IMG/VR virus record: IMGVR_UViG_3300019759_000016
Span: 1 to 26,538 of that record
Length of the DNA: 26,538 nucleotides
Strand: one strand, 5' to 3'
Origin: a virus
The notes beneath the pieces were generated by a model, which saw nothing but the letters and a program-made list of their open reading frames with translations, did not search any database and was not told the DNA's origin. The position numbers and the translations under genes were made by a program. Shown here piece after piece: positions 1-26,538 of the stretch. Position 1 is the stretch's first letter, and every line of letters begins with the position of its first letter.

Positions 1-1446
1 GCTGGTGGTGCCGCCGCTGGAGCTGGTGAGGAAATAGGTAGAGAGCTTGGCGGTGAAACAGGTGCCCTGATTGGCGGTGCTGCAGCTCCGTTTGCTACCG
101 CTCCATTGCAAGCCATTCTTAGTGGGGCTAAGCAAGCTGTAACAGGGGACATCCCACAGGCAGCCAGGCAGGTTATAAAAGAAGGAGAAAGAAGGGGTGT
201 TGATGTACTAACATCTGATGTTTTGCCGCCTGAGACTTTTGCCGCCAAATCACTACAGCAGTTAGGCGAGAAACTTGGCCCTATTTTTGGCACTGGTGCC
301 ACAAGGGCAAAGCAACAAACAGCAAGGCAGGGCGTTATAGAAGATATAGCGCAAGAATTTGGCGTGTCTCTCGACTCTCCACTTGAGGCAAACATAATCA
401 AAAACCTAGAGAAAGGCATAGCTGAAAGGCTGGCCAAAGCCTCAGAGATTAGGAATGACGCTGTTGATTCCTTGGTTAAGTTTGGTGATGTTCCAGTAGA
501 AAACACAGTGGCAGCAATAGACAAGCAAATAGCAAGACAAACAAGGCTTAGAGGTGAGGCTGATCCTGCAATTATTGATAAATTAACAAGCCTTAAAGAG
601 TCTATACAGAATGCAGACTTCTCATTAGTTAAGGATTTCAGGTCAAACTTGATTGATGACATTAGTGCCGCTTTCAAAGGCGAAGCACTACCAACAAAGG
701 CTTCTGTTCCGCTTCAATCTGTTAAATCTGCAATTGATAAAGACTTACTGTCTTTTGCTAAGTCAAACGACAGGAGCGCCGCCGCAAAATGGATACAGTC
801 AAATAGATTGTTTGCTGACAATTTAAGAAAAGCAAAAGAAACAGAGCTTAAAAGGTTACTGACTAAAGGCACTGATTCACCCGAAAGCGTTGCAAATATC
901 ATCAAAGGCGGAAAATTAAGCGAGCTTAACAGACTTAATAGATTTATTGGCCCGCAAGGCAGAAAGTCAGCTAAAGCAGCAATAATAAGGGATGCTTTGT
1001 CCGAAAGCGGATTCTTCGGTGGAAATATAAATCCAGATAGATTTATCAACGCCATGCAAAAACCGGCAAGGCAGAAGGCGGTAAGGGCTTTTTTTGGAGA
1101 TCAAGGGAAGAAAGAAGTAGATGGCCTTATAAGACTTCTTGACGCAACAAGAAGGGCGCAGCAAGCTGGTGTTTCTACGCCGACAGGCCAACAATTGGTT
1201 CCTCTTGCTGTTGGTGGTGGTGCTGTAGCTGACCCATTGACTACTTTCCTAATCAGTGGCTCTCTATCAGCTGCTTCAAAAGGCTATGAAAGCAAAGCTG
1301 TTAGGAATGCACTACTGAGATTAAGCAATACGAAAAAAGGAAGCAAGCAAGAAAGCCGCCTAGCGGATAAATTGATTCCTTCTCTCCTTGGTGCGTTGGA
1401 ATCAGCAAGTAACAAAGAACAACAAACAATACAAAATAACCCATAA
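1..1446 (+). CDS. Phage virion protein, C-terminal part (ejection/internal virion-like), 5' truncated by window edge
   Basis: The reading frame is open from the first base, so the true start lies upstream and at least 481 residues are present. It opens with an Ala/Gly-rich stretch (AGGAAAGAGEEIGRELG), then becomes charged and helical, rich in Lys, Ala and Glu, and ends with another short hydrophobic Ala/Gly segment (LAVGGGAVADPLTTFLISG) before a charged tail. Alternation of Ala/Gly-rich amphipathic segments with long helices is common in podovirus internal or DNA-ejection proteins, which lie just upstream of tail spikes. No catalytic motif was recognised. The stop is 36 bp before the tailspike start, so both are probably co-transcribed. 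The class assignment is an inference from composition and position. Confidence 0.6.
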   Translation, partial: AGGAAAGAGEEIGRELGGETGALIGGAAAPFATAPLQAILSGAKQAVTGDIPQAARQVIKEGERRGVDVLTSDVLPPETFAAKSLQQLGEKLGPIFGTGATRAKQQTARQGVIEDIAQEFGVSLDSPLEANIIKNLEKGIAERLAKASEIRNDAVDSLVKFGDVPVENTVAAIDKQIARQTRLRGEADPAIIDKLTSLKESIQNADFSLVKDFRSNLIDDISAAFKGEALPTKASVPLQSVKSAIDKDLLSFAKSNDRSAAAKWIQSNRLFADNLRKAKETELKRLLTKGTDSPESVANIIKGGKLSELNRLNRFIGPQGRKSAKAAIIRDALSESGFFGGNINPDRFINAMQKPARQKAVRAFFGDQGKKEVDGLIRLLDATRRAQQAGVSTPTGQQLVPLAVGGGAVADPLTTFLISGSLSAASKGYESKAVRNALLRLSNTKKGSKQESRLADKLIPSLLGALESASNKEQQTIQNNP

Positions 1447-1482
1447 TTAGCCTTTCACTGATTTATTTAGAGGTAATATAAC

Positions 1483-3855
1483 ATGGCTTTCGCTCCGGTA
1501 TCATTCATAATTCCAGAATACGATAGAGAGCTGTATTCGAATTGGTGGTTAAAGGCTTACGAGCCTGGAATAACCACACCCAAAACCATGGCTACAGATT
1601 CAACTGGCGTTACCACTGCCAGTAGATTTGAGTTAAATAGTCAGGGGTTCCCTATAACAGCAGGTAATGCTTTTGTAGTTCCTCATATTGACGGAGATTA
1701 TGATTTATGGTTGTTCCCTACTGCGGCAGAGGCTGATGCAAACGACACCACTAATGCTCTTCAGTTTGCTGATAATCTAGGAGTCGAAGGCACTATATTG
1801 AGCGTCTTGAACTCAACAGGAAGTACAGTATATAGAATAGAATTCACAACAAGCATTCTAACAGACACAACAAGCCCGGACGTCTATGAATCAGATTTTT
1901 ATGATTCAAATAAAGTCATAGATTCAGGAGCAAAATTAATAGCTACAGGAACAACGGGAACTACCGGAACAGTCGTTAATTCTGTTTTTTTTAATGGGAA
2001 TGGTGACGGCTATAAAATAAACAGCCCTTCATCAGTCACACAGCTAGGGGCCGTCGGAGCTTCTGATGAATCATCTATTGCTCAGTCAATGATTGATGAT
2101 TACAACACGTTATTCGTCCCGAAAGATTTTGAGTTATTCGCAGTTGAAATCGAGCTTGCTGATGATTCTTATGTGAGAAATAGAGGGACGATCACGATGG
2201 TTGCGTCTTCCCCAGAGTGGGCAAGAATCTTTACAAACAAAGACAGAGCGAACGGTAATAAGAGGGTAACAATAGACAATACTGACGGAAATATAGACGG
2301 GAACTACCCAAATCAGAGTTCGGTTGTACAACAGAGTCTTTATTTTGTTGAATGCTCTGATTTTGATATTTTCGGTGGTAAATTTGGCAGAAACAGCGCA
2401 CCGCAAGTAACACCAAGCAATCACCCTGAAGGGCCGTTCGATCAAGGTGTGCCGTATGGTGAGGCGAGTGTGGACAACCCTACGATAGGATGTGTTGTAT
2501 TCATGGGCGGTATTAATAACACTGTTCGCGACTACACTATGAGAGATTGGCAGCAGGAAGGTGTTCAGCTTAGATGGAATGAAGGAGGCTTAATAAATAA
2601 CTTTAAAGCGATCAACGGCCCAGAAACTGACGATATTTATTATACAAGTGTTGATTTCGGTAGCCGCGACACAGCAGCCAATCTTTCTATAGGATCTCAT
2701 GTATTAGTTCAATCTGCCCATATGTTTGCCGGTGTTGAGCAGCAGCCTGATTTAATCTATTCATCTCTAGTATCGGGGGTTACCGATCTAACTCTAGAGG
2801 ATTTTACCGATACACTGCGATGGACATTGGTAGAGAGAGATATAACCAATGACCTTGGGTTTACAGCAGCAAGAACCGGCGGCGCTAAAGGTCAAATGAA
2901 TATTATCTCAAACGGCTTTGCTGCATTTTGTCGAGCATCTTCGTTTAGCCAGGATTCCGAACTTTCTGGCATGTCCAACCTGCATAGCTACCATAATGCA
3001 TTTTTTAACGGCATCAACTGGGGTCATGAAACAACACCAGCCGCCAGGGGGTACGGTAATGGCTTAGTAGCAATTAATGCAGGCTGGAAAGGCTCAGCTG
3101 GAGGATTGGATTTTGGTATAGGAATAGTTTCCGAAAGTTCTGATGTTAGTATTTCTGATTTTTACGTTTCTGGCGCTAAAGCCAAAGGTATAAACATATC
3201 AGGAAACTCCGATGAGATAAAAGTATCTAACGGGACGATTAAGTTTTCAGGCGAAGAAGGTCTTCTTGGTTTCAACTCTTTTGTGAAATGCGTGAACGTC
3301 ACATCACGATTAAATACCAGCCTGGATTTCAATGTAACTGGGACTGGCAGATTATCACTGAGCAACTGTGAGGATAGTGACAGACGCTCATTTAATACTG
3401 ATGAGCTGTACCCCGATTTTCTTAGTCAAACTGTTAGTTGTTTAATATCAGGGACAGGATCAAGAAAAGAGGGTTTTCTTTCTAATTTTGCAAAGCCTCC
3501 TGGTCAACCTCTCGTTCGCATATTCTATGACGACGGGGCAACGAGTGCAGATAATGCAACACTAGAAATTGAGTATCTAGAAAGAAATGCGGGATCGGGC
3601 GCAATTGGTAATCAGTATGCTGTGAGAGAGACTTTTTTAATCTCCGGTTCAAGCGGCTCTAGAAATATAGCTTCGCTTGTACAAGATTACTCACAGGGCA
3701 GACAATTTAATGTTATTTGGTCAACTGATACAATCCAGGTATTTCTACAAGATACAGTGCCATCAGACGTGGCAGCGGTGGCAAATCAAAACTCAATTAG
3801 AGCCACTATATCAAGTCAGGTCAGCTCTGGATCATATCAACTAAGATTAGGATAA
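1483..3855 (+). CDS. Tailspike / receptor-binding protein with beta-helix-type body
   Basis: A 790-residue protein that probably binds and may degrade host surface polysaccharide. Residues 1 to about 105 resemble the head-binding or particle-anchoring domain of podovirus tailspikes (YSNWWLKAYEPGITTP, then GFPITAGNAFVVPHIDGDYD). The central part is rich in Gly, Asn, Ser, Thr and Val, with short repeating strands (for example DVSISDFYVSGAKAKGINIS, then KVSNGTIKFSG), as expected for a right-handed parallel beta-helix. The last 130 or so residues look like a separate beta-domain. The ATG is preceded by AGAGG at suitable spacing. No lyase or hydrolase active site could be assigned by eye. It is the last plus-strand gene before a convergent minus-strand operon. 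Confidence 0.85.
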   Translation: MAFAPVSFIIPEYDRELYSNWWLKAYEPGITTPKTMATDSTGVTTASRFELNSQGFPITAGNAFVVPHIDGDYDLWLFPTAAEADANDTTNALQFADNLGVEGTILSVLNSTGSTVYRIEFTTSILTDTTSPDVYESDFYDSNKVIDSGAKLIATGTTGTTGTVVNSVFFNGNGDGYKINSPSSVTQLGAVGASDESSIAQSMIDDYNTLFVPKDFELFAVEIELADDSYVRNRGTITMVASSPEWARIFTNKDRANGNKRVTIDNTDGNIDGNYPNQSSVVQQSLYFVECSDFDIFGGKFGRNSAPQVTPSNHPEGPFDQGVPYGEASVDNPTIGCVVFMGGINNTVRDYTMRDWQQEGVQLRWNEGGLINNFKAINGPETDDIYYTSVDFGSRDTAANLSIGSHVLVQSAHMFAGVEQQPDLIYSSLVSGVTDLTLEDFTDTLRWTLVERDITNDLGFTAARTGGAKGQMNIISNGFAAFCRASSFSQDSELSGMSNLHSYHNAFFNGINWGHETTPAARGYGNGLVAINAGWKGSAGGLDFGIGIVSESSDVSISDFYVSGAKAKGINISGNSDEIKVSNGTIKFSGEEGLLGFNSFVKCVNVTSRLNTSLDFNVTGTGRLSLSNCEDSDRRSFNTDELYPDFLSQTVSCLISGTGSRKEGFLSNFAKPPGQPLVRIFYDDGATSADNATLEIEYLERNAGSGAIGNQYAVRETFLISGSSGSRNIASLVQDYSQGRQFNVIWSTDTIQVFLQDTVPSDVAAVANQNSIRATISSQVSSGSYQLRLG

Positions 3856-3869
3856 CCATAAGGTTATCC
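3850..3869. terminator. Hairpin between convergent genes (possible bidirectional terminator)
   Basis: A perfect 8-bp inverted repeat, GGATAACC and GGTTATCC, with a 4-nt loop. It overlaps the stop codons of both the tailspike (plus) and the zinc-ribbon gene (minus). No T-run follows on either strand, so efficient intrinsic termination is uncertain. It could instead protect 3' ends. Confidence 0.5.
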
Positions 3870-4013
3870 ATAAACCGGAGGCTGATCTTTGTCACGTCTC
3901 CAATTATCATCTTTCCACTTACAATCCTTCCGGTCGGAGCACAGTTTTAAACGCTGTGTTTCGATTGGGTGACAAACAGAGCCGCACTTTGGGCATGGTT
4001 TCACCGGATTCAT
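3864..4013 (-). CDS. Small zinc-ribbon protein, Lar-like
   Basis: A 49-codon gene on the minus strand. Its start overlaps the stop of the upstream winged-helix-like gene as ATGA, a typical translational coupling arrangement that supports its reality. Near the N-terminus it has KPCPKCGS, then C14 H15, C25 and C31, a Cys4-type zinc site. The KPCPxCGS opening resembles the Lar-like zinc-ribbon family found in many phages (Lar of Rac alleviates type I restriction), but so short a motif cannot prove that role. The C-terminal half is rich in Lys, Asp and Trp. The last codons overlap a perfect hairpin shared with the convergent tailspike gene. Confidence 0.7.
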   Translation of the reverse strand: MNPVKPCPKCGSVCHPIETQRLKLCSDRKDCKWKDDNWRRDKDQPPVYG

Positions 4014-4387
4014 GTGGTCATTTCCAAGTATTCATTCATAGGGATGTAAACTCCAGCATCCTTGCCGTAGTAGGTTATGATAGCTTTTTGATTTCTGTTC
4101 TCAATCATGTCGTTTGACATCTCACGTATATGCCTTCTTGGCAGGTTTATTACATCTTTGTTTGAAACTAATGACTCAAAGAATGCTCTTGGCTGACCCT
4201 GAAGTCCTGGTATTTTTTCATAGTGAACAGAAAGAAAGCCAGCTTTTGAGAGCGTCATTAATGCTTGGTAAATACCAGCATAGCAATATTCATATTTAAA
4301 TTTAGCAACCGCTTCAGATATTCTAAATCTTTCTTTTCTTGATAAGCACCATTCTAGTAATCGCTTCTTTTTTTCTGTCATGTACAT
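4010..4387 (-). CDS. Putative winged-helix DNA-binding protein
   Basis: A 125-residue protein if started at the ATG preceded by AAGGTGG with 5-nt spacing; an in-frame ATG 30 bp upstream lacks such a site. Residues 1-60 (TEKKKRLLEWCLSRKERFRI, then SEAVAKFKYEYCYAGIYQAL) read like a helical bundle with a turn. They are followed by a strand-loop-strand (GFLSVHYEKIPGLQGQPRAF) as in winged-helix domains. The remainder has no recognised motif. It is last but one in the leftward operon and couples to the zinc-ribbon gene by ATGA. A regulatory role is an inference from the fold-like pattern only. Confidence 0.6.
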   Translation of the reverse strand: MYMTEKKKRLLEWCLSRKERFRISEAVAKFKYEYCYAGIYQALMTLSKAGFLSVHYEKIPGLQGQPRAFFESLVSNKDVINLPRRHIREMSNDMIENRNQKAIITYYGKDAGVYIPMNEYLEMTT

Positions 4388-4443
4388 TATATCCACCTTA
4401 TTCTTACTACTTAACAATACTTAATTGTGGTCTTTCTTGGTTT

Positions 4444-4501
4444 TATAACACAGTCATTAAGCACGACTTCGCTACGCTCGCGGCTTAATAGACATGTTAT
4501 A
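4444..4501 (-). repeat. attC-like folded element D
   Basis: A 58-bp element between two small minus-strand genes. In gene orientation it starts with TATAAC, which contains the stop codon of the 66-codon gene, and ends with GTTATA. Inside, GTC-T-ATTAAGC pairs with GCTTAATGAC, leaving a single unpaired base in the 5' arm. The middle holds GCCGCGAGCGTAGCGAAGTC. Outer boxes, inner TTAAG/CTTAA arms and one extrahelical base are the architecture of integron attC sites. The outer boxes are GTTAT-type, not the usual GTTRRRY. The inner 24 bp match element C with one mismatch. Confidence 0.6.
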
Positions 4502-4697
4502 ACTCAATATTGTTTAGAGCATTAACTTTAATCTCAACGCCTTCTGGGTCAATGTCTTTAAAGTTATCTCTAATTATCTGCTTGCAGGCATCAATTAACT
4601 CAAACTCTTTTAAGTCAACGGTCACGCAACCAAAGTAGAACTTGTTAATATCAATACCGTCCCAAAAATCAAATTGTAAAAAATACTGTTTCTTCAT
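4497..4697 (-). CDS. Hypothetical 66-aa protein in an attC-like module
   Basis: Unrecognised acidic small protein (MKKQYFLQFDFWDGIDINKF at the start). The N-terminus looks like beta-strands and residues 28-47 (DLKEFELIDACKQIIRDNF) like a helix, so a compact alpha/beta domain is likely. The ATG is preceded by GGTGATGAGAT. Its stop TAA lies inside the TATAAC box of element D, and element C sits directly upstream. It is therefore a single gene flanked on both sides by related folded repeats, the layout of an integron cassette. No function can be assigned. Confidence 0.65.
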   Translation of the reverse strand: MKKQYFLQFDFWDGIDINKFYFGCVTVDLKEFELIDACKQIIRDNFKDIDPEGVEIKVNALNNIEL

Positions 4698-4716
4698 ATC
4701 TCATCACCATTAAAGT

Positions 4717-4773
4717 TATAACAACACACTCTTGTGGACTTCGCTGCGCTCGCGGCTTAACAGGTGTGTTATG
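4717..4773 (-). repeat. attC-like folded element C
   Basis: In gene orientation it begins CATAACACAC, contains TTAAGCCGCGAGCGCAGCGA in its 5' half, and ends GTGTGTTGTTATA, so the outer 5-10 bp are complementary. The core from 4737 to 4760 differs from the same stretch of element D by one transition. The left box CATAAC holds the stop codon that would end the neighbouring 92-codon gene if its internal amber codon were read through. Confidence 0.6.
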
Positions 4774-4810
4774 TGTCGTACTTCCTCTTGAGTTCTTCAA
4801 GCTGTTTAAG

Positions 4811-5089
4811 CTATCGCTGTTTTACAAGCGCTGCTCTATTCTGTTCTTTTGATTCCCTAACTTTCGCCTCTTCCTCAGTCTCAGGTCGGTAGTAGTAGAT
4901 TTCTATCGCAGCGTAAGAGCTATCCTCATAACCAGATACAGATTCCAGCTCAACTTTAGCGCTACTCCTAAATTCTTCTGGAATGGAGCTTATTTTTTCC
5001 TCAAACCATTCAAGAAACTTAATAGCATTCTCTTCAGGCCATTCACCTTGATACTGTTCTTTATTAAAAACTTCTATTTTAATGTCCAT
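4811..5089 (-). CDS. Hypothetical 92-aa acidic protein, probably shortened by an in-frame amber codon
   Basis: The start is the ATG at 5089, preceded by GGAGGT at good spacing; longer in-frame versions would run into element B. The N-terminus (MDIKIEVFNKEQYQGEWPEE) and middle suggest an alpha/beta fold. The C-terminus is a charged helix (ETEEEAKVRESKEQNRAALV). Directly after the TAG stop, the same frame continues 13 codons (LKQLEELKRKYDT) with the same helical character. It then ends at TAA inside the CATAAC box of element C, exactly where neighbouring genes end. An original product of about 106 residues is therefore likely. Function unknown. Confidence 0.65.
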   Translation of the reverse strand: MDIKIEVFNKEQYQGEWPEENAIKFLEWFEEKISSIPEEFRSSAKVELESVSGYEDSSYAAIEIYYYRPETEEEAKVRESKEQNRAALVKQR

Positions 5090-5106
5090 CTTTGCACCTC
5101 CAAGCG

Positions 5107-5206
5107 CATAACAAAAAAATGTTGCCGACTTGCTCGCTCCGTTCATGTCTTAATTTCAGGTTATGAACCATCCGGAATAACCGGACGGCTTAACAGGTGT
5201 GTTATG
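5107..5206 (-). repeat. attC-like folded element B (composite)
   Basis: In gene orientation it runs from CATAACACACCTGTTAAGCC, the same opening as element C, through a CCGTCCGGTTATTCCGGATGG-like hairpin. A second CATAACCTGAAATTAAG half-site, shared with element A, follows. It ends in TTGTTATGCG just before the ribosome binding site of the next gene. It looks like a fusion of the halves of two sites, as if an intervening module had been lost or two elements had recombined. Confidence 0.5.
5149..5188. repeat. 40-bp perfect direct repeat, copy 1
   Basis: This stretch starts CTTAATTTCAGGTTATGAAC and ends AACCGGACGG. It is identical over 40 bp to 5440..5479. It contains a GC-rich hairpin (CCATCCGG, AATAA-type loop, CCGGACGG with one G-U pair) and a CATAAC/GTTATG box. 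The two copies bracket the 54-codon gene. Confidence 0.9.
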
Positions 5207-5207
5207 T

Positions 5208-5372
5208 TTATTCCTGCTCAAGCTTGATGTTGATTTTAATGTCGTTTCCTTTTCCGTCATCCGAATTAAGCATTGCCACTTTCGACCCCTCTGCTACTCC
5301 ACAATAGCCGTATGCTGAATTAAGTTTGCGCGCAGCATAAGCAATAATATCTTTCAGTATTTCGTTTTCCAT
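5208..5372 (-). CDS. Hypothetical 54-aa protein in an attC-like module
   Basis: Small minus-strand gene with AAAGGTGATCTAA before its ATG. The product starts MENEILKDIIAYAARKLNSA, a likely amphipathic helix. It continues through YGYCGVAEGSKVAMLNSDDG and ends in alternating charged strands (NDIKINIKLEQE). No family recognised. It is a single gene bracketed by attC-like elements A and B and by two identical 40-bp repeats, so it can be pictured as one exchangeable unit downstream of ssb. The stop is 1 nt from the ACATAAC opening of element B. Confidence 0.6.
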   Translation of the reverse strand: MENEILKDIIAYAARKLNSAYGYCGVAEGSKVAMLNSDDGKGNDIKINIKLEQE

Positions 5373-5402
5373 TTAGATCACCTTTCTGTTTAATTAAAAA
5401 AA

Positions 5403-5456
5403 TATAACAACAAATTCAAATCGGGCACATTATGTGCAGCTTAATTTCAGGTTATG
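5403..5456. repeat. attC-like folded element A
   Basis: On the plus strand it reads TATAACAACAAATTCAAATC, a GCACATTATGTGC palindrome, then CTTAATTTCAGGTTATG. AAATTCAA pairs with TTAATTT leaving one unpaired C. This is the same pattern as the TTCAAG/CTTAA boxes and extrahelical base of canonical integron attC sites. Outer boxes are TATAAC and GTTATG. Confidence 0.6.
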
Positions 5457-5479
5457 AACCATCCGGAATAACCGGACGG
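5440..5479. repeat. 40-bp perfect direct repeat, copy 2
   Basis: Identical to 5149..5188, 291 bp away in the same orientation. It lies just downstream of the ssb stop codon on the minus strand, where its GC-rich hairpin could also act as a weak terminator or RNA-stabilising stem. Confidence 0.9.
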
Positions 5480-5487
5480 TTGCTTGT

Positions 5488-5958
5488 TTATCCTTGGTTA
5501 TTATGCATTTGTTGAACCTGCTGAGGATTCATAGGCTGCCCGTTTTGCTGCATGTACCCCTGTTGTTGATAGCCTTGGTTTTGATTAGGTTGATACCCGT
5601 TGTTTTGAGGCTGCTGATAGCCTTGGTTTTGAGCTGGCTGATTCGGGCTAAACACATAACCAAGACGAGCGTTAAGCATGTCAATACTAAGGACTGGGCC
5701 GTTATTTCCATCAAAAGAATCAATTTTTAATTGCTCCGCCGTAACTTCTACAATCGCACCTTCAATCAGTGCGTTTTGATAAAACTGTACTTGCCCTGGA
5801 GCTTTAGCAAATATCACGGCTTGGTAGTTTGTCCATTCATCTTGCTTTGTTTTAGGATCTCGATACTTAACACCTAATCGAATACTAAACCCTGTTGATT
5901 CCCCAGCTTGGAAAACATTAGCTGGTTTGTTTAATTTGCCTGTGATTGTTGTTGACAT
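5488..5958 (-). CDS. ssb: Single-stranded DNA-binding protein
   Basis: A 156-residue protein with an OB-fold-like N-terminal domain of about 105 residues (TGFSIRLGVKYRDPKTKQDE, then WTNYQAVIFAKAPGQVQFYQ). A Gln/Asn-rich low-complexity tail made of NQGYQQ-like repeats follows. It would coat single-stranded DNA during phage replication and annealing. The tail ends HNNQG and lacks the acidic DDDIPF-type tip that docks host partners onto bacterial SSB. The gene overlaps the exonuclease stop by one base (TAATG) and forms an Erf-Exo-SSB recombination operon. Identification rests on fold-like pattern plus context; fairly sure. Confidence 0.85.
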   Translation of the reverse strand: MSTTITGKLNKPANVFQAGESTGFSIRLGVKYRDPKTKQDEWTNYQAVIFAKAPGQVQFYQNALIEGAIVEVTAEQLKIDSFDGNNGPVLSIDMLNARLGYVFSPNQPAQNQGYQQPQNNGYQPNQNQGYQQQGYMQQNGQPMNPQQVQQMHNNQG

Positions 5959-6578
5959 TATTCACCCTCTAGCTTGTTTAAAATTTTATTCATTTTATTT
6001 ACGAATTCTTCAATTTTAGATTTCATTTCGTTTATGTATTCTTCATCCCTTTCTACTTTTTGAAGTAAGTAGCTTGCTTTGCAATCAAGGCGCGGATCGA
6101 AGCTTAAAAAGTAACAGTATTTTCTATCACTAACCCAAAGCTGCATTTGTATTTGTGCTTTGTAGTCCTTGCTGTAATCGTTTGTAAGCGCCCTTTTTAT
6201 CTGGGTTGATGTATTAGGGCATTTAATCTCTAAAAGCCCGTCATCACCTATCAGACCGTCAGGAGAGACACCTATAAACTCGCTATGCTCTATGAATGCA
6301 ACTTCATCAACAAGAATACCTTCCTTTAGCTCAAACATTGACCTAGCGGCTATCTCGTTTTCTGTGCCCCACTTCATTGCATCATTTTCAAAGAATGGCT
6401 TAGGCTCTCCGGTTAACCGCTCCGCTATTAATTCCATCATGTAAGACTCGGAAGTTTTAGAAGGAGCACCGCCGCGCCCATTTGTCATAATATCTTTGAC
6501 TCTCGAGGCTGTTATCTTTCCAAGCCTTGCGGCTTTCCACTCGTCTGAGCCTTGTTCGAAATCTGTGATTATTTTCAT
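5958..6578 (-). CDS. YqaJ/lambda-Exo type 5'-3' exonuclease
   Basis: A 206-residue alkaline-exonuclease-family protein that would resect double-stranded ends and hand single strands to the annealing protein. The family motifs are present in order: SDEWKAARLGKITASR (11-26), KWGTENE (69-75), SPDGL with Asp107, LEIKCP with Glu117 and Lys119, and QIQMQLWV (142-149). These carry the Asp, Glu and Lys of the two-metal active site and the usual downstream glutamines. Length fits lambda Exo (226). The start overlaps the erf stop as ATGA and the stop overlaps the ssb start, so translation is coupled along the operon. Confidence 0.95.
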   Translation of the reverse strand: MKIITDFEQGSDEWKAARLGKITASRVKDIMTNGRGGAPSKTSESYMMELIAERLTGEPKPFFENDAMKWGTENEIAARSMFELKEGILVDEVAFIEHSEFIGVSPDGLIGDDGLLEIKCPNTSTQIKRALTNDYSKDYKAQIQMQLWVSDRKYCYFLSFDPRLDCKASYLLQKVERDEEYINEMKSKIEEFVNKMNKILNKLEGE

Positions 6579-7168
6579 TGTGAGGCCAACTTATAAACTT
6601 CTTCATATCTCTTAGCTTTTAGTTCGCTAAGATGGCCTATCTTATAGGCTTTACTAACCATGATTCCTTTTTGATTCCATGAATAACTTCCATCATTATT
6701 AGCGTTACATAGAAGGCCAAGCAACGTATTATATTGTTCGGTGTTGATTAAGTTTATATCTGCCATATCTGCGCGGCTTTCATCGTTCAAACCAGTTTCA
6801 ATACAAAACGTCTTGAGGTGTGCTGTTTTAGCAGCATAGGTGATTGCTTTGCCTGGTGCTTTATCTCCGGAGTCCATTGCATGAGACTCTACAAAGACAG
6901 TTATTCTATCGGCCGGATTATCTATATTTACGTAGTTAACGTTAAAATCACATTCATAAATATAATTGCCTTTAGCATTCTGTCTTGATCGTGATTCGCC
7001 AGACTTATGAACCTCGACTACAATTCCCTCTCTAATAAGATACGGAGTTAAAATAGCAAGTAATTCATCATGCAAAACCCCTGTCCCTTGCCCTGCCGAT
7101 CCTTTCTTGATGTAAATATTTTCCCTCATGACAGCATTAATACGCTGATAGATATTAGGCTTCTCCAT
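6575..7168 (-). CDS. erf: Erf-family single-strand annealing protein
   Basis: A 197-residue ERF-superfamily recombinase, started at the ATG preceded by GGAGGAGAAAG; a longer in-frame form would intrude 36 bp into the upstream gene without a ribosome site. The family signature GKAITYAAKTAHLKTF lies at 106-121. It is preceded by GQGTGVLHDELLAILTPYL and a Gly/Ser-flanked strand region. Erf proteins form rings and anneal complementary strands, here working with the adjacent exonuclease and SSB. The C-terminal third is helical and ends LKAKRYEEVYKLASQ. It overlaps the preceding 94-codon gene by 14 bp and the exo start by 4 bp. Confidence 0.9.
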   Translation of the reverse strand: MEKPNIYQRINAVMRENIYIKKGSAGQGTGVLHDELLAILTPYLIREGIVVEVHKSGESRSRQNAKGNYIYECDFNVNYVNIDNPADRITVFVESHAMDSGDKAPGKAITYAAKTAHLKTFCIETGLNDESRADMADINLINTEQYNTLLGLLCNANNDGSYSWNQKGIMVSKAYKIGHLSELKAKRYEEVYKLASQ

Positions 7169-7439
7169 CTTTCTCCTCCATATACTCTTCAATATGCGCA
7201 GCAATTATGTTTATTGATTCCTCAGATAAAAGGAATTTAATATCAATAAACCAATAGTCATTTCTTGCATATACAAAAATTACTTCAACTCTTGCACCTT
7301 CACTCTCCGGATGTATGCGCCCATTATCACAAATAGACTGATCTCCATAAGCCTTCTCATATGTGTAATCAATATCAAGCTCACAATCCAATCCGATCTC
7401 TTTTGTATCAAGGCCTATTTGTTTAGATGTTATGTTCAT
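7155..7439 (-). CDS. Hypothetical 94-aa protein, first gene of leftward operon
   Basis: No family recognised. The sequence is acidic (net negative) with predicted strands (ARVEVIFVYARNDYWFIDIK) followed by a C-terminal helix (ESINIIAAHIEEYMEEKDGE). The ATG is preceded by GAGGAGATATAG. As the first gene after the leftward promoter it should be expressed immediately after infection. Its 3' end overlaps erf by 14 bp. A role accessory to recombination or host takeover is possible but not shown. Confidence 0.7.
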   Translation of the reverse strand: MNITSKQIGLDTKEIGLDCELDIDYTYEKAYGDQSICDNGRIHPESEGARVEVIFVYARNDYWFIDIKFLLSEESINIIAAHIEEYMEEKDGEA

Positions 7440-7464
7440 CTATATCTCCTCAGTTACAACCCAA

Positions 7465-7492
7465 ATTATAAGCATTAAATTATACTTGTCAA
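7465..7492 (-). promoter_or_regulatory. Leftward early promoter
   Basis: On the minus strand, TTGACA (7492-7487), a 16-bp spacer and TATAAT (7470-7465) match sigma70 hexamers perfectly. It would drive the 94-codon gene, erf, exo and ssb. Its -35 overlaps the -35 of the rightward promoter. Confidence 0.8.
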
Positions 7493-7513
7493 TACTAATA
7501 TTTACGATATAAT
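7486..7513 (+). promoter_or_regulatory. Rightward early promoter, overlapping the leftward one
   Basis: TTGTCA (7486-7491), a 16-bp spacer and TATAAT (7508-7513). The heptamer TTGTCAA serves as -35 on both strands, so the two promoters are back to back. An imperfect palindrome, TTATACTTG-T-CAATACTAA, is centred on the shared -35 and is a candidate operator for the Cro-like protein encoded next to it. Confidence 0.8.
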
Positions 7514-7533
7514 GATTTAAAAATGGAGGTAAC

Positions 7534-7755
7534 ATGAATCTAAAGTACGCACTAGAACGAGCAATACATTTATATGAAGGAAAGACCGGGGAATCTATTT
7601 CTTATCCAGAGCTAGCTAAACGGATGGGAATGACACGGCAAAATCTACATCAAATTATAAAGACCAACTCACCTGGGATCAGGACTTTACAGTCTATCTC
7701 AAAAGAGCTGGATATTGAGTTAGTAACACTGATAGCTCTAGGAGAAGAGAAATGA
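7534..7755 (+). CDS. Cro/CI-type helix-turn-helix regulator
   Basis: A 73-residue protein with an XRE-type helix-turn-helix: SYPELAKRMGMTRQNLHQII (residues 23-42), followed by PGIRTLQSISKELDIELVTL. The size fits Cro-like repressors without a separate dimerisation or autocleavage domain. A strong GGAGGT precedes the ATG. It lies directly downstream of overlapping divergent promoters, so it probably binds between them and adjusts both early operons. Its stop TGA overlaps an ATG (ATGA) of the next reading frame. Confidence 0.85.
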   Translation: MNLKYALERAIHLYEGKTGESISYPELAKRMGMTRQNLHQIIKTNSPGIRTLQSISKELDIELVTLIALGEEK

Positions 7756-7828
7756 TACTTCAGCGATCAATGATGAACAAAAAAACGAAGCTATTTTTGA
7801 TAAATGCGAAAAGCTTATTAATGCATAC

Positions 7829-7987
7829 ATGACTGCAAGAGGAAGGCCCGCAAAAAGAGTTCATTTATTTAAAAAGGACTATGAGTCCCTAGTGAAGCTA
7901 GCAACAGAGATAAGAAAGAAAGAAAGGATGAAGCAGCCAGAAGAGCTGTATATCGGATCGGTAAAACTGGAGAAAGCAGATGTCTAG
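7829..7987 (+). CDS. Hypothetical basic protein; start uncertain, possible frameshift upstream
   Basis: The 52 codons from the ATG at 7829 encode ARGRPAKRVHLFKKDYESLV and a Lys/Arg/Glu-rich tail. However, the frame looks coding further back to about 7742 (INDEQKNEAIFDKCEKLINAY) with no ATG, GTG or TTG, and no ribosome site precedes 7829. The expected coupled start is the ATG at 7752, which overlaps the repressor stop. It leads into this frame only if one base is added in the A7 run at 7778-7785. The gene may therefore be frameshifted, misread in a homopolymer, or translated by slippage. Function unknown. The 3' end overlaps the next gene by 8 bp. Confidence 0.55.
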   Translation: MTARGRPAKRVHLFKKDYESLVKLATEIRKKERMKQPEELYIGSVKLEKADV

Positions 7988-8204
7988 TGAAGTAGATTTA
8001 AGCGAGATAAATGATGACAGATTGATATCTGAGGTTAGGTGCAGGAATCTTGATAGTTATTTTGAATCAACAGTAGAGATTGAAATAGAGCCGGATTACA
8101 GTGAACTAAAGACTATTGCGGACATGCTAAAAACCGGAAGAACAACCGAGGCAATAGAAGAGCTAAAAGAAATGATATATGACAGATTAGGAGTAATCCT
8201 ATGA
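7980..8204 (+). CDS. Hypothetical 74-aa acidic early protein
   Basis: Unrecognised. Starts MSSEVDLSEINDDRLISEVR and is helical and acidic. The C-terminal part (SELKTIADMLKTGRTTEAIE, then ELKEMIYDRLGVIL) forms likely paired helices. It overlaps the gene before it by 8 bp and the gene after it by 4 bp (ATGA), so it belongs to a tightly packed early operon behind the Cro-like regulator. Confidence 0.65.
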   Translation: MSSEVDLSEINDDRLISEVRCRNLDSYFESTVEIEIEPDYSELKTIADMLKTGRTTEAIEELKEMIYDRLGVIL

Positions 8205-8437
8205 ACTTCAAAAAACACCCTGAAGGATTTCTATATGCAAAAGGAATGAAAGGAATTTATGTAATCAAGCAAGACGGTTGGGCTGATTTATATCTTATTA
8301 CTGATGATAAAATAGAGTATTTGGCCGGAGACCATACACCTGAAAAACTTATCAGTTATGCACAGACAGAAGAGTATGAATACCTATTAGAAAGACTAAC
8401 GGGATCAATAATAACTGAAGAGGTTATGGAGTTATGA
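8201..8437 (+). CDS. Hypothetical 78-aa protein
   Basis: Unrecognised. The N-terminal half alternates strands (GFLYAKGMKGIYVIKQDGWA, DLYLITDDKIEYLAG). The C-terminal half is an acidic helix (EEYEYLLERLTGSIITEEVM). It starts within the stop of the preceding gene (ATGA) and its stop overlaps the next start (ATGA), which indicates translational coupling on both sides. Confidence 0.65.
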   Translation: MNFKKHPEGFLYAKGMKGIYVIKQDGWADLYLITDDKIEYLAGDHTPEKLISYAQTEEYEYLLERLTGSIITEEVMEL

Positions 8438-8697
8438 GTAAGTTTATAAATATTGCAGACTTAACAGACCCTAATGACGATCAAGGACGAACTTACAGGG
8501 AGATAAATAACACTATTGAGCATAAATTTAAGCAAGGTGACATTGTTATTATGAGGGATTCAGGCGCAGTGTATACAGTTTCTAAACAGACAAGAGATTG
8601 CGATGGGACTCCGCTTTATACCTTGGCTACAGAAATCGGTGTTTACCATGGCATTAATGGTGATGATTTAGTATCAGTCAGCGGTATTGAGGATTAG
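8434..8697 (+). CDS. Hypothetical 87-aa protein
   Basis: Unrecognised. After a polar N-terminus (FINIADLTDPNDDQGRTYRE) it has a small beta-barrel-like section, HKFKQGDIVIMRDSGAVYTV followed by SKQTRDCDGTPLYTLA. The pattern 'KxGDIVxxxDSGxxYTV' resembles short KOW/SH3-like barrels in phage accessory proteins, but this is only a resemblance. Coupled by ATGA to the gene before and 2 bp from the gene after. Confidence 0.65.
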   Translation: MSKFINIADLTDPNDDQGRTYREINNTIEHKFKQGDIVIMRDSGAVYTVSKQTRDCDGTPLYTLATEIGVYHGINGDDLVSVSGIED

Positions 8698-8699
8698 TT

Positions 8700-8930
8700 A
8701 TGAGTGAATGGATTAGTGTTGATGAAATAATTGATAAATTAGAAAAAGTGTTTCATTTTTGTCAAACAAGGAACCAATTAAAATACGCCTCTATTTATTG
8801 TGACAAAGCAATAATGTTTATGCATGTAAATAATATAGAGCCAGACGAAGTTCAGGTAAACAGGGTGATAAGAGCTATGGGATACGCGTCTTGCATGTGC
8901 AAGATTATGGATAAACAGTATACACCGTAA
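8700..8930 (+). CDS. Hypothetical 76-aa helical protein
   Basis: Unrecognised. Begins MSEWISVDEIIDKLEKVFHF and is largely helical, with four cysteines (in FHFCQ, IYCDK, SCMCK) that are not in a clear zinc pattern. It sits 2 bp after the preceding stop, without a convincing ribosome site, so expression probably depends on coupling. Confidence 0.6.
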   Translation: MSEWISVDEIIDKLEKVFHFCQTRNQLKYASIYCDKAIMFMHVNNIEPDEVQVNRVIRAMGYASCMCKIMDKQYTP

Positions 8931-8959
8931 ACACTACCACCCAAACCATAGGCGACAAC

Positions 8960-9151
8960 ATGTTCTGCAAACACAACTGGGAAATACTAAGCGAGACGGT
9001 TACTAAAAGTAAGTTTCAGCATGCTATTGAGATCGCAGGAAGAGGCAAAGGCATTATGCCTCATCAAATGGCCTGCGCTGAAAGAAAACACATCCAGCTA
9101 GTAACCTTCAAAAAATGCGGCAAGTTAAAGAGATTTGTGGAGAAGATATAG
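8960..9151 (+). CDS. Small phage protein with CKHxW and KKCGKLKR motifs
   Basis: A 63-residue protein with MFCKHNW at the start, a basic helical middle and FKKCGKLKRFVEKI at the end. The two Cys plus His could bind a metal. The combination of an N-terminal CKHxWE and C-terminal KKCGKLKRFVEKI is familiar from small conserved phage proteins of unknown function. A weak AGGCG precedes the ATG. Its stop lies 1 bp before the GTG start of the membrane-protein gene. Confidence 0.7.
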   Translation: MFCKHNWEILSETVTKSKFQHAIEIAGRGKGIMPHQMACAERKHIQLVTFKKCGKLKRFVEKI

Positions 9152-9152
9152 A

Positions 9153-9380
9153 GTGGAGCAAATACTTATAGCAATAACAGGAATCACAGCAATTTGGCTA
9201 ACACAGCAAAGCAAGGAGCCATGGAAAAAATATGCCTGCTTATTTGGGATTGTAGGTCAACCATTTTGGTTCTATTCGGCTTACACAAATGAACAATGGG
9301 GTATTTTTATACTCTGCATATTTTATACGTATGCTTGGGCTTTGGGTGTAAAGAACAATTGGATTTTAAAGACTGATTAA
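9153..9380 (+). CDS. Small membrane protein, about three transmembrane segments
   Basis: The start chosen is the GTG at 9153, with GGAGAAG upstream and one base after the preceding stop; a TTG 18 bp earlier is possible. The 75 residues contain hydrophobic stretches ILIAITGITAIWLTQQ, YACLFGIVGQPFWFYSAY and WGIFILCIFYTYAWALGV. The GQPFWFY and WGxFxLxxFYTYAW pattern matches a small conserved phage membrane protein of unknown role. Inner-membrane location is expected. Confidence 0.75.
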   Translation: MEQILIAITGITAIWLTQQSKEPWKKYACLFGIVGQPFWFYSAYTNEQWGIFILCIFYTYAWALGVKNNWILKTD

Positions 9381-9398
9381 CAAACAAATGAGAGAGAA

Positions 9399-9587
9399 AT
9401 GATCTTTGAAATAAGTTTGATAAATGCACACAAGTACAAATTAACATTCGGACTAGATTTGATTGAAGTTCAAGCGTTTCAGTACTGTAGTTCATTGTTA
9501 GGATTTCAGGTAGTAAAAGATGATCATGCAAGGATAAGCATTTTTTTTATTAATTTTTATTTTAGTAAAGGAGATAGTAATGGATAA
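9399..9587 (+). CDS. Hypothetical 62-aa protein
   Basis: Unrecognised. The ATG follows GAGAGA. The sequence (MIFEISLINAHKYKLTFGLD, later ARISIFFINFYFSKGD) is strongly beta-prone with a hydrophobic C-terminal stretch. The 3' end overlaps the next gene by 8 bp and carries that gene's ribosome site (AAAGGAGATAG). It is probably a real member of the same operon. Confidence 0.55.
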   Translation: MIFEISLINAHKYKLTFGLDLIEVQAFQYCSSLLGFQVVKDDHARISIFFINFYFSKGDSNG

Positions 9588-9792
9588 CGTAAGATACAAT
9601 CTAATAATTTCAAAAATGATTTTGTTTTTGGTAACGGCGATAGTGATTTCACCTTTTATTATTCTGTTTGGTAATAAATTAGATTTCATGGTTGGAGTAT
9701 CAAATGCACTAAGAAGATATATTGATGAGTTATATGAAAAAGGACTCATAGATGATGATGAGAAATTAGAATTAGAAAGAGAAATATTGTAA
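9580..9792 (+). CDS. Small single-pass membrane protein
   Basis: A 70-residue protein with one clear transmembrane helix (residues about 12-32, MILFLVTAIVISPFIILFGN) and an acidic cytoplasmic-type tail (DELYEKGLIDDDEKLELERE). AAAGGAGATAGTA precedes the ATG, a ribosome-site form that recurs in this genome. It is the last gene before the long noncoding block and its transcript would run into the terminator at 9917. Function unknown. Confidence 0.7.
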   Translation: MDNVRYNLIISKMILFLVTAIVISPFIILFGNKLDFMVGVSNALRRYIDELYEKGLIDDDEKLELEREIL

Positions 9793-9828
9793 AATAAAGT
9801 TTCTTCGCAGAAGTTCCTTACGTTAATT

Positions 9829-9936
9829 TCACACTAAGCAGGGTATTGCAGTACAGTGTGACTCCATCCTTTCGCAAAGGATACCAGCCCAAGAGCAGTT
9901 ATAAAGCGAGACCTGCAAGCCCTACGGGGCTTTTTT
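9829..9936 (+). terminator. Structured 3' leader and intrinsic terminator
   Basis: Three stems in order: TCACACT/AGTGTGA (9829-9835 with 9855-9861), a perfect hairpin ATCCTTT-CGC-AAAGGAT (9866-9882), and the terminator AAGCCC-TACG-GGGCTT with a T6 run (9917-9936). The last ends the early operon. The upstream stems may be an untranslated regulatory or processed RNA. Confidence 0.75.
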
Positions 9937-9937
9937 A

Positions 9938-9946
9938 TGCTATACT
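9938..9946 (+). promoter_or_regulatory. Extended -10 promoter directly after terminator
   Basis: TGCTATACT begins 2 bp after the T-run of the terminator: TGC extension plus TATACT. No convincing -35 is visible because that position lies in the terminator hairpin. It would start a short transcript ending at the next terminator. Confidence 0.45.
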
Positions 9947-9949
9947 ACG

Positions 9950-10026
9950 ATTTCTCACGTCGGGTATTGGAGAGTAATCTCCTGCCTGCAAAGGCAAATC
10001 GGTTTATCACTGGTTTGCCTTTTTTT
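9950..10026 (+). ncRNA. Candidate small RNA with own terminator
   Basis: A unit of about 75 nt between the extended -10 at 9938 and a strong terminator: AAAGGCAAA (9990-9998) paired with TTTGCCTTT (10014-10022) and a T-run to 10026. A smaller hairpin GGAG-AGTAAT-CTCC lies inside. No plausible reading frame with a ribosome site is present. Whether the product acts in trans is unknown. Confidence 0.45.
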
Positions 10027-10030
10027 ATGC

Positions 10031-10070
10031 TTGCAATTTATACAATATTAATTACAATTACAGTTGTAAT
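10031..10070 (+). promoter_or_regulatory. TTGCAA-type promoter with overlapping inverted repeat
   Basis: TTGCAA (10031-10036), 16 bp, TACAAT (10053-10058). The inverted repeat ATTACAA-N6-TTGTAAT (10051-10070) covers the -10 and start region and is a candidate operator. The same hexamers and spacing occur at 19588. It would transcribe the tRNA region. Confidence 0.6.
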
Positions 10071-10107
10071 ACGGCGTGGAACCCGTAAGAAAAAAAGGTT
10101 AAGAACA

Positions 10108-10195
10108 GGGTATTTAGATAACAGGCGCAGGTGGGTTTTCCTTCTTGGCCTTTCCCCGTTCCAAACTGGGTCTGTTAATCTAAGTGCCCTTTTTT
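10108..10195 (+). terminator. Large imperfect stem ending in T6, possible terminator or RNA domain
   Basis: GGG, TTAGAT and AACAG (10108-10124) pair in order with CTGTT, ATCTAA and CCC (10172-10189), with small internal bulges. A T-run follows at 10190-10195. The 47-nt loop is C/G-rich and may fold further. It could be an attenuator between the promoter at 10031 and the tRNA. Confidence 0.45.
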
Positions 10196-10291
10196 GTGTC
10201 TAAAGTTTAACGTGGTCGATACTTAATAACTTTTAATCTGGCTGATCAGTATCTCGGTAGCATGTGAGAACCCAGAAGACACAATCCTTTT

Positions 10292-10423
10292 CTAAATGTG
10301 TATTGAAGAGCTTTAGCAGTGGTCTGGGCGCGTAGCTAGCGTTACTTAAGGTTCGATTCCTTAACTAGATTGGGTATCAGTTCTGGTTCGATTCCAGATA
10401 AGGCTCTATCAATACACATTTAG
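10292..10423 (+). ncRNA. tRNA-like structured RNA on a 24-bp stem
   Basis: CTAAATGTGTATTGA (10292-10306) is perfectly complementary to 10409-10423, and AGAGCTTTA (10307-10315) pairs with TAAGGCTCT (10399-10407) with one G-U. Only A10408 is bulged, giving a 24-bp stem. Inside are two arms with the same 7-nt loop TTCGATT, typical of a tRNA T-arm: TTAAGG/CCTTAA (10346-10364) and TCTGG/CCAGA (10382-10398). A TAGC/GCTA-type arm lies to the left. The inner acceptor-like stem plus T-arm resembles a tRNA, but the arms and loops are the wrong length and no CCA follows. It may be a degenerate tRNA or a tRNA mimic. Confidence 0.6.
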
Positions 10424-10444
10424 CCTTTCTATTTCCACGCCTTT

Positions 10445-10521
10445 AGGCCAATAGCATAATTGGTTAATGCACTCGGCTCATAACCGAGATTATGACAGTT
10501 CGATTCTGTCTTGGCCTACCA
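10445..10521 (+). tRNA. tRNA with CAU anticodon, probably tRNA-Ile(AUA)
   Basis: Complete cloverleaf: acceptor AGGCCAA/TTGGCCT, D-arm with AATTGG loop, anticodon arm CTCGG-CTCATAA-CCGAG, T-arm GACAG-TTCGATT-CTGTC, and an encoded ACCA end. A CAU anticodon can mean initiator Met, elongator Met or the lysidine-modified Ile that reads AUA. The acceptor has C4-G69 and C5-G68, the pairs known as TilS determinants in E. coli tRNA-Ile2. This favours Ile(AUA) over Met, and AUA is common in the genes of this window. It is inserted between two structured RNA stretches. Confidence 0.9.
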
Positions 10522-10529
10522 TTACATTT

Positions 10530-10780
10530 TCCAAGTTAAAACTCGTTCGGGTATACCAACGGTAGCGAGAATAAACAACTATGTGGCGTTTCTACGGCCT
10601 TAGAGCCATCAAATAGAGCGAATTAAACTTGGACTGCCAGAGCGTTACCATAGCTTTAGTAACGGCGACAAACAGAGCTTATGCTGAATGAAAAATCTTA
10701 ATTGGAGTAGTGACCAGTTAAGTCATGAGGATTTGGTGCTTTCCTCGGCTGATGCCCCGTAAAATCTAGCCAAAATTAGT
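10530..10780 (+). ncRNA. Candidate structured noncoding RNA downstream of the tRNA
   Basis: No credible gene from the tRNA to 10983. An 8-bp stem, TCCAAGTT/AACTTGGA (10530-10537 with 10626-10633), closes a domain. That domain holds a layered hairpin (CTAT, TGGC, TCTA pairing with TAGA, GCCA, ATAG; about 10579-10617). Next come CGTTAC/GTAACG around 10644-10665 and CTTAATTGG/CCAGTTAAG around 10697-10722, enclosed by AAATC/GATTT. Several nested stems in a row suggest a folded RNA. Size and tRNA association recall large phage RNAs such as GOLLD, but no signature was matched. From 10781 to 10927 I see little except AT-rich sequence. Confidence 0.45.
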
Positions 10781-10927
10781 ATTTCTGATTATAGAGTATG
10801 CTGGCAGGCAAAAGAGATTAAATAATTAGAGCGGTTAGGAATGTGATTGTTTATTCATTCAGCCCCGTTACTAAATGTTAAGTATTGTCAAAAATAATCC
10901 AATCCAAAAAAAGTCTAAAAATAAACT

Positions 10928-10955
10928 TGCATAATGTATTATTTCCTAATACATT
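10928..10955 (+). promoter_or_regulatory. TTGCAT-type promoter with long palindromic operator candidate
   Basis: TTGCAT (10928-10933), 16-bp spacer, TACATT (10950-10955). The perfect inverted repeat AATGTATTA-N5-TAATACATT (10933-10955) fills the spacer and -10. A bound dimer would block RNA polymerase. It precedes the clamp-like gene and the replication operon. Confidence 0.6.
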
Positions 10956-10983
10956 AAATAGACACTTTAAGAGGAGAGAAGAA

Positions 10984-11556
10984 ATGAATAATTTAATTTT
11001 GCCAGCAAAACCAATCAAGGCGGCTATGTACTACATGGCGAAAATGGATGTTCGATATTACCTTAACGGTGTGCACATAAACCCTAAAGGATATATTGAG
11101 GCGACTAACGGCCATTGCGCAATAAGAGTCAAATGCGAAGAGGCTAAGCAATATGAATCAACGATAGTCAGAATTGATGGAAGCATCCCCACGCCATCAG
11201 AATTGATATACATTAATATTGATGATGTCGGCTCCGGTTATTGTTATTTTGAAAAAGCAATCGGGGGGTATGTTGAATCAAATGGTATTCGAAAGACTTT
11301 GGGCGTTCTTGAAATTGAAGGTAATTTTCCTGATTTAGATAAAATTGCGAAAAGCATTGATCCATCCCCGCTAATAAACATTGGCTTTAATCCTGACTAC
11401 ATTGCTTTGGCAGGAAAGGCACAAAGGGCTTTAGGTTCAAGCTTTCCTGTTGTAAAGGCGGTAATGAGCGCCAAAGATAAAGCGATTAGGCTGGATTTTG
11501 TTAATCTATCCTATGAGGCCTATTCTCTTGTTATGCCTGCTAAATACGAGGGTTAA
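10984..11556 (+). CDS. Sliding-clamp (DnaN)-like domain protein
   Basis: A 190-residue protein started at the ATG with AAGAGGAGAGAAGAA upstream. The in-frame upstream codons overlap the promoter/operator and are unlikely to be translated. YYLNGVHINPKGYIEATNGH resembles the 'YLNGVxI...ATDGHRL' strand-turn of beta-clamp domains found in some phage proteins. Later sections (FPDLDKI, then KDKAIRLDF) also fit clamp-type strands. At about half the length of DnaN it could hold one or one and a half clamp domains. It is the first gene of the replication operon, so a processivity or polymerase-recruiting role is plausible but inferred. Confidence 0.6.
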   Translation: MNNLILPAKPIKAAMYYMAKMDVRYYLNGVHINPKGYIEATNGHCAIRVKCEEAKQYESTIVRIDGSIPTPSELIYINIDDVGSGYCYFEKAIGGYVESNGIRKTLGVLEIEGNFPDLDKIAKSIDPSPLINIGFNPDYIALAGKAQRALGSSFPVVKAVMSAKDKAIRLDFVNLSYEAYSLVMPAKYEG

Positions 11557-11558
11557 AA

Positions 11559-12014
11559 ATGAAAGAAAACAGATCCTTCACAATAGACTCAGACATAGCC
11601 GGATACCTTGATAAGAAATGTGAGCTAGAAAATAGAAACTTTTCCAACATGGTTGAGCTATTCGTCATGCAGGGTTTGGGTTTAAAGCCTAAGCTCAAAG
11701 CAAAGAAAGCCAAGGTAGAAGAACATCCTCGATTCCAAGAGTTCTGGAATCTATATGATAAGAAGCTTGATTGTGCTAAGTGCAAAGATAAGTTCTCTCG
11801 GCTGGATGAAGAAACGATAAATCTAATATTTGAGAAGTTGCCTTTTTATATTCAATCCACGCCGGATAAGAAGTTCAGAAAGAACCCTATGACTTGGCTC
11901 AATGGCCAGTGCTGGAATGATGAAGTTCAATTGAATGTGGTTACTCTTCAGCATGATAGTGTTGTTCAGCAATCAAATAACTCTAATTGGCATGAGGAAG
12001 ACTTAGGCTTATGA
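11559..12014 (+). CDS. O-like replication initiation protein with ribbon-helix-helix-like N-terminus
   Basis: 151 residues. Residues 6-40 (SFTIDSDIAGYLDKKCELEN, then RNFSNMVELFVMQGLGL) look like a ribbon-helix-helix DNA-binding unit. Residues 57-122 carry the phage replisome-organiser C-terminal pattern, HPRFQEFWNLYDKKL, then FEKLPFYIQSTPDKKFRKNP and MTWLNGQCWNDE. The product would bind the phage origin and recruit the helicase loader encoded next. Its stop overlaps the P-like start (ATGA). The RHH assignment is by pattern; the C-terminal pattern is stronger. Confidence 0.75.
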   Translation: MKENRSFTIDSDIAGYLDKKCELENRNFSNMVELFVMQGLGLKPKLKAKKAKVEEHPRFQEFWNLYDKKLDCAKCKDKFSRLDEETINLIFEKLPFYIQSTPDKKFRKNPMTWLNGQCWNDEVQLNVVTLQHDSVVQQSNNSNWHEEDLGL

Positions 12015-12697
12015 AGAGTATTAACGAGATTACAAAAAACATATCAAGCCATCAAAGCCAAGATAGTCATAAACTCCAAGGCGAGATCAATCCTGTAGTT
12101 AAGGATATTGTCGATAAATTATTTACACAGTTGGCCGCAATATTCCCAGCATGGAAATACAACTGGAAGACAGAGCAGGAAGTTAACAATGCGAAAAAAG
12201 AATGGGTCAAGGCTTTGCATGAAAGTGAAGTTAATACGCTTGACCAGATCCGATGTGGGATGAATAAGGCTCGTGCCTCTGACAGTGATTTTCTACCATC
12301 CCCTGGCAAGTTTATCAGTTGGTGTAAAAAGACACCTCAGGATGCTGGTTGGCCTTCTCCTGACGAAGCTATGAGAATGTGCATACGTCATAGAGAGAAT
12401 CAGAAGATGTTTACTCCGCGAAGTATCTATATTCGTCCGGTAATAATTGAGCTTTGTTCAAGAATAAATCAGCGGTGGTATGAAATCGACAGGCTGACAA
12501 ATGAAAAGGCCATGAAGATCTTTAAAGAGTGCTATCAAAGTTTATTTGAATCTGGATATGTAGAGCCAGAAAGATTTGATGTTCCGGCTCTGCCTACTAG
12601 ATCTGAAGTAATACGAAATCAATCGGGCAAACAGAAAGACGCAGAAAAAGAGCGGGCGTTAAGTGTTTTGGAGCAGATTAAAAAGGGCATCGAATGA
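12011..12697 (+). CDS. Lambda P-like replication protein (helicase loader)
   Basis: A 228-residue protein with the P-family stretch IFPAWKYNWKTEQEVNNAKK and EWVKALHESEVNTLDQIRCG. It is followed by LPSPGKFISWCKK, which is typical of lambda P and relatives that bring the host DnaB helicase to the origin. Its start overlaps the O-like stop and its stop overlaps the next start (ATGA on both sides). The C-terminal tail is charged and helical (KQKDAEKERALSVLEQIKKG). Confidence 0.85.
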   Translation: MKSINEITKNISSHQSQDSHKLQGEINPVVKDIVDKLFTQLAAIFPAWKYNWKTEQEVNNAKKEWVKALHESEVNTLDQIRCGMNKARASDSDFLPSPGKFISWCKKTPQDAGWPSPDEAMRMCIRHRENQKMFTPRSIYIRPVIIELCSRINQRWYEIDRLTNEKAMKIFKECYQSLFESGYVEPERFDVPALPTRSEVIRNQSGKQKDAEKERALSVLEQIKKGIE

Positions 12698-12948
12698 ATT
12701 ATCAAGACTGGTCTAGAGAAGAGTTAATTAATGAGGTGGTGAGACTTAAAGAAGATCAAAAGTTATCTCATTCTTTCGCTAAAGCTGATTCTATGGCAAT
12801 TACAAATGCCCATGTTATTGATACAGAAAACAAAAACAGGATAAAAAATCTAAAGTCTGAAGTTGATAGGTTGTCTTTATCATTAAAGGATGAGCGAAAA
12901 ATAAAGAACCAGTATGAGCGGAAGCTAAAGAGATTGGGCGCTATTTAA
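12694..12948 (+). CDS. Small coiled-coil protein
   Basis: 84 residues, with two amphipathic helices: WSREELINEVVRLKEDQKLS near the start and NRIKNLKSEVDRLSLSLKDE near the end, the latter in clear heptad spacing. It starts inside the stop of the P-like gene (ATGA). Small coiled-coil proteins between P and ninG vary among lambdoid phages and mostly have no known function. Confidence 0.65.
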   Translation: MNYQDWSREELINEVVRLKEDQKLSHSFAKADSMAITNAHVIDTENKNRIKNLKSEVDRLSLSLKDERKIKNQYERKLKRLGAI

Positions 12949-12967
12949 CCCAATAAGGAGATAGAAG

Positions 12968-13153
12968 ATGAATCAAAAACAGCTTAGATATAGCTTTAAT
13001 TTTGTTCTTGGTGCGGCATCAAGACTTGAGTGTAAAGACCTTCATCATAAAACAAAACATCAGCATGATTCTGGGAATATGTGTGCAGCTGAGTATGAGC
13101 TACATAAGCACATAAGTATTATCAAGAATTATATGAAAGAGAATAATATCTAG
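12968..13153 (+). CDS. Hypothetical small phage protein (His-rich)
   Basis: 61 residues: MNQKQLRYSFNFVLGAASRL, then ECKDLHHKTKHQHDSG, and a C-terminal helix. It resembles small phage proteins of the 'LRFAVNFVLGxASRLExKDLHH' type with unknown role. Clustered His and Cys residues could bind a metal. AAGGAGATAGAAG precedes the ATG, the recurrent ribosome-site form. Confidence 0.7.
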   Translation: MNQKQLRYSFNFVLGAASRLECKDLHHKTKHQHDSGNMCAAEYELHKHISIIKNYMKENNI

Positions 13154-13162
13154 GAGATAGCA

Positions 13163-13384
13163 ATGAATCATTATGCAATAGCTTTAAAACCTCCTGGCGG
13201 AGTATGTGTTATTGAGTCTGATTACTACGATATAAGAGATGGATTTGTGAGCTTTTATAGGGATGGATTCGGTTATAGCGAATTAATTGCTTCTCACGCT
13301 GTTGGTTGTGTTGATTTTGTTGCGCTTCAAGAAGTTCAGGATGATTTTTACAGTCTGAGTAAGAAGGGTGGCTCAAATGAATGA
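13163..13384 (+). CDS. Hypothetical 73-aa protein
   Basis: Unrecognised. AGGAGATAGCA precedes the ATG. The sequence (MNHYAIALKPPGGVCVIESD, YYDIRDGFVSFYRDG) suggests a small mostly beta domain. Its 3' end overlaps the next gene by 8 bp and contains that gene's ribosome site (AAGGGTGG). Confidence 0.65.
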   Translation: MNHYAIALKPPGGVCVIESDYYDIRDGFVSFYRDGFGYSELIASHAVGCVDFVALQEVQDDFYSLSKKGGSNE

Positions 13385-13721
13385 GGAAGAGGAATGGCTA
13401 CACGAAATAGAAACCCTAATTAGAGCGTTCGCCAATGCTAAAGCTAATAGAGTTTATTTAGAGCACTACAGAAAATCTAAGTTAGCAATGCTCAAATCTC
13501 AAGCTGAATCAGAAGACCCGGTTAAGTATAAGACAGACGCATCAAGGGAGACTTATGCAAGGATGCACCCAGAGTACCTGGACTTACTAAAAGGATTTCA
13601 GAAAGCTACAGAGGACGAAGAGAAACACAGGTGGAACCTAAAGCAACGAGAGTGGAAGTTCGAGCAGTACAGAACACAACAAGCCAACCAGAGAGCAGAG
13701 AGAAGCAGGTATGGAGCGTAA
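13377..13721 (+). CDS. Helical phage accessory protein (114 aa)
   Basis: The start is the ATG at 13377 with GGGTGG at good spacing; a GTG 9 bp earlier is less likely. The product is almost entirely helical and charged: EEEEWLHEIETLIRAFANAK, then RVYLEHYRKSKLAMLKSQAE, and later WNLKQREWKFEQYRTQQANQ with RAERSRYGA at the end. The order matches a recurrent phage protein found next to ninG, with no established function. It overlaps ninG by 11 bp. Confidence 0.7.
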   Translation: MNEEEEWLHEIETLIRAFANAKANRVYLEHYRKSKLAMLKSQAESEDPVKYKTDASRETYARMHPEYLDLLKGFQKATEDEEKHRWNLKQREWKFEQYRTQQANQRAERSRYGA

Positions 13722-14274
13722 GCCAAAGCTAAAAAAATGCAGACACTGCCCAAAAGAGTTTCAACAGTTCTTATCTACTCAGATCGTTTGTTCTGTCGAG
13801 TGTGGATTAAAAGAGGCAAAGATACAGACTCAGAAGAAAAAGAAGACTGAAGACAAGGAAGAAAGAAAGCGAATAAAAGAGAAGAAGGAAAAGCTTAAGA
13901 CTAGAACGCAATGGTTAAAAGAAGCACAGACGGAGTTTAATAAATTTATTAGATTAAGAGATGAGAAGGATCCATGCATATCATGTGGAAGACATCACAA
14001 AGGCCAATACCAGGCAGGGCATTATCGAACAGTTGGTGGAAATCCTGAATTGAGGTTTGAGGAATTGAATGTACACAAACAATGCTCGGCATGTAACAAC
14101 CACTTGTCTGGAAATATTGTTGAGTACAGGATAAATCTTCTTAAAAAGATTGGTCAAGAATGCTTGGATTTTCTGGAAGGGCCGCACCAGCCATTAAAGT
14201 TAACGATAGATCAGATCAAAGAGATAAGGCAGAAGTACAAAGGCAAATGCAAAGAGATTGAAGCAATGAAATAA
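13711..14274 (+). CDS. ninG: NinG/Rap recombination endonuclease
   Basis: 187 residues with the NinG layout. An N-terminal zinc-binding part, CRHC (10-13) with CSVEC (27-31), is followed by a long Lys/Glu-rich helix (residues 38-68). The C-terminal HNH-like part contains CISCGRHHKGQYQAGHYRTV and VHKQCSACNNHLSGN. Lambda NinG (Rap) is a structure-selective endonuclease acting on Holliday junctions and D-loops in Red-mediated recombination. It would cooperate with Erf and Exo encoded leftward. The start overlaps the preceding gene by 11 bp. Confidence 0.92.
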   Translation: MERKPKLKKCRHCPKEFQQFLSTQIVCSVECGLKEAKIQTQKKKKTEDKEERKRIKEKKEKLKTRTQWLKEAQTEFNKFIRLRDEKDPCISCGRHHKGQYQAGHYRTVGGNPELRFEELNVHKQCSACNNHLSGNIVEYRINLLKKIGQECLDFLEGPHQPLKLTIDQIKEIRQKYKGKCKEIEAMK

Positions 14275-14344
14275 AGGTAAATATTTATATTGACGGTATA
14301 TAAGTATTGTATTAAAGTTAAATCATCAAATGAGGAGATAGAAA

Positions 14345-15091
14345 ATGACAGATCAAAAAAATAACACTGGCAACCGGAACACTGGCAACCGGAACACTGG
14401 CGACTGGAACACTGGCTACTGGAACACTGGCAACCGGAACACTGGCGACTGGAACACTGGCAACCGGAACACTGGCAACCGGAACACTGGCGACTGGAAC
14501 ACTGGCGACTGGAACACTGGCGACTGGAACACTGGCAACCGGAACAATGGCTACTGGAACACTGGCAGCCGGAACACTGGCAACCGGAACACTGGCTACT
14601 GGAACACTGGCAACCGGAACACTGGCAACCGGAACACTGGCAACTGGAACACTGGCAACCGGAACACTGGCTACTTTAATATCGAAACACCTAAAACGAT
14701 TATGGTGTTTGACAATGAAATTGATATATCTGAATGGAATGAATGCGTTAAACCAAATTTTATTTATTTTGATTTAACAGAGTGGGTTGATGAGTCAGTA
14801 ATGACACAAGAAGAAAAAGATAAAAACGATGATTATGGAACTGTTGGTGGTTATTTAAAGAAAAAAGATTACAAAGAGGCATTCCAAGAATCATATAAGA
14901 ATGCATCAAAAAAAGACAGGGAGAAAATCTTTAATATTCCTAATTTTGACGCAGATAAGTTTTTTGAGATTAGCGGTATTGATGTTCGAAAAGATGCTGA
15001 AAAAGAAGATAAGAAAAATTCTCTTCTTGAAAAGCTCAAGAGCCTTATCGATAAGGCTGAAGAGCTAAAAAAAGAAGCGAATAATTTATAA
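14345..15091 (+). CDS. NTG-type pentapeptide-repeat protein with charged C-terminal domain
   Basis: 248 residues. Residues 7-111 are 21 tandem pentapeptides of the form N-T-G-x-x, where the last two are NR, DW, YW, SR, NW or finally YF; one unit is NNGYW. Such pentads are expected to form a right-handed quadrilateral beta-helix. Residues 112-248 (TPKTIMVFDNEIDISEWNEC, then TGGYLKKKDYKEAF-like segment, and NFDADKFFEISGIDV) form the non-repeat domain found with these repeats in phage proteins. The end is a Lys/Glu coiled-coil. GAGGAGATAGAAA precedes the ATG. Function unknown; DNA mimicry as in Qnr/MfpA is only an analogy. Confidence 0.85.
   Translation: MTDQKNNTGNRNTGNRNTGDWNTGYWNTGNRNTGDWNTGNRNTGNRNTGDWNTGDWNTGDWNTGNRNNGYWNTGSRNTGNRNTGYWNTGNRNTGNRNTGNWNTGNRNTGYFNIETPKTIMVFDNEIDISEWNECVKPNFIYFDLTEWVDESVMTQEEKDKNDDYGTVGGYLKKKDYKEAFQESYKNASKKDREKIFNIPNFDADKFFEISGIDVRKDAEKEDKKNSLLEKLKSLIDKAEELKKEANNL
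14363..14677 (+). repeat. 21 tandem 15-bp units encoding pentapeptides
   Basis: The unit is AACACTGGC plus NAC YGG (the last unit ends TTT). Apart from one AAC replacing ACT in unit 13, variation is confined to the three or so bases that choose NR, DW, YW, SR or NW. Such near-identity at silent positions indicates recent copy-number change by slippage or unequal exchange. Whole-unit changes keep the frame. Confidence 0.95.
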
Positions 15092-15101
15092 GGAGATAGC
15101 A

Positions 15102-15194
15102 ATGAACGAGCAAATCAAAGACAACTGGTTTATATACGCATTAGCTGCATTGGTGCCGGTGCTTATGTGTGCGATGGTTTGGATTAATTTGTAA
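15102..15194 (+). CDS. 30-aa single-transmembrane peptide
   Basis: MNEQIKDNWFIYALAALVPV then LMCAMVWINL: a short polar N-terminus and one hydrophobic helix. AAGGAGATAGCA precedes the ATG at ideal spacing, 10 bp after the pentapeptide gene stop, so it is very likely translated. Candidate inner-membrane micro-protein; function unknown. Confidence 0.65.
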   Translation: MNEQIKDNWFIYALAALVPVLMCAMVWINL

Positions 15195-15201
15195 AGATTC
15201 T

Positions 15202-15232
15202 GAACAGTGAATTGTTATGTGGCGATAGGGGG
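15202..15232 (+). repeat. Module leader repeat, copy 1
   Basis: GAACAGTGAATTGTTATGTG followed by GCGATAGGGGG. It matches 20362..20392 at 26 of 31 positions and all five differences are transitions. It supplies the GTTATG box and the ribosome site of the following zinc-binding gene. Confidence 0.7.
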
Positions 15233-15236
15233 AATT

Positions 15237-15455
15237 ATGAGCGGCGACGAAGAGAAAGAAGAACATTTTATTTTTACTATGGATGGTTCTGTGCACACCA
15301 AAAGAGAATTTACTGATTGCTGCTGGAATGAAGGCGAATGCCCTAAGTGTGGAAAACCTATGCATACGCAAGGTGCTTATGGTGTTTTGCTTGAGCGTTG
15401 TGAAAACACTGACGAGAAATGCAGTAATGGTGGAGTAATTGATTGGGACACATAA
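15237..15455 (+). CDS. Small Cys4 zinc-binding protein in an attC-like module
   Basis: 72 residues from the ATG preceded by AGGGGG; in-frame codons further upstream fall in the leader repeat. Residues GECPKCGKPMHTQ and LLERCENTDEKCSNGG supply four cysteines arranged CxxC...CxxxxxC, as in treble-clef or ribbon zinc sites. The stop codon TAA lies inside the CATAAC box of element E. Leader and ending are homologous to those of the gene at 20401, although the proteins differ. Function unknown. Confidence 0.7.
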   Translation: MSGDEEKEEHFIFTMDGSVHTKREFTDCCWNEGECPKCGKPMHTQGAYGVLLERCENTDEKCSNGGVIDWDT

Positions 15456-15503
15456 CCCTTAAATTTACGGCGCGAAGCGTCCAGGCATGATTGTTTTGTT
15501 ATA
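15451..15503 (+). repeat. attC-like element E
   Basis: Starts with CATAAC (containing the preceding stop codon), continues CCTTAAATTTACGGCGCGAA with an ACG/CGT inner stem, and ends TTTTGTTATA. The inner arms are more decayed than in elements A and D, but the outer boxes and length (53 bp) match. Confidence 0.45.
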
Positions 15504-15523
15504 CGAATTTATTGGAGGACAAT

Positions 15524-15826
15524 ATGTTATTGATAACTAGGCAAATCCTAGCTAATGAAGCAGCAAAACGATGGGGAAAACAGTACCCTCCAGATAGATG
15601 GCCAGATAAGCAATATGTGCTAAGGCAGCTAACAGAGTTAGGTGGTAATTGTGATGCTGATGAAGTTGATAAGATTATAGGCAATGGGAGCTGGACGACA
15701 ACAGAGTGTCATGAGTGCGGCAATGATGAGGGTGTTGATGTAGTCCAGGTTGGGCAACAGCTAGATTATGAGAGTAGTACAGCGAATGTTTGTAAGAGCT
15801 GCTTAAGAAAAGCTTTAAACCTATAA
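15524..15826 (+). CDS. Phage protein with C-terminal zinc finger (100 aa)
   Basis: The ATG at 15524 has GGAGGACAAT upstream. The N-terminal part is helical (TRQILANEAAKRWGKQYPPD). A C-terminal Cys4 site, TECHECGNDEGVDVVQVGQQ and VCKSCLRKALNL, follows. The 'ECHECG...VVQxG...DYES.TA.VCxSC' arrangement recurs in small phage proteins of unknown function. The stop codon is inside the TATAAC box of element F, and element E lies before it, so the gene is flanked by related folded elements. Confidence 0.75.
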   Translation: MLLITRQILANEAAKRWGKQYPPDRWPDKQYVLRQLTELGGNCDADEVDKIIGNGSWTTTECHECGNDEGVDVVQVGQQLDYESSTANVCKSCLRKALNL

Positions 15827-15868
15827 CAACGAAAGTTAAGCCGCAAGCGGCGCGCTTAACGAGGGGTT
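15822..15868 (+). repeat. attC-like element F
   Basis: TATAACAACGAAAGTTAAGC, then CGCAAGCGGC, then GCGCTTAACGAGGGGTTT. GTTAAGC pairs with GCTTAAC and CGC with GCG, giving a strong hairpin with the TTAAG/CTTAA arms seen in the other elements. It aligns along its whole length with element G at 20573. Confidence 0.6.
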
Positions 15869-15872
15869 TAAA

Positions 15873-16010
15873 ATGTGGTTAATATATTTATATGGTGATG
15901 GACTAGTAACAAAAGATGAATTTTTAAATGATTTTAAATTCTATATTTGCATTTGGTTGTGGTTGATCGTTTTGCCTTCAGTTATTTATGTGAATATTTT
16001 TAGCGTTTAA
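15873..16010 (+). CDS. 45-aa single-pass membrane peptide
   Basis: MWLIYLYGDGLVTKDEFLND then a hydrophobic helix FYICIWLWLIVLPSVIYVNI. GAGGGG upstream, contributed by the 3' end of element F, is a usable ribosome site. The N-terminus also looks amphipathic. Not recognised; membrane location expected. Confidence 0.55.
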   Translation: MWLIYLYGDGLVTKDEFLNDFKFYICIWLWLIVLPSVIYVNIFSV

Positions 16011-16024
16011 CAAGGAGTTATAGA

Positions 16025-16153
16025 GTGAGTGACAAAGACAAAAGAAGAGTTATGCACATGCTAAGAATAGGCACTCCAGTTGTAGATATAGCACTGGCTA
16101 CAGGTGTTAACACTAAAGAAATTGTTAAGTTTGAGAGGGAGTTGAACGGATGA
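16025..16153 (+). CDS. 42-aa putative helix-turn-helix peptide
   Basis: GTG start after AAGGAGTTATAGA. The product SDKDKRRVMHMLRIGTPVVD then IALATGVNTKEIVKFERELN reads as three helices with the turn 'LATGVNTKEI', like a minimal DNA-binding HTH. Stop overlaps the next ATG (ATGA). DNA binding is an inference from the pattern. Confidence 0.55.
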   Translation: MSDKDKRRVMHMLRIGTPVVDIALATGVNTKEIVKFERELNG

Positions 16154-16275
16154 AGATGGCGACATTAAACTCAGAAAGAACAGCACAAAAGAAAGAAGAT
16201 GCAAAAACCATAGCCGGTCGATTGGTAATTTCTTTTGTTTTGATAATGGTATTTCTAGGTTCTTATAATTTTTAA
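16150..16275 (+). CDS. 41-aa single-transmembrane peptide
   Basis: Basic N-terminus (MKMATLNSERTAQKKEDAKT) followed by one hydrophobic helix (RLVISFVLIMVFLGSYNF). It starts by ATGA overlap with the HTH peptide gene, so it is translationally coupled. An orientation with the positive N-terminus inside is expected. Function unknown. Confidence 0.55.
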   Translation: MKMATLNSERTAQKKEDAKTIAGRLVISFVLIMVFLGSYNF

Positions 16276-16286
16276 GGTGGGGAGTT

Positions 16287-16457
16287 ATGAAAGTTTACGT
16301 TCATAGTGATCAGCAGAGTGATGGAGGTTTTAAATATTATGTTGTTTTTGGGGATGATCCCCCATGGATAGCAAAAGAAAGTAATGTTTTCGAGTGTCAA
16401 TCTGAAGCTGATGCTTTCAGGCTAAAGGATATGGTTAGCCTGCATTCAGGTGGGTAA
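16287..16457 (+). CDS. Hypothetical 56-aa protein
   Basis: GTGGGGAGTT precedes the ATG. MKVYVHSDQQSDGGFKYYVV then FGDDPPWIAKESNVFECQSE and a helical end (ADAFRLKDMVSLHSGG) suggest a small alpha/beta domain of the 'strand-strand-helix' kind. No family recognised. Its 3' end carries the ribosome site of the next gene. Confidence 0.6.
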   Translation: MKVYVHSDQQSDGGFKYYVVFGDDPPWIAKESNVFECQSEADAFRLKDMVSLHSGG

Positions 16458-16458
16458 A

Positions 16459-16674
16459 ATGGAAAATAAGATTGAAGTTTTAAAGGCGTCAATTGATAGT
16501 TATGGCGGTAAGGAGATGCCTGGGAAGTGGTGTATTGAGTTAGCTTGCGGACATAACAAGGTAGACACTACAAGAAAGGATTGTAAAACATACCCGAACA
16601 AAAAGGTATTTTGCGGTCAATGTTGGGCTAATGAAATATTTTCAAAGAAACAACATGCAGGAGAAACAAAATGA
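16459..16674 (+). CDS. Small protein with CGH and CGQC zinc-type motifs
   Basis: 71 residues from the ATG after GGTGGGT. CIELACGHNKVDTTRKDCKT and VFCGQCWANEIFSK provide Cys/His pairs consistent with one zinc site. The N-terminus is helical. Stop overlaps the next ATG (ATGA). One of several tiny zinc-type proteins in this stretch; function unknown. Confidence 0.6.
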   Translation: MENKIEVLKASIDSYGGKEMPGKWCIELACGHNKVDTTRKDCKTYPNKKVFCGQCWANEIFSKKQHAGETK

Positions 16675-16838
16675 TCAAATGCATACCAGAAACACCCACT
16701 GAAAAGAAACGCCGGGTTGACAAAGCGGCGGCTGATAAATTTGTCGGTCGCAAGCGTAATGACGATATTAACGAGCAGCGGCGCATTGAGAAAGAATTCC
16801 GTGAAGTTTGGGAGACTGAGAAATGGGAGCGGGATTGA
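16671..16838 (+). CDS. Basic 55-aa protein
   Basis: Starts by ATGA overlap. The product is highly charged and helical (EKKRRVDKAAADKFVGRKRN, then EQRRIEKEFREVWETEKWER). Its codons are more GC-rich than those of its neighbours (CGC, CGG, GCG, GTC), which hints at a different recent origin. The stop TGA overlaps the next start as TGATG. Function unknown; nucleic-acid contact is possible because of the charge. Confidence 0.6.
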   Translation: MIKCIPETPTEKKRRVDKAAADKFVGRKRNDDINEQRRIEKEFREVWETEKWERD

Positions 16839-17314
16839 TGAGAGAGATAGAGTTTAGAGGGTATTGTAATAAAGACTTCGAATGGAGACATGGTTCTTAT
16901 GTTTCCGATGGTGAATCTTTCGAAATAATGACTCTAATTGATGATCATGGTGGGAAGGCATTTTATTGCAGTGCGGTTGATCCTGAATCAGTAGGTCAAT
17001 ATTCTGGCCTTAAAGACAGAAACGGCGTCAAGATTTTTGAGGGGGATATTGTTGGGGCGTGGGTAAGCGGAGCAATTGAAATAACTCACGAAGGCGAAAA
17101 GATGACAGCATACAGGAAATTATTCTGCTCGAAGCCAAGAGTGGTTGAATTCGTCAGAGGTTCTTTTCGGCTAAATAAACCTGGACACGAATCAGAAAAT
17201 TATTACGGAATCATAGATCACAACGTGTCAACCAACGCTTTTGATCTCGAAGTAATCGGAAATATCTATCAGGATAGTCATTTACTTGAAAATCCAGAGT
17301 TGCTGGAGGCGTGA
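16838..17314 (+). CDS. YopX-family phage protein
   Basis: 158 residues started at the ATG of TGATG, giving the canonical opening MREIEFRGYC; an ATG 15 bp earlier is possible. The family pattern is clear: VGQYSGLKDRNGVKIFEGDI at about 60-80, then VVEFVRGSFRL, and the closing FDLEVIGNIYQDSHLL. YopX proteins form oligomeric beta-rich particles and are widespread in phages with no agreed role. Its stop overlaps the endolysin start (TGATG). Confidence 0.9.
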   Translation: MREIEFRGYCNKDFEWRHGSYVSDGESFEIMTLIDDHGGKAFYCSAVDPESVGQYSGLKDRNGVKIFEGDIVGAWVSGAIEITHEGEKMTAYRKLFCSKPRVVEFVRGSFRLNKPGHESENYYGIIDHNVSTNAFDLEVIGNIYQDSHLLENPELLEA

Positions 17315-17745
17315 TGTACACACCAAAATATTTTTCACCGCAGGAATTCGTTGACCCTGAAACTTTCGAAGCAAGGGGTAATAAGTCAATTGAACTGATT
17401 GATGATCGAATCCTGATTACTGCTGATCAGTTGCGTGAGGCATTCGGGAAAACAACAATTAATAACTGGTATTGGGGTGGCGACAGAAAATGGTCAGGAT
17501 TAAGAACGGCGGACAGTCCGTATTATTCATCAACTTCACAGCACACATTCGGTCGAGCGATTGATTGTATCTTTGAGGATGTAACCGCAGAAGAAGCAAG
17601 ACAGTATATTTTGCTTCATCCTGATCAGTTCCCGTTCGTCACATTTATTGAAGATAAAGTAAATTGGCTTCATGTTGATTGTCGTAATTGTGAGAGAATC
17701 AGCGTCTGGAGTCCATCTAACAATACTATTCGGAGGTATGAGTAA
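17314..17745 (+). CDS. M15-type peptidase endolysin
   Basis: 143 residues resembling the peptidase M15_3 family. STSQHTFGRAIDC supplies His77 and Asp84 and WLHVDC supplies His120, the zinc ligands of D-Ala-D-Ala carboxypeptidase or L-Ala-D-Glu endopeptidase type enzymes. The opening YFSPQEFVDPETF is typical. It would cut peptidoglycan stem peptides at lysis. No signal sequence, so it needs a holin; the next gene fits this. The start is coupled to the YopX stop (TGATG) and the stop to the holin-like start (TAATG). Confidence 0.85.
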   Translation: MYTPKYFSPQEFVDPETFEARGNKSIELIDDRILITADQLREAFGKTTINNWYWGGDRKWSGLRTADSPYYSSTSQHTFGRAIDCIFEDVTAEEARQYILLHPDQFPFVTFIEDKVNWLHVDCRNCERISVWSPSNNTIRRYE

Positions 17746-18257
17746 TGGCACCACTGGCAGGCGCGGCAATCGCATTGGCAACTGAGTTGTTACCGGGATT
17801 AATAGGGAAGGTATTCAAAAGCAAAAGCGCTGAAGAGATCAGTGGTAAGGTATTAGGGCTTGCTCAAGAGGTTACAGGGTTAACAGGGCAGGCTGCACTG
17901 AGCGAAGCGGCAAACAAGAATGAATTTAGGGAAAGATTATTGTCTGAGTTCACTAAAATAGTTGAGCTTGAGACGCAGGACATACAGCACGCGAGGGATA
18001 ACCATAAATATCACTCTACAACTGTGTTGGCGATTAAGAGCGCGTTATTTATGAACCCGTTATTGATTATTCTTAGCCTCGGGTGCTTGGTGTATCTGGT
18101 TGGATTTACTGAAATAGATGGTGCTGCTCTATCTGCATTGTCTGCAATGATCGGAGCATTTTTAAATCAGTGTTACCAGGAGAGGCAGCAGGCGTATAAT
18201 TTTCTGGTTGGAAGCTCTTTAGGTTCAAAGCTCAAAACCATGTTTGGAGGCAAGTAA
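17745..18257 (+). CDS. Holin-like membrane protein (3TM-holin type)
   Basis: 170 residues. An Ala/Gly/Leu-rich N-terminal hydrophobic segment (LAGAAIALATELLPGLIGKV) is followed by a helical soluble middle. Two adjacent transmembrane helices come next, SALFMNPLLIILSLGCLVYL and ALSALSAMIGAFLN. A Gly/Lys tail closes it. The layout matches the GTA-type 3TM holin family by eye. CGGAGG precedes the start. Position directly after an endolysin without signal sequence supports a holin role. Confidence 0.7.
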   Translation: MAPLAGAAIALATELLPGLIGKVFKSKSAEEISGKVLGLAQEVTGLTGQAALSEAANKNEFRERLLSEFTKIVELETQDIQHARDNHKYHSTTVLAIKSALFMNPLLIILSLGCLVYLVGFTEIDGAALSALSAMIGAFLNQCYQERQQAYNFLVGSSLGSKLKTMFGGK

Positions 18258-18430
18258 TGGAAACAGCATTCGTAGTAATATTTTTATCGGCATATTGGGT
18301 GATAAATGACTTTCTTGAGCCGGAGATGTGCAACACACAAATACAGAAAACGCCGTACGAGGTTTGGAAGTGGGTTGAGTGCGAGGACCTAGAGGAAATA
18401 CAAGATGGAAACAATCTTCAATCTCTATGA
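18257..18430 (+). CDS. 57-aa protein with N-terminal membrane anchor
   Basis: GGAGGCAAGTA precedes the ATG, which overlaps the holin stop (TAATG). Residues 3-17 are hydrophobic (TAFVVIFLSAYWVIN); the rest is acidic (EPEMCNTQIQKTPYEVWKWV, ECEDLEEIQD). A spanin-like or lysis-accessory protein is possible from position, but no family was recognised. The last 26 bp overlap the next gene in a different frame. Confidence 0.55.
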   Translation: METAFVVIFLSAYWVINDFLEPEMCNTQIQKTPYEVWKWVECEDLEEIQDGNNLQSL

Positions 18431-18584
18431 GTGCACAAGGATCACATTTATTTTGTTTTTGTGTGCTTCATTGGCAACTGTTATTATGGGTTCTTTAACT
18501 AATGAGAAGGACGCTGAAAAATGGCAAAGAAACCAAAAAAAGGCGGTACACGCCGAGGATCTGGAAGTAAATAGTTATGATTAG
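18405..18584 (+). CDS. 59-aa single-transmembrane protein
   Basis: GAGGAAATACAAG precedes the ATG. One membrane helix, ITFILFLCASLATVIMGS, is followed by a charged periplasmic or cytoplasmic tail (NEKDAEKWQRNQKKAVHAED). It overlaps genes on both sides. Such nested small membrane genes are usual in phage lysis regions (Rz/Rz1 style), but neither a lipobox nor an i-spanin pattern is evident. Confidence 0.5.
   Translation: METIFNLYECTRITFILFLCASLATVIMGSLTNEKDAEKWQRNQKKAVHAEDLEVNSYD
18521..18574 (+). CDS. Nested 17-aa basic micro-ORF
   Basis: MAKKPKKGGTRRGSGSK in the +2 frame inside the preceding gene, with AAGGA about 9 bp upstream of its ATG and its stop 2 bp before the next gene start. 7 of 17 residues are Lys or Arg. 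It may be only a chance frame of an A-rich stretch, but its composition resembles the isolated basic peptide at 21426. Confidence 0.3.
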   Translation: MAKKPKKGGTRRGSGSK

Positions 18585-19062
18585 TGCTGTACTGGTAGTT
18601 GGCTATCTAGCTGCTGCCTTTTACTCTTTTTATAGAAATCACAACGTAAAGTTAACGGCTATTCTATGTCTTAACTTCTTAATCACACTGTCTTTAGTTT
18701 TCTTGGTCGATCACATTGAGAGCGGACTGGGATACTCAATATCAGACCCGTGGTGGTTTTTGATGTACGGCATAAAAGACATTTTTGTAATTGGTCTAAT
18801 AAAATATTATTATGAGAACAGTGTTCTGTATTCAGCAATACTATTGTTAGTGAGCGCTTCTTATAATTTTATTACATGTATAGAGTATTACAGTCAAGTA
18901 GGGGTGTTCTACGCGCTTTACAATCCCGTGATTCATGTAATAGATTTTTTGTTGTTGTGGGGCGTGTTTAGGGGCATTTATGCTAGAAATGGAAGGCCTG
19001 TTAATCGGAGCGCTGATCGTTTGTGCAATCGTATTGCTATCAATCGGAATATCCCACATTAG
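18577..19062 (+). CDS. Multi-pass membrane protein (four to five helices)
   Basis: 161 residues with hydrophobic segments ISAVLVVGYLAAAFYSFY, LTAILCLNFLITLSLVFLVD, KDIFVIGLIKYYY, YSAILLLVSASYNFITCI and VIDFLLLWGVF. The C-terminal 28 residues are basic. No family recognised. The position favours a holin or antiholin, but superinfection-exclusion proteins look similar. The 3' 83 bp overlap another membrane ORF. Confidence 0.6.
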   Translation: MISAVLVVGYLAAAFYSFYRNHNVKLTAILCLNFLITLSLVFLVDHIESGLGYSISDPWWFLMYGIKDIFVIGLIKYYYENSVLYSAILLLVSASYNFITCIEYYSQVGVFYALYNPVIHVIDFLLLWGVFRGIYARNGRPVNRSADRLCNRIAINRNIPH

Positions 19063-19105
19063 AGACATAAAGAGATTGACCAGGGCTTTTACAGATGATG
19101 ACTGA
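18980..19105 (+). CDS. 41-aa single-transmembrane peptide overlapping its neighbour
   Basis: MLEMEGLLIGALIVCAIVLL then SIGISHIRDIKRLTRAFTDD: one strong membrane helix and a charged tail. It lies in a different frame over the last 83 bp of the 161-codon gene, and its stop overlaps the start of the next gene (ATGATGACTGA). The end-to-start coupling and clean hydrophobic profile argue that it is real. Confidence 0.5.
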   Translation: MLEMEGLLIGALIVCAIVLLSIGISHIRDIKRLTRAFTDDD

Positions 19106-19430
19106 TTTAGACGTTAATGTTATTGGTGCTAAGGTTGATGCTTTATCAGAGCAGAATAAAAGCCTTACTGAAAATGTTTCAAAGATGGCTGAGTCTATCA
19201 CTGAATTTACGGTAACCGTCGCTAGGGCAGAGGAAAGGCATATTAATATGTCTGACCGTATGGAGAGGATAGAGGAAAACCAGAAGGGCCAGGGTAGAGA
19301 CATAGGGATTCTCAAGGAAGCGGTTCAATCTAATACGTTTGTAAGTCGTGCAGCAATCAAAGTTGCATCTGTTATAGTTACTGCACTTATCGCCGGTGCA
19401 ATAGCAATGTTTTATTCTCTTCGTAATTAA
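19095..19430 (+). CDS. XhlA-like protein: coiled coil plus C-terminal membrane helix
   Basis: 111 residues. Residues 8-80 have heptad-like spacing (KVDALSEQNKSLTENVSKMA, then ERHINMSDRMERIEENQKGQ). A single C-terminal membrane helix, AAIKVASVIVTALIAGAIAM, is followed by FYSLRN. This order matches the hemolysin XhlA / phage holin-associated type. It ends the lysis region; a terminator follows at 19561. ATG codons at 19095 and 19098 are both possible starts. Confidence 0.65.
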   Translation: MMTDLDVNVIGAKVDALSEQNKSLTENVSKMAESITEFTVTVARAEERHINMSDRMERIEENQKGQGRDIGILKEAVQSNTFVSRAAIKVASVIVTALIAGAIAMFYSLRN

Positions 19431-19560
19431 TCTATAATCAAGTTATCGCCATAGCACTGAAGGCGTGCAGGAACTTATCCGACAAAGCAGTACATCTATA
19501 AGTAGGTGATAAAGTCTCGCAGCTATGCGTTAAATAGTCATTTCTTCTCCCGAAATGCCC

Positions 19561-19583
19561 AGCCCTCTTTTGAGGGCTTTTTT
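19561..19583 (+). terminator. Intrinsic terminator after lysis region
   Basis: AGCCCTC-TTTT-GAGGGCT followed by T5. The 130 bp between the last lysis gene and this hairpin hold no ORF, but do contain small stems (for example CGCC/GGCG near 19446-19463) and a GCAGTACA sequence that also occurs before the terminator at 9917. This may be a 3' RNA element. Confidence 0.85.
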
Positions 19584-19587
19584 GTGC

Positions 19588-19631
19588 TTGCAATAAAACA
19601 AAACTAATATACAATATTGGTATTCAATATT
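19588..19631 (+). promoter_or_regulatory. Promoter and operator for the Rha-like gene
   Basis: TTGCAA (19588-19593), 16 bp, TACAAT (19610-19615), the same hexamers and spacing as at 10031. A perfect inverted repeat AATATTG-N5-CAATATT (19613-19631) covers the -10 end and the expected start point, suggesting repression, perhaps by the gene product itself. Confidence 0.65.
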
Positions 19632-19646
19632 AAATAAGGGTTTAAG

Positions 19647-20339
19647 GTGAACGATTTAGTCAGTTTATACAACGGACAACCAATGGTTGATTCGTTAAAG
19701 ATATCCGAAAAGTTCGGTAAAGTTCATGGTGATGTATTGCGGTCGATCCGTGAGCTTGAATGTAGTGATGAATTTCGGGTCTGCAATTTTGCAGAGTCAA
19801 CATTCATAAATAAACAAGGAAGAGAGTACCCTTGTTCAATGATGACTAAGGATGGATTCGCTTTCTTGTGTATGGGTTTCACTGGTAAAAAAGCCGCAGC
19901 ATGGAAAGAGAAGTACATCAAAGCTTTTAATCAGATGGAAAAATCTCTGTTACGAAAGTCTGATGATCTTCAATGGAAGCAGGCAAGGCTGCAGTCAAAG
20001 GAGGCTAGAAAAGATTTTACTGAAGGTGTCGGTAGTTTTGTTGAGTATGCAAAAGAGCAGGGAAGTAGGTCTGCAGGCCGGTACTACACAAACATTACTA
20101 AAATGGAGTACGCTGCTCTTGAGTTGCTGCAGTTCTCTGAAAAGGTTCCCGATAGGTTTAGGGATACTCTTGATGCAATGGAATTGTCATTTTTGATGAC
20201 TGCAGAGCATGTAGCTAAGAATGCATTACTGCAGGGTATTGAAGATGGATTGCATTACAAAGAGATTTACTTAATAGCAAAAGATAAGGTTTATGCTTTT
20301 GCTAAGACAGTTAGGTTGCCAAAATTAAGCAAAAAATAA
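19647..20339 (+). CDS. Rha-family phage regulatory protein
   Basis: 230 residues with GTG start after AAGGG. Residues 1-95 match the Rha domain: DSLKISEKFGKVHGDVLRSI, then ECSDEFRVCNFAESTF, and MTKDGFAFLCMGFTGKKAAA with WKEKYIKAFNQME. The C-terminal part is helical and charged and unlike the usual ANT or KilA-C domains I recognise. Rha interferes with infection in strains lacking IHF and is thought to be a regulator. The gene has its own promoter and inverted-repeat operator. Confidence 0.9.
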   Translation: MNDLVSLYNGQPMVDSLKISEKFGKVHGDVLRSIRELECSDEFRVCNFAESTFINKQGREYPCSMMTKDGFAFLCMGFTGKKAAAWKEKYIKAFNQMEKSLLRKSDDLQWKQARLQSKEARKDFTEGVGSFVEYAKEQGSRSAGRYYTNITKMEYAALELLQFSEKVPDRFRDTLDAMELSFLMTAEHVAKNALLQGIEDGLHYKEIYLIAKDKVYAFAKTVRLPKLSKK

Positions 20340-20352
20340 AGGAGAAAGAAAA

Positions 20353-20385
20353 ATGACACCAGAACAGCGGGTTGTTGTGTGGTGA
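20353..20385 (+). CDS. 10-codon leader ORF or remnant of an interrupted gene
   Basis: MTPEQRVVVW with an excellent AAAGGAGAAAGAAAA site, then TGA. The frame enters the module leader repeat (20362..20392) after three codons. Either it is a regulatory leader peptide for the next gene, or the start of an older gene cut by insertion of the attC-like module at the GTTGTG box. Confidence 0.4.
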   Translation: MTPEQRVVVW

Positions 20386-20392
20386 TAGGGGG
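20362..20392 (+). repeat. Module leader repeat, copy 2
   Basis: GAACAGCGGGTTGTTGTGTG then GTGATAGGGGG, homologous to 15202..15232 with five transitions only. It holds the GTTGTG box and the G-rich ribosome site of the next gene. Confidence 0.7.
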
Positions 20393-20400
20393 GTATTGAA

Positions 20401-20577
20401 ATGGTAGGTGAGGTTGAAATAATGATAATTGATGTTGATGACCGCAACGAACCGGATGTATGTGGTGATTGTGTTTTTTATATCGGTGAGGAATGCCAAG
20501 GAAGCAAGCATGAGGGTAACGAGAGATATGATGATAGTGAGGCTTGTGAAGAATTTGAGCCGATGATTAACACATAA
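20401..20577 (+). CDS. Small Cys4 zinc-binding protein in an attC-like module
   Basis: 58 acidic residues. CGDCVFYIGEECQGSKHEGN and SEACEEFEP give a C-x2-C...C...C arrangement common in tiny phage and proteobacterial zinc proteins of unknown role. The start could also be the internal ATG at 20422. The stop lies in CATAAC of element G, and the leader is the same as that of the gene at 15237, so the two share a module frame while encoding different proteins. Confidence 0.65.
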   Translation: MVGEVEIMIIDVDDRNEPDVCGDCVFYIGEECQGSKHEGNERYDDSEACEEFEPMINT

Positions 20578-20613
20578 CAACAAATATTAAACCGAAGAGC
20601 GATTGACGAGGAG
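20573..20613 (+). repeat. attC-like element G
   Basis: CATAACAACAAATATTAAAC then CGAAGAGCGATTGACGAGGA. It aligns with element F (shared TAACAAC, TTAA, CCG, GCG, ACGAGG, GT). The 3' arm has lost most complementarity, so it would fold poorly; probably a decayed copy. Confidence 0.5.
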
Positions 20614-20618
20614 TAAAA

Positions 20619-20921
20619 ATGGACTGGGAAAAGATAATTAACTGGGATGAAGTGCCGGAAGATACTGTTATTTATAAGAATAAAGAAACTAATGCTTTGG
20701 CTTATGGTAGAAAGGGCCAGTTCTATTTTTATAATGAATTTGAAGAAATAAAACGCCCAATCAAACTGGAAGATGGTGCTTGGTATGCGTTTACGTATGA
20801 CGGAGTTAAGAGAGCGGGTGTGTTTTATGGGCATAATCATTGCTTGCAGGCTGAGACGAAATTTTACTATATCGCAGATGTGAAGGTTCACAAGAAAATA
20901 GCTGACGATATGTGGGAGTAG
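20619..20921 (+). CDS. Hypothetical 100-aa protein
   Basis: ACGAGGAG, provided by element G, precedes the ATG. MDWEKIINWDEVPEDTVIYK then NALAYGRKGQFYFYNEFEEI and DGAWYAFTYDGVKRAGVFYG suggest a beta-rich domain with many Trp, Tyr and Phe. No family recognised. The stop is 2 bp from the next gene. Confidence 0.65.
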   Translation: MDWEKIINWDEVPEDTVIYKNKETNALAYGRKGQFYFYNEFEEIKRPIKLEDGAWYAFTYDGVKRAGVFYGHNHCLQAETKFYYIADVKVHKKIADDMWE

Positions 20922-20923
20922 TT

Positions 20924-21166
20924 ATGTTTGATGTATACAAATGCGCTTACTGTAAAAAAGAAAGCCCGGTTGAAGAAATGGAAGTTTGCATGCATGGCCA
21001 AATGCATCGGTATGTTTGCGACTTGAAATGTATGCGCCTTTTTTATAATCCTCCAAAAAAGTCAGCAGAACCAATATGCGACCTATGCAAAAAACATGAC
21101 AGCGGATTAGTAAAGGGTGTTTGCAAAGAATGCCGGGATCGGTACAACATTAAAGAGGGTGAGTGA
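20924..21166 (+). CDS. Zinc-finger protein with two CxxC pairs sets (80 aa)
   Basis: Start ATG after GGGAG. Cys pairs CAYC and CDLKC form one likely zinc site (with CMH as an additional candidate), and CDLCKKHDSGLVKGVCKECR forms a second. Two treble-clef or LIM-like ribbons in 80 residues suggest a protein- or RNA-binding adaptor. Its stop overlaps the next start as TGATG. Function unknown. Confidence 0.7.
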   Translation: MFDVYKCAYCKKESPVEEMEVCMHGQMHRYVCDLKCMRLFYNPPKKSAEPICDLCKKHDSGLVKGVCKECRDRYNIKEGE

Positions 21167-21351
21167 TGAATATAGCTAGAAATGAATTCTATCGACACAA
21201 AGAAAGCGGCCGGATTTACCAAGTGATTGCGATCTCAAACGAGTCTGCCAATAAATCAGGATGGCCGGTTACAGTTGTTTACCGGGATGAGTATCAAGCT
21301 ACATGGTCAAGGCCGCTTAGTGAGTTTAAAGAAAAGTATGTTGAGCTTTGA
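21166..21351 (+). CDS. DUF1653-like small protein
   Basis: 61 residues: NEFYRHKESGRIYQVIAISN then WPVTVVYRDEYQATWSRPLS with EFKEKYVEL. The order 'YRHK-G-Y-V-x-I ... VVYRD...W.RPLxEFxEK' matches the DUF1653 pattern, a small SH3-like barrel of unknown role. It is the last gene before the terminator at 21361. Confidence 0.7.
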   Translation: MNIARNEFYRHKESGRIYQVIAISNESANKSGWPVTVVYRDEYQATWSRPLSEFKEKYVEL

Positions 21352-21360
21352 CATGCTAAG

Positions 21361-21382
21361 GACGCTGATTAGCGTCTTTTTT
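21361..21382 (+). terminator. Intrinsic terminator
   Basis: GACGCT-GATT-AGCGTC followed by T6; perfect 6-bp stem. Ends the Rha-to-DUF1653 operon. Confidence 0.88.
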
Positions 21383-21392
21383 GTATGTGCGA

Positions 21393-21398
21393 TATAAT
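21393..21398 (+). promoter_or_regulatory. -10 element for the isolated basic peptide gene
   Basis: TATGTGCGATATAAT starts just after the T-run and has a perfect TATAAT. A near-identical TATGTGTGGTATAAT stands at 21512-21526. No good -35 is visible because that position overlaps the terminator stem. Confidence 0.55.
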
Positions 21399-21425
21399 TG
21401 TCTTTATTTGATAGGGGTGATAGTT

Positions 21426-21491
21426 ATGCCGGGCAACAAAAGAGGCCAGAGAGCCAAAAAGAACAAAACAAGCAAAAGTAAGAAGAAGTAG
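21426..21491 (+). CDS. 21-aa highly basic peptide with its own transcription unit
   Basis: The product starts MPGNKRGQRAKKNKTSKSK; 10 of its 21 residues are Lys or Arg. AGGGG precedes the ATG at about 9 bp. A terminator ends 44 bp upstream, a TATAAT lies 28 bp upstream, and a second terminator begins at the last base of the stop codon. The whole transcript would be about 105 nt. Such isolation argues for a real gene despite its size. A nucleic-acid-binding or virion-associated role is only a guess. Confidence 0.6.
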   Translation: MPGNKRGQRAKKNKTSKSKKK

Positions 21492-21512
21492 GGCGCATTA
21501 GCGCTCTTTTTT
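21491..21512 (+). terminator. Intrinsic terminator overlapping the stop codon
   Basis: GGGCGC-ATTA-GCGCTC (one G-U pair) followed by T6. Its first base is the last base of the TAG stop of the basic peptide gene. Confidence 0.85.
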
Positions 21513-21517
21513 ATGTG

Positions 21518-21526
21518 TGGTATAAT
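21518..21526 (+). promoter_or_regulatory. Extended -10 promoter of the late structural operon
   Basis: TGGTATAAT gives a TGn extension plus perfect TATAAT 6 bp after the terminator T-run. It would drive the structural gene at 21555 and the packaging genes behind it. Confidence 0.6.
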
Positions 21527-21554
21527 AGAATGAAACAATTTTGGGTATGTTCTA

Positions 21555-22565
21555 ATGAGTTTAGTTAGACCAATGGTTTCTCCTCTTGTGCGTCCAATGG
21601 TGACAACACTTACCGGGTGTAGGTTTATCCCTACGTTCAATGGCGCAACTCAGCTCATGACAGCACCCAGGATAACTGGGATAGATTTGGACAATCTGGA
21701 TATTGAGCTGGAAGGTTATTTTAATTTAACGGGGATAGGAACTCTGTGGTCTCAGAGTATTAGTGGGACTGTTACAAACAGAGAGTTTCAGATATTCACG
21801 AATAGCACAGACGGAATAACATTTGTGCTCGGTGGAGCATCCACAAAGATTGCGATAGGGTCAGCAGTTAAACAGGATGCTGCCTTATGGGGTGTTCGAA
21901 TAAACGGAACATCAACAACTATATATAAGAATGGTACTGAAGTAGGATCAGGAACAACAGCGATCGGAGCAAGTAGAGAACCCACAGCGAGCTTTAAAGT
22001 AAACGCCAGGGGCGCCGGGTCTGATACAACGTATGGATTTTTTCTGGGTGGAGAATCGAGAAATCACAAAGTTTGGACTGGCGGTAGTAGAAGTACAGGA
22101 ACTCTTGTATTGAACTCTCCGTTCGATGATGGGTTTAATCGTGATCCAGTGGCGAGAAACGCAGCGGCATCTATAGGTGCTGAGCAGGTTCTTTCATTAT
22201 CCTGGGTTGAGGTTGATATCTCTACAATCGTAGATGATACAGTAACTATTTTATCTGATGCTATCCCAACAACTTCTGGTGTAACTGCGAACCTAGCAAG
22301 CGGGGATTACTTGATAGAGTTTGATGCTACAGTAACGGCAGGAAATGCAATCATCTCAGATCAAGGTGGGACTGCATTCACATACGCTCTCATATCTCAA
22401 AGCCAGCATTACCAGTTCCCCGTTACAACCACGAACGGCATAGGGTTTAGAAATGTCGGAGCAAATGATAATGTAGTGCTGACAAATGTATCAATTAAGC
22501 AAGCAGATGGTTTTGGTAGATTTGTTAACCTAACATCTGGATCATGGAGTGAGCTTTGTGAGTAA
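21555..22565 (+). CDS. Putative structural protein with lectin-like domain
   Basis: 336 residues. It starts with a repeated motif, MSLVRPMVSPLVRPMVTTLT, of a kind seen at the N-terminus of some phage tail-associated proteins. Residues 40-190 (LDIELEGYFNLTGIGTLWSQ, ATSKIAIG-like strands, TTYGFFLGGESRNHKVWTGG) look like a concanavalin/LamG jelly roll. Residues 200-336 are beta-rich too (SGDYLIEFDATVTAGNAIIS). A fibre, decoration or carbohydrate-binding role fits. It is the first gene of the late operon; the ribosome site is weak. Assignment by pattern only. Confidence 0.6.
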   Translation: MSLVRPMVSPLVRPMVTTLTGCRFIPTFNGATQLMTAPRITGIDLDNLDIELEGYFNLTGIGTLWSQSISGTVTNREFQIFTNSTDGITFVLGGASTKIAIGSAVKQDAALWGVRINGTSTTIYKNGTEVGSGTTAIGASREPTASFKVNARGAGSDTTYGFFLGGESRNHKVWTGGSRSTGTLVLNSPFDDGFNRDPVARNAAASIGAEQVLSLSWVEVDISTIVDDTVTILSDAIPTTSGVTANLASGDYLIEFDATVTAGNAIISDQGGTAFTYALISQSQHYQFPVTTTNGIGFRNVGANDNVVLTNVSIKQADGFGRFVNLTSGSWSELCE

Positions 22566-22851
22566 CCCAAAAGAAGGCTACGCATTCATAACAAATGGTA
22601 GTTATGATTTATATGCAAAACATCGCTGGTCATATGCCGTAAGTATCGGTGATAACTACAAACTGATAACGTTTGCAAAGAAAGACGAACCAGGCTTGAT
22701 TGAACTGACAGAATCATTAGGATTTGAAGCGAAGCATCTAAGCGCACAAAGTACAATAGATGCTATGGATATATTAGGGTATGGCCCGTTTGTGGTATAC
22801 GGCCAGGATGTACACATAGTGATAAATTATTTTAATCCGGTAGAGGAATAA
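22558..22851 (+). CDS. Hypothetical 97-aa protein
   Basis: GTG at 22558, preceded by GGAG at good spacing, overlaps the preceding stop; another in-frame GTG lies 9 bp earlier. The product has mixed alpha/beta character (EGYAFITNGSYDLYAKHRWS, YKLITFAKKDEPGLIELTES) and ends VHIVINYFNPVEE. No family recognised. It lies between structural genes, 2 bp from the next start. Confidence 0.65.
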   Translation: MSNPKEGYAFITNGSYDLYAKHRWSYAVSIGDNYKLITFAKKDEPGLIELTESLGFEAKHLSAQSTIDAMDILGYGPFVVYGQDVHIVINYFNPVEE

Positions 22852-22853
22852 TA

Positions 22854-23099
22854 ATGGCAACATATACAGAAACTACAGCAGATATTAGCACGCCACCAGG
22901 CAAGTATGTGATAACTGCATCATTTCCAACGGCGGGAACAGTTACATTAAGTTATAAGGTTGGAGATCTTCAGGAAGAGAATATTGAAGATGCATCCTGG
23001 AGTGTTGCAGCAACGAAGAGAATAGATCTCCCTTTATGTTTATTAACAGTAACTATTACAGGTGGTGGAGAATTCAATATCCTGCGGCTACCTAATTAA
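22854..23099 (+). CDS. Small beta-rich structural-type protein
   Basis: 81 residues, MATYTETTADISTPPGKYVI then TASFPTAGTVTLSYKVGDLQ and LTVTITGGGEFNILRLPN. The Thr/Gly-rich alternating pattern is typical of small head-decoration or tail proteins. The start is 2 bp after the preceding stop, following GAGGAATA. Function unknown. Confidence 0.65.
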   Translation: MATYTETTADISTPPGKYVITASFPTAGTVTLSYKVGDLQEENIEDASWSVAATKRIDLPLCLLTVTITGGGEFNILRLPN

Positions 23100-23129
23100 T
23101 AATTAAGTCAATAACCGAGAGGACTGACT

Positions 23130-23525
23130 ATGGCAAGACCAACTAAATGGAGTAAGGAGATTGAACAGCAGGCGTGGGATTATGTAAACGGAGGCTGGGA
23201 AAGGGCAGGGGATACTATCCCATCCCACGCAGGACTTTGTGTTCTTCTTCAGCTAAACAAGAGCACTCTTTATGATTGGGCGACTCATGAAGACAAGAAG
23301 TTTTCCGACATATTAAGTGCCTGCAACGCAAAACAAGAGCAAACTTTGCTCAATGGCTCGCTGAATAACACGCTAAACGCGAACATTTCAAAGCTAGTTT
23401 TAGGTAAGCATGGTTATCATGAAAAACAAGATATAGCCCAGGATATAACATCAAAAGGTGAGTCGATAAAGAACGAGTGGCATATTCACCCAACCAGTGT
23501 AAAGGCAAAAGATGCCGAAGGTTGA
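23130..23525 (+). CDS. terS: Terminase small subunit
   Basis: 131 residues. MARPTKWSKEIEQQAWDYVN then a helix-turn-helix-like stretch, HAGLCVLLQLNKSTLYDWAT, and a helical oligomerisation region (KQEQTLLNGSLNNTLNANIS, KLVLGKHGYHEKQ). The 'KLVLGKHGYxEKQD' sequence is usual for small terminases that recognise pac or cos DNA and form a ring on the large subunit. The stop overlaps the large subunit by 14 bp, as is common. Confidence 0.9.
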   Translation: MARPTKWSKEIEQQAWDYVNGGWERAGDTIPSHAGLCVLLQLNKSTLYDWATHEDKKFSDILSACNAKQEQTLLNGSLNNTLNANISKLVLGKHGYHEKQDIAQDITSKGESIKNEWHIHPTSVKAKDAEG

Positions 23526-24978
23526 TCTAAGAATTCCTGAAAAGCTCCTTCCTTTAATAACAACTCCAAAAAGGGTAAAGATTGCTGTTGGTGGCCGAGG
23601 TAGTGCAAAGAGTACTGCCTTCGGTGACATAATGCTTATGTTCGCTGACCAAGGCGAGAGGATATGTGCAGCTCGTGAATTTCAGAACTCTATTGATGAT
23701 TCCGTCCATCAAAACCTAAAAGAAGAAATAGAAAGGCTCGGGCTAGAAGGGTTTGAGTCTTTGGCTACTGAGATACGCACAAAGAACGGCGGAGAGATAT
23801 TCTATAAAGGGCTAGCAAGAAACATAACGAGCCTTAAATCACTGGCCGGAGTCAAACGACTTTGGATTGAGGAAGGTGAAAGTGTTTCTGATAACAGCCT
23901 GAAGGTACTGACCCCATCAATACGATCTACAGCATCAGCAAACAACGAAGATGAGAACCCGCCAGAAATCTGGATAACAATGAACAGGGGTTCTTGTAAG
24001 GATGCTATTGCCAAGAAGTATCTAAAGCGCGCAGAAAGAGAGTTGGCAAGGTGCGGGTTCTATGAAGACGACCTTGTTATGGTTGTTCAAGTTAACTGGG
24101 ATGAAAACCCATGGTTTCCTCCAGAGCTTGAGCAAGAGCGGCAGGATGATCTAGAAAACCTGTCTTATCAAGAGTATCGCCATATTTGGGAGGGTGACTA
24201 TTATGACGAAGTTGAGAACGCAATTATTCCAGTTGAGTGGTTCGATGCTGCGATAGATGCGCATTTGAAATTAGGATTTAAACCAGAGGGAAGAAAGGTA
24301 ACATCACACGATCCGTCTGATGGTGGTGATAACAAAGGGATTGCAGTTAGACATGGCTCTGTATTTACTAAGATATGTGAAATAAAAACAAAAGATGTTA
24401 ATGATGGTTTTGATGAATTTACCAGCGAAGCCATAAATAACGATTCAGATGATGTGGTCTGGGATGGCGGCGGGATGGGTGTATCTCTGAGAAAGCAGGC
24501 ATCTGATTCACTTACAGGCAAGAAGATAACATATCAGATGTTTGATGGTGGTGGAGCTGCAGAAGATCCAGATAAGCCATATCAATTAGGTGAAGGCACT
24601 AACGAGAAGCAGAAGCCTAAGACTAATAAAGAGACGTTTGTAAATCTAAGAGCGCAATATGCTTGGAGGCTTAGAGATAGGTTTTACAAGACATGGAGAG
24701 CAATAGAAAAGGGTGTCTATACTGACCCTGATGAAATGATATCTATTTGCTCTGATGGTAATGATATTGATAGCATACGCGCTGAAGTATGCAAGATACC
24801 AAGAAAGATGCGGGGTGATGGTAAGATACAATTAGTATCGAAACAGGATATGAAGAAAAAGCCCTACGAATTACCCTCGCCGGGCATGTTTGATAGTATG
24901 ATGATGGCAGAGATCAAACCTGATATCATTAAAGAATGGGAAACTCTCGATTATAACGGGCCAGCAGGAATCATATAA
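23512..24978 (+). CDS. terL: Terminase large subunit
   Basis: 488 residues. ATPase: Walker A GGRGSAKST at 28-36, Walker B LWIEEGE at 117-123, coupling stretch ITMNRG at 155-160, then HIWEGDY at 224-230. C-terminal nuclease: HDPSDGGDNKG with Asp267 and VVWDGGGMG with Asp318 as metal-binding acids. It packages DNA into the procapsid by translocation and cuts it. The pattern is that of PBSX/P22-type terminases. The portal gene starts immediately downstream. Confidence 0.95.
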   Translation: MPKVDLRIPEKLLPLITTPKRVKIAVGGRGSAKSTAFGDIMLMFADQGERICAAREFQNSIDDSVHQNLKEEIERLGLEGFESLATEIRTKNGGEIFYKGLARNITSLKSLAGVKRLWIEEGESVSDNSLKVLTPSIRSTASANNEDENPPEIWITMNRGSCKDAIAKKYLKRAERELARCGFYEDDLVMVVQVNWDENPWFPPELEQERQDDLENLSYQEYRHIWEGDYYDEVENAIIPVEWFDAAIDAHLKLGFKPEGRKVTSHDPSDGGDNKGIAVRHGSVFTKICEIKTKDVNDGFDEFTSEAINNDSDDVVWDGGGMGVSLRKQASDSLTGKKITYQMFDGGGAAEDPDKPYQLGEGTNEKQKPKTNKETFVNLRAQYAWRLRDRFYKTWRAIEKGVYTDPDEMISICSDGNDIDSIRAEVCKIPRKMRGDGKIQLVSKQDMKKKPYELPSPGMFDSMMMAEIKPDIIKEWETLDYNGPAGII

Positions 24979-24979
24979 C

Positions 24980-26538
24980 ATGGCAAAAATGAAAGAGCAT
25001 GAATTGCTAACGGTCTTGGGCGGAATGGTAAATGATGCTGTTTCAAATAAAGACAGGTTTATTTCTGAGAATGAAGAGCTACTACGTAGATATAAAGGTG
25101 AGCTTTACGGCAATGAAGTTCCAGGTAGATCTAGCGTTGTTGCTAATGATGTAAAAGATACTGTTGAATCTGACATGCCGTCACTGGTTAGGACTTTTTT
25201 GGGTTCTGGGCCTATCATGAAGTTTCAGCCTACAAATCCTTCTAATCAAGATGAAGTTGAAGAAGCAGAAGAGAAATCCGCCTACGTTGATTGGTTGATC
25301 AGAGGCCAGCAAGATTCTTTCCGTGTTCAGCATGGTTTCTTAAAAGACAATCTAATCCAAAAGATGGGTGTTCTAAAGTACTTCTTTGAGGAAACAAAGA
25401 ATACAGAAGAGCATTCATTTAAAGGTGTGGATCAGTTTGAGCTGCAAGAGATATTTGATTCGCTCAAGCAAGGATCAGGAGCCCGGACGGTAGAAATCAC
25501 ACAGCAGGATCAGCAGGTAGAAACAGGTGAGTTTGATATTACGTTTAAAGTAACTATCGAGCGCCAAGAAATAAAGATAATCGGCGTCCCTACTGAATCA
25601 TTCTTACTATCTCAAAACAGTTCTGATATTGATGAGGCTATTCTAGTTGGTGATGAGGTTTCTAAAACCAGAGGTGAACTTTTAGCTGAAGGTTTTAGTA
25701 GAAAAGAAGTTTCTCAGTTATCACAAGTAAGCTCAGACCCTAACGACAGATCAACAATGAATCAGATCCGCTTTGAAGATGAAGGAGGCGATGATGATCA
25801 GGAAGCGTTTAGACAGTGGGCCAATGAGTTAGTACAAATCCAGGATCTATATGTAAAGGTAGACTTTGATGGTGATGGAATAGCAGAGCGCCGTCATATT
25901 CAGAGATCTGGCGACGTTATATTGGTGAACGAAGCATTTGATCACGTGCCTTATGCTATGTCTTCAGCATTGCTAATGCCTCATAAAGCCATAGGTCAAG
26001 GAAGAGCTGAACAGGTCACAAAGACCGCTGCAATCAAGACGGCTCTACAAAGGCAAATGCTTGACAATGGATACATGGTTAATAATCCTAAATTTGGCGT
26101 CAATGCAAATGTAAATCTAGATGATGTGTTGTCTGACAAGATCGGCGGCGTTGTTAGGGTGAAAGGCGAAACAAACCCTGGGCAAAACGTATTTCCTTTT
26201 GCTGTTCCGTCAATCGCTCAAGAATCCTTATTGTTGTTACAACACATGGATCAGCTTAAAGCGGCCGCCGTTGGCACTCAGATGGCCTCGCAGGGACTTA
26301 ACGCAGATCAGATAGGCAAAGAGACAGCCACACGATTTGAAGGTGTTGAGCAGGCTGCTATGGCCAAGATAGAATTGGTTGCTCGTGTTATAGCTGAGGT
26401 GGGTTATAGAAAACTCTATACCGGTATAGCTTGGATGGTTACTCGATTTCAAGATACAGAAAGAGAGTTTAGCGTATTAGGCAAAGGTTTGAAGTCGAAT
26501 CCATCTAAATGGAAGTTTGATCACCAGCTGGTCAGTGA
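24980..26538 (+). CDS. Portal protein, 3' truncated by window edge
   Basis: Open to the last base, so at least 519 residues are present. Opening helices (FISENEELLRRYKGELYGNE) are followed by VKDTVESDMPSLVRTFLGSG, typical of podovirus portals. A middle clip-like region contains QDLYVKVDFDGDGIAERRHI and LMPHKAIGQGRAEQVTKTAA. A later helix bundle includes QIGKETATRFEGVEQAAMAK. It would form the dodecameric DNA channel bound by the terminase. Starts 1 bp after the terL stop. Confidence 0.9.
   Translation, partial: MAKMKEHELLTVLGGMVNDAVSNKDRFISENEELLRRYKGELYGNEVPGRSSVVANDVKDTVESDMPSLVRTFLGSGPIMKFQPTNPSNQDEVEEAEEKSAYVDWLIRGQQDSFRVQHGFLKDNLIQKMGVLKYFFEETKNTEEHSFKGVDQFELQEIFDSLKQGSGARTVEITQQDQQVETGEFDITFKVTIERQEIKIIGVPTESFLLSQNSSDIDEAILVGDEVSKTRGELLAEGFSRKEVSQLSQVSSDPNDRSTMNQIRFEDEGGDDDQEAFRQWANELVQIQDLYVKVDFDGDGIAERRHIQRSGDVILVNEAFDHVPYAMSSALLMPHKAIGQGRAEQVTKTAAIKTALQRQMLDNGYMVNNPKFGVNANVNLDDVLSDKIGGVVRVKGETNPGQNVFPFAVPSIAQESLLLLQHMDQLKAAAVGTQMASQGLNADQIGKETATRFEGVEQAAMAKIELVARVIAEVGYRKLYTGIAWMVTRFQDTEREFSVLGKGLKSNPSKWKFDHQLVS

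Follow-up and report, generated by a model that had tools for sequence, protein, structure and literature searches.

Two candidate CALIN-type attC clusters with antisense genes in a phage genome fragment

The window analyzed here is the whole 26,538 nucleotides of a linear IMG/VR fragment (26.5 kb) representing the incomplete genome of a marine phage. Phage genes flank the finding on both sides, including those for the terminase large subunit (23512), NinG, a helicase loader, and an endolysin. The single-stranded DNA-binding gene ssb is the last conserved phage gene ahead of a series of small accessory genes that follow it on the minus strand. It is approximately 70% identical at the DNA level to Vibrio phage genes and, together with the YqaJ and ERF genes upstream (PHROG 44, 149, and 155), forms a neighborhood that is also found in a related phage contig, L003. 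A perfect sigma-70 consensus promoter (TTGACA-16-TATAAT; 7465–7492, minus) faces this recombination/ssb/cassette operon and is overlapped by a divergent plus-strand promoter match (11/12). Elsewhere in the fragment there are few ORFs across 10204–10884, where a lone tRNA-Met (CAT) gene is located (10445–10521), and the protein encoded at 14345–15091 carries about 20 pentapeptide-like repeats of the NTGNRNTGDW/Y type, its DNA being internally 93% repetitive.

Genes were called as simple ORFs with an RBS, and a codon usage score was trained on confident phage genes. This score was positive solely in the minus frames of 4010–4393, 4497–4697, 4811–5092, and 5208–5372, and solely in the plus frames of 15237–15455 and 15524–15826. 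Neither plus-strand protein had a PHROG match, and that of 15524–15826 had no Pfam match. A half box, GTTATG (15214–15219), precedes gene 15237–15455. The genes and elements are as follows, with each cassette gene assigned to its own site.

Array 1, 4.4–5.5 kb, minus-strand operon: putative CALIN-type cluster
4010–4393, minus: gene downstream of A, last unit or operon gene
4444–4501, plus: element A, palindromic hairpin with R-like ends, possible degenerate attC
4497–4697, minus: cassette gene, 66 aa, own site B
4717–4773, plus: site B, attC whose left arm is intact but whose right arm is mismatched
4811–5092, minus: cassette gene, ~93 aa, own site C, RBS GGAGGTG
5107–5207, plus: site C, composite or decayed attC (core 5107–5165, hairpin, and second right arm 5189–5206)
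5208–5372, minus: cassette gene, 54 aa, own site D, RBS AAGGTGAT
5403–5456, plus: site D, attC, R'' TATAACAA ... R' GTTATG, antisense to its own gene 5208–5372
5488–5958, minus: ssb
5958–6578, upstream of ssb: YqaJ (RecE/YqaJ) exonuclease
6575–7204, upstream of ssb: ERF (Erf-like protein)
Array 2, around 15.2–15.9 kb, plus-strand operon: putative CALIN-type cluster
15237–15455, plus: small Cys-rich gene, possible zinc ribbon (by eye)
15451–15503, minus: site E, best attC in the window, own gene 15524–15826 antisense
15524–15826, plus: cassette gene, 100 aa, own site E

Two models of the attC site were applied. A paired-site model was trained on 216 sites, taken from integron loci of chromosomes and from two chromosomal integrons captured by prophages, and an Infernal covariance model (CM) was built separately from 48 of the 216 chromosomal attC sites. 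The former recovers three attC of phage TJE1; the latter gave 84 matches at E<=0.1 in a chosen set of 44 phage sources and a single match at E<=1 across 325 kb of control phage DNA. Ranked by CM over the 26.5 kb, site E came first (18.7 bits, E 0.004), D second (16.3 bits, E 0.019, from chromosomal sites alone), and B third, with E and D matching above background. Site E, which lies between two plus-strand genes, had gone unnoticed in the original prediction. The paired-site model concurs on E (22.9–26.0, 0/300 shuffles) and D (25.3 bits, a score reached by 0/300 gap shuffles), lends some support to C, and lends none to B or A. A tyrosine recombinase (PF00589), and hence intI, was not found on the incomplete 26.5-kb fragment, which therefore does not hold a complete integron.

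The four elements predicted downstream of ssb are present on the minus-strand operon, but their proposed attC identity survives only in part: D is good, B is borderline (CM 14.4 bits, E 0.06), C is weak and composite (CM 11.3 bits, E 0.46; paired-site model 8.5, 3/300 shuffles), and A hardly fits (CM 6.7 bits, E 8). Array 1 has one firm (D), one borderline (B), and one weak site (C), with E 10 kb off. Both D and E display inverted R''/R' and L''/L' boxes, a GTT core, and an L'' arm bearing an extrahelical base, features that are weak or missing in A, B, and C. Site D comprises R'' TAAC, a 3-nt mismatch, a 5-bp stem (AAATT), a left-arm extrahelical C, L', and R' GTTATG, and folds with z = -3.1/-5.2 on its two strands. 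An unpaired base had been described in both A and D. In A, despite its strong fold (z -4.5), the sole attC-like hallmark is an R' core TTA (4497–4499) that doubles as the stop codon of gene 4497–4697. The left arm of B (TAACAACACACTC TTG T GGACTT) is good and resembles sites of two related contigs (L003 and L118), and B is 86% identical to A over 36 nt; folding of B and of C was no better than that of shuffles. The sequence shared by C and D, originally given as a 24-bp core with one mismatch, is in fact an exact 40-bp direct repeat (5149–5188/5440–5479), consisting of the right arm of D and the 21-nt hairpin CCGTCCGGTTATTCCGGATGG that follows ssb. Site C also holds a 22-nt identical copy of the right arm of B, and the repeat copy within it suggests, from sequence comparison, that homologous exchange between sites may have taken place. 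Only E and D are statistically firm in the window; with the other three elements weak or degenerate, array 1 may have decayed in part. In array 2, a strong stem (GTTAAGCCGC/GCGCTTAAC; 15822–15875) follows gene 15524–15826; it begins TAACAA and misfits the attC model, and is possibly a degenerate sense site.

The earlier worry that GTTAT boxes are non-classical is unfounded because no R' boxes are commoner in the chromosomal set than GTTATG and GTTATA (92/216 sites). Other searches were negative or nearly so: an Rfam scan of the window found no match to an attC-like family, an exact pattern derived from A/B was absent from the viral contigs searched, and array 1 DNA showed no useful similarity to phages and plasmids. 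The canonical right-arm pattern GGCGTTATG had 13 matches in viral contigs, with 0 attC according to the site model and one borderline according to the CM.

In a canonical cassette the gene is sense to its attC and its stop codon lies near R''. This polarity is not seen at D and E, where the TAACAA (R'') end, whose arm carries the extrahelical base, is directed toward the gene start, so that both sites are antisense to their genes. The placement of each attC 3' of one gene, as first proposed, is thus reversed, the own gene being the one whose start adjoins the site. At chromosomal integron sites, genes that are sense to their own attC outnumber antisense ones by 192 to 15, whereas phage contigs with Infernal matches have 71 antisense, 9 sense, and 6 undecided sites, and 35/40 phage contigs are mostly antisense. 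Fisher's test on the decided sites yields p 9e-42, which is only indicative because sites within one contig are not independent. Sampling with a left-arm pattern that is blind to gene direction gave 45 antisense vs 9 sense. Two of the viral pattern samples had antisense sites as their starting point, and the second viral sample, retrieved with the right arm of such a site, is not orientation-neutral. A matched chromosomal control based on that left-arm pattern, too small by itself at 4/369 genomes, contained one attC-scoring locus with two sites, both sense. The strand of the site flips with that of the operon in the window and in L195, and less clearly in L196. At 50 sites of the viral set, the R' core TTA is the exact complement of the stop codon of the neighboring gene, as occurs in the window at A (gene 4497–4697) and E (gene 15237–15455). 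According to GenBank annotation, which was used for PH101, TJE1, M16-3, and Va p16, PH101 has four sites on the plus strand with neighboring CDS on the minus strand, i.e., antisense; the sites of TJE1 are sense, and antisense polarity is thus not universal. Collectively, this suggests a special pool of "backward" gene cassettes common to phages. One sense cassette (1285–1689) was observed in the otherwise antisense array of L117, encoding a 105-aa membrane-like protein and carrying the most canonical attC (47 bits); it is a possible recent import from a host integron. A search of open-access literature yielded no report of antisense phage cassettes or of an R'-core stop codon; while phage attC clusters themselves have been known since 2023, the antisense polarity and the fusion of stop codon and R' appear to be unreported.

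Arrays of the same kind in related phage contigs allow the unit to be delimited. One gene with its site (261 bp, 91% identity) is common to contigs L177 and L181, where it extends from one GTTA to the following one and has different attC neighbors and unrelated flanks. This unit ends at the site by the gene's start, and a gene therefore belongs to the attC adjoining its start; the same evidence led us to reject the converse assignment, to the gene with its stop adjacent to the site. In L141 and L154, a block of similarity begins at the G of the crossover. Two further pairs (L003/L104 and L003/L118) have in common just the 60–73-bp site, at up to 97% identity, between unrelated genes. The comparison of gene-plus-site modules proposed earlier thus bears out exact units in related phages but not for the window itself, whose own cassettes had no DNA-level relative in phages; we infer their movement from that of the class. 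The broader claim of an integron-type array in a phage is supported by attC matches, an architecture shared with chromosomal integrons, and module boundaries at the R' crossover in related contigs, with the corrections that A and B are weak and C is composite. Array DNA of L104 and L117 gave nothing informative against isolate phages, and an MGMYTEI-type cassette protein of L104 was discarded as a tracer of movement, being widespread in unrelated phages. Cassette genes in L003 (6089–6495) and L118 (8985–9057) begin within their attC, such that the R'' arm gives unrelated proteins a common N-terminus (like MESPKERVVM). L181 contains a 695-bp duplication (1655–2349 and 4506–5200; 85% identity) near attC sites.

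The folded bottom strand of attC is the substrate of the integron integrase IntI, which cuts at G^TT. With a probability of about 0.8, we regard the window as carrying two CALIN-type attC clusters with antisense genes, the units of which are moved by a host-supplied integrase. A unit would comprise one small gene and one attC, cut by the host enzyme at G^TTA of the folded bottom strand, and would move as a circle or by exchange. The gene starts next to the R'' end (TTGTTAT-RBS-ATG), and most phage units have a TAA stop complementary to the R' core (GTTA) of the far crossover point, so that a unit could be inserted or removed without upsetting its neighbor's frame. A PF00589 protein was absent from 12/13 contigs (the contigs being fragments), from which reliance on host IntI is presumed. 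Host IntI is a plausible enzyme of acquisition. IntI1 recombines phage attC sites (PMC9892861). We infer recent activity and offer the reason for the inversion as a hypothesis: the recombinogenic bottom strand would be the coding (non-template) strand, single-stranded during transcription, and, if genes run with the fork, the lagging-strand template, which may favor folding and recombination. Inversion of the V. cholerae SCI, which places the bottom strand onto the lagging template, increases excision (PMC11023631). Rather more tentatively, and at somewhat less than even odds, phages may maintain a cassette pool of their own, characterized by antisense genes, R'-core stops, and a bottom strand on the lagging template, that turns over rapidly and is traded with other phages and host integrons during infection.

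A simpler alternative to this strand hypothesis is that the sites are true attC and the antisense bias reflects selection for expression, with only reversed-gene cassettes being kept in arrays that lie against the operon. Phage early operons are read in one direction, approximately 7% of chromosomal cassettes have antisense genes that could seed such arrays, and the single sense cassette of L117 sits amid an antisense array. Selection of this sort nevertheless predicts that sense arrays, being more easily filled, should be the commoner, and the 45:9 excess of antisense sites in the direction-blind sample runs the other way; we consider this explanation unlikely. A similarly doubtful reading is that the elements are decayed relics of old cassettes (CALIN fossils) that are now immobile. 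The departures of A, B, and C from attC architecture, with C a chimera of B and D repeats, and a contig without an integrase are what fossils would look like, yet D and E retain the complete paired architecture, including the extrahelical base, and other phages contain entire units placed precisely between different attC in different contexts, from which it follows that the class is mobile now or was so recently.

Recombination of attC-like sites by another enzyme, either host XerCD or a phage recombinase encoded beyond the fragment, is less probable still. Recognition may indeed differ, in that many phage sites have GGGTTA or TGGTTA in place of the GCGTTA of chromosomal integrons; however, TJE1 sites likewise do without the GC and are recombined by IntI1 (PMC9892861), and a PF00589 protein was lacking in 12 of the 13 contigs. 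Finally, every element is palindromic and intergenic, and A folds strongly, as would be expected of ordinary intrinsic terminators or REP-like hairpins. No terminator-like site was detected at A–D on the gene strand, however, the only one in 4.2 kb being on the opposite strand (2.6 expected by chance), B and C fold no better than shuffles, and D and E match the attC model. The terminator reading, which we consider barely credible, was rejected on account of the gene strand.

DNA methyltransferases and a Mom-like modification protein are found among the cassette products of this class, along with a protein weakly matching Lar (restriction alleviation), and the arrays may therefore serve in the exchange of anti-defense genes. 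If host integrases do shuffle these cassettes, the neat swapping of the many tiny genes of phages would acquire a concrete enzyme and site, and a route to finding the genes that are swapped. Reversed polarity would also alter how integron finders read phage arrays, and the strand bias of integrons, until now studied in engineered chromosomes, would gain a natural case.

The closest known systems are the CALINs of virulent phages TJE1, P12002L, and PH101, in which five of six tested phage sites recombine with IntI1 (Qi et al. 2023, PMC9892861). The sites that recombine include two proven IntI1 substrates in TJE1 and two attC of PH101 (PMC9892861), the assayed PH101 pair being unmatched to the coordinates used here. 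Like the arrays described here, these CALINs lack an integrase and pair attC with small cassette genes within a phage genome. The PH101 array was described as typical, without reference to gene-to-attC polarity (PMC9892861), whereas we find antisense polarity to be a feature of the window, of PH101, and of the majority of sampled IMG/VR contigs; the fusion of stop codon and R' core in the present phage arrays likewise distinguishes them from CALINs as described in that study. Sedentary chromosomal integrons of Vibrio and Shewanella, examples of which have been captured by prophages (Va_90-11-286_p16 and M16-3), share with the phage arrays the R''/L''/L'/R' architecture, the extrahelical left-arm base, GTTATG, one small gene per site, and the sharing of sites alone between unrelated genes. 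They differ in that their genes are sense (192 vs 15) rather than antisense, and in possessing intI and attI, neither of which was seen on the phage fragments. In the engineered inverted integron of V. cholerae, as is proposed here, attC bottom strands are on the lagging-strand template (PMC11023631); there, the entire array was inverted artificially and its genes remained sense, whereas in the phages the antisense arrangement is natural and applies to each gene relative to its own site.

Follow-up and report, generated by a model that had tools for sequence, protein, structure and literature searches.

A block without credible genes in a lambda-like early region

We analyzed a 26,538-base IMG/VR virus record (the window, meaning this whole stretch of DNA) of a marine phage, which carries a lambda-like early region. 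Its minus-strand early genes encode a YqaJ exonuclease, an Erf-like protein and SSB. A Cro-like gene and small genes follow on the plus strand and lead up to a block of ~1.2 kb (9793–10983), beyond which are a gene for a beta-clamp-like protein, the O-like/P-like pair and NinG; the block sits between the small early genes and those for replication. The gene downstream of the block (10984–11556, plus strand) resembles phage DNA polymerase III beta-clamp genes (PHROG 3007) and is preceded by an operator-like dyad, TAATGTATTA-TTTCC-TAATACATTA (10932–10956). A preliminary description of this DNA had seen no credible gene in the block, and we reached the same result: the sole ORF of at least 50 amino acids lying wholly within it (9937–10203, 88 amino acids) starts inside a terminator tail, overlaps a conserved RNA module and had no match in a Pfam search. 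Searches of IMG/VR by clamp and P-loader protein yielded no relatives, and the block was absent from terminase relatives. Elsewhere in the window, small minus-strand genes at 4430–5470 are separated by recurring inverted repeats (TTATAAC...GCTCGCGGCTTAA...GTTAT) reminiscent of the attC-like spacers of integrons, and positions 14345–14690 encode a pentapeptide-like protein with NTGNR/NTGDW/NTGYW repeats (Pfam PF01469).

A pattern scan of the block returned two T-run terminators (1.0 ± 0.9 expected), both on the plus strand, as are all of the RNA features described below. One is an intrinsic terminator-like hairpin that closes the upstream early gene run (9917–9938), and the other, with a 14-bp stem (9990–10027), has a z score of −4.6 in a sliding fold analysis; the third of the three terminators originally proposed is a long-stemmed, conserved one at 10108–10195. 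Promoter-like sites were no more frequent than chance (four found, 5.1 expected), but one site, TTGCAA-16-TACAAT at 10031–10058, is backed by relatives, most of which have TTGCA...TATAAT at the same position. An operator-like dyad, ATTACAA-TTACAG-TTGTAAT (10051–10070), spans its −10 region. The stretch 10020–10070 has a counterpart within the window at 19577–19630, where a terminator and a TTGCAAT...ATACAATATT promoter/operator-like sequence recur.

Two other features attributed to the block did not hold up. The proposed 75-nt sRNA (in the region 9820–9945) folded no better than shuffled sequences (z = −1.3), and no relatives of it turned up. Nor was folding unusually dense across the whole block, which is surpassed in structure by other parts of the window: its mean z score in a sliding analysis was −0.78, compared to −0.22 elsewhere, with other stretches of the window lower still. 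Strong values within the block were confined to the terminator at 9990, a hairpin at ~10101–10200 and a tRNA-like region. The structure signal of the block resides in discrete elements.

A pseudoknotted 5′ module shared with other phages

The only early blastn match was Vibrio phage 1.110.O, in which a stretch just 5′ of a tRNA-Met also aligned to window positions 10053–10208 with 65% identity over 162 nt. Starting from this match we reached relatives in phages vB_VaM_H2, Seahorse, BT-1011, 1.240.O, 1.242.O and 1.275.O, none of which was annotated as RNA, and in total we found the element, hereafter the 5′ module, in at least 16 other phages. In the window it spans 10069–10197, directly behind the promoter at 10031–10058, and comprises a 5′ hairpin, two pseudoknot helices (10077–10082/10158–10163 and 10097–10105/10142–10150), a long terminator-like stem (10108–10124/10172–10189) and a T-run. 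A covariance model (R2) built with the window excluded found the window's module at full length (49.7 bits, E = 4e-11), as well as nine further loci. When we searched 394 genomes for the module, a single match was returned, in a bacterial contig with a tRNA-Gly directly behind the module.

Comparative folding in related phages, which had been suggested as a check on the block, uncovered covarying stems in this module and in the 3′ module described next. In the RNAalifold consensus of the 5′ module, 17 of the 29 pairs were changed on both sides. The pseudoknots, two additional helices crossing the main stem that we read by eye and then checked, behaved likewise. The first occurred as ten distinct helices, with 94% of positions paired, compared to 74% after strands were swapped between phages; the second occurred as eight, with 89% paired, compared to 43% after swapping, although these paired percentages are biased upward because the strands had been picked by eye. 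Both the R2 match and the two pseudoknot helices place the window's element in this family.

A 3′ module closed by long-range helices

The preliminary description had also noted a further multi-stem domain after the tRNA gene of the block, and this proved to be well founded. Its core (10655–10889, z = −2.56) is closed by two nested perfect helices, one of 11 bp (helix 1, TTTAGTAACGG/CCGTTACTAAA, 10655–10665/10865–10875) and one of 10 bp (helix 2, GCTGAATGAA/TTCATTCAGC, 10683–10692/10854–10863), an arrangement that appeared in only 1 of 2000 shuffles. A stretch preceding the core (10530–10633), closed by TCCAAGTTAAA/TTAAACTTGGA, forms the first part of the module but is weak by itself, as its z score alone is only −1.0.

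A blastn search with the stretch behind the tRNAs of phage Seahorse retrieved 37 records of Vibrio and Pseudoalteromonas phages, none annotated as RNA, and a sequence-only profile of this 3′ module did not find the window significantly. The window has a conserved GCGACAAACAG (10665–10675) and a 3′ motif AATGTTAAGTATTGTC (10874–10889), and in the window and these relatives the two helices occupy the same places beside a shared GCGAYAAACAG-like motif and a TAAGTATTRTC-like end. Their sequences differ: helix 1 corresponds to TTAGACCCG/CGGGTCTAA in phage 1.131.O and to TTAGACC/GGTCTAA in Seahorse, and helix 2 to AGTGGTATGA/TCGTACCACT in phage 1.085.O. Across the window and the Vibrio and Pseudoalteromonas phages, the two closing helices covary. 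In a swap test using whole pieces of 39–53 nt, the two window strands together reached −28.2 kcal/mol, whereas any other pairing that included a window strand reached −19.7 kcal/mol or weaker. By row, a strand's own partner was the best in five of the seven phages; the exceptions were HS5 and NF, whose 5′ pieces pair at least as well with the 3′ piece of a relative. The window's element is a member of this 3′ module family by its helices, two short motifs and position. The corresponding stretches of 1.110.O, 1.275.O, 1.240.O and 1.242.O are of other types and lie outside the alignment with the window.

A tRNA slot between the two modules

Between the modules lies the tRNA that had been noted in the block, a tRNA-Met (CAT anticodon) with an encoded CCA (10445–10521). 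It was the only tRNA called by ARAGORN and, at 69 bits to RF00005, the only Rfam match over threshold in gathering and permissive scans. The same order, 5′ module, slot and 3′ module, was found in the relatives, in which the slot held tRNA-Met and tRNA-Arg; tRNA-Trp, -Arg and -Gly; tRNA-Arg; tRNA-Trp and -Arg; a tRNA-like element with two T-arms (described below), in one copy of the locus in Vibrio phage NF; or nothing, in which case ~20 nt separated the modules. Phage NF carries two copies (L598 and L607) with different 3′ modules, one having the two-T-arm element and one having no tRNA.

That the block is a conserved structured RNA locus is very likely, and we think it probable that it is a modular phage noncoding-RNA locus, made up of a promoter, the pseudoknotted 5′ module, a tRNA slot and the 3′ module with its long-range helices. 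The proposal of a single large noncoding RNA, or of several processed ones, around the tRNA is borne out to the extent that many marine phages have two covarying modules on either side of a tRNA slot; its sRNA and the number of its promoters are not supported.

The principal alternative is that the parts act separately, the 5′ module being a stand-alone sRNA or an attenuator, at which transcription would either stop or continue into the tRNA genes, and the 3′ module serving as leader to the gene that follows. The strong terminator-like hairpin at the end of the 5′ module points to separate RNAs, barring read-through, and in Seahorse and vB_VaM_H2 the conserved T-run directly adjoins the tRNA. 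In addition, several phages have their next gene starting close behind the 3′ module, and the 5′ module of Vibrio phage BT-1011 is accompanied neither by an intact tRNA nor by a 3′ module. However, the downstream genes vary among phages, which makes a gene-specific leader unlikely, and the modules remain together, ~20 nt apart, even when the tRNA is absent. We regard separate action as rather unlikely, and the modular locus is the preferred reading.

A tRNA-like RNA with two T-arms

Upstream of the tRNA-Met, the slot of the window contains a second element (10292–10423), the tRNA-like structure of the preliminary description. It is enclosed by a perfect 15-bp inverted repeat (10292–10306/10409–10423) that was matched in none of 2000 shuffles, and the surrounding region (10280–10440) folds with a z score of −4.1. 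A single bulged base separates this stem from a 9-bp acceptor-like stem (10307–10315/10399–10407), inside which are two T-arms, TAAGG-TTCGATT-CCTTA (10347–10363) and TCTGG-TTCGATT-CCAGA (10382–10398); their cores are at 10350 and 10385, the arms are 24 nt apart, and the second stacks on the acceptor-like stem. Between them, constrained folding placed a hairpin, ACTaGAT-TGGGT-ATCaGT (10364–10381). Four other loci (L263, L508, L549 and L566) likewise have a hairpin with GG in or beside the loop at this place, with differing sequences, and the window's hairpin reads as a putative second D-like arm. The hairpin at the anticodon position is ambiguous, folding by eye with a tetraloop or, as predicted, with a 7-nt loop, GTAGCTA.

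ARAGORN and Rfam, at gathering and permissive thresholds, made no tRNA call at 10292–10423, which has two T-arms instead of the recognized cloverleaf, single T-arm and anticodon loop of an ordinary tRNA. What it does have is an acceptor-like stem closing two T-arms, a D-like arm and an anticodon-position hairpin, the plan that we found in elements of phage tRNA clusters. A covariance model (R1) of such elements, built with the window excluded, ranked the window's element first in the 26.5 kb, over its full length (36.3 bits, E = 7e-8) and ahead of the window's real tRNA (24.1 bits), although rare ordinary tRNAs in other loci score up to 38.4 bits. The exact DNA pattern of the element had no match when searched, and blastn searches with the tRNA-like region and with the domain downstream gave only chance matches at E = 10. 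The RNA is probably a double mimic of the tRNA elbow that takes no part in decoding.

Two-T-arm elements in phage tRNA clusters

A search pattern for two close T-arm cores matched at least 120 IMG/VR stretches. Among the matches listed, 40 of 50 pairs of T-arms spaced 12–18 nt apart were closed by a 7-bp acceptor-like stem, compared to one to five when the 3′ strand was shifted; for pairs 19–30 nt apart, 23 of 104 were closed, compared to three to eight. The core group follows a plan of acceptor stem, D-like arm with TTGG, 5-bp anticodon-position hairpin with a GACG-like tetraloop, first T-arm, GG linker and second T-arm. In an alignment of 19 sequences, 21 of the 26 pairs were changed on both sides. 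All five pairs of the anticodon-position hairpin covaried, even though this hairpin had not been a selection criterion. Many of the elements lie 2–11 nt from tRNAs on the same strand. Matches to two close T-arms in bacterial genomes were mostly duplicated tRNA 3′ ends and fall outside this family.

Such duplications suggest another origin for the element, namely a tRNA in decay whose 3′ part was duplicated and which has no function. In bacterial genomes the 3′ ends of tRNAs are indeed found duplicated in tandem, some of our two-T-arm matches are a plain tRNA plus a fragment, and the anticodon loop of the window's element is atypical. Decay sits poorly, however, with closed elements of consistent plan and covarying stems that recur in many phages inside intact tRNA clusters, with the tetraloop conserved in the core group, and with a window copy whose perfect 15-bp stem is set off by one bulged base from the acceptor-like stem of 9 bp. 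We consider decay unlikely and retain the two-T-arm RNA as a probable non-decoding mimic. For the region as a whole, a DNA-level hotspot for the insertion of tRNAs and small genes (an attachment or recombination site), with only incidental folding, is highly improbable; it would suit the differing slot contents but not the compensatory base changes in the helices, pseudoknots included, that indicate selection on RNA structure.

Relationship to known phage RNAs

The preliminary description had named GOLLD as a precedent and called for an Rfam covariance search. In that search only the tRNA (RF00005) rose above threshold in the window; the precedent applies in plan and not by model match. In GOLLD RNAs the 5′ region varies whereas the 3′ region is conserved, tRNAs sometimes sit in the linker, and one example lies downstream of a Met-tRNA (PMC12286853). 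The window and its relatives are alike in being phage loci near or around tRNAs, with the tRNAs in a linker between 5′ and 3′ regions, but their modules are shorter (~130 and 230–350 nt) and the 5′ module ends in a T-run. The GOLLD model (RF02032) gave no match over threshold in the window or the relatives tested, a result obtained without a positive control and compatible with a very diverged member. ROOL, a large structured RNA of phages and prophages, is often near tRNA islands (PMC12286853); its model (RF03087), also used without a positive control, gave no match to this locus at E = 10. In the absence of a model match we did not file the locus under GOLLD or ROOL, even though its plan is the same as GOLLD's. 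Assembly into a homo-oligomeric RNA nanocage is a further hallmark of GOLLD. By description, the locus also recalls Vibrio phage ICP1, in which a roughly 1-kb space without ORFs gives rise to an abundant ~800-nt noncoding transcript (PMC7567579), but ICP1 has no tRNAs.

The two-T-arm elements resemble tRNAs (RF00005) in their acceptor-like stem, GG-bearing D-like arm, anticodon-position hairpin, T-arms and location in tRNA clusters, and differ by an additional T-arm and D-like segment; the core group also has a tetraloop in place of the anticodon loop. The bacterial Y RNA YrlA is a non-decoding RNA with a tRNA-mimic domain, and the two-T-arm elements are likewise tRNA-mimicking and non-decoding in our reading. 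Identity with YrlA is unsupported, as an Rfam scan of 20 loci with two-T-arm elements returned only tRNA and tRNA-Sec over threshold. In a literature search that covered mainly open-access papers, we found no description of two-T-arm RNAs or of a conserved RNA in Vibrio phages.

A model for the locus

In the model that we propose, a transcript would begin at the promoter at 10031–10058 and carry first the pseudoknotted 5′ module (10069–10197), whose T-run would be read through, then the tRNA slot with the two-T-arm RNA and tRNA-Met, and last the 3′ module, closed by its two long-range helices (10655–10875). The transcript would fold as a 5′ and 3′ scaffold with the tRNA cargo in the linker, as in GOLLD, and tRNA-processing enzymes would cut out the tRNA and, perhaps, also the tRNA-like RNA. 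We put at somewhat short of an even chance that the two modules form one scaffold around a slot holding tRNAs or a two-elbow, non-decoding tRNA mimic, and so constitute an undescribed modular phage RNA family. A GOLLD-like mode of action from one transcript, with the tRNAs carried in the linker, is the mode that we favor, but it is a more tentative suggestion that we rate clearly below an even chance.

To our knowledge, the structures of GOLLD and ROOL, both large phage RNAs near tRNAs, are known and their functions are not. If our model is true, small Vibrio phages (one of which infects Vibrio natriegens) would hold an independent family of shorter RNAs built to the same plan, and it would become testable whether the tRNA slot is the purpose of such RNAs. 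Many phages of Vibrio and Pseudoalteromonas carry relatives of both modules that lack annotation and matched no known RNA family.

The two-T-arm elements are a second and broader result, being unannotated inside tRNA clusters, including that of an isolate, the cyanophage Synechococcus phage S-CREM1, where such an element occupies the unannotated gap between tRNA-Phe and tRNA-Ile. ARAGORN called some of them (at L436, L442, L184 and L229) tRNA-Ser(cga) or tRNA-Leu(cag), and annotated lists of phage tRNAs may thus include non-decoding RNAs. More elaborate arrangements also occur: in two phage contigs (L159, ~6600–6770, and L163, ~2950–3120) a whole tRNA or mini-tRNA is nested in another tRNA-like structure, with the outer acceptor and T-arm on either side of the inner tRNA, and in a phage tRNA cluster (L155, 406–540) a closed element has three T-arms.
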